From assembly GCA_947630045.1 (NCBI GenBank), contig CANRGC010000013.1:1-53652 (forward strand): DNA of 53,652 bases, in the 5' to 3' direction. Origin of the DNA: Candidatus Gastranaerophilales bacterium (GTDB taxonomy: Bacteria; Cyanobacteriota; Vampirovibrionia; Gastranaerophilales; Gastranaerophilaceae). The first letter of the stretch is position 1. The number at the start of each line of letters is the position of its first letter. Below, piece after piece: positions 1 to 53,652 of this stretch. The notes under the pieces are model-generated. The model worked only from the letters and a program-made list of their open reading frames with translations. It searched no databases and was not told the origin of the DNA. Made by a program: the position numbers and the translations under genes.

Positions 1-993
1 AAACTAAACCCGAATAAAAATGGCTTTACCCTTGCTGAAATTTTAATAACATTAACTATAATCGGAATTGTTGCGGCTATTACCATTCCTTCTTTAATGG
101 CAAATGTTCAGGAAAAAGCATGGGAAGCGCAAACTAAAGCATTTCAAGCAAGAATGAGTCAGACATTTCCTCAAATGAAAAGATTAAACGGTTATGGAAT
201 TAAAACGGACGGGACGGTTGATGTTGATAATGCGGCACAGATTTTTATAACGGAAGGTTTATCTAAGGTTTATAAGATTGCAAGCATATGTTCGAGTGAT
301 AAGATAGCTTCTTGCGGTTTTCCTTCCACAATTACAACATCAGACGGGGAAAAATCAATTTCAACCCCAAAAGATATTACAGCGCTAAACCCTCTTATGA
401 CATCCGTGCATGAAACTTTAAAAGATGATCATAGGGCAAACACCGAAGCTAACGGCGGAATTATTCAAAACACAAAAGCCGCAGCCTTTGAAACCCTAAA
501 CGGAGAATCGGTGCTTGTGTTTTACAACCCGAATTGCACTCCTGTTCATGAAATAAATTGGGGATATCTTCAACAATTTGTCTGTGTTAACTTAGTTTTT
601 GATGTAAACGGTGAAAAAGCTCCAAACCAAATGGGCAAAGATATTGGTGTTGTAACCGCCTTTGGTTCCACCGATTCAATTGTTGGGGCGCCAATTCCTG
701 TAAATAATGACTCCTCATCTGAAAATGCCAATAAGTATGGCAGTATAGAAATTGATGATGCAACTAATATTTGCAAAACACAAGATTCATCTTCAAGGCT
801 TCCGGAAAGATATGAGCTTGCTTCTTTATTTGTAAATGCTCCTCTTTTTAATATGAGGCAAGACAGAGATTATGGAACAGGGAATGTTTTTTTCAATAAA
901 AACGGAGTAAAACTTTCAACAAGAATAGGGTTTATGGAAGGAGCCATTTTCTATGACAAACTTCCAATCTTTGTTCGCTGTGTAAAAAAATAA
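1..993 (+). CDS. Prepilin-like type II secretion/type IV pilin family protein, 5' end cut off
   Basis: The reading frame is open from the first base of the window, so the true start lies upstream. In frame 1 the beginning reads NGFTLAEILITLTIIGIV, the prepilin peptidase site (G before F, E at +5) followed by the hydrophobic helix of type IV pilins and pseudopilins; the internal ATG at 97 is therefore not the start. The rest (about 290 residues) is a secreted, soluble domain with scattered cysteines and the motif DVNGEKAPNQMGKDIG, which recurs in the gene at 36427. It is probably exported, processed and held at or beyond the membrane. Its ligand or function cannot be read from the sequence. 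A bidirectional hairpin terminator follows. Confidence 0.85.
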   Translation, partial: KLNPNKNGFTLAEILITLTIIGIVAAITIPSLMANVQEKAWEAQTKAFQARMSQTFPQMKRLNGYGIKTDGTVDVDNAAQIFITEGLSKVYKIASICSSDKIASCGFPSTITTSDGEKSISTPKDITALNPLMTSVHETLKDDHRANTEANGGIIQNTKAAAFETLNGESVLVFYNPNCTPVHEINWGYLQQFVCVNLVFDVNGEKAPNQMGKDIGVVTAFGSTDSIVGAPIPVNNDSSSENANKYGSIEIDDATNICKTQDSSSRLPERYELASLFVNAPLFNMRQDRDYGTGNVFFNKNGVKLSTRIGFMEGAIFYDKLPIFVRCVKK

Positions 994-1014
994 TGCCTTT
1001 TTTAAAAAACATAT

Positions 1015-1053
1015 AAAAAAGCCTTGGAAAGTTATTTTTTCCAAGGCTTTTTA
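1015..1053. terminator. Bidirectional rho-independent terminator
   Basis: Perfect 10-bp arms GCCTTGGAAA (1021-1030) and TTTCCAAGGC (1038-1047) with a 7-nt loop, flanked by an A-run on the left and a T-run on the right. It can end both the prepilin-like gene on the plus strand and the MFS gene on the minus strand. Confidence 0.9.
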
Positions 1054-1060
1054 TTTAAGC

Positions 1061-2419
1061 TTATTTTTCTTTTATTGCTAAGGTTGAAAATGCCGACAAA
1101 AGAAGCATAACTGCGCCGATAAAGAAGGCATATTCCCAATGATAATAAATTCCGCTATCAACAGAATATGTATTTTGATTAATTATCCAAGCCACAATTG
1201 TGCAAACGACAACCTGAGGTCCTGCTATAAAAATATTAAAAATTCCCATAACAGAGCCTTCCGTGCCTTCTTTAATATATTGAGAAAGCATTGCAAAAGG
1301 AAGCGCCAAAATTGAAGCCCAGCCTATGCCCGCAAGCCCCATTCCTATTACAACAAGGAGTTTTGTGTGTGCAAAGCCCAAAATTAAATAAGCAAGAGCC
1401 ATTGACACAAGGGCAACAAAATGAATTTTTTTATTCCCGAATTTTGTCGACAAAACGCCCAGAGGAATTGAAACAAGAAAACAAACCAAATTAAAAAGCG
1501 CCATACATATAAGGGCAAAATTTGTTCCGCTCAATCTTGTTGACTCATATAAAGCTTCCGTGCCATTTTGAATAATGTCCGGAACTCCGTATAAATTGTG
1601 AACGACAAAAAGGGTAAAATATAAAAGCAAACACATTGTTCCAATCCATGTAAAAAGCTGAACAATGCAAATTTTAACTATTTCGGGTGAAGTTGTTAAA
1701 AACTCTTTAAGGGATGAGAGAAAAGATTTTTTCTTTCCGTCTTCATTTTCTTTTTTTGTCGGAATATGTTGTTTTTCTTTAATTGTTGCACAAGTTATAA
1801 TCATACCGCCCGTGAAAGCAATTGCCGCCATTAAAAATTGTGCCGTATCAGGCATGTCTATTCCGAAAAATTTGCTTAGAACAGGTGGTGTTGCTGCCGC
1901 AATAACAGACCCTAAGCCTATTGCAAAACTTAAAAACGAATTTGCAATGGCATGCTGCTCTTTTGGTATGACATCGGGAACAAGCGCACGATAAGGACCT
2001 TGGGCAATGTTAACACAGGCGTCAATTATCCATATCATAATTCCCGCCAAAATTAAACCTGAAATCGGTGCAAGAACTACGCCGAAAGAGTTTGAAAAAT
2101 AGTTAACGATTGTTCCCGAATTCGGGAAAATCCAAAGTGCAAGCGAAGCTAATATTGCCCCGCCTAAAAGGTAAGGTCTTCTTCTTCCGAACTTTGATGT
2201 TGTTCTGTCACTGAGTGCGCCTATAATGGGCTGAACAACCATGCCTGAAAACGGTCCGGCAAGCGAAATCAACCCGTATATAAGAGGGTCAGCCCCAAGT
2301 TTTTCCGTAACAGGCCCTGATAAGGCAAGCCTCATTTGCCATGCAAATTGAAGCCCGAAAAACCCTAAACAAAAGCACAAAAGCTGTGCCGTGTTAAATT
2401 TTTTCATTTCTTCTTGCAT
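1061..2419 (-). CDS. MFS transporter, SLC45/sucrose-transporter-like
   Basis: A 452-residue protein with about 12 hydrophobic segments. The N-terminus resembles the SLC45 / plant sucrose transporter branch of the major facilitator superfamily: a first helix with FGLQFAWQMRLALSGP, then LAGPFSGMVVQPIIGALSD with the MFS loop motif SKFGRRRPYLLGG between helices 2 and 3. Such proteins carry sugars, often with protons; the substrate here is not deducible. A central basic loop (around residues 213-235, KEKQHIPTKKENEDGKKK) separates the two six-helix halves. The ATG at 2419 is preceded by AGGAG at good spacing. It is monocistronic between its own promoter and the terminator at 1015-1053. Confidence 0.85.
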   Translation of the reverse strand: MQEEMKKFNTAQLLCFCLGFFGLQFAWQMRLALSGPVTEKLGADPLIYGLISLAGPFSGMVVQPIIGALSDRTTSKFGRRRPYLLGGAILASLALWIFPNSGTIVNYFSNSFGVVLAPISGLILAGIMIWIIDACVNIAQGPYRALVPDVIPKEQHAIANSFLSFAIGLGSVIAAATPPVLSKFFGIDMPDTAQFLMAAIAFTGGMIITCATIKEKQHIPTKKENEDGKKKSFLSSLKEFLTTSPEIVKICIVQLFTWIGTMCLLLYFTLFVVHNLYGVPDIIQNGTEALYESTRLSGTNFALICMALFNLVCFLVSIPLGVLSTKFGNKKIHFVALVSMALAYLILGFAHTKLLVVIGMGLAGIGWASILALPFAMLSQYIKEGTEGSVMGIFNIFIAGPQVVVCTIVAWIINQNTYSVDSGIYYHWEYAFFIGAVMLLLSAFSTLAIKEK

Positions 2420-2445
2420 TAAAAATCTCCTAACTGTTAAAAATT

Positions 2446-2472
2446 ATTATACCTTACTTTTTTGTTTTTCAA
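2446..2472 (-). promoter_or_regulatory. Promoter of the MFS gene
   Basis: Read on the minus strand: -35 TTGAAA (2467-2472), a 15-nt spacer and -10 TATAAT (2446-2451), followed by an AGGAG ribosome binding site. The spacer is short, so the -35 assignment is less sure than the -10. Confidence 0.55.
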
Positions 2473-2530
2473 AATAAAATGCTTTTTTTGTGAATAACCT
2501 TAATAAAAAATTGTTATAACCCTTAATATT

Positions 2531-2559
2531 TTGCCCCCATATTAATTCTTGTTTATAAT
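2531..2559 (+). promoter_or_regulatory. Promoter of the SpoA/FliOPQR operon
   Basis: -35 TTGCCC (2531-2536), 17-nt spacer, -10 TATAAT (2554-2559). The GGGGGAG Shine-Dalgarno-like run lies at 2567-2573. This is sigma70-like, not the sigma28 or sigma54 pattern often seen at flagellar genes. Confidence 0.7.
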
Positions 2560-2587
2560 TTTAAACGGGGGAGTATGTCTTTAAAAT

Positions 2588-3817
2588 ATGCTAGACAAAC
2601 ATAAACTTTACCTTAACTATTCATATGACTGGTTCACGTCAAATATTCAAAAAAGTATCAAAGAGAGCACCTCAATCTTTTTTGAAGACAATTTTGACAT
2701 GTTTTTGTGTGCCATAACTGAAAACAATAACCCGAAAGACCACCCTCTTGTTAAAAACGAACTTTTTTATACTTGCAGAATTTCTATTAAAAATAAACAA
2801 AATGTTATATTAAGAATAACCTCAGATTTCATAAGAATTATTTTTCATGACCTTTTCGGGTCAAATTATCCGGTGTTTGACCTTGAAAAACTCACGGAAC
2901 TTGAACAGCAAATTTTAAATTCATATTTTGAATATTTGGTAAAAAAACTCAGTGCATTCTTAATTTCCGATGAAAATCCGAATAAAATAAACCCGCTGAA
3001 CAAACTGGAAGCAACTTTAATTTTTAATATCAAACACAAAGAAATGAACACGGGAAAACTTCTTATAACGCTTCCTCTAAACAGGTGTGATATTAAATTT
3101 TTAAAAACCGTTGATAACTTTTCTGCAGATTCTTTTTTGAAAAATTCGGTTTTCGTTGACATATTAACGGGATATGCAAAAATTTCATTGGAAGACCTGA
3201 AAAATCTGAGTAGAGATGACATTATCCTTCTTGAAAAAAGTAATATTAAGAAAATGACTTTAAAAGTTGCAAATTCCGAATTTAATTTTGAAGTCAACCC
3301 TGACCCTTCTTTAATAATTGACTTGGAAGATGATGTTGAAATTGAAGATGTAAAAGATGATGAATATAAGGAAGAAATTATGCCCGAAAATAAAATGATG
3401 TGGGATGACATTCAAATTGAGGTCAGCGCCGAATTTCAAAAAGTTAAAATGTGTTTAGGCGATTTAAAACAAATTACAAAAGGGGTTGTGATTGATGTCG
3501 GAACTATTACAGACAATGAAATCTCTCTTTTTGTTGAGGATAAAATCGTTGCTAAAGGTGAACTTGTCATTATAAATGATAAATATGGGGTAAAGATTAC
3601 GGAAGTGTATGCGGATAAAAAAGAAAATATACAAAAGCCGCAAATTCCGCCTCAAAAGTCTGCTCCGGCACAAAGAGCGCCTCAGCCTGCGGCAAAACAA
3701 CAAACGCCGCCTCAAAAGTCTGCTCCGGCACAAAGAGCGCCTCAGCCCGCCGCAAAGCCTCAGGCGCAGGCAAATAACGTAAAAGAAGATTTTGATTATT
3801 CAAACTTTGAGGAATAA
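2588..3817 (+). CDS. Protein with two SpoA domains (FliM/FliN- or SctQ-like), first gene of the export-gate operon
   Basis: A 409-residue protein. Residues about 275-345 match the FliN-type SpoA domain well, ending AKGELVIINDKYGVKITEV. Residues about 190-250 (VDILTGYAKISLEDLKNLS) look like a second, more diverged SpoA domain. FliN-type SpoA domains build the cytoplasmic C-ring of flagella. Two SpoA domains in one chain is the plan of the injectisome protein SctQ rather than of FliM or FliN alone. The N-terminal 180 residues are not recognised. The C-terminus is a Pro/Ala/Gln-rich linker made by a 60-bp tandem repeat, then an acidic end (EDFDYSNFEE). The purine-rich ribosome binding site lies about 14 nt before the ATG, longer than usual. 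It is followed after 3 nt by fliO. Confidence 0.7.
   Translation: MLDKHKLYLNYSYDWFTSNIQKSIKESTSIFFEDNFDMFLCAITENNNPKDHPLVKNELFYTCRISIKNKQNVILRITSDFIRIIFHDLFGSNYPVFDLEKLTELEQQILNSYFEYLVKKLSAFLISDENPNKINPLNKLEATLIFNIKHKEMNTGKLLITLPLNRCDIKFLKTVDNFSADSFLKNSVFVDILTGYAKISLEDLKNLSRDDIILLEKSNIKKMTLKVANSEFNFEVNPDPSLIIDLEDDVEIEDVKDDEYKEEIMPENKMMWDDIQIEVSAEFQKVKMCLGDLKQITKGVVIDVGTITDNEISLFVEDKIVAKGELVIINDKYGVKITEVYADKKENIQKPQIPPQKSAPAQRAPQPAAKQQTPPQKSAPAQRAPQPAAKPQAQANNVKEDFDYSNFEE
3647..3766 (+). repeat. 60-bp tandem repeat, two copies, inside the SpoA gene
   Basis: Units 3647-3706 and 3707-3766 are nearly identical and in frame. Each encodes 20 residues beginning PPQKSAPAQRAPQPAAK. The third base varies in a few codons. 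Repeat number may differ between strains. Confidence 0.9.
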
Positions 3818-3820
3818 AAA

Positions 3821-4234
3821 TTGATTCATTATATAGCAAGTTTCATAGTTTATACTTTTGCAATGGTCGGAATTTTAATCATTGCCTACGTTGTATACAA
3901 AAAAACGGTTTTATTAAACCCGCACAAAAAAAATTCACTTTTGCAAATAGTTGATATGTTAAGGCTTCCCGACAGAAAACTTTTATATGTCATTAAATGT
4001 AAAGATGAAAATTTTTTAATAGCGTCTTCCAATGATAAAGTCACTTTAATTTCAAAGTTAAACGAAAATAAAATCGAAACACCGCAAGTATATCAAAATA
4101 AGCCGGTTTTTGATTTGAATGAAGAAGAAATCAATCTTCATTTAAATGAGGAAAAACAAGAAAATAAACAGGTTATAAGAAGTCTTTTAAAAGAGCTTTC
4201 GGATAAAAATCAGGCAAAAAGAGGGAATTATTAA
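3821..4234 (+). CDS. fliO: FliO-like export apparatus protein
   Basis: A 137-residue protein with one N-terminal membrane helix (residues about 4-27) and a cytoplasmic domain with the FliO pattern (short beta-rich stretch LPDRKLLYVIKCKDENFLIASSNDKVTLISKL). FliO helps assemble the FliP ring of the flagellar export gate and has no injectisome counterpart, so its presence argues for a flagellar origin of this operon. The start is TTG at 3821, preceded by GAGGAA. It overlaps fliP by one base (TAATG). Confidence 0.75.
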   Translation: MIHYIASFIVYTFAMVGILIIAYVVYKKTVLLNPHKKNSLLQIVDMLRLPDRKLLYVIKCKDENFLIASSNDKVTLISKLNENKIETPQVYQNKPVFDLNEEEINLHLNEEKQENKQVIRSLLKELSDKNQAKRGNY

Positions 4235-4875
4235 TGGATGTATTATTAAAAGATTTAAATCCCGTGTTACAGCTATTGTTAACAATGGCGCTTTTTTCGC
4301 TTCTGCCTTTTGTATTTGTCTGCATGACAAGTTTCTTGAGGTTTGTCATTGTTTTTTCAATGTTAAAAACCGCAATGGGAACAAACTCGGTTCCGCCCGC
4401 TATGGTTCTTGTCGGACTTTGTATTATTATGACATTTTACACAATGTCGCCTGTCTTTCAACAAATGTATGAGGCGGGCTCCGTTCCTTATAATCAAAAC
4501 GGAAATATAGTTCTGGCGGTTCAAAAGGGTTCTGAGCCTTTGAAAGAATTTATGTTAAAACAAACAAGACAGGAAGATTTGGTCTTTTTTATCGAAAAAA
4601 CAAGAAAAGTACAGCCTAAAAGCCCTGATGAACTTACCCTTTGGGAAGTTGCGCCCGCATATATTCTCTCAGAGCTTAGAACCGCTTTTGAAATAGGCTT
4701 TATAATTTATGTTCCTTTCACGGTGTTGGATCTGGTCGTTGCCAACATTTTGCTTGCTTTAGGTATGTTTATGTTGTCGCCCACAATTGTGTCTTTGCCT
4801 TTTAAACTGCTTATTTTCGTTGCGGTTGACGGGTGGAGCCTTATTGTTAAAGGCTTAGTGGAGAGCTTTAACTGA
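4234..4875 (+). CDS. fliP: Flagellar export gate protein FliP
   Basis: A 213-residue membrane protein of the FliP/SctR family, which forms the export gate pore with FliQ and FliR. Family-specific stretches are clear: TSFLRFVIVFSMLKTAMGT, PPAMVLVGLCIIMTFYTMSPV, the soluble segment PLKEFMLKQTRQEDL, and the C-terminal SELRTAFEIGF ... LALGMFMLSPT. The wording of these motifs is closer to FliP than to SctR, yet the chain lacks the cleavable signal peptide many FliP proteins carry and is of SctR length. Its start and stop overlap those of fliO and fliQ by one base each, indicating translational coupling. Confidence 0.92.
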   Translation: MDVLLKDLNPVLQLLLTMALFSLLPFVFVCMTSFLRFVIVFSMLKTAMGTNSVPPAMVLVGLCIIMTFYTMSPVFQQMYEAGSVPYNQNGNIVLAVQKGSEPLKEFMLKQTRQEDLVFFIEKTRKVQPKSPDELTLWEVAPAYILSELRTAFEIGFIIYVPFTVLDLVVANILLALGMFMLSPTIVSLPFKLLIFVAVDGWSLIVKGLVESFN

Positions 4876-5366
4876 TGGAATTTTTAATCGAATATATGGC
4901 AAGAGGCTTTTTTGTAATGTTAACAATTTCAATGCCCTGTGTTCTTGTTGCGGCGGGCATTGGTCTTGTTGTCGGTATTCTGCAAGCCGTAACACAGGTT
5001 CAGGAACAAACAATTGCCGCCGCTCCCAAAATTGTAGGGGTGTTTTTAACCATTGTGGCGCTCGGGGTTGTTTACGTTAAAATTTTAACCGAATATATCA
5101 ACGAAGGGGCATATGTTGCCTTTAATATTGTTCCAAAATCGGAAAACTACGTTCTTCCCGCCGATTATTATTATCACACAAGACCTTTTGCAAATGAAAT
5201 GAAAGATACAATTTCGCCAAATTCAGGCAAAACAAAAGAAATTATGCAAAACCCCGGAAAAATTCCTTGGGTAGACAGAGCCGACAAATCAAAATATACA
5301 CCGGCATTTCAAGGCGCAAATCCAAGACCTAACCTGATTGAAACGAATAAAATCTTAGGAAGATAA
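4875..5366 (+). CDS. fliQ: Flagellar export gate protein FliQ with a long C-terminal extension
   Basis: Residues 1-85 are FliQ: two membrane helices around the conserved segment GILQAVTQVQEQTIAAAPKI. FliQ packs around the FliPR core of the export gate. The family usually ends near 90 residues; this protein continues to 163 with a polar tail rich in Pro, Tyr, Lys and Asn (for example PNSGKTKEIMQNPGKIPWVD) and no further membrane helix. The tail is in the same frame with no sign of a frameshift. The start codon overlaps the fliP stop (TGATG). Confidence 0.9.
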   Translation: MEFLIEYMARGFFVMLTISMPCVLVAAGIGLVVGILQAVTQVQEQTIAAAPKIVGVFLTIVALGVVYVKILTEYINEGAYVAFNIVPKSENYVLPADYYYHTRPFANEMKDTISPNSGKTKEIMQNPGKIPWVDRADKSKYTPAFQGANPRPNLIETNKILGR

Positions 5367-5368
5367 TT

Positions 5369-5821
5369 TTGAAAAAAAGTTTAATAACAATTTTATTAAT
5401 TTTAATCGCAACATCTTGTGTATACGCCAAAAAACCGCAAGAAAAAAAGGTTTTGCCGAATGATGTTTTAGCCCCCGCAGTTCAGTTTAATCTTGAAGAT
5501 TATAAAGACTATTTCAAAAAATCTACAGACTATAAACTCGAGGTTTCTTCCCGTGCTAATTATAAAATTACATGCGAAAATGAAATCATAGGCGTTGAAT
5601 GGGGAGATTATGACAATGTCAAAATGCTTGATTATAAAAACAAAAATAAAAATGATTTAAAAAGCGTTATTATGAAGCTTAAATATGAAACTTATACTTA
5701 TATAAGGCTATATCAATCAACCGGCGAAATATTAAATGTTATGTTAAACGTTAATGCCGGTTTTGAAAAAGATAAGACAACAAATTTGGGCTTGTGTAAA
5801 GTTGAGCCTTTTGGAGATTAA
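5369..5821 (+). CDS. Unknown small exported protein between fliQ and fliR
   Basis: A 150-residue protein not recognised as any family. The N-terminus is a signal peptide (MKKSLITILLILIATS...), with a possible signal peptidase I cut after VYA; a Cys at residue 17 makes a lipoprotein possible but the lipobox is poor. The mature part begins with a Lys-rich stretch and contains two cysteines that could form a disulfide in the periplasm. The start is TTG at 5369, two bases after fliQ, and the stop is directly followed by the fliR ATG, so it is an integral member of the operon. A periplasmic partner of the export gate or basal body is an inference from position only. Confidence 0.7.
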   Translation: MKKSLITILLILIATSCVYAKKPQEKKVLPNDVLAPAVQFNLEDYKDYFKKSTDYKLEVSSRANYKITCENEIIGVEWGDYDNVKMLDYKNKNKNDLKSVIMKLKYETYTYIRLYQSTGEILNVMLNVNAGFEKDKTTNLGLCKVEPFGD

Positions 5822-6607
5822 ATGGAAGCAAACTTATTCACAATGGAATTTGCAAAACTTTTTCCCGAGATAAACTTGGCAATCGGCACGGGAATAATGA
5901 TTTTTGCTCGTTTAGCGGGGGTTATGAGATATGCTCCTCCGTTTAACAGAAGTGAAATGCCCACAATGATAAAAGTTTGCCTTGCGCTTATTTTAACCGT
6001 GACTCTTACTATGGTTATCAAACCCGCACCAATTCCGGATAACACTTCTTTGCTTTTTTGCATGCTTCTGAATTTTTCTTTCGGGTTTATAATCGGCTAT
6101 ATCGTAAATTGTATAATAGCCGCAATAACCTCGGCGGGCGATATTATAAACAGCCAAATCGGGGTGTCATCCGCAATGATTTTAGACCCTACGACGGGAA
6201 CTCAAAACTCTTTAATGGGGAATTATTTTACCCTTCTTTCAATTTTAATTTTTATACATATCGGCGGATGTTATTGGATAATAAACGCTTTTATAAGAAG
6301 TTTTGATGTATTCCCGATATATGCGACAAGTTTTCCTTTAATTCAAGTTATTAATATGGACTATCTTGTTAAAATTACCTCAAACACTTTTATTGTGGGA
6401 ATGCAGATTGCCGCCCCCATTTTGCTTGCAACACTGGGGCAAGATATAATTCTCGGTACAATTTCAAAAACAGCCCCTCAAGTTAACGTCTTTCAAATGA
6501 GCTTCCTTTTTAAACCGGTTATGGGTGCGTTAATTTTAACTTGGGTTATGCCAAGCCTTGTGAATGTTATAGGCGACTATCTTTCTTCGTTTGGAAATAT
6601 TTTTTAA
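5822..6607 (+). CDS. fliR: Flagellar export gate protein FliR
   Basis: A 261-residue protein with about six membrane helices, matching FliR, the single-copy subunit that completes the FliPQR gate. Recognisable stretches are FARLAGVMRYAPPFNRSEMPTMIK near the N-terminus, GDIINSQIGVSSAMILDPTTGTQ in the middle, and FQMSFLFKPVMGALILTW near the end. Its length is normal for FliR, with no FlhB fusion. FlhB and FlhA, the other membrane parts of the export apparatus, are not in this window. A terminator follows immediately. Confidence 0.92.
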   Translation: MEANLFTMEFAKLFPEINLAIGTGIMIFARLAGVMRYAPPFNRSEMPTMIKVCLALILTVTLTMVIKPAPIPDNTSLLFCMLLNFSFGFIIGYIVNCIIAAITSAGDIINSQIGVSSAMILDPTTGTQNSLMGNYFTLLSILIFIHIGGCYWIINAFIRSFDVFPIYATSFPLIQVINMDYLVKITSNTFIVGMQIAAPILLATLGQDIILGTISKTAPQVNVFQMSFLFKPVMGALILTWVMPSLVNVIGDYLSSFGNIF

Positions 6608-6611
6608 AAAA

Positions 6612-6640
6612 ACGCCTCTTAAATAGAGGCGTGGTTTTTT
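6612..6640. terminator. Terminator between fliR and the histidine kinase gene
   Basis: Arms ACGCCTCT (6612-6619) and AGAGGCGT (6625-6632), 5-nt loop, then a T-run on the plus strand; an A-run on the left makes it usable on the minus strand too. Convergent genes end on both sides. Confidence 0.9.
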
Positions 6641-6650
6641 GTGTTGTTTA

Positions 6651-7850
6651 TTAATTCATTGGCAATTTAATTTCAAAAGAAGTTTCATCGTCGTTTGATT
6701 TTAACAGAACAATTGTTCCCCTGAACTGTTCTATATAGTTTTTACAAACAAAGAGCCCTATTCCATGACCTTTGTTTTTTGTTGTAAACCCTTTATCAAA
6801 AATCTTTTTTTGGATATTTTCTTCTATTTTGGCGCCGTGGTTTGAAATTTTTATCTTGCAAAATTTGCCTTCCGTTGATAAATCAATTTCAATAACATCA
6901 TTTCTACAAGCTTCATTTGCATTTTTAACTATGTTGTTTATAACCGACAAAAGCTTGTTTTCATCAACAAAACAGTGAATGTCATATCCGACACAGTTAA
7001 ATTTTATTGAATTGTTATTTTCTTTTAAAACCTCATCAAATAAATGAATTGAATCATCAATAACGTCTTGAATTAAAACCTCTTTGATTTCCATATTTTC
7101 ATAGTTTTTCAAGTTATTTAACTCAAGAGAGATTAAATTTAAAGACTTTTTTATTACATCAATGTTTTTGTTTTGCCCGAATTGTTTTTCGATTAGTCTT
7201 GTATATACATCCAAAATTGAAAGCTGATTTTTAATTTCATGAGAAGATTCTTTTATTTTTTCATTAACATTAACATCGTCAGTCAAATCTATAACAAAAG
7301 AGTCGTTTTCTTTATAATTGTTTTCTTCAATTTGTGTGTTTAATTTTCTTAAAACGCTTGATAAAGCTTCGTTTAAAAGTTCATTCTCACGTCTTTCAGG
7401 CTTATGAAGATAAAATTTTTCTCTATAGTCTGTATTCAAGTTTGATTGCAAGATTTCATAAACGTCATTTACTTTTCTTGAATTTACAAGGAAATAAAAT
7501 TTTGTATAATTTTTTTCCGTGTCGTTTGAATAATCAAATATGAGAGCAAAATTATATCTGGGCGAAGTGAATATGATAAATTCAAGCTCAATGTAATCGT
7601 CCTTAATTAAAACATTCGGCACGGTTGTGTCAACCATTTCAACATTTGTGCAATATTCAAGGCGCTTAATAAGCCCCTCTAAACCCTCTTTATTTTTAAG
7701 TCTTGTAAAAATAAGAGAATTTGTGTTTTGGTTTATAACAGGCTCTAACATTGACCTTATGATTGTGACAACGGAATTTCTTGAAAAGAGTTCCGAACTG
7801 CCGCTTTCATATTCCAAAAACGTTTTTAATTGTTTTTGTTTTTTAAACAT
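6651..7850 (-). CDS. Soluble sensor histidine kinase
   Basis: A 399-residue protein with no membrane helix. The phosphoacceptor is His204 in SSHEIKNQLS, followed by a helical dimerisation region and a HATPase_c domain with the N box NNIVKNANEA (305-314), an F box FDKGFTTK and the G2 box GHGIGLF (361-367). In the G1 box the usual Asp is replaced by Asn (ISNHGAKI), which could weaken nucleotide binding. Residues 1-190 contain no recognised sensor domain and probably sense a cytoplasmic signal. It lies 30 nt downstream of a response regulator gene on the same strand and is presumably its partner. Confidence 0.88.
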   Translation of the reverse strand: MFKKQKQLKTFLEYESGSSELFSRNSVVTIIRSMLEPVINQNTNSLIFTRLKNKEGLEGLIKRLEYCTNVEMVDTTVPNVLIKDDYIELEFIIFTSPRYNFALIFDYSNDTEKNYTKFYFLVNSRKVNDVYEILQSNLNTDYREKFYLHKPERRENELLNEALSSVLRKLNTQIEENNYKENDSFVIDLTDDVNVNEKIKESSHEIKNQLSILDVYTRLIEKQFGQNKNIDVIKKSLNLISLELNNLKNYENMEIKEVLIQDVIDDSIHLFDEVLKENNNSIKFNCVGYDIHCFVDENKLLSVINNIVKNANEACRNDVIEIDLSTEGKFCKIKISNHGAKIEENIQKKIFDKGFTTKNKGHGIGLFVCKNYIEQFRGTIVLLKSNDDETSFEIKLPMN

Positions 7851-7880
7851 AAAATTTACCGACGCTTAAAAATTGTAAAC

Positions 7881-8591
7881 TTAAACCGCAATTTTCAATT
7901 TTTGTTTGTTTAAGAAGCCTTTATTTATTGCATATAAGACCGCTTGGGTTCTGTCATTAACCTGTAATTTTTGGAAAATATTGTTAACATGAGTTTTAAC
8001 GGTTGTTTCCGAAATAAAGAGTTTTTGAGCAACCCCTTTATATGTAACCCCTTGAGTTAAAAGGGATAATACTTCTTCTTCCCTGTTTGTAAGTTCGTTT
8101 AACAAGTTATTTTCGTCTTCTTCAATTTTGCTCTGTTGATTTTTCTCAAAGTTTTGGAAGTAATCAAAAAATCTTGTGCATAAAATGTTTGGAAGATAAA
8201 TTTTGCCTTGAGAAACTTCATCAAGAGCATGAATTAATTGATGAGAAGCCATGGTTTTTAAAATGTAACCTTTAGCCCCAAGTTTCATTGCTCTGAAAAT
8301 TAAATCAGGATCGTCGTATGCTGTTAAAACAATTATTTTAGTTTCGAGGTGAAGTTCTGTGATTTTCATAATTGCCGTAATGCCGTCAACATCAGGCATG
8401 TTCATATCCATTAAAACGATATCGGGTTGATATTTTTTAATTAACGAAATTGCAACATTTGCATTTCCCGCATTTGCTATAACTTCATAGTCGTTTTCAA
8501 GGTTAATTAATTCCCTTATTCCCGAAGCATGGTCATAATTGTCATCAACTACGATAACTCTCGTTTTTCTTTGAAAATCAAGTCTTCTCAT
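7881..8591 (-). CDS. NarL/LuxR-type response regulator
   Basis: A 236-residue two-domain regulator. The receiver domain has the acidic pocket DD (16-17), phosphoacceptor Asp62 in LMDMNMPDVDG and Lys112 in GAKGYILK. A Glu/Asn-rich linker leads to a GerE/LuxR-type DNA-binding domain (about 165-226, LTNREEEVLSLLTQG ... ISETTVKTHVNNIF). The strong ribosome binding site GGAGGA lies before the ATG at 8591. It is cotranscribed with the histidine kinase gene. Target genes are unknown; the nearby export-gate operon is a candidate only by position. Confidence 0.93.
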   Translation of the reverse strand: MRRLDFQRKTRVIVVDDNYDHASGIRELINLENDYEVIANAGNANVAISLIKKYQPDIVLMDMNMPDVDGITAIMKITELHLETKIIVLTAYDDPDLIFRAMKLGAKGYILKTMASHQLIHALDEVSQGKIYLPNILCTRFFDYFQNFEKNQQSKIEEDENNLLNELTNREEEVLSLLTQGVTYKGVAQKLFISETTVKTHVNNIFQKLQVNDRTQAVLYAINKGFLNKQKLKIAV

Positions 8592-8747
8592 TTTTTATCC
8601 TCCGCAACTTTCATCCTGATAGTCTAATTTAATTGGTTGATTACATTAGAATAATAGCCTTTCTATATGAGGACATCATCAATAAAAGGGTCGAAATAAC
8701 AAGGTTTTTCGTCAATATTATTATCTAGATCCAAAGATTTAAAAAAA

Positions 8748-8776
8748 CAAAAACCCTTGATAGAAAAAGGTTTTTG
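8748..8776. other. Hairpin in the intergenic region before atpB
   Basis: CAAAAACC (8748-8755) pairs with GGTTTTTG (8769-8776). A T-rich run follows on the minus strand, so it could end a minus-strand transcript, but no gene ends here. The 276-nt region 8592-8867 otherwise holds the ribosome binding site of the regulator and the atp promoter. Confidence 0.4.
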
Positions 8777-8838
8777 GCTGTCAATCATCCCTAATTCAAA
8801 AAAAATAATTTTAACGGTCTAATTCTTGTTTTTTATAG

Positions 8839-8844
8839 TATAAT
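8839..8844 (+). promoter_or_regulatory. -10 element of the ATP synthase operon
   Basis: TATAAT at 8839-8844, 23 nt before the atpB ATG and followed by an AGAGGA ribosome binding site. No convincing -35 is seen at the standard distance. Confidence 0.55.
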
Positions 8845-8867
8845 TAGCTTATTAAAGAGGATTTTTT

Positions 8868-9653
8868 ATGGATTTAAAGATAGGAGAACATTTAATAGGA
8901 AACCTTTTCGGGCTTAATGTTCATCTTGATACATTAATCACTCTTTGGGCTGCAATGGGGTTAATTCTTTTGTTTGCGCTTTTATCGGTTATAAAAATTA
9001 ATATAATTCCAAATAAATTACAGGCGGTTTTTGAAAAAATCGTGACAATTTTTATCGGTCTTACGAAAGATTTAAAACAAAATCAAGGAAGCTCAGCTCT
9101 TGTTTTGATGTGTATTTTTCTTTTAATCATCACAAGTAACCTTTTGGGACAGCTGCCGTTTAAGCTTATTCATCTTCAGGAAGGGGAATTTGCCTCGCCC
9201 ACAAACGATATAAACGTTACTGCGGCGCTTGCGGTTTTTGTTCTTATTTACTATTTTTATAAAGGTCTTAAAGCAAAAGGGCTTTCTTATTTTAAACACT
9301 ATATAAAACCTGTTTGGTTTATTGCGCCGATTAATATATTGGAAGATGTTATAAGACCCTTCACGCTTGCCCTTCGTCTTTTTGCAAATATTCTTGCGGG
9401 CGAAATTATGATAGTTATTTTCGGAAGCATAATTGCAATGTTTTTAACCCCCCAAACTCTTACAAATATTGCTCATAATTTGTTCAACGGGGTTTTATCG
9501 GTTAATGCGGTAAATAATATCGGGTTGTTTCTCGGCTCTTTATTATCTTTACCGGTTATGTTTTTTGAGCTTATGGTTGCTTTTGTTCAGGCGCTTGTAT
9601 TTACGCTTCTTGCAAACTCATACATAAGCGGAGCAGTTGGTGAAAATCATTAA
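8868..9653 (+). CDS. atpB: F-type ATP synthase subunit a
   Basis: A 261-residue membrane subunit that forms the ion half-channels next to the c-ring. The essential Arg170 sits in FTLALRLFANILAGE, the family signature. Several hydrophobic helices follow, ending with the conserved FELMVAFVQALVFTLLANSYI. It is the first gene of a seven-gene cluster. No atpI-like gene precedes it. The gene order after it (c, b', b, delta, alpha, gamma) is that of cyanobacteria. Confidence 0.96.
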   Translation: MDLKIGEHLIGNLFGLNVHLDTLITLWAAMGLILLFALLSVIKINIIPNKLQAVFEKIVTIFIGLTKDLKQNQGSSALVLMCIFLLIITSNLLGQLPFKLIHLQEGEFASPTNDINVTAALAVFVLIYYFYKGLKAKGLSYFKHYIKPVWFIAPINILEDVIRPFTLALRLFANILAGEIMIVIFGSIIAMFLTPQTLTNIAHNLFNGVLSVNAVNNIGLFLGSLLSLPVMFFELMVAFVQALVFTLLANSYISGAVGENH

Positions 9654-9669
9654 AAAAAGGAGATAAAAA

Positions 9670-9906
9670 ATGGACACAACAGCATTGGTAGATTGTTTTA
9701 AGTATTTGGCGATGGGTATAGCCATAGGGCTTGGCGTTTTGGGACCGGGGCTTGGTATCGGACTTGCAACAAAGGCGCTTCTTGAATCTGTTGCAAGACA
9801 ACCTGAAACAACAGGTGTTTTAACCGGACTTTTCCTTTTGGGCGCAGCTTTAGCCGAAACGTGTGCTATTTATGCGTTTGTTGTTGTATTTATCATAAAA
9901 GGATAA
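9670..9906 (+). CDS. atpE: F-type ATP synthase subunit c
   Basis: A 78-residue hairpin proteolipid forming the rotor ring. Helix 1 carries the glycine motif (LGPGLGIGLATKA), the loop is ARQPE (42-46), and helix 2 carries the ion-binding Glu63 in LAETCAIYAF. Thr64 and Tyr68 resemble the Na+-binding c-subunits, but the helix-1 Gln of that motif is Ile30 here, so proton coupling is more likely though not settled. A strong AAGGAGA ribosome binding site precedes the ATG, as expected for the subunit needed in highest copy. Confidence 0.96.
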   Translation: MDTTALVDCFKYLAMGIAIGLGVLGPGLGIGLATKALLESVARQPETTGVLTGLFLLGAALAETCAIYAFVVVFIIKG

Positions 9907-9909
9907 TAA

Positions 9910-10380
9910 ATGCTTGAACTTGACGCTACGTTTATATTTGCTTTCATTAGTTTTTTGATTTTCATTTTTTTGATGAAAATAATTTGTTATGCGCCCATAA
10001 CAAAGATTATAGCGGAACGTGAGAAATTTTACGAAAAAAATAAACAAACCGTTTCAAAAACAAAAACAAAGATTGAAAGTGTAAAAAAAGAATTTGAACG
10101 GGAAATTTCAAAAACAAAACTTGAAAGCTCAAAAATGCTCAAAAATGCAACCGAGGAAAATCAAAAACAAAAATCGGAAATTTTGAGCGCTAAAAAAGTT
10201 GAGCTTTCAAATTCGGTGGATGAATTTAAAAACTCGCTTTCAAAAAGTGCGAACAGCGCCAAAGTTGAATTGAGGGGCGAAATTTCAGGTTACGTTAAAG
10301 AGGCGGTTTCAAGAATTATCAAGATTGACCCTTCCTTTGTTAATATTGATGAAAGCCAAATTGATGAGGTTTTAAAGTAA
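9910..10380 (+). CDS. atpF': F-type ATP synthase subunit b' (second b-type stator subunit)
   Basis: A 156-residue protein with one N-terminal membrane helix (residues about 6-25) and a long charged coiled coil (about 35-130, rich in Lys, Glu and Ser). It is one of two adjacent, different b-type genes. A b/b' heterodimer as peripheral stalk is typical of cyanobacteria, chloroplasts and some photosynthetic proteobacteria. The family name rests on position and architecture because b subunits diverge quickly. It starts 3 nt after atpE. Confidence 0.88.
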   Translation: MLELDATFIFAFISFLIFIFLMKIICYAPITKIIAEREKFYEKNKQTVSKTKTKIESVKKEFEREISKTKLESSKMLKNATEENQKQKSEILSAKKVELSNSVDEFKNSLSKSANSAKVELRGEISGYVKEAVSRIIKIDPSFVNIDESQIDEVLK

Positions 10381-10381
10381 A

Positions 10382-10888
10382 ATGAGCGGACAGGAATTTT
10401 ATCTTTATATTTTGCACTCTAACCTCATAAACTTTCTTATTGTTTTGAGCACGATTATTTTTGTGTTCAAAAAGTTTAAACTCGGCAAAATTATCGACTC
10501 TATTGCGGAAGATATTAAAACAAACGTTAAATCAAGCTCAGAGGCTGTTGAGGATGCGCTTATCGAATATAAAAAGACAAAAAAAGAATCAAGAGGGCTT
10601 GATGAGAAGAAAAACAAAATTATTGAAAACGCCAAGTCGATTATAGAAAATTTAAAAGAAGCAAATCTTGAAAAAATAGAAGAAAAACAAAATATAATGG
10701 CGCAAAATGCCGAAAAATTAATGAAATCTTACAAATCAAGAAAAATTCAAAAAACTGCGGAAAAAATTCAACAGGCGGTTTATACGCTTTCTTTAAATGC
10801 AACCAAAGAACTTATGAACGATGATATTCAAAAACAATCAATTATGAATGCGCTTGATGAGTTTGACAATCTGAAAGGGGTCTTATAA
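10382..10888 (+). CDS. atpF: F-type ATP synthase subunit b
   Basis: A 168-residue stator protein: an N-terminal membrane helix (about 14-31, NLINFLIVLSTIIFVFKKF) and a long charged coiled coil to the end, holding the alpha-beta head through delta. It starts one base after b' and its stop overlaps the delta start (TAATG). Which of the two b-type genes is b and which b' is inferred from the cyanobacterial order. Confidence 0.88.
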   Translation: MSGQEFYLYILHSNLINFLIVLSTIIFVFKKFKLGKIIDSIAEDIKTNVKSSSEAVEDALIEYKKTKKESRGLDEKKNKIIENAKSIIENLKEANLEKIEEKQNIMAQNAEKLMKSYKSRKIQKTAEKIQQAVYTLSLNATKELMNDDIQKQSIMNALDEFDNLKGVL

Positions 10889-11418
10889 TGATTGATTTAA
10901 AAGCACAAAGACCCGCCAGAAGATATGCGGAAGGGTTTTTTAAAATTATTCAAAATAAAGACACGGAAAAGTTTTTGAATGAAATTGATTTAATTTTGGA
11001 ACAAATTGAAAAAAATTCCGAGTTTAATTCTTTCATCTTTCACCCTATTGTTTCAAAAGAAGACAAAAAAAGCGTTATACACGAAATTTTTTCGTCTTTT
11101 GATGAGAACACTCTCAACTTCATTTTTCTTCTTTTGGATGAAAACAGGCTTGATTGTCTTGACGAAATTAAAGATGTTCTTGTTTCAAAAATAAACGAAC
11201 AAAATTGTGTAAAACAAGTTTCAATTACTCTGGCATCAGATATTGACGATAATATGAAAAATTTGATTAAAGAACGTCTTGAAACAAAGCTTCAATCAAA
11301 AGTTTTGCCCGTTTTTCATAAAGATGAAGAAATTTTGGGCGGAATGATTTTAAGAATTAAAGACACGCTTATTGATTTAAGCATTAAAAATAAGATAGAA
11401 AATTTAAAAAGAATATAA
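10888..11418 (+). CDS. atpH: F-type ATP synthase subunit delta
   Basis: A 176-residue protein of the OSCP/delta family, linking the top of the alpha-beta head to the b/b' stalk. The N-terminal helical domain begins with the typical ARRYAEGFF. The C-terminal part has the family pattern ILGGMILRIKDTLIDLSIKNKIENL. Length and position are normal. Confidence 0.94.
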   Translation: MIDLKAQRPARRYAEGFFKIIQNKDTEKFLNEIDLILEQIEKNSEFNSFIFHPIVSKEDKKSVIHEIFSSFDENTLNFIFLLLDENRLDCLDEIKDVLVSKINEQNCVKQVSITLASDIDDNMKNLIKERLETKLQSKVLPVFHKDEEILGGMILRIKDTLIDLSIKNKIENLKRI

Positions 11419-11428
11419 GGAAAGATAA

Positions 11429-12955
11429 ATGAATTCTACAATTGACCCAAGTGAAATTTCAAAAATAATTCAATCAAAAATTGAACATTACAAAGACAAG
11501 CTTGATGTAGCCGATGTGGGAACCGTTATTGAAATCGGCGACGGTATATCAAGGGTTTTCGGGCTAAAAAACGTTATGTCAAACGAGCTTGTTGAATTTG
11601 ATGACGGGAAAAATACTCTCGGAATTGCGCTAAACCTTGAAGAAGATAATGTCGGGGTTGTAATTTTGGGAGATTATACTTCAATAAAAGAAGGAATGCA
11701 GGTTAAAACGACGGGGAAAATTGCCTCAATTCCTGTAGGCGAAGGCTTAATCGGAAGAATAATTGACCCGACCGGCGTTCCTTTAGACAATAAGGGCGAA
11801 ATTCATTTTGATAAAACAAGACCGACAGAGCGTGTTGCCCCCGGTATTATTACGAGAAAATCTGTTTGTGAACCTTTGCAAACAGGCATTACGGCAATTG
11901 ACGCCCTGACACCGATAGGCAGAGGTCAAAGAGAATTAATAATCGGAGACAGACAAACCGGAAAAACCGCAATTGCGATTGATACAATAATTAATCAGAA
12001 AAATGAAGACGTAATCTGTATTTATGTCGCAATCGGTCAGAAAAAATCAACCATAGCCCAACTCGCAAAGACCTTGGAAGAAAAAGGGGCAATGGAATAT
12101 ACAATAATTGTGGCGGCTTCAGCAGATACATCCGCCCCGCTTCAATATATTGCGCCTTATGCAGGGTGTGCAATAGCGGAAGAATTTTTGGAACAAGGCA
12201 AACACTGCCTTATAGTTTATGATGATTTAACAAAGCATGCTCAAAGCTACCGTGCAATGAGCCTTTTGCTGAAGCGTCCCTCGGGAAGGGAAGCATACCC
12301 CGGAGATGTCTTTTATCTTCACTCAAGGCTTCTGGAAAGGGCTTGTAAGCTTAGTGATGAGCTTGGCGGCGGTTCAATAACGGCGCTTCCGATTATTGAA
12401 ACCCAAGCGGGCGATGTTTCGGCATATATTCCGACTAACGTTATTTCAATCACGGACGGGCAAATTTTCCTTGAAACAAACCTTTTCAATGCGGGTCAAA
12501 GACCGGCAATAAATGCGGGCATTTCTGTTTCCCGTGTCGGCGGAGCGGCTCAAACCAAGGGCATTAAACAGGTTGCGGGTCAATTAAGGCTTGATTTGGC
12601 TCAATACAGAGAACTTGAAGCCTTTGCTCAATTTGCTTCGGACTTAGACGCTGCAACAAAAGCTCAACTTTTAAAAGGGGAAAAATTAACCCAAATTTTA
12701 ATTCAGCCTCAATATTCTCCTTTGAGCGTTGCGCATCAGGTTACAATTCTTTTCGCCGGCAACGAAGGCTTTTTGGATGAAATTAACAATTCAGACATTC
12801 AAGAGTATAAAAAACAGTGGTTTGAATATTTTTCGTCAAATATGGCAGAGCTTGAATTAAAGCTGAATAAGGGCGATAAATTGAGCGATGAAGATACTAA
12901 AGAACTTTGCAATCAATTAAAAAATTTCAACGAAAACATTTTTAATAAAGGATAA
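11429..12955 (+). CDS. atpA: F-type ATP synthase subunit alpha
   Basis: A 508-residue non-catalytic nucleotide-binding subunit. The P-loop GDRQTGKT spans residues 173-180. Other fixed stretches are [18 protein letters not shown], the [30 protein letters not shown] region and the [13 protein letters not shown] signature near residue 355-370. Length is normal. The genes for its catalytic partner beta and for epsilon are not in the window; in cyanobacteria these form a separate atpBE operon. Confidence 0.98.
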
Positions 12956-12957
12956 AA

Positions 12958-13938
12958 ATGGCAAATTTAAGAGAAACAAAAGATAGAATAAAAAGCGTTA
13001 AGAACACTCAAAAAATTACTCGTGCAATGAAAATGGTTGCGGCGGCAAAAGTTAAAAAAGCTGAAAATGCCGTTAAAATGAGCAGACCGTTTACGCTTGA
13101 ATTGTTTAAAACTTTTGTTGAAATTTATAATTCAATTGATGATAAAAAATTTGAAAAAGTGGAAGCAAAAAACCCGCTTTACAATTATCCAATCTTGCTT
13201 CAAGAAAGAGAAACAAAAACTCTGGGGCTTTTAATTGTTTCTTCAAATAAAGGGCTTGCGGGCGCTTATACCGCAAATTTGGTCAGATATGTCGAAAAGG
13301 AAATTAAAAAAGCAAATAAAGACGGCTTAAAAGTTAAAGTTTTTCTTTTGGGACAAAAGGCGGAAGCCCCCATAAAAGCGCTTGAAAAAGACTGTGATTT
13401 TCAAATAAGAGAAGTCTATACGGGCATTTTGGATGATATTAGCGCAAGTTCCGCAAGAATAGTGGCGCTTGATTTGGCTCAAATGTTTGTGGATGAAGAA
13501 ATTGATAAGATTGAACTCATTACAACAAGATATATCAACATGATGAAATATAAAGTTGAAGGCTGGACTTTACTTCCCGTTTTCAAAAAAGAATCCAAAG
13601 ACATAAAATCATTTTATAAAGAAGAATTTAACAAAGAAAATAATCTTGTCTATGAATCTTTTATGGATAAACTTAACGGGGCGTTTGAACTTTTTGAGCC
13701 CAACCAAAAGGCGCTTTTACAAAAAATTCTTCCGATGTATATAACAAACATAATTTTTCAATCTATTCTTGAGGCACAAGCTTCTGAACTCGCTTCAAGA
13801 ATGACTGCGATGTCTGCCGCAACAAAAAATGCCGAAGAGATGATTAAAAATTTAACCGTACAATATAACAAAGCCCGTCAGGAAGCAATTACACAGGAAA
13901 TTACCGAGGTTATTTCCGGAAGCTTAAATAAATCTTAA
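12958..13938 (+). CDS. atpG: F-type ATP synthase subunit gamma with an enlarged middle region
   Basis: A 326-residue central shaft subunit. The N-terminal coiled coil (TQKITRAMKMVAAAKVKKA) and the C-terminal one (ASELASRMTAMSAATKNAEEMI) are typical. Between LLPVF (about 205-209) and the conserved helix starting near 247 there are about 38 residues where the E. coli protein has roughly half as many. Cyanobacterial and chloroplast gamma carry an insertion at this place that affects ADP inhibition. The insertion has no cysteine, so thiol control of the chloroplast type is not possible. The last four bases overlap the convergent trpA stop. Confidence 0.95.
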   Translation: MANLRETKDRIKSVKNTQKITRAMKMVAAAKVKKAENAVKMSRPFTLELFKTFVEIYNSIDDKKFEKVEAKNPLYNYPILLQERETKTLGLLIVSSNKGLAGAYTANLVRYVEKEIKKANKDGLKVKVFLLGQKAEAPIKALEKDCDFQIREVYTGILDDISASSARIVALDLAQMFVDEEIDKIELITTRYINMMKYKVEGWTLLPVFKKESKDIKSFYKEEFNKENNLVYESFMDKLNGAFELFEPNQKALLQKILPMYITNIIFQSILEAQASELASRMTAMSAATKNAEEMIKNLTVQYNKARQEAITQEITEVISGSLNKS

Positions 13939-14717
13939 GAATTTATCGCTTCTTTCATTTCTTTTACATAATTATAAATTGCCTCATCCGAATTTGAACC
14001 CAATTTATCAATAATTTTAATTATTGCTGACCCTACAATCACTCCGTCGCAATATTTTGAAATTTCTTTAGCCTGAATGGGGTTGTTAATTCCGAAACCT
14101 ACGGCTGTTTTTGTGGGGGTTGTCTGTTTTATAATTTCATTAATTGAGTTTAAATCGGTTGTAATTTCATCTCTTGTGCCGGTTACTCCCAAAGAAGAAA
14201 CGACATAGATAAACCCTCTTGAATCTTTGGCAATTTTTTGAATTCTTTCGTTTGAAGTGGGTGCAATAAAAGAAATTATATCTATATCATAACAAGAGGC
14301 AATTTCTTCGATTTCGCCCTTTTCTTCATACGGAACATCGGGCAAAATTACCGCTTTTATATCCAAACCCTGACACCTTTTAAAGAAATTGTCATAACCC
14401 ACTTTAAATAAGGGGTTTACATAGCTCATAATTGCAAGCGGAATGTTTGTTTTTTTTCTTAAATTTTCAATCATTTCAAAAATTTTATCTAAAGAAGCCC
14501 CGTTTTTAAGCGCAACCGTGCTTGCGTTTTGAATGACGGGTCCTTCCGCAATCGGGTCTGAAAAAGGTATTCCAATTTCAATTAAATCGGCGCCGGCTTC
14601 TTCCATTTTTAAAATAAATCTTTCAGTGTCGGCTAACGAAGGATACCCCGCCGTTAAAAACGGAATAAATGCTTTTTTATTGTTAAAAACATTTTCATTA
14701 AAATATGCGTTACTCAT
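13935..14717 (-). CDS. trpA: Tryptophan synthase alpha chain
   Basis: Cleaves indole-3-glycerol phosphate to indole, which passes to TrpB. Family stretches are [11 protein letters not shown], the catalytic Glu in [19 protein letters not shown] and the phosphate site [10 protein letters not shown] ... [10 protein letters not shown]. The frame is open from a GTG at 14726, but the ATG at 14717 is preferred. An AGAGGA lies about 10 nt before the ATG and only one base before the GTG, and the ATG overlaps the trpB stop as ATGAGTAA. This is the last gene of the pheS-trp cluster; no terminator is visible, and the stop overlaps the atpG stop tail to tail. Confidence 0.96.
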
Positions 14718-15894
14718 AAATCTCACGTCCTCTGTATCTTGCTATTGAAGCAACATCCTTATCTCCACGTCCTGACAGACAAACAATAATGATATCTTCT
14801 TTTTTCATTTGACCGGCAAGCTTTATTGCCTCGCTTACGGCATGAGCGCTTTCAATTGCGCAAATTATGCCTTCCGTTTTGGCAAGATATTCAAAAGCCA
14901 AGACCGCTTCTTCGTCTGTAACGGGAACATATTTTGCACGTCCGGTTTTGTGCAAATAGGCATGTTCAGGGCCTATCCCCGGATAATCAAGCCCCGCCGA
15001 AATTGAATAAACGGGAGCAATTTGACCAAATTTATCCTGACAGAAAATCGATTTCATTCCATGAAAAATTCCGACACTTCCTTTTGCTATGCTTGCGGCG
15101 TGTTTTTCCGTTTCAATTCCAAGACCTGCCGCTTCTGCGCCGATTAATTGAACATTTTTGTCGGAAATAAAATTATAAAACATTCCCATAGCGTTTGAAC
15201 CGCCGCCAACACAAGCGATAACTGCGTTTGGAAGCTTTCCTTCAACTTTCAAAATTTCTTCTCTTGCTTCTTTTGAAATTATGCTTTGAAAATCTCTTAC
15301 AATCATAGGATAAGGGTGCGGACCCATTACAGAACCCAAAACATATAAAGTATCATCCACTCTTTTTGTCCACTCTCTCATTGCCTCTGAAACAGCGTCT
15401 TTCAGGGTTCCCGTTCCGGTTTTAACGGAATTAACTTTTGCGCCTAAAAGATTCATTCTGTATACATTTAGCGCCTGACGTTTAATGTCTTCTTCACCCA
15501 TAAAAATTTCACACTCGAGGTTTAATAAAGCCGCCGCAGTTGCTGTTGCAACTCCATGCTGACCGGCTCCGGTTTCGGCTATAATTCTTTTTTTGCCCAT
15601 ATATTTTGCAAGAAGCGCCTGCCCCAGAACGTTATTGATTTTATGAGAACCCGTGTGATTTAAATCTTCACGTTTAAGATAGATTTTTGCCCCGTTTAAA
15701 TCTTTTGTCATATTTTTTGCAAAATAAAGCAAGGAAGGGCGACCTGCGTATGTTTTTAATAGGAAATCCAACTCTTGATTGAATTTTTCGTCATTTTTGT
15801 AAAAATTATAAGACCTTTCAAGATTTATGATTTCTCTCATCAGGGTTTCAGGCACGTACTGTCCGCCAAATTCCCCATATTTTCCATTATTCAT
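14710..15894 (-). CDS. trpB: Tryptophan synthase beta chain
   Basis: A 394-residue PLP enzyme condensing indole and serine to tryptophan. The cofactor lysine is Lys85 in HTGSHKINN. Other conserved parts are the N-terminal [31 protein letters not shown] and the glycine loop [12 protein letters not shown]. This is the common TrpB1 form that pairs with TrpA, not the longer TrpB2. It lies one base after trpF and overlaps trpA by 8 nt. Confidence 0.97.
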
Positions 15895-15895
15895 T

Positions 15896-16486
15896 TTAAA
15901 TTCCTCTTACAATTTTTATTATATTAGAAACTTTTTCTTTTGTCTTAAAACCGTTAAATTCCGCTCCGGACGAGACGTCTGCCCCGAAGGGTTTAAGTTT
16001 TTTTGCCATTTGTTCTATATTATTTTCATTCAGACCGCCCGCAACAAAATACGGCACATTCGTTTTAATTTTTATATCCCAATCAAAAGTTTGATTTAAC
16101 CCGCCCGCTTGATTTGGCGAAAAAGCGTCAAATAAAAGAAAATCAGCCTCTGTTTCAATTTCGTATTCGACATTTTGAACTCTTACGGTTTTTATAACTT
16201 TCAGACCGTTTTCTTTTAAAAATTTAACCGAATTTTCCGAATAATCTCCATGAAGCTGTGCAAAATCAATAATATCTTTATATTTTAAAATTTCTTCCGT
16301 TTTTTTATCCACAAAAACGCCCACGGTTTCAATTTTCGGGTTTAAAAGCTCTTTTATTTTTTTCGCTTCTTCAAAGCTGATTTCCCTTTTGCTTTTTGCA
16401 AAAATAAAACCGATAAAATCGGGCATTTCTTCGTTCATTATTTCAGCTTCAATTTGGTTTTTTATTCCGCAAATTTTAATCTTCAT
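15896..16486 (-). CDS. trpF: Phosphoribosylanthranilate isomerase
   Basis: A 196-residue TIM barrel converting N-(5-phosphoribosyl)anthranilate to the carboxyphenylamino deoxyribulose phosphate. The N-terminus [10 protein letters not shown] includes the catalytic Cys6; further conserved parts are [22 protein letters not shown] and the phosphate sites [10 protein letters not shown] and GADVSSGAE. It overlaps trpC by 11 nt and is followed one base later by trpB. Confidence 0.95.
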
Positions 16487-17255
16487 TTAATTGCCCTCTC
16501 AATTTTAAAACTTCTCTGGGCTTGTTTTCGGTTTTCATAAATGTTTCGCCGATTAAAACAGCGTTAACCCCCGCATTTTCAAGAGTTTCAATATCTTTTC
16601 TTGTTTTAATTCCCGATTCGGAAATAAAAATAATTTCATCCGGCACAAATTTTCTTAAATTGAGAGAATTTTTAAAATCAACTTCAAAAGTTTTTAAATT
16701 GCGGTTGTTGACCCCTATTATTTTAGCGCCTGAGTTAACCGCTCTTTTTACTTCTTTTTCATCATGCGCTTCGACAATGGCTGATAAGCCGAGACTGTGA
16801 GCAATTTCAAGGAATTTCTTTAATTTTTCATCGTTTAAAATGGCGCAGATTAAAAGAATGCAGTCGGCTCCGATTATTTTTGATTCATAAATTTGAGCTT
16901 CTTCAATAATGAAATCTTTCCTTAAAATAGGCTTTAAGCTTTCATTTTTGACTTTTTTTATAAAAGAATTATCCCCCATAAAAAAGAAAGGTTCCGTTAA
17001 AACCGAAATGCAATCTACATCTGCGATTTTATATTCGTGTGCAATTTTTACGGGGTCAAAATCTTTACAAATCAAACCCTTTGAGGGTGAAGCCTTTTTA
17101 ATTTCCGCAATAATTTTTATATTTTTTCCTTTTAGTGCGTGAAAAAAAGGAAAATCTTCGGCACAAAGGGCTTTTGCCTCTTTTTTTAAAGTTTCAAGGT
17201 CTAAAACCTTTGTTCTTTCATAAGTTTTTTCAACAATTTTATCTAATATATTCAT
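16476..17255 (-). CDS. trpC: Indole-3-glycerol phosphate synthase
   Basis: A 259-residue TIM barrel that closes the indole ring. Recognisable stretches are IIAEIKKASPSKGLI (with the catalytic lysine), ISVLTEPFFFMG, ILRKDFIIEEAQIYES, IIGVNNRNLKTFEVD and FISESGIKT, the usual order for TrpC. It is a free-standing enzyme and not fused to TrpF. Its start overlaps the end of trpD by 17 nt. Confidence 0.96.
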   Translation of the reverse strand: MNILDKIVEKTYERTKVLDLETLKKEAKALCAEDFPFFHALKGKNIKIIAEIKKASPSKGLICKDFDPVKIAHEYKIADVDCISVLTEPFFFMGDNSFIKKVKNESLKPILRKDFIIEEAQIYESKIIGADCILLICAILNDEKLKKFLEIAHSLGLSAIVEAHDEKEVKRAVNSGAKIIGVNNRNLKTFEVDFKNSLNLRKFVPDEIIFISESGIKTRKDIETLENAGVNAVLIGETFMKTENKPREVLKLRGQLNED

Positions 17256-18261
17256 TAGTTTCCTTTATAAATTGTTCAAGCTTAAATAAAGTTTTTCCGC
17301 TTTCAATCAGCTTTTTTGCAAGCTCAAAGCCCGATAAGGGGTTATCTGTTTTTTTGGATAAAACAAATCCCAACGCCGCATTTAAACACACAACGTCTTT
17401 TTTTGCGCCGATTTCTTTCCCTTCAAAAATGTTTCTTATTATTTTTGCGTTTTCTTGTTTACTTCCGCCTTTTAAATCTTCGATTTTAGCCTTTTTAATT
17501 CCGAAAATTTCAGGCTCAAAACAATCTTCAACAACTTCTCCTTGCATAATTCTTGCAAAATAAGTTTTTGAAAAAACCGAAGCTTCATCAAGCCCGCCTT
17601 CTCCAAAAACGGTCATGCCTTCCTTTTGTCCTAAATTTAGCATGACATCCGCAACGGTTTTGACCAGAGCTTTGTCATAAACCCCTATTAATTGGGCTCT
17701 TGCGCCTGACGGGTTAATTAAAGGCCCCAAACAATTAAAAACGGTTCTTATTTTTATTTCGCTTCTTGCCTTGGCAACATTTTTCATAAGCGGGTTAAAT
17801 TTCGGAGCAAACATAAAGCACATGCCTGTTTTTTCAAGCATTTCTTCATTTTGTTCGGAATTAAGCATAATGTTTGCGCCCAATTCTTCTAAAACATCCG
17901 CCGCACCAACTCTTGAGGAAGAAGCCCTTCCGCCGTGTTTTGCAATTTTCACACCGCCCGAGGCCAATACAAAAGCCGAAGCCGTTGAAATGTTAAAAGC
18001 GCCCGAACCGCTTCCGCCCGTGCCTACTATGTCTAAAAAGTCGTTATTTTCAACGTTGAGTTTTTCGCCTTTTTCTTTTAAAACCTTAACCGCAGAGGTT
18101 ATTTCATCCGACGTTTCGCCCTTCATTCTAAGGGCAACAAGAAATGAAGCAATTTGTGCGTCTGAGAGTTTTCCTTCGAGAATTTCTTTCATGATGCCGC
18201 ACATTTCGTCGGCATTAAGGTTTTTTTTGTTTATTAATTTTTCTAAAACTTCAATAAACAT
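17239..18261 (-). CDS. trpD: Anthranilate phosphoribosyltransferase
   Basis: A 340-residue enzyme adding phosphoribose from PRPP to anthranilate. The PRPP-binding glycine motif is DIVGTGGSGSGAFNISTASAFVLASGG in two adjoining parts, and KHGGRASSSRVGAADVLEELG and the FNCLGPLINPSGARAQLIGVY region are typical. It starts one base after pheS. The anthranilate synthase genes trpE and trpG are not in the window, so the cluster is only part of the pathway. Confidence 0.96.
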   Translation of the reverse strand: MFIEVLEKLINKKNLNADEMCGIMKEILEGKLSDAQIASFLVALRMKGETSDEITSAVKVLKEKGEKLNVENNDFLDIVGTGGSGSGAFNISTASAFVLASGGVKIAKHGGRASSSRVGAADVLEELGANIMLNSEQNEEMLEKTGMCFMFAPKFNPLMKNVAKARSEIKIRTVFNCLGPLINPSGARAQLIGVYDKALVKTVADVMLNLGQKEGMTVFGEGGLDEASVFSKTYFARIMQGEVVEDCFEPEIFGIKKAKIEDLKGGSKQENAKIIRNIFEGKEIGAKKDVVCLNAALGFVLSKKTDNPLSGFELAKKLIESGKTLFKLEQFIKETNEYIR

Positions 18262-18262
18262 A

Positions 18263-19297
18263 TTAAAACTGATTTAAAAATCTTACGTCGTTATTAAAAA
18301 ATAATCTTATATCATCAATTGCATATTTTAACATGGTGAGTCTTTCAACGCCCATACCGAAAGCAAATCCGGAATAAACTTCAGGGTCAATTCCGACAGC
18401 CTTTAAAACGTTAGGGTCTACCATGCCTGAACCCAAAATTTCAAGCCAGCCCGTGCCTGAACATGTCGGGCAGCCTTTTCCATGGCACATAATACATTGA
18501 ACATCAACTTCCGCCGAAGGTTCCGTGAACGGGAAGAAACTGCTTCTAAATCTTGTAGGGCGTGATGAACCGAAATAAAGTCTTATAAATTCATTCAAAA
18601 CGCCTTTTAAATCTGAAAAAGTGACGTTTTTATCAACATAAAGCCCTTCAATTTGGTGAAAAAGGTTGTTTTTTCTTGCTGAAACAGACTCTGAACGATA
18701 AACTCTCCCCGGAGAAATAATTTTAATCGGGGGTCTTGAATTTTGCATTTGTCTGACCTGAGCGTTTGAAGTTTGGCTTCTTAAAACAACATTTTCGCCT
18801 ATTTTGGAATAGAAAGTGTCTTGAACATCTCTTGCGGGGTGTTCTTTCGGAACATTCAAAAGGTCAAAATTATATTTTTCAACTTCAACTTCGGGCGAAA
18901 ATTCGTTTTTAATAAGCGAAAATCCCAAAAGTTCAAAAATTTCAACAATTTCATTCACGGTTTTTGTCAGAGGATGAATATGCCCCATTTTTTCATAAGT
19001 CGAAGGCAAAGTCACGTCTATTTTTTCGGCTTTTAATTTTTTATCAAGCTCAAGCTTGTAAAATTCTTCCGCTTTTTTGTTTAAAAGGCTTTCGATTTCT
19101 TTTGAAACTTCATTTGTAAGCGCACCGATTTTTGGTCTTAATTCGGGCGCTATGTCTTTCAAGCCTTTTTTAAGGTTGTTTAATTCGCTTGCCCTTGATA
19201 AATATTTATTCTTAACTTCTTCTAAATCTTTTGAATTTTTAATTTGTTCAATTTCAAGAAGTGCCGTTTTTTTAATTTCTAAGATTTTCTGTTCCAT
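18263..19297 (-). CDS. pheS: Phenylalanyl-tRNA synthetase alpha subunit
   Basis: A 344-residue class II synthetase subunit. The N-terminal coiled coil is followed by the catalytic core with HPLTKTVNEIVEIFELLGF, RDVQDTFYS, LRSQTSNAQVRQM and the motif 3 region GFAFGMGVERLTMLKY. The open frame extends upstream to 19366, but the ATG at 19297 has AAGGA just before it and lies downstream of the promoter. The beta subunit gene pheT is not adjacent. Instead trpD follows after one base, placing pheS at the head of the trp cluster. Confidence 0.95.
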   Translation of the reverse strand: MEQKILEIKKTALLEIEQIKNSKDLEEVKNKYLSRASELNNLKKGLKDIAPELRPKIGALTNEVSKEIESLLNKKAEEFYKLELDKKLKAEKIDVTLPSTYEKMGHIHPLTKTVNEIVEIFELLGFSLIKNEFSPEVEVEKYNFDLLNVPKEHPARDVQDTFYSKIGENVVLRSQTSNAQVRQMQNSRPPIKIISPGRVYRSESVSARKNNLFHQIEGLYVDKNVTFSDLKGVLNEFIRLYFGSSRPTRFRSSFFPFTEPSAEVDVQCIMCHGKGCPTCSGTGWLEILGSGMVDPNVLKAVGIDPEVYSGFAFGMGVERLTMLKYAIDDIRLFFNNDVRFLNQF

Positions 19298-19319
19298 ATT
19301 TTTTTCCTTCAACAAACCA

Positions 19320-19347
19320 ATCATAACAAAAAAAGTGCATATATCAA
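19320..19347 (-). promoter_or_regulatory. Promoter of the pheS-trpDCFBA operon
   Basis: On the minus strand: -35 TTGATA (19342-19347), 16-nt spacer, -10 TATGAT (19320-19325). The predicted transcription start is about 15 nt before the pheS ATG, leaving no room for a Trp leader peptide, attenuator or T-box. Confidence 0.65.
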
Positions 19348-19356
19348 TATTTTTGT

Positions 19357-19362
19357 TATAAT
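19357..19362 (+). promoter_or_regulatory. -10 element of the GT-C-like gene
   Basis: TATAAT ends 9 nt before the ATG at 19372, so the transcript would have almost no 5' leader, and no Shine-Dalgarno sequence is seen. It lies beside the divergent pheS promoter in a 74-nt gap. Confidence 0.5.
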
Positions 19363-19371
19363 ACATTCATT

Positions 19372-20946
19372 ATGGATATTATTTTTTTTATTACGCTTTT
19401 TTTATATATATTTGTGGTTGGGGCGTGCACAACTTTTCTTGATTACGATTTTTTTGCCCGCATGATTGTCGGAAAAACCTTTTTTCAAACGGGGGATGTT
19501 TTAAAATATGATTTTTTGTCATATTCCCACACCCACCCTTGGTATGACCACGAATGGGGCGCAAGCATAATATTTTATTTTGTTCATGACCACTTCGGAG
19601 ATTTGGGGCTTCAGATTTTAAAATTAATATGTCTGGGAACAGCCTTTGTCTTTTTTGTCTTGATTATAAAATTAAGAAGAAAAATTCTTTCTTCAAATAA
19701 AGAATTCCCGATTTTTAATTTTTTATTTTTCTTTGTAATGCTTCAGCCCTTAGGCGACTTAATTTTTTCATTAAGGTGCCACCATTTTACATTTATGTTT
19801 TTTGCAATCTGGCTTTATGTTTTAGAAAAAGCAAGACTTGAAAAAAATTACCGAATTCTCTGGGTTTTGCCCCTTTTAATGGTTATATGGTCAAATATAC
19901 ACGGCGGATGTTTTATGGGGCTTGGAATAACAGGGCTTTATATAATTGGTGCAATTTTGGATAAAAAACCCTTTGCGCCTTTTATATACACCTTTTTAGC
20001 TTCATTCGGCGCAATGTTTATTAACCCATACGGGGTAGATTATGTTAAATTTTTAATCAAAGCAACGACAATGACACGGCCAAACATTGTCGAGTGGCAA
20101 TCGCCATTTTCAAAACATTTCATAACAAAAATGCTTAAGTTTAAAGCCATTATTCTTGCATTTTTAATTTTGTGTGTTGTAAGGTTTAAAAAAACAATTT
20201 CTCTTTCATCTCAAGAAAATTTTGTGTCAAAAGTTAAAGAGGTTTGGAAAAATATTGATAAAACAAAGTTTATTCTCATTCTTGTTTTATTCTTATTAAC
20301 TTTAAAATCAATGAGGTTTATAACTTATTTTGTCTTTATTTTAATTCCTTTCTGTTATGACGATTTTTATACTATTTTTTCAAAACAATTGAAACCAAAG
20401 TGGAACAAATTAAAAGAGATGATAATTTTTTGGTTTATATTAACCGTTTTTCTTTTAAATGTTATAGTAAAAGATTTTAAATACGGAAACTGGCATGCTG
20501 TTTTTCCTTTGACCGAAATTGAATATTTAATTGAAAACAATGTCAAAGGCAACATTTTTGTTCCATTTGAAATCGGAAGCTATGCTTCTTATAAGCTTTA
20601 TCCGAATAATTTTATACTTCACGACGGAAGATATGAAGAAGTTTATGACGTTTCTTTAAATGATTCTTATGCAAAAGATGTTACACTCGGGGTTTTAGGC
20701 TGGAAAAACAGACTTAATGAAATTCACCACGACATTATTTTGCAATATAAAGATTCAAATTTGTATGAATATCTTAAACTGAAAGGGGATGAATATTACC
20801 CGATTATGGAGTCAAACACGTTTGCTCTTTTTATCAGAAAAGATATTTATGACAAGCTTGAAAAACCGATAAGAGTTCCGACAAGCAAACCGGAATTTTA
20901 TAATAAAACCCTTTGGAATACCAATATTGATTGGATGAAAAGATGA
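19372..20946 (+). CDS. Polytopic membrane protein, GT-C glycosyltransferase-like
   Basis: A 524-residue protein with roughly nine or ten membrane helices, then a soluble C-terminal part of about 140 residues. The first loop carries acidic and aromatic residues (LDYDFFARM ... HPWYDHEWGASI), later WSNIHGGCFMG and INPYGVDYVKF. This pattern is seen in a widespread bacterial family resembling lipid-linked-sugar glycosyltransferases of the GT-C fold, where loop-1 acids bind the metal. No substrate can be given. It overlaps the next gene by ATGA, so the two are coupled. The assignment rests on topology and motif spacing, not on a strong family match. Confidence 0.6.
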   Translation: MDIIFFITLFLYIFVVGACTTFLDYDFFARMIVGKTFFQTGDVLKYDFLSYSHTHPWYDHEWGASIIFYFVHDHFGDLGLQILKLICLGTAFVFFVLIIKLRRKILSSNKEFPIFNFLFFFVMLQPLGDLIFSLRCHHFTFMFFAIWLYVLEKARLEKNYRILWVLPLLMVIWSNIHGGCFMGLGITGLYIIGAILDKKPFAPFIYTFLASFGAMFINPYGVDYVKFLIKATTMTRPNIVEWQSPFSKHFITKMLKFKAIILAFLILCVVRFKKTISLSSQENFVSKVKEVWKNIDKTKFILILVLFLLTLKSMRFITYFVFILIPFCYDDFYTIFSKQLKPKWNKLKEMIIFWFILTVFLLNVIVKDFKYGNWHAVFPLTEIEYLIENNVKGNIFVPFEIGSYASYKLYPNNFILHDGRYEEVYDVSLNDSYAKDVTLGVLGWKNRLNEIHHDIILQYKDSNLYEYLKLKGDEYYPIMESNTFALFIRKDIYDKLEKPIRVPTSKPEFYNKTLWNTNIDWMKR

Positions 20947-21416
20947 GAATTTTTATTTTTTTGATATTTTTATCAATAACTCTTTGTTCTTTAGGGGCAG
21001 AGCTTAAGGGCTCAATTTCCGGAAGCACATATGCCGATTATATGGAAAAAATTAACCTTTCGGCTTCACAGAAGGAAAAAATTCTCAATATAAAAAAAGA
21101 AGAAAAACAGGCGCTTGAACCGATTGTTTTAAACATTCATTCAAAAGAAGAAGGGCTGAATTATCTAAAAAGTTTGAAATGCGGCGCTTTTGAGTTTGAA
21201 TGCAAGAAAAAATTAAAAGAAGATATTTTAAAAAGGGAAGAAGAAAAGCTTGAATTAATGCGCCAGATAGAAATAAAAAGAAGATATTACAACATCAGAT
21301 ATCGAAATGTCCTTACACGAAGCCAAGACCATCAAATAAAAGAAATGATTAAAAAAGATGAACATATTGAAAAAGTTTTAAAAGAAAGACAAAAAAAGCA
21401 TAAAAAGAAACGCTAA
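20943..21416 (+). CDS. Small Spy/CpxP-like periplasmic protein
   Basis: A 157-residue protein with a signal peptide (MRIFIFLIFLSITLCSLGAE) and a highly charged helical mature part. Two LTxxQ-type motifs, LSASQKEKI and LTRSQDHQI, are placed as in the Spy/CpxP family of periplasmic chaperone and stress proteins. One cysteine pair (CGAFEFEC) lies between them. The C-terminus is very basic (KERQKKHKKKR). An in-frame ATG at 20931 exists, but the ATG at 20943 forms an ATGA overlap with the upstream stop and gives a proper signal peptide. The last four bases overlap the convergent cysE stop. Confidence 0.65.
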   Translation: MRIFIFLIFLSITLCSLGAELKGSISGSTYADYMEKINLSASQKEKILNIKKEEKQALEPIVLNIHSKEEGLNYLKSLKCGAFEFECKKKLKEDILKREEEKLELMRQIEIKRRYYNIRYRNVLTRSQDHQIKEMIKKDEHIEKVLKERQKKHKKKR

Positions 21417-22072
21417 TTTTCCATTTTTTCTCTTAATTCTTTAATTTCATATGTAAGGCGCCTTATTTCGCAAGTTACGGGGTCAGGAATTTTATTATGT
21501 AAAAGCTGTCCCTGAACAAAGAAGCTCTGTTTGGTAACATGCCCCGGAACGCCGACTACGGTTGAATGTTCGGGAACATCATCAATAACAACGCTTCCTG
21601 CGCCGATATTGGAATCATCACCGATTGTTATATTCCCGAGTATTTTTGCTCCCGCACCTATTGTTACTCTGTTTCCGATTGTGGGGTGGCGTTTTCCCAA
21701 GTCTTTTCCGGTTCCGCCAAGCGTAACACCTTGATATATAAGAACATCATCTCCAATAATTGTTGTTTCGCCAATGACAACGCCCATTCCGTGGTCTATG
21801 AAAAATCTTTCACCTATTGTTGCTTTGGGGTGAATTTCAATTCCCGTTAAAAATCTTGCAAATTGAGAAATAAACCGTGGAATAAAAGGAATTTTCCATT
21901 TTTTTAATTTGTTTGCAATTCTGTATGCTAAAACCGCATGAAAACCTGAATATAAAAGAATAATTTCAAAAACGCTTTTTGCCGCAGGGTCTTTGTCTTT
22001 TATATTGTTAATATCATCCAAAACTCTTTTTATTCCTCTAAAAAGAGCAATTTTAGATTTTTTTTGTTCCAT
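21413..22072 (-). CDS. cysE: Serine O-acetyltransferase
   Basis: A 219-residue enzyme making O-acetylserine for cysteine synthesis. A helical N-terminal part (DPAAKSVFEIILLYSGFHAVLAYRIA) is followed by a left-handed beta helix with hexapeptide repeats: IEIHPKATIGERFFIDHGMGVVIGE, then GVTLGGTG and KRHPTIGNRVTIGAGAKILGNITIGDDSNIGAGSVV in successive segments. The catalytic His lies in IDHGMG. It is of the shorter type common in Gram-positives and cyanobacteria. No cysteine synthase gene is adjacent. Confidence 0.95.
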   Translation of the reverse strand: MEQKKSKIALFRGIKRVLDDINNIKDKDPAAKSVFEIILLYSGFHAVLAYRIANKLKKWKIPFIPRFISQFARFLTGIEIHPKATIGERFFIDHGMGVVIGETTIIGDDVLIYQGVTLGGTGKDLGKRHPTIGNRVTIGAGAKILGNITIGDDSNIGAGSVVIDDVPEHSTVVGVPGHVTKQSFFVQGQLLHNKIPDPVTCEIRRLTYEIKELREKMEN

Positions 22073-22179
22073 ATTTTCCGTAAGTTTTCGCTTTATTTAA
22101 CTTAATAATATATAAAAAAGTTTATTTAGGCAATTTATCTTTGAAAAATGTTTTTATATCAATATAAAGGAGCATTACT

Positions 22180-22731
22180 ATGACTTGGGCAGAAACACTG
22201 AACTCTTGCAGCATGGGACAAAAGCTTTCAAAGTCTATGCAAAATATAAAATTGGATACGAATATAAACCCTGTTGAAATTCAGACAAAAATTGCAGCTC
22301 ACTGTCCAAATCTCGCTTTTCAAAGAAATATTATGCCGTTTAACAATGCAATGAATTTTCAACCATTTCAAGGAGTAACAATGCAACCTCAACCGACATT
22401 ATCTGCGCAAATTCCCCAAATGCAAGCGCAGCCGATACAATATCAACCGTATCAGTACCAAGTTCCCCAAATGCAAGCGCAACCGATACAATATCAAGCA
22501 TATCAGTATCAAGCTCCCCAAATGCAAGCGCAGCCTGCACAAATTACGGCACCCGTCACGGCTCAACAGCCCGTTCCCGTTTCTTATCAAACGGCGCCGC
22601 AATATCAACAGCTTCCTCAGACATATTCGCTGCCGAATACATCAGCCGCAAACGCACCTACAGCTTATATAAATCAGGCTCAACCTCAAACGCAAGCGGG
22701 CGGACAGCTTAATGTTATGACTCAAGGATAG
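22180..22731 (+). CDS. Gln/Pro-rich repeat protein of unknown function
   Basis: A 183-residue protein without a recognised domain. Residues 1-55 are a plausible small ordered region with two cysteines and a helix (INPVEIQTKIAAHC). From residue about 56 it is disordered and rich in Gln, Pro, Ala and Tyr, including a 17-residue tandem repeat (PQMQAQPIQYQAYQYQ type) and ending in TQAGGQLNVMTQG. No signal peptide or membrane helix. AAAGGAG gives a good ribosome binding site, supporting real translation. It stands alone between cysE and the TPR gene. The composition is that of a prion-like or scaffold protein, but this is only a description. Confidence 0.7.
   Translation: MTWAETLNSCSMGQKLSKSMQNIKLDTNINPVEIQTKIAAHCPNLAFQRNIMPFNNAMNFQPFQGVTMQPQPTLSAQIPQMQAQPIQYQPYQYQVPQMQAQPIQYQAYQYQAPQMQAQPAQITAPVTAQQPVPVSYQTAPQYQQLPQTYSLPNTSAANAPTAYINQAQPQTQAGGQLNVMTQG
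22411..22533 (+). repeat. 51-bp tandem repeat within the Q/P-rich gene
   Basis: Units begin at 22411, 22462 and 22513 (TCCCCAAATGCAAGCGCA core); the third is partial. The period is a multiple of three and keeps the frame. Confidence 0.9.
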
Positions 22732-22752
22732 AATTAAATTTTAAAAAAGAGT

Positions 22753-23238
22753 TTACAAATATTTTGTCTGAATTAACTTTTTTAGCGCCTTAGCGTTTAT
22801 TGCGTCCGGTTCGATTTCAATTGCCCTATTAAGAAAAGAAATTGCCTCTTTATATTCCCCGAGTTTCTTTTTTGCAGCCCCCATGGCATATAGCGCATCT
22901 AAAAATTTATCATCAAGCGCAAGCGCTTTTTCCAAATCTTTGACCGCATTTTCAATTTTGGGGTTTTCAATATCTTTTCTTGAAAGAATAATTCTTGCCC
23001 TGTTATAGTATGCGTCCGTCATTTTTTCATCCAGACGAATAGCTTCCGTATAATCAAGCATGGCTTCATCCCAATCTTCAAGCGCCTGATGAGCGACTGC
23101 CCTGTAAAAAAATGAAACCGCAAAATCATTTTTTATTTTAATAGACTTTGTAATTTTTTCAACGGCATCTTTATAATTGCCGTCTTGAATGTCGCCTATT
23201 CCTTCATCAAGATAATATTTATATTGAAAATTTTCCAT
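22753..23238 (-). CDS. Tetratricopeptide repeat protein
   Basis: A 161-residue protein made of about four TPR units from residue 9 to the end, for example AVEKITKSIKIKNDFAVSFFYRA, AMLDYTEAIRLDEKMTDAYYNRA and AISFLNRAIEIEPDAINAKAL. No signal peptide, so a cytoplasmic adaptor is likely. The partner is unknown. AAAGGGG precedes the ATG. It follows gdhA on the same strand but is separated from it by a terminator. Confidence 0.85.
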   Translation of the reverse strand: MENFQYKYYLDEGIGDIQDGNYKDAVEKITKSIKIKNDFAVSFFYRAVAHQALEDWDEAMLDYTEAIRLDEKMTDAYYNRARIILSRKDIENPKIENAVKDLEKALALDDKFLDALYAMGAAKKKLGEYKEAISFLNRAIEIEPDAINAKALKKLIQTKYL

Positions 23239-23266
23239 AATTTCCCCTTTTATTCATTTTCTAGCA

Positions 23267-23294
23267 CAAAAAAAGCCCCTTTTAAAGGGGCTTT
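23267..23294 (-). terminator. Terminator of gdhA
   Basis: AAAGCCCCTT and AAGGGGCTTT arms (23272-23281, 23285-23294) around a tiny loop; on the minus strand a T-run follows. It lies 18 nt beyond the gdhA stop codon. Confidence 0.85.
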
Positions 23295-23311
23295 ATAGCA
23301 TTTAAAAGAAA

Positions 23312-24720
<1,409 letters not shown>

Positions 24721-24736
24721 AATAATACGCCGATTT

Positions 24737-25804
24737 TTAAATTTTGCTTGCGATTAAATCGCCCATTTTCTTTGTTCCGACAAGAATTTTGCCTTCAGAC
24801 ATGATGTCTTTTGTTCGATATCCTTCTTTCAGAACATCTTTGATAGCATTTTCAATTTTTGTATAAGCTTCATCCATTTTAAAAGAATATTTCAACATCA
24901 TTGCGCCCGATAAAATCGTTGCAATCGGGTTAACAACATCTTGACCCGTAAGGTCCGGTGCCGAACCGTGAATTGGTTCATATAAAGAAACGCCCGTGTC
25001 GGAAAGACTTGCAGAGGGTAAAAGCCCCAAAGAACCCGCAAGCATTGAAGCTTCGTCAGATAAAATATCACCGAAAATATTTCCCGTTACGATTGTTGAA
25101 AACTGTTTCGGCGCCCTTACAAGCTGCATTGAAGCGGCGTCAACATACATATGAGATAACTCAACTTCCGGATATTCTTTTGAAACTTCAATTACAATTT
25201 CTCTCCAAAGTCTTGAAACATCAAGAACGTTTGCTTTATCAACGGAACAAAGTTTTTTATCTCTGACCATTGCGGTTTTAAAAGCAACATGGGCAATTCT
25301 TCTGATTTCATCTTCCGTGTAAATCATATTATTAAAGCCGACCTTTTTGCCGTTTCTGATTTCTACTCCTTTTGGTTCGCCAAAATAAACATCGCCCGTT
25401 AATTCACGAATAATCATAATATCAACGCCCGAAACTATTTCGGGTTTTAAGGGGGAAGACGAAACTAATTCTTCCCAAACGATTGCGGGGCGCAAATTTG
25501 CAAAAAGATTTAATTCTTTTCTTATCCCGAGAAGCGCTCTTTCGGGACGAACTTCAGGCGGCAGAGTATCATATTTCCAATCGCCGACAGCGCCGAGCAT
25601 AACGGCATCGGAGTCTTTTGCCGCTTTAATTGTGACATCCGGAAGCGGAGTGCCAAACTTTTCATAAGCAATGCCGCCGATTAAATAATCGTTAAATTGA
25701 AATTTCTTCCCGAATACATCTCCCGTCTTGTTTAAAACTTTTTTTGCTTCCGCCATAACTTCGGGACCTGTGCCGTCTCCGGCAACAACAGTGATATTAT
25801 ACAT
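24737..25804 (-). CDS. leuB: 3-isopropylmalate dehydrogenase
   Basis: A 355-residue NAD-dependent enzyme of leucine synthesis. The N-terminus [17 protein letters not shown], the arginine cluster region [22 protein letters not shown] in two parts, [29 protein letters not shown] and the NAD-site motif [20 protein letters not shown] identify LeuB. It follows leuD after 3 nt. leuA and leuC are not in the window. Confidence 0.96.
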
Positions 25805-25807
25805 TTT

Positions 25808-26308
25808 CTATACTCCTAATTTTTTCTTTGTGTAATTAACAAGTCCGCCGATATCAATTAATTCCTGAATTTCTTTAGGAAAAACTTTTATCGGATATTG
25901 TTTATCGGTTGTTAAATTTTTAATAATTCCGTTTTCCATATCAAGTTCAAGCTCATCACCCGTTTTTGTTTCATCCGGCAGAGTTTCTGATTCGATAATT
26001 ACAAGCCCTATATTAATTGCGTTTCTGTAAAAAATTCTTGCAAAACTTTTTGCAATAACCGCAGAAACCTTGCTTGCCTTAATTGCAATCGGAGCATGTT
26101 CTCTTGATGAACCGCAGCCAAAGTTATCTTTTGCAACTATAAAATCACCTTCTTTAACTTTTGAGGCAAAAGTTGCGTCAATATCTTCCATACAGTGTTT
26201 TTGCAGCTCAACAGGATCAGATGTGTTAAGATATCTTGCAGGAATAATTACGTCTGTATCAACGTCATTTCCGTAACAAAAAGAGTTTCCCTTTTTTAAA
26301 TTTTTCAT
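25808..26308 (-). CDS. leuD: 3-isopropylmalate dehydratase small subunit
   Basis: A 166-residue swivel-domain subunit that pairs with LeuC. Markers are [17 protein letters not shown], the loop [17 protein letters not shown] and [14 protein letters not shown], as in the archaeal-type short LeuD. The open frame extends to 26374, but the ATG at 26308 follows GGAG and starts just before the first conserved strand. An extended -10 (minus-strand TGATAGAAT, 26340-26348) precedes it. LeuC must be encoded elsewhere. Confidence 0.95.
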
Positions 26309-26339
26309 ATATTTGCTCCATTTACATTTTAGTTTTATT

Positions 26340-26348
26340 ATTCTATCA
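26340..26348 (-). promoter_or_regulatory. Extended -10 promoter of leuD-leuB
   Basis: TGATAGAAT on the minus strand, 31 nt before the leuD ATG. No -35 at the standard distance. Confidence 0.45.
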
Positions 26349-26409
26349 TAATACCATAAAGATAAGTTACACAAAGCATATAAAATGCAAAAGCATTAAG
26401 GAGAAAAAA

Positions 26410-26613
26410 ATGGAAATGCAAGAATCAATCGTTGAAGCTGCCGGACAAATCTGGAATTATTTAAATGAAAACGGCGAAGTAACTACAAGAAAAATGCAAA
26501 AAGACCTTTGCTTGGAAGATAACATGACATTTATGGGTCTTGGCTGGTTGAGCAGAGAAGATAAAATTAATTATCAGAAAAAAGGTGCTCATACAAAGAT
26601 TTCTTTACGTTAA
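26410..26613 (+). CDS. Small winged-helix protein (DUF2582-like)
   Basis: A 67-residue protein with the look of the DUF2582 winged helix-turn-helix family: AAGQIWNYLNENGEVTTRKMQKDL, then FMGLGWLSREDKINYQKKG. A good AAGGAG ribosome binding site lies before the ATG. Such proteins are probably DNA-binding but remain poorly characterised. It is divergent from leuD and ends at a terminator, so it is a one-gene unit. Targets are unknown. Confidence 0.8.
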   Translation: MEMQESIVEAAGQIWNYLNENGEVTTRKMQKDLCLEDNMTFMGLGWLSREDKINYQKKGAHTKISLR

Positions 26614-26630
26614 TCGTAACTTTAAATTTA

Positions 26631-26660
26631 AAAAAGACCTCTTTTTTAAGGGGTCTTTTT
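26631..26660. terminator. Bidirectional terminator
   Basis: AAAAAGACCTC (26631-26641) pairs with GGGGTCTTTTT (26650-26660) with one G-T pair. It serves the DUF2582-like gene and, on the minus strand, the GNAT-like gene whose stop codon touches the hairpin. Confidence 0.85.
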
Positions 26661-27229
26661 TAAATGTCAATTTCAAGAATACATTTATCATAGTCTTTGT
26701 TGAAAAGTTTCATTTTAGAATTGTCATATTTTGAGGTTTGTAAATAAGGCATTTTATCCCAAAAGCCGCCTGAAAAATCAGTCAAATTAATATATATCGC
26801 ATTTCTTTCTTTCGCTAATTTAACAATTTCTTTAAAAAGAGAAGTGCCGAGTTTTGAATATTCACGGTTTTTTCCGCCATACATACTTTTCGGGTTTACT
26901 TCCAGAGAATCAATTTCAATTGTGTTATTTGTTTTATAAGGCATAATTTGGCAAATAGCTTGAATATCACCCTTTTTATCTTCAAGACCGTAATATTTTA
27001 AATAGGTTTTTCCCCTGTTAAAATTCATTCCTCTTGCAATTGCGCCTATCAAACCGCTGTATTTTGAAGTTTCACGCCACTTTTTGGCTTGTTTGCCGAC
27101 AAAATCGTAATCTTTTTCAGGTTCGTATTCAACAAAATCCAAAGCCTCTTTTTCCCCTGTTTTTTTATTTATAACAGCAGATTTTCCTTTATATAATTTT
27201 GTGAAACTTATTGGGGAAATATTCATCAT
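26660..27229 (-). CDS. GNAT-like acetyltransferase, second of a tandem pair
   Basis: A 189-residue protein. The C-terminal half has the order of a GNAT fold: a strand (IEIDSLEVNP), a long helix after a Gly (KLGTSLFKEIVKLAKERNAIYINL) and an aromatic end (GGFWDKMPYL). The usual acetyl-CoA loop QxxGxG/A is weak (REYSKLGTS). It is about half identical in its core to the upstream neighbour 27226-27846. Both begin with a short tail ending PISFxK-Y. The start overlaps the neighbour's stop by ATGA. Substrate unknown; a pure fold guess. Confidence 0.55.
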   Translation of the reverse strand: MMNISPISFTKLYKGKSAVINKKTGEKEALDFVEYEPEKDYDFVGKQAKKWRETSKYSGLIGAIARGMNFNRGKTYLKYYGLEDKKGDIQAICQIMPYKTNNTIEIDSLEVNPKSMYGGKNREYSKLGTSLFKEIVKLAKERNAIYINLTDFSGGFWDKMPYLQTSKYDNSKMKLFNKDYDKCILEIDI

Positions 27230-27846
27230 ACAACCTTATTTAATTTTTTTATTGAACTGTTAAACTTTTCTTTCGGAAGGTAATTAAATTCTGCAAAATT
27301 TAAATATCTTTTTTCCATATTCGGTATTTTTTCCCAAAAGCCGCCGCTTGAATCTAAAAGAACTATCCCTTCGGTGTTTTCTTTTTTAAGCTGTACTAAA
27401 ATTTCTTTAAAAAGAGAAGTGCCGAGTTTTGAATATTCTCTGTGTTTTTTGCCATGCATTGATTTTGGGTTTGTACAAATATATTTCAAATATGTTTCGG
27501 GTTTTCCCGTATTTTCCGAACACCATGGCTGACCGTTCAAATCTTCGATTTGACAAATTGCCTGAATTTCACAATCTTTATCTTCAAGCCCGTATATTTT
27601 GGTGTTGGGGTTATCATCATTGGTTGTTATAAGCGTGTGAAGCGCCTTTGCTATGTCTGCAATATACGTATTTTTTTCTTTGTAAACATCTTCCCATAAC
27701 TTTCTTGTTTGAACAAGCTTGAGAAGGTCTTTGCCGTTTTTTTCATATTCTACAAAATCAAGCTTTTTGGATAATCCCGACTCATTGGGCGAAGAATAAA
27801 CTTCCCTTATATATCTTTTTCCGAAGCTTATTGGAATTGAATTCAT
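27226..27846 (-). CDS. GNAT-like acetyltransferase, first of a tandem pair
   Basis: A 206-residue paralogue of the next gene. Shared stretches are YGLEDKDCEIQAICQI, NPKSMHGKKHREYSKLGTSLFKEI and DSSGGFWEKIPNM. The N-terminus is MNSIPISFGKRY. It has an insertion in the middle (NGQPWCSENTGKPETYLKY) that the partner lacks. The two genes look like an old tandem duplication. A purine-rich AAAGGAAA lies upstream of the ATG. Function is not known beyond the GNAT resemblance. Confidence 0.55.
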   Translation of the reverse strand: MNSIPISFGKRYIREVYSSPNESGLSKKLDFVEYEKNGKDLLKLVQTRKLWEDVYKEKNTYIADIAKALHTLITTNDDNPNTKIYGLEDKDCEIQAICQIEDLNGQPWCSENTGKPETYLKYICTNPKSMHGKKHREYSKLGTSLFKEILVQLKKENTEGIVLLDSSGGFWEKIPNMEKRYLNFAEFNYLPKEKFNSSIKKLNKVV

Positions 27847-27910
27847 TTTTTTTCCTTTAAAAATGGCAAGACAAAGAAATAAAACAAAAACATAAAAATA
27901 ATTGCCTTTT

Positions 27911-29251
27911 CTATGAAAGCTGTTTTTTTATTTGACGAATGCTCAGCAAATAGCCCAAATAAAGAACAAGTGCGCCCATAATCCAAGCCAAAGGCGTTGA
28001 AAGACAAATTCCGAAATATCCGAGATAATGACCCAAAATAAAAGCACCTATTCCTCTTGCTATAAGTTCTGAAACGCCGGACATTAAAGGAATTACAACG
28101 CTTCCCATACCTTGAAGAATGTTTCTGTAAACAAGCAAAGACCCGAGGAAAAATAGCGACATAGCAACAATATCAAGATATTGTTCCGCCAGATTTACAA
28201 CTTCAATATTCACGGTTGTCATAAACAGAGAAACGATTGAGCCGCCAAAGAAATGTAAAATTATAAAACAGATTGCACTTATTATAATTACCATATAAAA
28301 TGCACTTTTTGCTCCATTTTTTATTCTTGCGGGCTTTTTCGCACCGAAATTTTGAGCCGTATAAGTTGCAATTGCTGCGCCAAGCGCAAGAAAAGTCTGG
28401 CTGAATAATTGTTCAACCCTTACGGCAGTTGTAAAAGCCGCCACCGCAATTGACCCCAGACCGTTTAAGACATATTGAACGGCAATTATTCCTATTGTCA
28501 AAACGGACATCTGAAAACCCATGGGAATGCCTATTTTAAGGTGTTCAAGATAAAAGTCCAAAGAAACATTCCAATCTTGTTTTTTAACTCTCAAAACGGG
28601 AAATTTAACAAACATGTAAACAAGACAAAGCACGGTTGAAATTCCTTGTGCCACAACGGTTGCCCAGCCAACCCCCTTTATTCCCCAGTGAAATTTTAAA
28701 ACAAATAATAAATCCATAAAAATGTTCATAAATGAAGCAAAAATAAGAAAATAAAGAGGAGTTTGAGAATCTCCGAGCGCCCTTATTATGTTTGATGAAA
28801 GATTATAAAAAATTGTTGCAAAAATTCCCGCAAACATAATAAAAAGATAGCTTTCCGCATAAGATAAAATGTCGTCGGGGGTTCTTAAAAAAACCAAGAT
28901 TTGTCTTGTATAAGGGGCGGATAAAAAAGTTAAAACCACAGTTAGAATTGAACATAAAACAAATGAAGCGCAAACCGATTTTCTCATCATTGCGTAATCT
29001 CTTGCGCCGAATTTTTGGGCGGTTACTATTGTAAAACCTTGAGTTGAAGCGAAAATAAAACTTATAACAAGAAAAATCATCGGCATACAAGCGCCAACCG
29101 CACCAAGCGCTTCAAGACCTATTGCCCTGCCCACAACAAGAGTGTCGACAAGGTTATAAACCTGTTGAAAAACATTACCGAAAAATATCGGCATCATAAA
29201 AAGAAATATAAGTTTAAAGGGGTTTCCCGATGTTAATTCTTTGATAGCCAT
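27911..29251 (-). CDS. MATE family efflux transporter
   Basis: A 446-residue protein with 12 membrane helices. The family start is clear: GNPFKLIFLFMMPIFFGNVFQQVYNLVDTLVVGRAIG, here in two segments, and the second half repeats the pattern (IPMGFQMSVLTIGIIAVQYVLNGLG). MATE proteins export drugs or metabolites with Na+ or H+. The substrate is unknown. An extended -10 (minus strand TGATAAAAT, 29258-29266) lies only six bases before the ATG, and no ribosome binding site is seen, so the mRNA may be leaderless. Confidence 0.93.
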   Translation of the reverse strand: MAIKELTSGNPFKLIFLFMMPIFFGNVFQQVYNLVDTLVVGRAIGLEALGAVGACMPMIFLVISFIFASTQGFTIVTAQKFGARDYAMMRKSVCASFVLCSILTVVLTFLSAPYTRQILVFLRTPDDILSYAESYLFIMFAGIFATIFYNLSSNIIRALGDSQTPLYFLIFASFMNIFMDLLFVLKFHWGIKGVGWATVVAQGISTVLCLVYMFVKFPVLRVKKQDWNVSLDFYLEHLKIGIPMGFQMSVLTIGIIAVQYVLNGLGSIAVAAFTTAVRVEQLFSQTFLALGAAIATYTAQNFGAKKPARIKNGAKSAFYMVIIISAICFIILHFFGGSIVSLFMTTVNIEVVNLAEQYLDIVAMSLFFLGSLLVYRNILQGMGSVVIPLMSGVSELIARGIGAFILGHYLGYFGICLSTPLAWIMGALVLYLGYLLSIRQIKKQLS

Positions 29252-29257
29252 AGAAAA

Positions 29258-29266
29258 ATTTTATCA
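29258..29266 (-). promoter_or_regulatory. Extended -10 promoter of the MATE gene
   Basis: TGATAAAAT on the minus strand. The expected start of transcription falls on or next to the ATG at 29251. Confidence 0.5.
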
Positions 29267-29327
29267 TAAAAGATAAAAATTCTTTAAAGACGGTGGAATA
29301 AAATTTTCACGTTCTTTATTTTGACTA

Positions 29328-29336
29328 TGGTAAAAT
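29328..29336 (+). promoter_or_regulatory. Extended -10 promoter of feoAB
   Basis: TGGTAAAAT, with transcription expected to start near 29343. This excludes the TTG (29321) and ATG (29327) as start codons and supports the ATG at 29360. No Fur box is evident. Confidence 0.5.
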
Positions 29337-29359
29337 ATCTGTCAGGGAAGCCAAACAAT

Positions 29360-31720
29360 ATGGAAAAAACTACGACTTTAAATAAAATACCGATTGGAAA
29401 AGACGCAACAATTAAGGAAATTAATTGTTCCAATAAAGCGCTTCGCAAACATATACTTGATATGGGGCTTACCCCCGGAGTTGAAATTACTCTGATAAAA
29501 ATGGCGCCGCTTGGAAACCCTCTTGAGATAAGAGTAAGGGGATATGAGCTTACCTTAAGAAAGGAAGAAGCCGCAACAATCGTTGTTGAAAACATTCATG
29601 CGGCTCATGATAAAACAAGAAAAAATATTCATTTTGAAACAATTGACCACGCTAAAATCGGCGAAACGCCCACAGAGCCAAAGAAAATATCAAAAATTCC
29701 ATATAAAGGCGCAATTAATTTTGCCCTTGTCGGAAATCAAAACTCGGGCAAAACGACACTTTTTAACCAGTTGACCGGCGCAAACAGGCATGTGGGGAAT
29801 TTTCCCGGAGTTACGGTTGAAAGAACCGACGGAATTTTGAAAAACCACCCTGATGTAACAATTACCGACCTGCCCGGAATTTATTCGCTTTCCCCTTATT
29901 CTTCCGATGAAATCGTAACCAGAAATTTTATTTTAAATTCACGTCCGAATGCAATAATAAATATAGTAGACGCCGCAAACATCGAAAGAAACCTTTATCT
30001 TACATTACAGCTGATTGAGCTTGATATTCCCATGGTTATCGCATTGAATATGATGGATGAAGTGACTGAATCGGGCGGAAACATTGATATTAACGGGCTT
30101 GAGGTAACGCTTGGAGTTCCCGTTATTCCGATTTCGGCTCTTAAAAACGAAGGTATTGAAGAATTAATTGAACATGCGCTAAACGTTGCAAGATACAGAC
30201 AAAAACCTTTAAGAGTTGATTTTTGCAACCCTGATAAAATTGATATGCAGCCTGTTCACAGGTGTATCCATTCAATTGCCCATTTAATTGAAGACCATGC
30301 CATAAATGCCGGAGTTTCGGTCAGGTTTGCTTCTTCAAAAATTGCGGAAGGGGACAGCCTGATTTTTGAAATGTTGTCTTTGGATGAAAACGAGAAAGAA
30401 ATTTGCAGCCATATTATACAAGAAATGGAAGCCCATAGAGGGCTTGACAGAGAAGCTGCCATTGCCGATATGAGATTTTCGTTTATCGAGAGTTTATGCA
30501 GAGTTTTTGTTCAAAAACCGAAAGAAACAATCGGACATAAAATTACCACAAGGGCAGATAAAATTTTAACGGGTAAATATACGGCGCTTCCGGCTTTTGC
30601 AATTATTATGACCTTAATTTTTTACCTGACTTTCGGCTCTTTGGGGGCGGGGCTTTCGACACTTATGGATAAAGGCATTGAGGCGTTTATTAATTTTTCC
30701 GATAGCGCCCTTAGCAATTACGGCTTAAATCCCGTTTTCCATTCGCTTTTAATAAACGGGGTTTTTAAAGGTGTCGGTGCGGTTTTAAGCTTTTTACCGG
30801 TAATTGTTGTTTTGTTCTTTTTCTTGTCAATTCTTGAAGATTCGGGCTATATGGCAAGAGTTGCCTTTATTATGGATAGGGCGCTAAGAAAAATAGGGCT
30901 TTCGGGAAGAAGTTTTGTTCCGATGTTAATGGGTTTCGGGTGCAGCGTTCCCGCAATTATGGCAACAAGAACGCTTCCTTCGGAGCGTGACCGTAAATTA
31001 ACCGTGATTTTAACCCCCTTTATGAGCTGTTCGGCAAAACTCCCTATTTATGCATTATTTACGGCGGCATTTTTTAAAGAAAACAGAGTTGAAGTTATTA
31101 TCGGGCTTTATCTTATCGGAATTATCGTCGGAATAATTTTTACATGTTTTTTGAAGGTTTTTGTCTTTAAAGGTGAACCCGTTCCTTTTGTTATGGAGCT
31201 CCCTAATTATAGAATGCCCGGTGTAAAAAGCGTTTTTCGGCTTATTTATTCAAAAGCAAAAGATTTTGTTACACGTGCTTTTACAATTATTTTTGTTGCC
31301 GCAATCGTAATCTGGTTTTTGCAAAATTTTGACACAAGATTAAATCTTGTAACAGATTCGTCAAAAAGTTTGCTTGCCGCTTTGGGAAGTTTAATTACGC
31401 CGATTTTTATACCGCTTGGAATTAACGACTGGAGAATTTCAACCGCCTTTTTAACAGGCTTTATTGCGAAAGAAAGCGTTGTTTCCACTTTAACGGTGCT
31501 TCTGGGCGGTTCTGTCGAGAAATTGCCGGAACTTTTTACAAAATTAACCGCATTCGTATTTTTAATATTTTCCCTTTTATATACCCCTTGTGTTGCCGCA
31601 ATTGCAACGGTCAGACGTGAGCTTGGAAGAAGGTGGGCATTTTTCATCATCCTTACTCAATGTTTGATAGCATGGGTTGTGGCATTTGTCTTTTACAGAA
31701 TTGCACAGCTTTTTATTTAA
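29360..31720 (+). CDS. feoB: FeoA-FeoB fusion, ferrous iron transporter
   Basis: A 786-residue protein that imports Fe2+. Residues 1-80 are a FeoA SH3-like domain (ALRKHILDMGLTPGVEITLIK ... NPLEIRVRGYELTLRKEEA). The FeoB G domain follows: G1 GNQNSGKTT (125-133), G3 DLPGIYSLSP, G4 NMMDE. The membrane part carries the Gate motifs, including GFGCSVPAIMATRT and SCSAKLPIYALFTAAFF. A start at 29321 is possible in frame, but the ATG at 29360 follows AGGGA and lies downstream of the promoter. Its last four bases overlap the convergent SNF2 gene. Confidence 0.95.
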   Translation: MEKTTTLNKIPIGKDATIKEINCSNKALRKHILDMGLTPGVEITLIKMAPLGNPLEIRVRGYELTLRKEEAATIVVENIHAAHDKTRKNIHFETIDHAKIGETPTEPKKISKIPYKGAINFALVGNQNSGKTTLFNQLTGANRHVGNFPGVTVERTDGILKNHPDVTITDLPGIYSLSPYSSDEIVTRNFILNSRPNAIINIVDAANIERNLYLTLQLIELDIPMVIALNMMDEVTESGGNIDINGLEVTLGVPVIPISALKNEGIEELIEHALNVARYRQKPLRVDFCNPDKIDMQPVHRCIHSIAHLIEDHAINAGVSVRFASSKIAEGDSLIFEMLSLDENEKEICSHIIQEMEAHRGLDREAAIADMRFSFIESLCRVFVQKPKETIGHKITTRADKILTGKYTALPAFAIIMTLIFYLTFGSLGAGLSTLMDKGIEAFINFSDSALSNYGLNPVFHSLLINGVFKGVGAVLSFLPVIVVLFFFLSILEDSGYMARVAFIMDRALRKIGLSGRSFVPMLMGFGCSVPAIMATRTLPSERDRKLTVILTPFMSCSAKLPIYALFTAAFFKENRVEVIIGLYLIGIIVGIIFTCFLKVFVFKGEPVPFVMELPNYRMPGVKSVFRLIYSKAKDFVTRAFTIIFVAAIVIWFLQNFDTRLNLVTDSSKSLLAALGSLITPIFIPLGINDWRISTAFLTGFIAKESVVSTLTVLLGGSVEKLPELFTKLTAFVFLIFSLLYTPCVAAIATVRRELGRRWAFFIILTQCLIAWVVAFVFYRIAQLFI

Positions 31721-34593
31721 CATAAAGAAAATATTTCATAAATTTCGTCGTCTGATAATTCGGTGATGATTTTTTCGCCCGTAAACACTGCGGCGTCTGC
31801 AAGTTCTCTTTTATCTTTAATTATTTTATCAATTTTTTCTTCAAAGGTTGAAAGGGTAATAAATCTGTGAACCATAACGTTTTTATCTTGCCCGATACGG
31901 TAAGTTCTGTCCGTTGCCTGATCTTCAACGGCGGGGTTCCACCAGAGGTCATAGTGAATAACGTTTGAAGCGCTTGTAAGGTTAAGCCCCAAGCCGCCGG
32001 CTTTTAAGGATAAAATCATTATTTTCTTTTTATCGTTTTGCGAAAATTCTTTTATCATTTCTTCCCTTTGTTTTACATTTAAAGACCCGTGGAAAAACAA
32101 AGGTTCAAAATCAAATTCTTCTTTTGTAATTTTTTCTAAAATTGCTCCCATTTCTTTATATTGGGTAAAAACAAGCGCCTTTTCATTGTTTGAAACGATT
32201 GTATTTAAAATGGACATTAATTTTTCCGTTTTTCCGCTTGCGGATGTAGACATATCTCCGTGTTTTAAATAATGATAAGGGTGGTTGCAAACCTGTTTCA
32301 GAGAGGTTATAAGTTTAAAAATTGCGCCCCTTCTGTTAATTCCCTGACCCGCAGCGTGAATTTCAGACATAGACTGTGATAACACTCTTTCATAAAGCGC
32401 AGCCTGCGCTTTAGTAAGATAACAAAATTCATCGAGCACAATTTTTTCGGGAAGGTCAGAAATGATTGTTTTATCTGTTTTTAAGCGCCTTAACATAAAG
32501 GGTGAAATTGCCTGTTTTAATTTTTGCGCACGGGCAGTTTCTTTGAATTTTTCAATAGGCATTGAATAATTCTTTGAAAAATCAGTGATAGAGCCCAAGT
32601 ATCCTTTATTTATAAAGTCAAAAATGCTCCACAATTCAGAAAGCCTGTTTTCAACAGGGGTGCCTGTCATTGCAACTTTCATACTTGCCTTAATTGCTTT
32701 AACCGCTTGAGTTTGGCTTGTTGAAGAATTTTTAATATTCTGAGCCTCGTCAATGATTAAAATATCCCAGTTGTGTTTTTTAAATTCTTCAAGGTCAATT
32801 CTTAAAATTGCATACGTTGTCAAAATAACGTCCGAATTAATCGAAAATTCTCTGTTGAAGCCGTGATAAATAAAGGTTTTCAAGGAAGGCGCAAAGGTTT
32901 CAAGTTCTCTTTCCCAGTTTCCGAGAAGCGTTGTCGGGCAAACAACAAGAGCGGGCTTTTTGAGCCTGTTTTCTTCTTTTAATTTCAAAATAAGGCTTAT
33001 AACCTGTACGGTTTTACCAAGACCCATGTCATCGGCTATACAACAGCCAAAACCTTTGACGACGTTTGTATAAAGCCACCTGAAACCGATTTCTTGATAG
33101 GGGCGCAAAGTTCCGACCAAATTTTTCGGCAAAGTAACATCTTCCACTTTTGTGAAGTTAGATACAACCCTTGCAAAGGCAGCATCATAGTCAAAGTCAT
33201 ATTCGTCAATTTTACCCGAGAGCGCATGGTGCAAAAGTTCCATTTTGTTCATGACAAAATTTGGTTTCTTTAAGCGGGATAAGAGTTTTTCCGTTTCTTC
33301 CTTATCAATTAAAATAAATTTGCCCTTATATTCGATAAGCCCGTTTGTATTCTTTGCAAGTTCTCTAAATTCATCGGCGGAAATTTTTTCATTCCCAAGC
33401 GCAACTTCTATTGAAAAATCCATTATTTCATCTAATGAAACAGAGGAGTCGTTTTTCAAAGAGAAGAAATCTTCAATATCTTGAAGGCGCTTTTCTTTAA
33501 CATGAGCATTAATTGAGGCTCTTGGAATTATGACATTTTCCATGCCTTCGGGAAGGTTAACTTCCATGCCCGCCTGAGCAAGATAAAATGTAATTTGGGT
33601 TATAAGTTTATAAACCCCCGATAAATCAAGCTCTAAGGTGACATCTTCAAGGTCTTCTATATATTTTGTTGCCCAGTTTATCTGTTTTTCTATTATTGTT
33701 TTTTCGTAATCTTTGAGGTCATCAAGTTCGATTATTTTGTTTTGTGTTTTATCTTTGGCTTTAATGCGCATTAAAAATTTTTCGCCGTCAAGCTTTTCAA
33801 TATTAAACACGGGAACAATATTATACGTTCCGAGGCTCATTTCATCAAACCAGATTTGTATGTCTTGAGCCAAATCATGCCCTTTCATAAACCTTTTATG
33901 GGTTTGAAATTTAACAAAATAAGGCGCAGCTTTCAGGTCTTTAAATTTGTAATGTTTTATGTTCAGAAAATCAAAAATAAGATAGTTAAGATATTTTTCA
34001 ATTAATTTTTTAGTTATTTCTTTATCTAAAATTGAGTTATTTACAATTTCCGTATAACTTTCAAGGTAATCCTGATTTTTAAAATAAGGTTCATAAATAA
34101 CCGAAAAAGTGTCTTTTTTAAATTGAACCGTAGGGGCAAAATTTAATTTTTCCACAGTTTTTTTAACAAAATTTGTCAGGTGAAAATAAAATCTGAAAGT
34201 TTCAGAAACATCTTCCGTTAACTCGGCATTTTCGGAAAGCCCCGTAAAATATTCAAAAAACAAATCAAGCGGAATATTATATCCGATTTTGCCGTCTTTA
34301 TATTCGCTTCTCAAGCGATACAAACTTCCTCTTGATTTAAGATAAAAATCAAAATTGTAAGGGGGAGAGATGAAAAACTTGCAGTTTTGTTCATCAAAAA
34401 CAAGGTCTGTTGTTCTTAAAACATTATTTTTGGTGTCATAGGTGTCAAAAAATTCTTCTTCAATGAGTTCATAAATCAAAGAAAGAGTATATCTGAAATC
34501 TTTGTTTTTTTGAGTGTAAGGGTTAGAATCCAGATTTAATAAGAGTTTTTCGATATCGTTTTTCTTAAATGTTAAATTAGCAAGTTCCATCAT
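31717..34593 (-). CDS. SNF2 family DEAD/H-type helicase
   Basis: About 958 residues. The N-terminal 490 residues are not a known enzyme domain and match the kind of region that precedes bacterial SNF2 motors. The motor has Walker A in DDMGLGKTVQ (about residue 525), DEAQ about residue 615, the motif TGTPVENRLSELWSIFDF, and the C-terminal lobe (LVFTQYKEMG, LSLKAGGLGLNLTSAS, DQATDRTYRIGQDK). Such proteins move along duplex DNA; many relate to RapA or HepA. The frame is open to a GTG at 34599; the ATG pair at 34593 is equally plausible. No nuclease or methylase gene is adjacent, so a defence role is not indicated. Confidence 0.9.
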   Translation of the reverse strand: MMELANLTFKKNDIEKLLLNLDSNPYTQKNKDFRYTLSLIYELIEEEFFDTYDTKNNVLRTTDLVFDEQNCKFFISPPYNFDFYLKSRGSLYRLRSEYKDGKIGYNIPLDLFFEYFTGLSENAELTEDVSETFRFYFHLTNFVKKTVEKLNFAPTVQFKKDTFSVIYEPYFKNQDYLESYTEIVNNSILDKEITKKLIEKYLNYLIFDFLNIKHYKFKDLKAAPYFVKFQTHKRFMKGHDLAQDIQIWFDEMSLGTYNIVPVFNIEKLDGEKFLMRIKAKDKTQNKIIELDDLKDYEKTIIEKQINWATKYIEDLEDVTLELDLSGVYKLITQITFYLAQAGMEVNLPEGMENVIIPRASINAHVKEKRLQDIEDFFSLKNDSSVSLDEIMDFSIEVALGNEKISADEFRELAKNTNGLIEYKGKFILIDKEETEKLLSRLKKPNFVMNKMELLHHALSGKIDEYDFDYDAAFARVVSNFTKVEDVTLPKNLVGTLRPYQEIGFRWLYTNVVKGFGCCIADDMGLGKTVQVISLILKLKEENRLKKPALVVCPTTLLGNWERELETFAPSLKTFIYHGFNREFSINSDVILTTYAILRIDLEEFKKHNWDILIIDEAQNIKNSSTSQTQAVKAIKASMKVAMTGTPVENRLSELWSIFDFINKGYLGSITDFSKNYSMPIEKFKETARAQKLKQAISPFMLRRLKTDKTIISDLPEKIVLDEFCYLTKAQAALYERVLSQSMSEIHAAGQGINRRGAIFKLITSLKQVCNHPYHYLKHGDMSTSASGKTEKLMSILNTIVSNNEKALVFTQYKEMGAILEKITKEEFDFEPLFFHGSLNVKQREEMIKEFSQNDKKKIMILSLKAGGLGLNLTSASNVIHYDLWWNPAVEDQATDRTYRIGQDKNVMVHRFITLSTFEEKIDKIIKDKRELADAAVFTGEKIITELSDDEIYEIFSLC

Positions 34594-34624
34594 TAACACA
34601 TTTTAATATAAACAAGTTTTATTG

Positions 34625-34630
34625 TATAAT
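34625..34630 (+). promoter_or_regulatory. -10 element of the ricT-rsfS pair
   Basis: TATAAT preceded by TTG, ending 7 nt before the ATG at 34638. A minus-strand TATATT (34605-34610) nearby could serve the divergent SNF2 gene. Both transcripts would be nearly leaderless. Confidence 0.5.
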
Positions 34631-34637
34631 TATTTTT

Positions 34638-35558
34638 ATGAAGTTTGCAGTAAGGTTAATAAAAAATGTATATCATCCTGTCAAAGTGCCGGAAGGCGCA
34701 AAAATAAAAGACGGGCAGGTTGTTATTGTCAGAACGGAGCGTGGGGAAGAAATTCACAGAATTTTTCTTGTTAACGATGAAGTGGCTGAACGTTTCAGAA
34801 AACAAAACATTGAGCCCCTTACTCTTGTAAAACTTGCCGACGCAAATGATATGGAAACTTATAAAGAACAACAGGAACTTGAAGTTAAAGCGCTTTTGAA
34901 GTGTCGTGAATTTGCGGAAAAAAGAAATCTGGTTATGAATTTAACCAAAGCTTCATACACTTTTGACAGAAAGAAAATCACTTTTTATTATACAGCCCCC
35001 GAAAGAGTTGATTTCAGAGAACTTTTAAAAGATTTAACCGCCGAATTTAAACGGGTAAGGATAGATTTAAGACACATAGGGGTTCGTGATGAAACCGCCC
35101 TTCTTCAAGGTCAGGGAGTCTGCGGGCAAAGTTACTGTTGTTGCAGATTTTTAAAAAACTTTGGTTTTGTTTCGACAAAACTCGCAAAAGACCAGAACAT
35201 TCCTTTAACTCCGGGGAAAATCACCGGCGCTTGCGGAAGACTTTTATGTTGTTTAAATTATGAATATTCAAACTATATTGAAACTGCAAAATTGCTTCCG
35301 CCCGTGGGTTCAGGCATAATGACACCGGATGGGGTTGCAAAAGTTGCCTCTATCTGTTTTTTGAAACAAAAAATTTCCGCAAAACTTGAAGACGGCAAAA
35401 TTAAAGAATATTCTAAAGATGAAATTGAAATGCTTGATCAGGAAGTAAATATTGAAATTGATCAACAGATAAACCCCTTAAACTATGGGGAAAATGACGA
35501 AAATATTGATATTAAAAATTTAGATAACGACAAAAACAGTTCAACGGGAAATATTTAA
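34638..35558 (+). CDS. ricT: PSP1 domain protein, RicT/YaaT-like
   Basis: A 306-residue protein of the PSP1 family. In Bacillus, RicT (YaaT) forms the Y-complex with RicA and RicF and binds an Fe-S cluster; in other bacteria the role is open. The core has EFAEKRNLVMNLTKASYTFDRKKITFYYTAPERVDFREL in successive parts and the cysteine clusters CGQSYCCCRFL and CGRLLCCLNYE, which match the cluster-binding cysteines. The C-terminal 40 residues are acidic and probably disordered. It overlaps rsfS by one base (TAATG). Confidence 0.88.
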   Translation: MKFAVRLIKNVYHPVKVPEGAKIKDGQVVIVRTERGEEIHRIFLVNDEVAERFRKQNIEPLTLVKLADANDMETYKEQQELEVKALLKCREFAEKRNLVMNLTKASYTFDRKKITFYYTAPERVDFRELLKDLTAEFKRVRIDLRHIGVRDETALLQGQGVCGQSYCCCRFLKNFGFVSTKLAKDQNIPLTPGKITGACGRLLCCLNYEYSNYIETAKLLPPVGSGIMTPDGVAKVASICFLKQKISAKLEDGKIKEYSKDEIEMLDQEVNIEIDQQINPLNYGENDENIDIKNLDNDKNSSTGNI

Positions 35559-35950
35559 TGGAAGAAATCTCAAGCAGAAAACTTGCAAGCACAATAGCAA
35601 GAATTTTGGATGACAACAAAGGAAAAGACATTGTTATTTTAAACGTTTCAAATGTCAGCGTTTTATCCGATTACTTTGTAATAGCAAGCGCAAACTCTAC
35701 CCCTCAGGTAAAAGGGCTAACTTCAAACGTAAGAGAAAAAATTAAGGAACTTTTTGAAAAAATTCCGAAAGGAATTGAAAGTGATATAAAAAACACTTGG
35801 AATCTTCTTGATTACGGAGATGTTGTTGTTCATATAATGCATTTTGAGCAAAGAGAAAATTATCAGATTGAAAAGTTTTGGAATAACGCTCTTAAAGTTG
35901 AAAGAGAAGTCTGGGAAGAAGAATCAAAAGAATTTTCTTTATACGAATAA
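35558..35950 (+). CDS. rsfS: Ribosomal silencing factor RsfS
   Basis: A 130-residue protein of the RsfS/Iojap family, which binds ribosomal protein uL14 and blocks joining of the subunits under starvation. Typical stretches are DIVILNVSNVSVLSDYFVIASANSTPQVKGL and the end WNLLDYGDVVVHIMHFEQRENYQIEKFW, both in shortened pieces recognisable by eye. It is coupled to the ricT-like gene. It ends two bases before the convergent XRE gene, with no terminator between. Confidence 0.95.
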   Translation: MEEISSRKLASTIARILDDNKGKDIVILNVSNVSVLSDYFVIASANSTPQVKGLTSNVREKIKELFEKIPKGIESDIKNTWNLLDYGDVVVHIMHFEQRENYQIEKFWNNALKVEREVWEEESKEFSLYE

Positions 35951-35952
35951 TC

Positions 35953-36267
35953 CTACATTAAAGAAAGAGAGTTAACGAGAGAAAAAACCGCCCTAGTTTC
36001 TTTAAGATTGAGGCGTTTCAGACCGTCTATAATTTCTCTGTCGAGTTCTTCTTTTGTTTTCATACAGGATGTATCAAAAAGGTCTTTTTCTTGAACATTC
36101 AAAGCTTTGGCAATATTGTGAACAACTTCAAGCGAGGGGCTTGCATTTGATGTTTCAATTCTTGAAATATATTTTGAATCAACATTTATAAGCTCTGCAA
36201 GTTCCGCTTGAGTTATTTTTCTTGATTTTCTTATTTCTTTAATTTTTTCACCCAATAATTTTTTCAT
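35953..36267 (-). CDS. XRE family helix-turn-helix regulator
   Basis: A 104-residue protein. Residues 5-63 are a Cro/C1-type HTH (IKEIRKSRKITQAELAELIN, then SKYISRIETSNASPSLEVVHNIAKAL). The C-terminal 40 residues are helical and may dimerise. A GGGG ribosome binding site is present. It is divergent from the prepilin-like gene at 36427, and a palindrome lies in the gap between them, so control of that gene and of itself is a reasonable guess. Confidence 0.9.
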   Translation of the reverse strand: MKKLLGEKIKEIRKSRKITQAELAELINVDSKYISRIETSNASPSLEVVHNIAKALNVQEKDLFDTSCMKTKEELDREIIDGLKRLNLKETRAVFSLVNSLSLM

Positions 36268-36341
36268 AACAAACCCCTTTATAGAATACTTTGTTACGCC
36301 TTTTAATAAAACTTATTATTTGTGCGAAAAATATACAAAAG

Positions 36342-36379
36342 TTCTAACTATATGTTAGAATTAAAAGTATATTTCTAAC
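36342..36379. promoter_or_regulatory. Operator-like palindrome before the second prepilin-like gene
   Basis: TTCTAAC (36342-36348), TATAT, GTTAGAA (36354-36360): a perfect 7-bp inverted repeat. A further half site TTCTAAC lies at 36373-36379. Between them TATATT (36368-36373) can act as -10 of the gene at 36427. The divergent neighbour encodes an XRE regulator. Confidence 0.6.
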
Positions 36380-36426
36380 TCTTGAATAGATTTTTAATTG
36401 AAAAGTATGAAATAAAAGGAGAATTT

Positions 36427-37431
36427 ATGAAAAAAGGTTTTACTTTGGCGGAAGTTCTTATTACGCTTTCTATAATAGGCATTATTGCGGTAATTGTTCT
36501 GCCGAGTTTAATTGCAAACGTTAAAGATAAGGCGTGGGATGTTCAAAAAAAAGCTTTACTCACAAGATTAACTCTTGCAATAACCGGCATGGATAATCTT
36601 GGTAATTACGGAAAATTTAAAACATCCGAAAATGAAGGCGGAGAAAAAACAACAACCGAAGAAAATGCCGCACAAGCTTTCATTGTAGACGGTTTGAGCA
36701 AGTATTATAAAATTGAAAGCGTATGCACGTATAGCAATACAAAAAAATTGACGGAATGCGGAATTGCCGACTCTTATAAATATGCGGACAGTGTACTGGA
36801 AGCGCCGTTTCCTTCCACGTTTGGAGAATATTTTAACGATGAGAGTTCAAACGGAGAGATATTGGGAACAAAAAACTCCGTTCAGGGCGCTTTTTATGGC
36901 GGGTCAAAACCCGTTGGCTTTACAACTTCAAACGGAGAAAGTATTGCCGCTTTTTATAACCCTTACTGCGGAGAGAGCAATCAAACCAACTGGGGAAAAT
37001 ATTTGGTAAACGGAATTAATTATAAAAAAAGTGTTTGCGCCATTTTTCTTTACGATTTAAACGGGATAAAAGCCCCCAATCAATTCGGTCTGGATATGGG
37101 CATGATAACGGTATTTTATAAAACAGACCCCGTTGTTGTTGGTCCTATCCCTTTACTTAAAGGAACAACTTGGGTAGGCAAGGATGTTCAACTTCCTTTA
37201 TTGTCTGATGATGATGACATGACGGGTCAATGTGCAGAGTCAGGCGGCAGAGTTCCGACGGCTGAAGAAGGAATTGCCCTTATGGCAAACGGTTATTACA
37301 CACAAATGTCAACAAATTACGCTTGGACAAGCACAATGTACAATGAAAGCCAAGCCTACAGAACCTATGACGGAACATTAGCGGTTGCTGACACAGACAC
37401 AAAAACAAAAGCATATTGTATTAAAAAATAA
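36427..37431 (+). CDS. Prepilin-like type II secretion/type IV pilin family protein
   Basis: A 334-residue exported protein. It starts MKKGFTLAEVLITLSIIGII: a short leader, the prepilin peptidase site after Gly4, Glu at +5 and the hydrophobic helix. The frame is open from 36382, but the ATG at 36427 is preceded by AAGGAG and gives the standard leader. The secreted domain shares the motif DLNGIKAPNQFGLDMG and the stretch FTTSNGESIAAFYNPYC with the protein at the left edge of the window. Several cysteines suggest disulfides. It is alone in its unit, with a terminator behind it. Confidence 0.9.
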   Translation: MKKGFTLAEVLITLSIIGIIAVIVLPSLIANVKDKAWDVQKKALLTRLTLAITGMDNLGNYGKFKTSENEGGEKTTTEENAAQAFIVDGLSKYYKIESVCTYSNTKKLTECGIADSYKYADSVLEAPFPSTFGEYFNDESSNGEILGTKNSVQGAFYGGSKPVGFTTSNGESIAAFYNPYCGESNQTNWGKYLVNGINYKKSVCAIFLYDLNGIKAPNQFGLDMGMITVFYKTDPVVVGPIPLLKGTTWVGKDVQLPLLSDDDDMTGQCAESGGRVPTAEEGIALMANGYYTQMSTNYAWTSTMYNESQAYRTYDGTLAVADTDTKTKAYCIKK

Positions 37432-37479
37432 GGCAATATTCATATTTTCTTTGTTACACAAATAAAAAACGATATGCCT

Positions 37480-37516
37480 GTTCCCCTTAAAAAAATTTTT
37501 AAGGGGAACTTTTTTC
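37480..37516 (+). terminator. Terminator of the second prepilin-like gene
   Basis: Perfect 14-bp arms, GTTCCCCTTAAAAA (37480-37493) and TTTTTAAGGGGAAC (37496-37509), then a T-run. Confidence 0.9.
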
Positions 37517-37520
37517 AAGA

Positions 37521-37549
37521 AAAAAGCCGGAAAAATAACTTTTTCCGGC
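37521..37549 (-). terminator. Terminator of the GH57 gene
   Basis: Arms GCCGGAAAAA (37526-37535) and TTTTTCCGGC (37540-37549) with a 4-nt loop; T-run on the minus strand. It stands back to back with the plus-strand terminator. Confidence 0.88.
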
Positions 37550-37568
37550 ATTAATTTATTTTATTTAA

Positions 37569-39296
37569 CTATTGATACAAAGGTGCGAGTTTTGCTTCCT
37601 GTTGAGGAATAACCCCTTCTTCAATCGGAAGATAAACTCTGTAGTCAATTTCAGAGAAACAGTTGTCAATTGATTCAATTTGTTTTAATTCGTTGTCTGA
37701 AATTGAATTATTTTCAATCATATCAGCGATTTTTTCAAATCTTTCAACATGTTCTCTAAATCTGTCTGTTGCATAATCTTTAGCTTGCCATGTTGTAATT
37801 AAGAAGGGCCAATCTGAACTTTGAAGTAAGAGATTTTCTCTTGCAAGTTGGTTTAGCGCCCTCATTAAAAGTTTGTCTTCAGGCTGTTTTTCATATTTTG
37901 AAACAATGTCAATTATTCTCTTTTCACAAGCGTGAATAATCGGCCACATCCATTCTGTTAAATGGTTTTGCCATACCCAGAAATGTCCGCCTTGTCCCCA
38001 GCTTGATTCCGGAATTTGTATAGCATCCACGGGCGGATGAGCTTTAAGATATTCGCCTGCGGTCATCATTTCAACTTCAGGAAGATATTGATTTAATTTT
38101 TTAATAACCTGTTTAATAAATTCAACACCTTCAAACCACCAGTGACCGTATAACTCAGTGTCGAAAGACACCATGCAAAGACCCTCTTTACCGTTATGAG
38201 CCATTTTATAGTCATTTAAAAGGTGATAAATAAGAGTTGTGTAGTGGTCTGAATTTGAATTAACCTGATTCATTGCAAGAACCGGATCATAAAGCATTTT
38301 ATCGCCCAAATCGGTTGTGGAAGATGTTATTCTCCAATAGTGCATGCCTGAATTCGGGTCTTTTCTGTGGAATTCTCTGTAACAACCGTCTCCGGGGTAA
38401 CCGTCAGCGGCTGACCAAACCTGAAAACCGGCTCTGTCGTTTCTTCCCATAACCGCAACTTGTGCATCGGGAAGCCAATATGCAGAGTAAGTGTCATATC
38501 CGGTTTTTTCTCTTACGGGAAGAGGAATATATTCAATATTTCCGTAAACGCCTATTCTTCTTCTGTTTCCGATTGAATTTCCGCCTTCTATAACGTGTGA
38601 TTCGGTAAAGAAATATTCGATATCGTTGTTTTGAAGGGTTACTTCAATAGCGGGGCGCCATTTTTTCTTGCCGTCTTTGCCCGTAAATTCGTATCCTTGA
38701 CGGTAAGCGCACTCAGGAAGCCAGCAGCCTTTGGATTTTTTGCCAAAAAGGCGTTTTGTTGTATCAGAGCCGACTTTAAATTGTGCGTTTAAGTTGGTAT
38801 CAGTAGCAAGAAGCGGTGAAAAACCGTGAGTTGCACCTGAAGTTGTAATTTCAATGCAACCTAAATCTTGATATTTTTTAAAGCCTGCGATTAAATCTTT
38901 GTTAAATTTGTTAATAAATAAATCTTTAATATGGTTAAACCAGTCAAAATAATATTTTGCAAGATATTTAAGATGTTGAGAATGAGCAACTTCAGGGTTC
39001 GGATATCTTTCAAGATCTTCTGAAACCGCTTTAATTCTTGTATCTAAATAGTCGATAAACCCTTGTTTTAAGTGTTCATCGTTTAACTGTTCCGCCAAAA
39101 TCGGAGTTATGCCCACTGTTAATTTTGCTTTAATTCCTTCATCATAAAGTTCTGCAATCATATTTAACAAAGGAACATAGGTTTCTGCCATACATTCATA
39201 TAAGTTTTCTTCCCCGAAAGGCCACATTCCGGCTTTTCTGTAAAAAGGAAGGTGAGAATGCAACATAAATACAAATTGTCCAACTTTTTCTGCCAT
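37569..39296 (-). CDS. GH57 glycoside hydrolase, probable 1,4-alpha-glucan branching enzyme
   Basis: A 575-residue enzyme of family GH57. The five conserved regions are visible: HSHLPFY (13-19), SGATHGFSPLL, WLPECAYRQGYE with the nucleophile Glu195, SFDTELYGHWWFEG with the acid/base Asp379, and a C-terminal helical part with WQNHLTEWMW. The last two fit the DUF1957-type branching enzymes found in cyanobacteria and thermophiles, which make alpha-1,6 branches in glycogen. An amylase activity is the main alternative. The frame is open to a GTG at 39323, but the ATG at 39296 follows AGGAG. Confidence 0.88.
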   Translation of the reverse strand: MAEKVGQFVFMLHSHLPFYRKAGMWPFGEENLYECMAETYVPLLNMIAELYDEGIKAKLTVGITPILAEQLNDEHLKQGFIDYLDTRIKAVSEDLERYPNPEVAHSQHLKYLAKYYFDWFNHIKDLFINKFNKDLIAGFKKYQDLGCIEITTSGATHGFSPLLATDTNLNAQFKVGSDTTKRLFGKKSKGCWLPECAYRQGYEFTGKDGKKKWRPAIEVTLQNNDIEYFFTESHVIEGGNSIGNRRRIGVYGNIEYIPLPVREKTGYDTYSAYWLPDAQVAVMGRNDRAGFQVWSAADGYPGDGCYREFHRKDPNSGMHYWRITSSTTDLGDKMLYDPVLAMNQVNSNSDHYTTLIYHLLNDYKMAHNGKEGLCMVSFDTELYGHWWFEGVEFIKQVIKKLNQYLPEVEMMTAGEYLKAHPPVDAIQIPESSWGQGGHFWVWQNHLTEWMWPIIHACEKRIIDIVSKYEKQPEDKLLMRALNQLARENLLLQSSDWPFLITTWQAKDYATDRFREHVERFEKIADMIENNSISDNELKQIESIDNCFSEIDYRVYLPIEEGVIPQQEAKLAPLYQ

Positions 39297-39615
39297 TTTA
39301 TATTTATCTCCTTTTTGTTTCACATAATAATTTATATCATAAAAGCGAAGAAAATATAACCCACAAGAATTACTTCCAACGTATAGAAAATTTATTTAAA
39401 ATAAGACAATAAACAAAGGCTACAGGGGTTTTTCTCTTAAAATTCTATATTAAGAATTATTACACCATGTTATTACCGGTGTAAAAAATTAACCTTTAAG
39501 AAAGATTTTTTACAAATAACTAATTCTAAAGAATTAGAAAACCGTTGTGTTTAAAATTAAAAAGGCTCCAAATATTGAAGCCTTTTTAATAAAATTTAAA
39601 TTATAAAGAATAATC
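39297..39615. other. Intergenic region with several inverted repeats
   Basis: 319 nt without a gene. It holds the GH57 upstream region, a hairpin TTACACC/GGTGTAA (39460-39466, 39478-39484), a perfect palindrome CTAATTCT-AA-AGAATTAG (39520-39537) and the terminator at 39558-39589. No RNA family is recognised. The hairpins are AT-rich and could be part of a small RNA or mRNA 5' region. Confidence 0.5.
39558..39589 (-). terminator. Terminator of the third prepilin-like gene
   Basis: TAAAAAGGCT (39558-39567) pairs with AGCCTTTTTA (39579-39588). On the minus strand the T-run lies directly after the stem. It is 27 nt beyond the stop codon. Confidence 0.8.
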
Positions 39616-40431
39616 TTAACTTTTGGTTTGGCTGTTTTTGCTAACGTCTTTTGCATCAGCATGACCTTTTTTGCTTGCCTGATACATTGCTTTTTGAGCA
39701 ACAACGCCGTAAGGAACGGCTTTATCATCCGTAATAATAATCGGGAAGATATCTCTTATGAGCCTGTCTTTTGTGTCGGGATAAACATATACTTCACCGG
39801 CGCTTGTTGCGGTTGCGGCAGAATTTTTAGGTGTCGGTTTTTTATCACCGTTAACGTCAACCAAAATTAAGCAAGGAGCTTTTGTTGTGTCTGAGTTCGG
39901 TTTGAAACCTAATGAACCGCAATAACCCGTAACTTGACCTGTTGAGGCAGTATCTTTACCGCTTGCGGTAGTGATGTTATTAAAATCAATCGTATCACCT
40001 TGAACGTTTTCTCCCGTTTCAGCAATATCTACACCGTTAACTTCAGTAATTTTTTCATGGATTTTCTTTGAAATCTTTTTTTGCGGAACTTCAAAACGCA
40101 TACCGTCTGTTGTGTAGAAGGCTTTGTTTGTGGAAAAGTCTTCTTCTTTATATTTTGGCTTCCAAGAAAGTGATGTTGTTGAAGCCATAACGCTCATATG
40201 TTGTTGAAGATATTCAAACAAATCTTCGTTATCATATGGGGTTTCACCTTCAAGTGCTTCATTCATTTTAATTGCCGAATTTAAAACTGAAACCGCTTTT
40301 TGAAGCCCTGTTTTAAATTGAGATTGGTTTGTGTTTGCAATAACTGAAGGAATAGCCATTGCAGCAACTACACCGATAATTGCCAAAGTGATTAAAACTT
40401 CAGCTAATGTAAAAGCTAAACTCTTTTTCAT
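39616..40431 (-). CDS. Prepilin-like type II secretion/type IV pilin family protein
   Basis: A 271-residue exported protein starting MKKSLAFTLAEVLITLAIIG. The residue before the cleavage site is Ala rather than Gly, which prepilin peptidases can accept. After the helix comes a soluble domain with the motif LVDVNGDKKPTP, similar to the DxNGxKxPN motif of the two other prepilin-like proteins here, and a Cys pair (GYCGSLG ... APCLIL). The end is a polar Lys-rich tail. It has its own extended -10 promoter and terminator. Confidence 0.88.
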   Translation of the reverse strand: MKKSLAFTLAEVLITLAIIGVVAAMAIPSVIANTNQSQFKTGLQKAVSVLNSAIKMNEALEGETPYDNEDLFEYLQQHMSVMASTTSLSWKPKYKEEDFSTNKAFYTTDGMRFEVPQKKISKKIHEKITEVNGVDIAETGENVQGDTIDFNNITTASGKDTASTGQVTGYCGSLGFKPNSDTTKAPCLILVDVNGDKKPTPKNSAATATSAGEVYVYPDTKDRLIRDIFPIIITDDKAVPYGVVAQKAMYQASKKGHADAKDVSKNSQTKS

Positions 40432-40460
40432 AAAATACTAACCTTTCACTTGGATTTGAA

Positions 40461-40485
40461 TAATTACTATATGGTAATTATAGCA
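40461..40485 (-). promoter_or_regulatory. Promoter and palindrome of the third prepilin-like gene
   Basis: Minus strand: extended -10 TGCTATAAT (40477-40485). It overlaps a perfect inverted repeat TAATTAC (40461-40467), 6-nt spacer, GTAATTA (40474-40480) at the expected transcription start. This is operator-like. Confidence 0.6.
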
Positions 40486-40552
40486 CTATGCCCTAAAAAA
40501 ATAAACCTTTTGGGTAATTTTGCATAATACACGCCCGTATTGATTTTTATAT

Positions 40553-41548
40553 CTATACAGGCACAAAAACTCTGTATGTTCCGCCTCTGTCAGCGTAATA
40601 AGTTGAAATTTGCGTTTTAAAGTCGCTTATTTCGTTGCCTTTTCCGTCTGCAATATAGACATGCCCGTAGATTGAGCCAAGGCTTGTGGTGTTATACGGG
40701 CTCCAGCTTACAACTGCACCGGCAGGAAGGCTTGAAAGGCTTGAGGCGTTTGGATATTGGTCAGTAACTTCTTTCCAATCGCTTCTTTTTGCAAGCTCGT
40801 CTCCGTATGTACACCCGTCAGCATAAACATGATATCCGAAAACTTTTTCAATCGAGTTGCTGACACCTGTAGCACAAAGCCCGCCGCTTCCTGATACGCC
40901 GCCGTATAATGACTGTGCGGCATCCGCAAGCGCCTGACCCCTTTGAGCGTTATATCCGCTTGGAGTCCCTGTTGCGCCTGAAGTTGAATTTGTTGAAGAA
41001 ACGGAGCCTGTAGAACTTGCCGCCCCGACACTTAATGCGGAAGCAGCCGCAGCCGCTGCGGCAGCCTCAGCTGAATTTTTCGAGTTTATAACTTGTTCTA
41101 TCTGAGAAGCTATTGATTGTATGTTCGACATACATTTAGAAGCCTGAGAAGTAAGGCTGTTTATCGTTTTATTATAAGCCTCTACTTTTGATTGCATATT
41201 TTCTCTTGTATCGCTATCAGTGATTGAATTTACTTCCTTTTGAATTTTTGATTGAGATTCAATAACTTTATTTAATCTTTGATAAATTCTTTCAAGTTTT
41301 TTGGTGTATGCTCTTTGTTCGGCTTGAAGTGCACTTATAAGTGCGTCATAAGACGATGTTCCGTCAGCAGACACATTCGTATCATCAGAAATTTCGTCGT
41401 CAAATTCAACAAGCTCATTCTCGTCGGTTTTTTCGACACTTTCGGATGTTTTTTCCGCTTTGCTTGATATAATATCTTTAAGCTTTTCTTTTAGTTCATC
41501 AACCTTGTTTGCTGCGCTTGAAGCGCCAATAGGATTTATTTCCGTCAT
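40553..41548 (-). CDS. CHAP/NlpC-P60-like putative cell-wall hydrolase without signal peptide
   Basis: A 331-residue protein. Residues 1-60 are polar and acidic with no signal peptide. Residues about 68-155 form a coiled coil, followed by an Ala tract (162-169) and a Ser/Thr/Gly-rich linker to about 200. The C-terminal domain has the cysteine-peptidase layout: Cys225 in GLCATGVSNSIE, then a region before His296 in IYGHVYIADGKG and Asp309, ending in a strand (YRVFVPV), as in CHAP amidases and endopeptidases of peptidoglycan. Export without a signal peptide would need another route, for example a type III-like gate. The fold assignment is by motif only. Confidence 0.65.
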   Translation of the reverse strand: MTEINPIGASSAANKVDELKEKLKDIISSKAEKTSESVEKTDENELVEFDDEISDDTNVSADGTSSYDALISALQAEQRAYTKKLERIYQRLNKVIESQSKIQKEVNSITDSDTRENMQSKVEAYNKTINSLTSQASKCMSNIQSIASQIEQVINSKNSAEAAAAAAAASALSVGAASSTGSVSSTNSTSGATGTPSGYNAQRGQALADAAQSLYGGVSGSGGLCATGVSNSIEKVFGYHVYADGCTYGDELAKRSDWKEVTDQYPNASSLSSLPAGAVVSWSPYNTTSLGSIYGHVYIADGKGNEISDFKTQISTYYADRGGTYRVFVPV

Positions 41549-41615
41549 TTTTTCCCTTCCTTATAAGAAGATATCGGCAATAAACGACGCTATCTTTAGC
41601 TATTTTTAAGAAAAA

Positions 41616-44600
41616 TTAACAAACAAAGTCTGAAATTCTATCCAAAGAAGCTTTTTTTGAAATATCCCACTCACGCTTTGTAAGACGGACAACATTAAAG
41701 CCGCACCTTTCAAGTATAGATTGTTTTTTCATGTTTGAATAACGGGTGGTTTTATTGTCTTCAACCCCGTCAATTTCAATGACGGTTTTATTTATAACAA
41801 TATCTGCGCTAACTCCGCCAATTTCAAGCCCCGCTTGAATTTTAACGTCAGGGAACAAAAGTGTTAATTCATTATAAACTTCTTTTTCAAAATCGTTTTT
41901 AAATTGAAGCTTTAAGCCCTCTTTAAATGCGACTTTAGCATTTTGGATATATTCGACGTAATCTCTCAAAAGACCTTCTTGTATTTGGTTTGGCGATTTT
42001 GAAATAAAGTTGATTGATTTTTTTCTTGCACGTGTAATTGCAACATTAAAAAGATTTGGCTTTTGAAGAAAAGTCATCGATTGCGGTCTTGAATTTTCCG
42101 CAATTGCCCATGACATAAGCATTATATCTTTCTCATCGCCCTGAAAAGTGTGCGCAGTGCCAACTTCAATTGAATGTCTTTGAATGGTTTCGAGATTAAA
42201 ACATTGCATAATGTCTTTTTTAATTAAATCAACCTGACCTCTAAACGGGGATAAAACCCCTATGGATGTTGGGTTTTCAGGGTCGTCATTTGCAATAATG
42301 TCTTGAATTTTTTTAATGACGGCTTCCGCCTCAACCGTGTTTCTTGTGATATCAACATCCACTTTTCCGTCCGGCACAACAATAAGCTCAACGGGACAGT
42401 AATCATCGGGAGTGGTCTTCATGACTTTAATTCTTCCCCCGTAAAATTCTTTTGAAGAAAATTCAATAATGGGTTTCGGGCTTCTGAAATGTTCGTCCAA
42501 AAGCACGGGGCTTGTTGAATAATAGTTTGCAACATCAAACATCGAATTTGTTCTGAAACGCCACATTAATTGATATTTATCATCTATGTCATATTGGTTT
42601 AAAAACGATTGTTCTTTTGCTTTTTCCAAAAACGAAAGATGAGGAAGCTGTTTATCATCGCCGACAATAACGGCTTTTTTCGCCCTGTACAAAAGCGGAA
42701 AACAGCTTGCAATATCGCATTGGCTTGCTTCATCTATAATAACCACATCAAAAAGCGCCGGTTTTAAGGGAATAGAATTTGAAATTGCGTATGTTGTAAC
42801 ACACCAGCACGGGAAAGCATTTAAAAGCGGCTTAAAATCTTCATTTTCAAGAAGTCTGTTTTGCAGCATAGTTTTTTTTGAAACAAGAGATTTTGAGTGT
42901 ATTATAAGCCTTTGACGCTTTTTTTGTTCCGACAGCAAATCTTTAAGGGCGCTTCTTCTTTTATTTTTTAATATTTCAACGGCGAGTTTTTTTCTTTTGC
43001 CTTTGAGAAGTTTTATTTTGTTCAAAAGTTGATGAAGATTGCCCGTTTTTATTATTTCTTCTTCAATTTCACGTTTTTTGGCGTTTATTTTTTCTATATC
43101 AAGTTCAAATTCAAGCTTTTTAACCATTTCGCTTGCACGTGATGTTTTTTTAAGTTTGAGAATTTTTTTAATTTTTTTTAGATTTAAATAAATTAAAATT
43201 CCCAAAATAAAGTTATCATCTTTTTCAAGATATTTTTTGAGCTTTTCTATAATATTTTTCAACTGTTCAATTTGGGATGTTGAAAGGTCTTGATTTATAT
43301 ATTTTAATTCACCGGAAATATTGGCGGAAAGCTTTTGTTCTTCAGATATTTCAGTATATTTTTCTTCCAGTTTAATAATTTTTTCACACATATTTTCCAA
43401 ACGTGAAATTTCATCCAGAAGGTCTTTCATATCAGGCGTGTCCACCAAAATAGAATCCATATAAGAGTCTTTGTTTAATTCAACTTTGCCCGATATAAGG
43501 TCTTGAAGGTCAAAATAAAGCTGTTTTTGATAATTTGCTCTTCCCGCACGCAGTGCAAGATAAGGCGCTTCAAGCTCGTTTAATCTTTCGGCAACAACAT
43601 CAACCGCCTTATCCATTCTTGAAGCAACAAGAACGGTTTTTCCGTTTGCAATCAGGTGAGAAACGAGATTTACGATTGTTTGGCTTTTTCCTGTGCCCGG
43701 GGGGCCGTATACGGATAAAAGGTCATTATTTTCTATCTTTTTTATGACTTCTTCCTGAGAATCGCTCAAAGATAAGGGCGTTACAGGAAAAAATTCTTTT
43801 TTGATTTCTTCTTTAATTTCTTTATTTTTAAAACCGCCGTATTCATCCAATATAACGCCAAGAGCGGTTTCTTTGATTATTCCTGTGCTTTTTTCCGATA
43901 TTTGAGTCAATTCATGCAATACGCCTGCCGTCACCGTCGGGCGTTTTGTTAAAATAACAGATTGAACTCTTTTTAAAATTAATTTATCCAGACTAACTTT
44001 CGGCTTTTGTTTAATTACATCAAGAGAATCAAATTCTTCAAAATTGAAATCTTCAAGGTCTTCCACTGTTTTTGAATAAAAATCTTCTTCATTCTGATGA
44101 AGTTGTTCGGTTTGAATTTCGCCTTCTTCAATTTCAACATCGGGAATTAATGATTTTAATGTCGAAAGAAATATTTCAAGCTTTTCTTTGTTAACGGGAA
44201 GTTCCGGCACAACGTCAATAAGCCCTTGAAGCATTGCGTCAATTTCTTCTTCGTCATCTTTTTTCATTAATTGTGAAAGAGCGCCCGTATTTAATGAAAG
44301 GTTGTCTTCGGTAATTGTAACGGAAAGATTTTTGCCCTGTCTTTCAATTTTGCACGGGGCGTATAAAAGCGGGGTTAAAAATTCGTTATTCTTTTTCGCC
44401 CTTCCGTTTTTGCCCACAAGAAAAAGAAACCCGTATAAAAGGTGTTTTTCCTTTTGGCTGACTTCGGCTTGAATCATTAATTCCGTTAAATAAGGGTTAT
44501 CGCCGCTTAAAATTAGCGGGGCGTCAAACTTTGTAAAAAGGGTTTCTTCGCCTTCAAGAAAAACCCATTTATTGTCTTTATCCCCTTTTAAGTTTCTAAA

Positions 44601-44711
44601 TGTTGAGCTTTGAACTTCTTCCCTTATGCAATCATGCAAATATTGGGAAATTCTTTTTATAAAATTTCCGCCCAAAACTTTGTTTACTGCTTTCGGTATT
44701 GTATTTAACAT
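41616..44711 (-). CDS. SF1 helicase fused to a PD-(D/E)XK-type nuclease domain
   Basis: A 1031-residue protein. Residues 1-310 are an unrecognised domain. The SF1 (Upf1/Dna2-like) motor has Walker A GPPGTGKS (336-343), DEASQ (660-664), GDDKQLP (684-690) and the C-terminal VAITRARKK. A long coiled coil (about 430-625) is inserted between the first two motifs. Residues about 940-1031 resemble Vsr/DUF559 endonucleases: SADIVI with Asp970, then VIEIDG with Glu979 and Asp981, and the typical end GFNVVRLTKREWD. Related helicase-nuclease fusions occur in both repair and phage defence. It follows the M49-like gene by 52 nt on the same strand. Confidence 0.8.
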   Translation of the reverse strand: MLNTIPKAVNKVLGGNFIKRISQYLHDCIREEVQSSTFRNLKGDKDNKWVFLEGEETLFTKFDAPLILSGDNPYLTELMIQAEVSQKEKHLLYGFLFLVGKNGRAKKNNEFLTPLLYAPCKIERQGKNLSVTITEDNLSLNTGALSQLMKKDDEEEIDAMLQGLIDVVPELPVNKEKLEIFLSTLKSLIPDVEIEEGEIQTEQLHQNEEDFYSKTVEDLEDFNFEEFDSLDVIKQKPKVSLDKLILKRVQSVILTKRPTVTAGVLHELTQISEKSTGIIKETALGVILDEYGGFKNKEIKEEIKKEFFPVTPLSLSDSQEEVIKKIENNDLLSVYGPPGTGKSQTIVNLVSHLIANGKTVLVASRMDKAVDVVAERLNELEAPYLALRAGRANYQKQLYFDLQDLISGKVELNKDSYMDSILVDTPDMKDLLDEISRLENMCEKIIKLEEKYTEISEEQKLSANISGELKYINQDLSTSQIEQLKNIIEKLKKYLEKDDNFILGILIYLNLKKIKKILKLKKTSRASEMVKKLEFELDIEKINAKKREIEEEIIKTGNLHQLLNKIKLLKGKRKKLAVEILKNKRRSALKDLLSEQKKRQRLIIHSKSLVSKKTMLQNRLLENEDFKPLLNAFPCWCVTTYAISNSIPLKPALFDVVIIDEASQCDIASCFPLLYRAKKAVIVGDDKQLPHLSFLEKAKEQSFLNQYDIDDKYQLMWRFRTNSMFDVANYYSTSPVLLDEHFRSPKPIIEFSSKEFYGGRIKVMKTTPDDYCPVELIVVPDGKVDVDITRNTVEAEAVIKKIQDIIANDDPENPTSIGVLSPFRGQVDLIKKDIMQCFNLETIQRHSIEVGTAHTFQGDEKDIMLMSWAIAENSRPQSMTFLQKPNLFNVAITRARKKSINFISKSPNQIQEGLLRDYVEYIQNAKVAFKEGLKLQFKNDFEKEVYNELTLLFPDVKIQAGLEIGGVSADIVINKTVIEIDGVEDNKTTRYSNMKKQSILERCGFNVVRLTKREWDISKKASLDRISDFVC

Positions 44712-44763
44712 ACCGACAATTATAGCAATAAAGCCATTTTTTTCCTTCAGTTAAAAGGTTGAA

Positions 44764-46488
44764 TTATTCATTTAACAATTTGTCTGCAAGTTTAGAAATT
44801 ACTCTGCCGTTTAAGGTTTTATTAACTTCTTTCAATTTTTCGGCAATAATATTCATCTCATCCGTCCAAACAAAGTTATCAAGAACATATTTTTCACCTT
44901 CGGCAAAATTGCCCGAAAGCTGAACTTTAATAATGTTCTTAAGCATTTCTTCGGCGGCGGGAACGACTTTGTCAATATTTACATGAATTTTATTTTCTTC
45001 ACTCAAGGTGTATGCGCCATGTTTAAAAAGAAAATAATTTTGCATAACGCTTCTTACTCTGTGTGCCTGACTTAAAACCGGTTTTGATTTCAGGAAATTA
45101 TCCGCAACAAAAGTTACAATAATCTGTTTTCTTTGCAAAGAAGTGTAATAGCCGAGCTCAACAAGATAATCAACAAAAGCAAGCGAACCCATATCAGCTT
45201 TATTTTCTTCAATTATGCTTGTATATTTGCCAAGGGCTTCCGTGCCTTTATTCGGTCCGAGTGAGTGTGCGTTTTCATGCCCGATTGTAAACCAATGGTC
45301 TGCGTCATCAAGATAATATTGATGTTGTTCTTTATCTAAAATGGCATCCAGCCTTTTTTGGAGTTTTTCAGGGTCTGAAACCCTTATTTGCCTGTGATAA
45401 ACATTTCTTCTTCCGCCCCCGATTGTAAGCGAGAGTTTGTCATTATTCGGAAGGTTTTCTGCGAGTGTAATTCCGCCTCTGAATGCGCCGACGTCGCCTG
45501 TAACCGCCACAAGGTCAACATCTACCATTGTTTGTTTTGTGTCGGCTTTCGGACTTATATTTTGTTCATATTTATCCGCATAGGGCATTTTAGAAGCAAG
45601 AGCCGGTAAAAATTCTTTAATTTTTAAAAGAGCTTCCGTTCCTTCTTTGTTTATAATTCCGACTCTGCCGCCGAGAAAATCTTTTGAAACGGGAACAATA
45701 TTGTTTTTGTCCAAAAGCGCCTTTAATGTCGGGTTTTCAACAACAGTTTCCGTCATTTCATCAGCGTAATTTTCCCTTGTAATGGTAAATTCTAAGGGTG
45801 TGTCTTGCAATTCAGCCCACTTTTTGTCCGCATAAGCGTCAAGCATCGGGTTTGGAATAATAAGAGCTTGAGCCTGCATTAAAAGAAAATGGTCAAAATC
45901 TTTATTTGTTGAAACTTTCGCCGCTTGAAAAAGCTCATCGGCAGCCAGTTCAAAATCTTGTTTAAAATAAGTTACGTAATCAATTCCTTTTAATTCTTCG
46001 CCTTCACGCTCAACAACGCTTCTTTGGTTCAAAATCGTTTTAACTTCTTCAATTTTCCCTTCGTTTAACATTTTAATCAAAATTTGATGAAATTCTTCAA
46101 CGGTTAAATCTTCAGGATATAACCCCTTTTGCGGAAGTTCGTTTATTCCTTTTGCAAGCGAAAACTTATGAGATTCCGTATCAATTGCACAAATTCCCTT
46201 TTGGGCGTCAAATAAAATTTTTGTTAATTTGGCTTGTTCATCTCCGTTTTTTATTTGTTCTTCAAGCCAATTTTTAAACTCTAAATTTTTTCTGTTATCA
46301 AGCTGCATATTTATTTTTTCAAGATGATATGCCGCTTTTACAAGGTGTGAAAGCGCCTTTTTATCGCCTTCGGCAAGCGCATTGTATTCATCCGAGTCAA
46401 TATCAAGCATTTTTTTATCGGTTAAATATTCGCTTCCGGTTCTTTTTTTTAATTCTTCAATATCTAAGCCGTAATCAAATTTTTCCAT
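44764..46488 (-). CDS. M49-like zinc metallopeptidase (dipeptidyl peptidase III-related)
   Basis: A 574-residue protein without a signal peptide. The zinc motif is GHENAHSLGP (HExxH at 404-408), followed by EENKADMG (427-434), as in the DPP III-like family where a downstream Glu completes the site. Classical DPP III has the expanded motif HELLGH; here it is the plain HExxH seen in bacterial relatives. Cytoplasmic peptide breakdown is likely. It lies 11 nt behind hisH in a minus-strand run of close genes. Confidence 0.8.
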   Translation of the reverse strand: MEKFDYGLDIEELKKRTGSEYLTDKKMLDIDSDEYNALAEGDKKALSHLVKAAYHLEKINMQLDNRKNLEFKNWLEEQIKNGDEQAKLTKILFDAQKGICAIDTESHKFSLAKGINELPQKGLYPEDLTVEEFHQILIKMLNEGKIEEVKTILNQRSVVEREGEELKGIDYVTYFKQDFELAADELFQAAKVSTNKDFDHFLLMQAQALIIPNPMLDAYADKKWAELQDTPLEFTITRENYADEMTETVVENPTLKALLDKNNIVPVSKDFLGGRVGIINKEGTEALLKIKEFLPALASKMPYADKYEQNISPKADTKQTMVDVDLVAVTGDVGAFRGGITLAENLPNNDKLSLTIGGGRRNVYHRQIRVSDPEKLQKRLDAILDKEQHQYYLDDADHWFTIGHENAHSLGPNKGTEALGKYTSIIEENKADMGSLAFVDYLVELGYYTSLQRKQIIVTFVADNFLKSKPVLSQAHRVRSVMQNYFLFKHGAYTLSEENKIHVNIDKVVPAAEEMLKNIIKVQLSGNFAEGEKYVLDNFVWTDEMNIIAEKLKEVNKTLNGRVISKLADKLLNE

Positions 46489-46499
46489 TGTTTTTTCCC

Positions 46500-47102
46500 T
46501 TATTTTTTAATCCATTTCTTAAAAAAGTTCATTCCTGCGTTTGAACTTTTTTCAGGATGAAACTGAACTGCGGCAATATTTTCATATTCGATACTTGCCG
46601 CATACTCACCGTAATAATATCCTGTTGAACTTATTATACCCTTATTTTTAGGTTTTATGCAGTATGAATTTACAAAATAAAAAAAATCGTCCGTAAGATA
46701 TGAATTGTTTTGCGTCGTTTTTATTTCAGCCCAGCCGATTTGGGGAATTTTGCCCTGTTTAAATTTTATAACTTCCCCTTCAAAGATTTTTAAACCTTCA
46801 ACGTTTGGGGCTTCTTCCGATTTTTCAAACAAAACTTGAAGTCCGAGGCAAATTCCAAGAAAATCTTTTTTTGAAACGGTTAAATCTTGAATAAAAGATA
46901 TCATATCTTTTTCTTTCAATTTTTTCATTGCCTGTTCAAAGTGACCCTGACCCGGAAAAATTATTTTATCGGAATGTTTAATTTTTTCTTTGTCTGAAGT
47001 TATTTCAAATGGCACATTAAGATATTCAAGCATATTTCCTATGCTTTGAACATTGCCTGACTCGTAGTCAATTATTGAAATTTTAATATTGGAATCCGTC
47101 AA
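46500..47102 (-). CDS. hisH: Imidazole glycerol phosphate synthase subunit HisH-like glutaminase
   Basis: A 200-residue class I glutamine amidotransferase. Nucleophile Cys85 is in GICLGLQVLFE, and His182 and Glu184 are in FHPEKS. The start ISIIDYESGNVQSIG fits HisH. HisH gives ammonia to HisF in histidine synthesis, and HisH paralogues serve amidotransfer in some surface-sugar pathways. The only reasonable start is a TTG at 47102, overlapping the aminotransferase end by 20 nt, so it is probably translated by coupling. hisF, hisA and other his genes are absent here. Confidence 0.85.
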   Translation of the reverse strand: MTDSNIKISIIDYESGNVQSIGNMLEYLNVPFEITSDKEKIKHSDKIIFPGQGHFEQAMKKLKEKDMISFIQDLTVSKKDFLGICLGLQVLFEKSEEAPNVEGLKIFEGEVIKFKQGKIPQIGWAEIKTTQNNSYLTDDFFYFVNSYCIKPKNKGIISSTGYYYGEYAASIEYENIAAVQFHPEKSSNAGMNFFKKWIKK

Positions 47103-48324
47103 GTTTCATTCTTTCAATAATTGTATTAAGGTTTTCATCGCTTGCCACAACGGAAATTCTAACGTATCCTTTTCCCAAAGTGCCGAAAGCTTCTCCCGGA
47201 ACCAAAACAATTCCCGACTTTTCAAGAAGGTCATCCGCAAACTTTTTGGAATCGCCGTTATATCTTTCGGGAATTTTTACCCAGAGATAAAACGCCGCTT
47301 TAGGCATTTCAACATCATACCCGAGCGATTTTAAACCGTTTACGAAATTTTGAATTTTTGCACTGAATTTTTTGTTGGCATTTTCAATATATTCATCCCC
47401 TTCTTTTGAATCAAGGAGTTTTGCGCCGGTTAATTGAAGGGCTTTAAAAATACCCGTGTCAATTGTTGATTTTAATTTGCCAAGCATTGATATAATTTCT
47501 TCACAACCGCAAGCCCAGCCTAAACGCCAGCCTGTCATGGCATAAGGTTTTGAAAAACTGTAAAATTCAACCGCAATGTCTTTTGCGCCTTCACATTCAA
47601 GAACGCTGTGAGGTTTGTCGTTTTCATCAAAATAAAGGTCACAGTATGCGTTATCCGAAATTAAAATTATATTGTGTTTTTTACAGAAATCAACGCATTT
47701 TTGCATGTAATCCAAGGTGCAGGTTTTGCCCAAAGGGTTGTTGGGATAATTTATTATTAAAGCCTTGATTTTTTCTTCCTTATAGCCTTTAGATAAAATT
47801 TCTTTTAATTCATCTTCCAAGTTTGGCATATAGTTGTTTTCAGGCGTCATTTTAATTCCCCAATAAAGCCCGCCTGAAACTTTTAACATCTCTTTATAGC
47901 TTGCATAACCGGGGTTTGGACACATTATTATATCTTTGTCTTTTTCAACCGTTGCGGGGTTGATTAATTCTCTTATAAGGTTTGCAATGCCTTCTTTTGA
48001 ACCGATAAGAGAAAAAACTTCTTTTTTGGGGTCAATATCAACACCAAAGCGCTTTTTCATTCTTCTTGAAACCGCTTCAAGAAAGTATGTTTCGCCTTTC
48101 GGGGTTGAATAAGTATGAATTGAAGGGTCATCCAAACAAGATTTTAGGGTTTCTATTGCAAAGTTTGGAACCATATCCACAGGCGCACCCATTGAAAGAG
48201 CTATCGGCTTTCTGTCTTTTTTTATTAATTCTTCGGTTAATTCCATTTGTTTTTGCTTGATTTGAAACATTATATATGTTTCAAGAGATTGAACGTAATC
48301 ATTAAATTTAGATTTTAAACTCAT
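47083..48324 (-). CDS. Class I/II PLP-dependent aminotransferase
   Basis: A 413-residue aminotransferase. Conserved parts are LSMGAPVDMVPNFAIETL, NPGYASYKEMLKVSGG, NYPNNPLGKTCTLDYM, the Asp-Asn-Ala-Tyr segment (ISDNAYCDLYF) and the cofactor lysine in SFSKPYAMTGWRLGW. The C-terminal LVPGEAFGTLGKGYVRIS is typical. It resembles the AlaC/DapL branch, whose members act on alanine, aspartate or LL-diaminopimelate; the substrate is not settled by eye. It overlaps hisH by 20 nt and starts 12 nt after the phosphohexomutase gene. Confidence 0.85.
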   Translation of the reverse strand: MSLKSKFNDYVQSLETYIMFQIKQKQMELTEELIKKDRKPIALSMGAPVDMVPNFAIETLKSCLDDPSIHTYSTPKGETYFLEAVSRRMKKRFGVDIDPKKEVFSLIGSKEGIANLIRELINPATVEKDKDIIMCPNPGYASYKEMLKVSGGLYWGIKMTPENNYMPNLEDELKEILSKGYKEEKIKALIINYPNNPLGKTCTLDYMQKCVDFCKKHNIILISDNAYCDLYFDENDKPHSVLECEGAKDIAVEFYSFSKPYAMTGWRLGWACGCEEIISMLGKLKSTIDTGIFKALQLTGAKLLDSKEGDEYIENANKKFSAKIQNFVNGLKSLGYDVEMPKAAFYLWVKIPERYNGDSKKFADDLLEKSGIVLVPGEAFGTLGKGYVRISVVASDENLNTIIERMKLDGFQY

Positions 48325-48336
48325 ATCATATCTTCC

Positions 48337-50535
48337 TTAAAATTCATAATCAGGTATCTTAAATTCTCTTTTATCAGAATCTTTATTTGCATATTCAAGA
48401 TAAATTTTATAAGAAATTTCTTTCACTTTTTCAAGATATTCTTCAGGCAGATATTTAAGATAAGTTTCGTTCAAATCGCCCGAATAGTTACCCAGAGTTT
48501 TAGAATAGTCCGACAGTTTTTCTTTGTCAAATCCGCCGGCATAAGCTTTTGTTTTGGCATCCGTTCCTGACGGGCGAATTTCTATAAATTTATCCGTAAA
48601 ATCAAGATAAGTGCCGTCGCCCACAAAATTTACCGATATTAAATTTGAAAAATCAAGCCTGTCAAAAGTTTTAGATAAAATTTCTTTTATATTTTCCAGC
48701 TTGAGTTTTTTCTCATAAAAGCCGATTGCAAGCGCAAGGTAGAAAATATCATTTTTTGTTCTCAATTTTTCACCTTCCGTTTTTGCTTTTTTTAATTTGT
48801 CAATATCGGGTTCAGACTCGTTATAATAAGCTATATCATCTCTGACATCAAATTTTGCGATTATATTATTATTTTTATAAACTTCCTCAAGATGTTTATA
48901 TAAAGGAAGTTTAATATCCGCAATAAGCCCCGAAGCTGCGATAATGGCTTCGGTTGCGCTTTTTTCTCTCATTGAAAGGGCAACTCTGTTTGCGCATGAT
49001 TTAATTAAATCGTTTGAACCAATTATCATTCCGCCTGATTCTTCTCCGCCGAAAATCATTCTCGGAGATTTCCCGAGAGAAATTTTTTGGTTAAAAATGT
49101 CATATACAACAATATCGTCAACATTGTTTTCAATTTGATATTCAACCTTTTTAACGACGTTTGCAATTTCTTTAAAACCGACAGGGGTGTTTATAACCTT
49201 GATATTATTGTTTTTCGCCCATTCGTCCCAAGATTTTGAACTTGCGGTTGTTTTAACCATAAAGCGTGTGTGTTCGCCGAATTTGCCCGTTTTTTTAAGT
49301 TGTTCTTTTACATAATCCATAATCATCAAAAATGCCTGATTTGCGGAAAATATGCAGAGAATTCTGTCATCATCAAGTTTGCAATAATCAACCCCCGCCT
49401 TTTTAACTTCGTCTTTGTTTTTTATATCTTCAATTTGAACAACGGAAAGTCTGTCATGGTCAGGGTCTGTAATAAGAGAAACCGTTCCCGTCGGGTAATT
49501 TTTTAATTTTTCATCATATTTAAGCGATTCTATAACGGGAAAATAAGTTTCGCCGTTTTCTCTTTTGCTTGTAACCGTTATATCAAGCGACCAGTCATAA
49601 AAACTTCCGTTTTTAATATCTTTTCCTATTCCGTGGAAAAAGGGGTCTTCTTCCGTATTCAGCCAATCAAAAGTTTTTTCTATTTCTAACTTTTTTAAAA
49701 TCTTTGATAATGTTCGATAACTTGAACCGCCGACTGCGTCAATTACAATTTTCTTATCAAATTTTCTTATTTTGCTTAAGATATTATCGTCCGCCACGGT
49801 TGTTTTCAGATAATCAACATAAAGGTCAATTCCGTTATTTAACTTTTCCATTATTTTTTCATCAATTAAAGAGTCTGATGAAGGGGCAAATTCAATTTTA
49901 TATTCGCCGTTTTTTTCAACTTCATTCAAGATTTCTTCCATTTTATTGACAAATTCCATAGATTCGTCGGGAAGGAACTGTGAGCCTTGATTGTTTAAAT
50001 CTTTAGTTGCGTTTTTAACCGAAATTCCGTGAGAACTTGTAATATATTCCGCACCGACCAAGTCAAGCTTGAACGCTAAAAACGAAGCAAGCCAGATTGG
50101 AATTGTTTCCCTGTTTTTTGGAATAAGGGTTTTAATTCCCTGTTTAGCCTGAATTCTTGCGATTAAATCAAGGTAAATTTTTGAATTATATCTTACTTCG
50201 CAGCCTGCAAGTTTAACAAGTTTTTCATTTTTATATTTGTCTTTTAAAACAAGTGCTTTTGCAAGAGTGGCAAGGGTTATTCCGACCGTATTAATAGGAA
50301 ACCTTGTATCATGCGGGTATAGAATGTTTTGAGGTCCTCTTATTCCGGCTGTTGAAACAAGCGCCTCTTTTTTATAGTTTTCAAACCAGCTTCTTAAATT
50401 TAATTTTTTAACAAGTTCTCTTGTAAGATTAAATTCTAATTCGCCTTTATTATTGTAATCAAACACTTTATCTTTTTTAATTTCATCGGGAGTGTTTTTT
50501 TCAACCCCGTCTTTTAACATTTGTTCTAAATTCAT
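48337..50535 (-). CDS. Alpha-D-phosphohexomutase family protein, unusually long
   Basis: A 732-residue protein of the phosphoglucomutase/phosphomannomutase superfamily. The four sites are there: active Ser168 in ITSSHG, metal loop DPDHDR (357-362), sugar loop GGEESGG (496-502) and phosphate site RPSGT (654-658). STAGIRG (61-67) is the N-terminal phosphate loop. Typical members have 450-600 residues; here about 130 extra residues lie in several insertions. It probably interconverts a hexose 1- and 6-phosphate. An extended -10 TGATATAAT and a GGAG site precede the gene, which heads the minus-strand run to 41616. Confidence 0.88.
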   Translation of the reverse strand: MNLEQMLKDGVEKNTPDEIKKDKVFDYNNKGELEFNLTRELVKKLNLRSWFENYKKEALVSTAGIRGPQNILYPHDTRFPINTVGITLATLAKALVLKDKYKNEKLVKLAGCEVRYNSKIYLDLIARIQAKQGIKTLIPKNRETIPIWLASFLAFKLDLVGAEYITSSHGISVKNATKDLNNQGSQFLPDESMEFVNKMEEILNEVEKNGEYKIEFAPSSDSLIDEKIMEKLNNGIDLYVDYLKTTVADDNILSKIRKFDKKIVIDAVGGSSYRTLSKILKKLEIEKTFDWLNTEEDPFFHGIGKDIKNGSFYDWSLDITVTSKRENGETYFPVIESLKYDEKLKNYPTGTVSLITDPDHDRLSVVQIEDIKNKDEVKKAGVDYCKLDDDRILCIFSANQAFLMIMDYVKEQLKKTGKFGEHTRFMVKTTASSKSWDEWAKNNNIKVINTPVGFKEIANVVKKVEYQIENNVDDIVVYDIFNQKISLGKSPRMIFGGEESGGMIIGSNDLIKSCANRVALSMREKSATEAIIAASGLIADIKLPLYKHLEEVYKNNNIIAKFDVRDDIAYYNESEPDIDKLKKAKTEGEKLRTKNDIFYLALAIGFYEKKLKLENIKEILSKTFDRLDFSNLISVNFVGDGTYLDFTDKFIEIRPSGTDAKTKAYAGGFDKEKLSDYSKTLGNYSGDLNETYLKYLPEEYLEKVKEISYKIYLEYANKDSDKREFKIPDYEF

Positions 50536-50558
50536 ATATACTCCATTAAATCAAACGA

Positions 50559-50567
50559 ATTATATCA
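50559..50567 (-). promoter_or_regulatory. Extended -10 promoter of the phosphohexomutase gene
   Basis: TGATATAAT on the minus strand, 23 nt before the ATG, with a GGAG site between. It is a likely start of the closely spaced minus-strand gene run. Confidence 0.55.
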
Positions 50568-50591
50568 CAAATTGCCCTCATTTTACAAAAA

Positions 50592-50600
50592 TGGTAGAAT
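50592..50600 (+). promoter_or_regulatory. Extended -10 promoter of the YkgJ-like gene
   Basis: TGGTAGAAT ends 10 nt before the ATG at 50611. The leader would be only a few bases long. Confidence 0.45.
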
Positions 50601-50610
50601 TTTGGGGAAT

Positions 50611-51198
50611 ATGATAAAAGAATACAGCGTATACATAAATTTTATAACAAATAAAATAAACGATTTCTTTGAAAGACAAAAACCTTATATCTTTTGTAAA
50701 AAAGGCTGTTCTTTGTGCTGCGAAAACGGCGAATATCCTTGGTCTTTTATTGAATATCAATATTTAATGGAAGGGTATAAAAAACTCGATTGTGAAACAA
50801 AAGAAAAAATAACTTCCGAAATTAAAAGAATAAAGGAAGAAAAAGCAAAATTTAAAGGAGAAAGGTTTGTTCACAAGTGTCCGTTTTTAATTGATAAAGT
50901 ATGTTCGGTTTATGAACACAGAGGGATAATTTGCAGAAGTTTCGGGCTTCTTTATAAATCGGAAAAAACAGAGAAAATCCAAGTTCCTTTTTGTTATGAG
51001 ATTGGTTTAAATTATTCTAACGCATACGACAAAGAAAAAAGAATTCTTTCGGCAGAAATGTGCGAAAAACAAGGGTTTAAAGTGCAGCCCAAATGTTATA
51101 ACGTAAGCTATAATTTTTTAACGGATGACACTTTTGCAAAAGGCTTTGGCTTTGAGTTCGGAGAAAAAAAGCCCCTTATTGATTGGTTTGAAATTTAA
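50611..51198 (+). CDS. YkgJ family Cys cluster protein
   Basis: A 195-residue protein. Residues 29-37 carry CKKGCSLCC, the CxxxCxxCC signature of the YkgJ (zinc- or iron-chelating) family; further cysteines follow in KCPFLIDKVCSVYEHRGIICRSFG, again the family pattern, and in the C-terminal third. These proteins probably bind a metal cluster, but their role is unknown. The frame is open from a TTG at 50572, but the promoter and the short GGGG before the ATG support 50611. No partner gene is adjacent. Confidence 0.85.
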   Translation: MIKEYSVYINFITNKINDFFERQKPYIFCKKGCSLCCENGEYPWSFIEYQYLMEGYKKLDCETKEKITSEIKRIKEEKAKFKGERFVHKCPFLIDKVCSVYEHRGIICRSFGLLYKSEKTEKIQVPFCYEIGLNYSNAYDKEKRILSAEMCEKQGFKVQPKCYNVSYNFLTDDTFAKGFGFEFGEKKPLIDWFEI

Positions 51199-51293
51199 AA
51201 TATTAATTTTTTGTTAATTATCATAATAATTTGAAATTTTAATTATAAGATTGTTTTGTCCAGAAGAATAAATAATTAAAAAAGGAGGATATT

Positions 51294-51581
51294 ATGACAA
51301 TTAAACCTTTGGGCGACAGAGTCGTTCTTAAAGTTATTGACGATGTACAACAAACTCAAGGCGGAATTTTTATTCCCGATTCCGCAAAAGAAAAACCTCA
51401 AAAAGGTGAAGTTGTTGCCGTTGGTTTGGGTGACACAACCGATTCGGGCGAAAGAAAACCGATGGATGTTAAAGTCGGCGATAAAGTTTTGTATGCTAAA
51501 TATTCAGGCACAGACGTTAAAATGGACGGAGTTGAGTATAAAATTCTTTCCGTAAAAGACGTTTTGGCTGTTATTGAATAA
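51294..51581 (+). CDS. groES: Co-chaperonin GroES
   Basis: A 95-residue lid protein of the GroEL chaperonin. Typical stretches are IKPLGDRVVLKV, the mobile loop region QTQGGIFIPDSAKEKPQ, and GDKVLYAKYSGTDVKMDGVEYKILSVKDVLAVIE in parts. A strong AAAGGAGG ribosome binding site lies upstream. It is followed after 19 nt by groEL. No CIRCE-type inverted repeat is seen upstream, so HrcA control is not supported. Confidence 0.98.
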   Translation: MTIKPLGDRVVLKVIDDVQQTQGGIFIPDSAKEKPQKGEVVAVGLGDTTDSGERKPMDVKVGDKVLYAKYSGTDVKMDGVEYKILSVKDVLAVIE

Positions 51582-51585
51582 TTAA

Positions 51586-53244
<1,659 letters not shown>

Positions 53245-53420
53245 AAACCCTAACCAAGTGAAGCTAGAGCGCCGGGTCGCTCTTGCTGAACGCAGGTGAG
53301 GGCAAAGGTGTGCGAAGCATAAGGCTGACAATGCGCTGAGCAATGCCAGCCTTATGCACAGTCCGTTCCATGGCGACGTAGGAGCGCAAGGGCATAAGCC
53401 CTGAGCACCACAGGAGCAAA

Positions 53421-53497
53421 GAAAATTACGAATGACCCCATAGGATGTGAGCACAAACCCGACAAGTGAGGAACTTGGCGGGTTTTTGTGCGAAACT
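53421..53497 (+). repeat. 77-nt direct repeat, copy 1
   Basis: Identical to 53576-53652. The identity is exactly 77 nt: the base before it differs (A here, T before copy 2), and copy 2 ends on the last base of the window. Inside it, 53451-53491 folds into a long hairpin (GCACAAACCCG with CGGG...TTTGTGC, inner CAAGT/ACTTG) with a T-run, terminator-like. Confidence 0.9.
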
Positions 53498-53545
53498 GGA
53501 CTAAGCCGTCGTGTGCCGAAGGCACCCAGACGGTATGGGAATGAT

Positions 53546-53584
53546 GTAATTTTCTTACAGCGCTTGTGCGCTGTTGAAAATTAC
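53546..53584. other. Long hairpin at the start of repeat copy 2
   Basis: GTAATTTTC (53546-53554) pairs with GAAAATTAC (53576-53584), and inside it ACAGCGC (53557-53563) pairs with GCGCTGT (53568-53574) around a 4-nt loop. It includes the last bases of a 19-nt copy of the groEL 3' end. Confidence 0.7.
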
Positions 53585-53652
53585 GAATGACCCCATAGGA
53601 TGTGAGCACAAACCCGACAAGTGAGGAACTTGGCGGGTTTTTGTGCGAAACT
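53576..53652 (+). repeat. 77-nt direct repeat, copy 2, at the window end
   Basis: Exact second copy of 53421-53497, 155 nt downstream. Its left end GAAAATTAC also pairs with GTAATTTTC at 53546-53554. Confidence 0.9.

Follow-up and report, generated by a model that had tools for sequence, protein, structure and literature searches.

Positions 2588–6607 of the window (by which we mean the whole 53,652-nucleotide stretch analysed, from contig CANRGC010000013.1 of the Candidatus Gastranaerophilales assembly GCA_947630045.1) hold six co-directional open reading frames (ORFs), with gaps or overlaps of only a few bases (Table 1). The first encodes a FliM/FliN-like protein with two SpoA domains, here called SctQL, and is followed by genes for FliO, FliP, FliQ, P150 (a small protein that is probably exported) and FliR. 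ORF calls and Pfam matches confirm the operon described in the initial annotation, with FliO and a two-SpoA first gene, and its mixture of flagellar and injectisome-like traits. SctQL and FliO were each present in 92/92 loci examined, although 80 of these loci had been retrieved via SctQL itself. In relatives, the window-type operon had SctQL-FliO-FliP-FliQ in 12/12 cases and FliR in 11/12, the contig ending in the remaining one.

Table 1. Genes of the export-gate operon
Gene product	Position	Strand	Evidence
SctQL, 409 aa; FliM-middle + SpoA1 + SpoA2; C-ring/sorting-platform subunit	2588..3817	+	Pfam FliMN_C 2.5e-20; model, fold matches, alignments
Export-gate assembly protein, FliO-like	3821..4234	+	Pfam PF04347 1.4e-7; 92/92 loci
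FliP, window type, 213 aa, without N-terminal extension	4234..4875	+	Pfam 8.7e-68; NCBIfam fliP 228 bits (cut-off 217.45)
FliQ, 163 aa, extended C-terminus	4875..5366	+	Pfam Bac_export_3 4.2e-19; lengths; tail consensus
P150, beta-domain protein, probably exported; gene lies between fliQ and fliR	5369..5821	+	Model, fold matches; PF13629 in homologues
FliR, window type	5822..6607	+	Pfam Bac_export_1 3.8e-51; NCBIfam fliR 153.5 bits (below cut-off 168.6)

Proteins of the operon

The FliMN_C match to SctQL covers two stretches. A structure was predicted from an alignment of 56 sequences (SctQL and 55 relatives, of 78 suitable ORFs found) with pLDDT 77 and pTM 0.48. Residues 186–344 of the model match a FliM(SPOA)::FliN fusion (Z 9.4, rmsd 4.6, 128 aligned), supporting two SpoA domains, as first proposed, rather than one. 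Residues from about 4 to 174 match the FliM middle domain/CheC fold (Z about 12); SctQ was not among the fold matches of this half, an absence that carries no evidential weight. Since the N-terminal half is predicted to fold like the FliM middle domain, a FliM-middle + SpoA + SpoA architecture describes SctQL better than a plain SctQ does. Alignments of 13 and 56 sequences show that the low-complexity tail has a conserved EDFDYS-x-F motif at its end. SctQL is the single SpoA-bearing ORF found by FliMN_C search of its own genome, which thus lacks separate FliM and FliN. Flagellated relatives that retain separate FliM and FliN have the two-SpoA protein as well, and therefore a fusion of the two during flagellum loss was rejected.

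The alignment of window FliP to the fliP model starts at residue 18, leaving little room for a cleaved leader, as the initial annotation had supposed. However, the flagellar FliP of Bacillus velezensis is likewise short (221 aa), and a missing leader was therefore rejected as a sign of an injectisome. FliQ carries a C-terminal extension of ∼80 residues, conserved in the tail consensus of 88 homologues, whereas ordinary FliQ of the same order has 87–103 aa in all. The SctS and FliQ models score it alike (58.7 versus 58.5 bits).

P150 (150 aa) has no Pfam family of its own. PF13629 (T2SS-T3SS_pil_N) was matched by 9 of 38 aligned P150 ORFs (best 3.7e-5; one row of this alignment is a wrong ORF, with a 23S_IVP match), the window protein itself being unmatched. 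Its model (pLDDT 86.7) gave fold matches that are moderate at best: the best Foldseek E was 1.9e-3, and VIA ranks 1–7 were all type IV secretion core complexes (Z 7.1–8.2). P150 thus shows a moderate predicted resemblance to the N-terminal domain of VirB9/TraK from type IV secretion outer-membrane complexes.

Other parts of the machine and its relation to known systems

FlhA, FlhB and flagellin had been noted as absent from the window. In the rest of the genome, FlhA was found on C9 and C2, FlhB and rod genes on C3, FliI on C6, and FliF, with its flagellar C-terminal part, on C9. The rod genes identified are FlgB, FlgC and two FlgF/G-like genes. Also outside the window contig are genes for FliE, which completes the set of rod components, FliH, a FliG-like protein and a transglycosylase, the last within the fliE-fliF run. 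FliH, FliE and the FliG-like protein are all divergent. Among 18 homologues of the last, FliG_M was matched in 4 (best 2.8e-4), MgtE_N in 9 and FliG_C, weakly at best, in 2 (0.039); neither hhalign against two FliGs nor a profile search of the PDB gave a match, and with such weak matches the FliG assignment is tentative. The C-terminal segment LKsWIE of FliF is conserved and is presumably similar to the FliG-binding tail. A FliA/WhiG-type sigma factor adjoins flhB (best model FliA_WhiG, 79.4 bits; cut-off 189.6), and no shared sigma-28 promoter beyond chance was found upstream of the gene groups.

A Flagellin_N profile search found no match anywhere in the assembly, in line with the suggestion that the filament is absent; with a single SpoA ORF and no flagellin, the genome lacks the full flagellar set with separate fliM and fliN that would have spoken for an ordinary flagellum. 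At E ≤ 0.001, PF00460 matched only FlgB and FlgC in this genome, and no FlgE or FlgK, but the same search missed the two FlgF/G-like genes. This limit also applies to a hook-like gene of 277–278 aa (FlgE/F/G family), present in several relatives and unmatched by PF00460 here.

Among the flagellar equivalog models compared, FliP alone reaches its own cut-off. The other scores (bits/cut-off) were FlhA 691.7/772.1, FlhB 343.9/349.25, FliF 115.1/129.75, FliI 558.4/629.8, FliR 153.5/168.6, FliQ 58.5/88.9, FliO 34.9/55.25, FlgC 99/102.1 and FlgB 54.5/59.05, whereas FlhA, FliP, FliR and FlhB of the canonical set in genome G012 all reach theirs. No injectisome cut-off was reached either (SctV 594.1/692.25, SctN 536.9/604.75, SctT 110.8/163.05, SctR 202.3/208.6, SctQ 49/100.8). 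For FlhA, FlhB, FliF, FliI and FliR the flagellar models outscore the injectisome models.

The machine shares with the flagellum the rod proteins, FliE, FliF, FliH, FliI, FlhA/B, FliOPQR, the FliM-middle fold and the FliA/WhiG-type sigma factor. It differs in having no flagellin, one FliM-middle-SpoA-SpoA protein in place of FliM and FliN, the FliQ tail, P150 between fliQ and fliR, and no FlgE/FlgK passing PF00460. Dual flagella, such as lateral plus polar, also involve two flagellar export gates per genome, but both of those end in a hook and filament. Buchnera aphidicola kept its single flagellar system, whereas relatives of the genome studied here have a second system in addition to a canonical export gate and flagellins. 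The filament-less basal bodies of Buchnera likewise keep basal body and export machinery (PMC8109811). Hat-like inner-membrane structures are also related to the export gate beyond the flagellum, but they are bound to the ordinary flagellar gate, and the accessible part of their description gives no rod or separate gene set (Kaplan 2022, PMC9380563). Non-flagellar type III secretion systems (NF-T3SS), including the secretin-less Myxococcales type, share the export gate, ATPase, two-SpoA platform protein and lack of flagellin. However, Abby and Rocha (2012, PMC3459982) define NF-T3SS by the absence of the flagellar rod genes FlgB/FlgC/FliE, which are present here, and the Myxococcales type lacks FlgB, FlgC, FliE and a FliG-like protein, all of which the window-type machine keeps.

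Two export machines across the order

Flagellin was found in 43/117 genomes of the order and was absent from 74. At least two FliPs, ordinary and window type, occur in 39 of the 43 flagellin-bearing genomes, while 73 of the 74 flagellin-less genomes have exactly one (G063 has none). A single FliP was found in the other four flagellin-bearing genomes, of which three are 83–92% complete. FlhA scores split likewise, at about 858–891 bits for the canonical and about 690–736 bits for the window type. Thus, flagellated relatives carry the window-type machine alongside a complete canonical export gate; their second FlhB was not located. The second machine is a 12-gene cluster, from a FliK-like gene to fliI, contiguous in 7/20 loci, all seven from flagellin-bearing genomes. 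The part from FlgF/G-like to FlhA is contiguous in three more, so that in relatives the rod genes share one run with window-type flhA.

On a tree of window-type FlhA from 74 of the 117 genomes (18 from earlier loci and 56 fetched; one internal stop in G020 FlhA was set to X), the flagellin label needs six changes, six being forced by well-supported branches, and the genome studied here falls among flagellated ones. Flagellin was thus lost at least six times, this genome included, while the second machine stayed. The operon is under purifying selection (dN/dS 0.07–0.16), median values being 0.117 for SctQL, 0.157 for FliO, 0.073 for FliP, 0.102 for FliQ and 0.074 for FliR. Since nearly all sampled Gastranaerophilales, which are gut and water bacteria, keep the second machine even after losing their real flagella, it probably has its own job, perhaps protein export.

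Proposed function and possible origin of the second machine

We conclude, with a probability of about 0.78, that Gastranaerophilales typically possess a second type III export machine, distinct from the flagellum, for which the operon supplies the gate and a C-ring-like subunit. This machine would build a rod but no filament and probably no hook, and is probably secretory. In such a machine, the FliPQR gate (assembled with the aid of FliO), FlhA and FlhB would be seated in the FliF ring, with the FliG-like protein and SctQL forming a C-ring or sorting platform, and FliH and FliI would deliver and unfold substrates. FliE, FlgB, FlgC and the FlgF/G-like proteins would pass the gate to form a short rod, for which the transglycosylase would open the peptidoglycan. 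The FliK-like protein may set rod length, and P150 may form a collar in the periplasm or outer membrane. Since the rod would carry no filament and probably no hook, the structure would end with it, and putative substrates probably leave through it. Of the two outcomes initially envisaged, a secretion system without a filament is favored, secretion being the most likely role, while a reduced flagellum is not, because the machine coexists with the ordinary gate in flagellated relatives and persists after flagellum loss.

The origin of the machine is a separate matter. In FliP+FliR+FlhA trees, window-type and canonical sets form separate clades (100/100 each), and the window type falls on the injectisome side of flagella in two trees (96/98 and 98/97), its placement against NF-T3SS depending on the outgroup. 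It could be a fast-changing duplicate of the ancestral Gastranaerophilales flagellum rather than a deep branch, an origin to which we give slightly less than an even chance. The window-type stem is long, so that long-branch attraction is likely, and three tests did not reject a grouping of window-type with canonical sets (p-AU 0.12, 0.085 and 0.243, the last without injectisomes, Undibacterium and all NF rows having been removed). The same grouping was rejected (p-AU 0.023) with a better outgroup set, in which three long-branched rows of the 0.085 tree (NF_Paraburkholderia, OG_Roseivivax, OG_Pseudarthrobacter) were removed and Bacillus, Acetoanaerobium, Undibacterium and B. guangdongense were added. 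More tentatively, the machine might be a third deep type III export lineage, the living descendant of a stage intermediate between flagellum and injectisome. Such a lineage would have dropped the hook, filament and separate FliM/FliN, kept the rod as a secretion conduit and replaced the secretin by a VirB9-like periplasmic collar, remaining constant while the order's flagella come and go.

A non-secretory or rotary device, in which a motor turns the rod within the envelope, for example for surface movement, appears improbable: FliG-like and FliM-middle-like parts are kept, as is the LKsWIE segment of FliF, but the FliG_C part is barely recognizable. In published papers, gene sets of this kind are interpreted as incomplete flagella that genome reduction in gut species has left behind, and Di Rienzi 2013 reads MEL.A1 as ongoing reduction. 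The missing flagellin and the passing of the rod/hook model by FlgB and FlgC only agree with that reading, yet a decaying resident flagellum was rejected by the coexistence with complete canonical gates, the low dN/dS and the repeated retention, and we regard it as very unlikely. Membership of a known injectisome family is slightly less likely still: the two-SpoA protein, the SctS/FliQ tie and the position in the trees favor it, but FliO, the rod proteins, the flagellar part of FliF and the model preferences do not, and the window type falls outside a clade (100/100) made up of the four injectisome rows, all of types other than that of Myxococcales.

In open-access full text, a search turned up no description of a second export machine for Gastranaerophilales. 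If our reading is right, what has been interpreted as an incomplete flagellum is, in a common gut and water order, a type III export machine, and motility predictions for Gastranaerophilales genomes would change. A further implication would be that the published Melainabacteria flagellar supertree drew largely on second-machine genes. The order would offer a natural experiment, with at least six flagellum losses in which the second machine was retained. The finding would further bear on injectisome origin, since a machine with a rod but no filament fits plausibly as one of the stages in the accepted account of their exaptation.

Components of the machine in the genome

The six operon genes are real and tightly packed. 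The initial annotation had suggested that the operon may be a reduced flagellum or a filament-less secretion system; a genome-wide search for export and rod genes and flagellin found FlhA, FlhB, FliF, FliI and rod genes on other contigs and no flagellin. The assembly (1.70 Mb, 99.77% complete), in which the window is contig C13, gave zero matches in a Flagellin_N profile search. A PF00460 search of the same genome returned FlgB and FlgC only, yet two FlgF/G-like genes there escaped this model, and thus a divergent hook gene is possible. In flagellated relatives PF00460 detects long ORFs of FlgE/FlgK size.

Features of the machine and its surroundings (C, contigs of this genome; L, loci)
Feature	Location	Strand
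Operon: SctQL (409 aa, two SpoA domains), FliO, FliP, FliQ, P150 (150 aa, probably exported), FliR	window 2588-6607	+
GGGGGAG	window 2567-2573	
ATG of 9-codon ORF overlapping SctQL start (2588)	window 2574 (region 2567-2601)	
SctQL C-terminus, residues 400-407	window 3785-3817	
Histidine kinase and LuxR-type response regulator	window 6651-8591	-
FliE, FliF, FliG-like protein, FliH, FlhA, transglycosylase	C9	
FlhB, FliA/WhiG-like sigma factor	C3	
FlgB, FlgC, two FlgF/G-like proteins, FliK-like ORF (named from position alone, no family match)	C3	
FliI	C6	
FliA/WhiG-like sigma factor genes	L071:8784-9392; L015:8759-9436	-; -
483-aa protein with FlhA cytoplasmic domain	C2, L005:11542-12993	-
ORFs with pilin-like N-termini	L005:7480-8268, 14728-16592	
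277-278-aa FlgE/F/G-family protein	L040, L046, L050, L051, L100:1112-1945, L107:4408-5241	

The two SpoA domains attributed to the first gene product, SctQL, were borne out by its predicted model, which places them at residues ∼186-344 after a FliM-middle/CheC-type domain (∼4-174). Residues 248-265 and most of 345-402 are of low confidence, and the overall pTM is just 0.48, so the relative placement of the domains is unsure. SctQL is the one SpoA-bearing ORF in the genome, and its sequence leaves no room for the CheY-binding peptide of the FliM N-terminus. Its acidic-aromatic, nearly invariant end, EDFDYS-x-F, follows a variable low-complexity tail and, judged by sequence, looks like a docking peptide. 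By eye, the strongest Shine-Dalgarno-like run near the SctQL start precedes the ATG of the short overlapping ORF.

The kinase-regulator pair points towards the operon from its downstream side; a link to the machine was not seen at other loci. The FliA/WhiG-like sigma factor gene adjoins flhB in this genome and the SctQL operon in G016, another genome of the order; the factor is possibly dedicated to the second machine. The 483-aa protein, which lacks the FlhA membrane part, has a region weakly matching DUF4177, followed after an intervening stretch by the FlhA cytoplasmic domain (FHIPEP, 9.7e-47). FHIPEP counts suggest extra copies across the order, with up to nine matches in one genome (G097). 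At the same locus several ORFs have N-termini that by eye are type IV pilin-like.

The NCBIfam flagellar equivalog cut-offs were missed by FlhA, FlhB, FliF, FliI, FliO, FliR, FliQ, FlgB and FlgC of this genome, and the injectisome cut-offs SctV, SctN, SctT, SctR and SctQ were also missed. FliP clears its flagellar cut-off and also the general SctR-subfamily model (219.4 versus 179); the latter is passed as well by the canonical FliP of G012, a flagellated relative. Unlike most of the present set, the canonical FlhA, FliP, FliR and FlhB of G012 reach their flagellar models. The window-type FliQ carries an 80-residue tail conserved across 88 homologues. P150 is variable in sequence, with T2SS-T3SS_pil_N matched by 9 of 38 ORFs, and the nearest structural neighbours of its model come from the outer-membrane complexes of type IV secretion systems, where they are domains of the VirB9/TraK type (Z 7.1-8.2, a commonly reached range).

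Two export sets in the order

We surveyed 117 genomes of the order, a sample of a larger group. Flagellin is encoded by 43 of them and absent from 74, and every one of the 117 encodes at least one FliMN_C protein. By hand count, at least two FliPs are present in 39 of the 43 flagellin-bearing genomes (one each in G095, G009, G024 and G028), and exactly one in 73 of the 74 flagellin-less genomes (zero in G063). FlhA splits likewise, into a canonical form scoring ∼858-891 bits and a window form scoring ∼690-736 bits. Canonical FliP-FliQ-FliR-FlhB-FlhA formed a single run in all seven loci of the flagellated genomes examined, with the window-type operon sited elsewhere.

A second cluster runs FliK-like, two FlgF/G-like, FlgB, FlgC, transglycosylase, FliE, FliF, FliG-like, FliH, window-type FlhA, FliI. 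It is contiguous in 7 of 20 loci, representing four families (FliI being two split ORFs in one of them), and near-contiguous in three more. This contiguity with window-type FlhA ties the rod genes to the window-type export gate. The conserved 277-278-aa FlgE/F/G-family gene lies downstream of this cluster in flagellated relatives and is present in flagellin-less relatives too; its product may be an additional rod or short hook part. Among the best 80 of at least 290 relatives retrieved with the SctQL alignment, titles are mostly Candidatus Gastranaerophilales or uncultured bacterium; a few differ, and one of these is 'Clostridiaceae'.

Origin and retention

In concatenated FliP+FliR+FlhA trees, the canonical Gastranaerophilales flagella join the other flagella, and the window type falls on the injectisome side (96/98 in one tree, 98/97 in the other), on a long stem. 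A single clade of window and canonical types was rejected in one test (p-AU 0.023) and not rejected in three (0.12, 0.085, 0.243).

Six changes of the flagellin label are required on the window-type FlhA tree (74 genomes), each of the six being forced by well-supported branches, versus a shuffled mean of 25; such loss counts take absence from draft assemblies as loss. The present genome clusters with flagellated species, so it lost flagellin separately from the large flagellin-less group, and genera g18 and g33 each contain both flagellin states. G016 is 87% complete, but flagellin is missing from it along with the second FliP and any additional SpoA proteins. Median dN/dS between close pairs was 0.073-0.157 for five operon genes.

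Published accounts and overall reading

Di Rienzi 2013 (PMC3787301) describes Melainabacteria as flagellated and MEL.A1 as reduced, and Soo 2014 (PMC4040986) reports a flagellar gene subset, insufficient for a flagellum, in most Gastranaerophilales genomes, a view restated in PMC5877343 (2018). The Di Rienzi supertree uses 13 shared 'flagellar' genes, whose locus numbers give the order flgG, flgG, -, flgC, -, -, fliF, -, fliH, flhA, fliI; fliP, fliQ, -, fliR. This order and spacing match the second machine (L097, L099-L102, L107, L114) rather than the flagellum, which makes it likely, as far as gene arrangement can tell, that the supertree describes the second machine. In the open-access literature we found no paper separating two machines in this order.

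That the operon is part of a distinct, conserved, rod-building export machine is well supported. Its putative role is likely secretion, and a place between flagellum and injectisome is possible.
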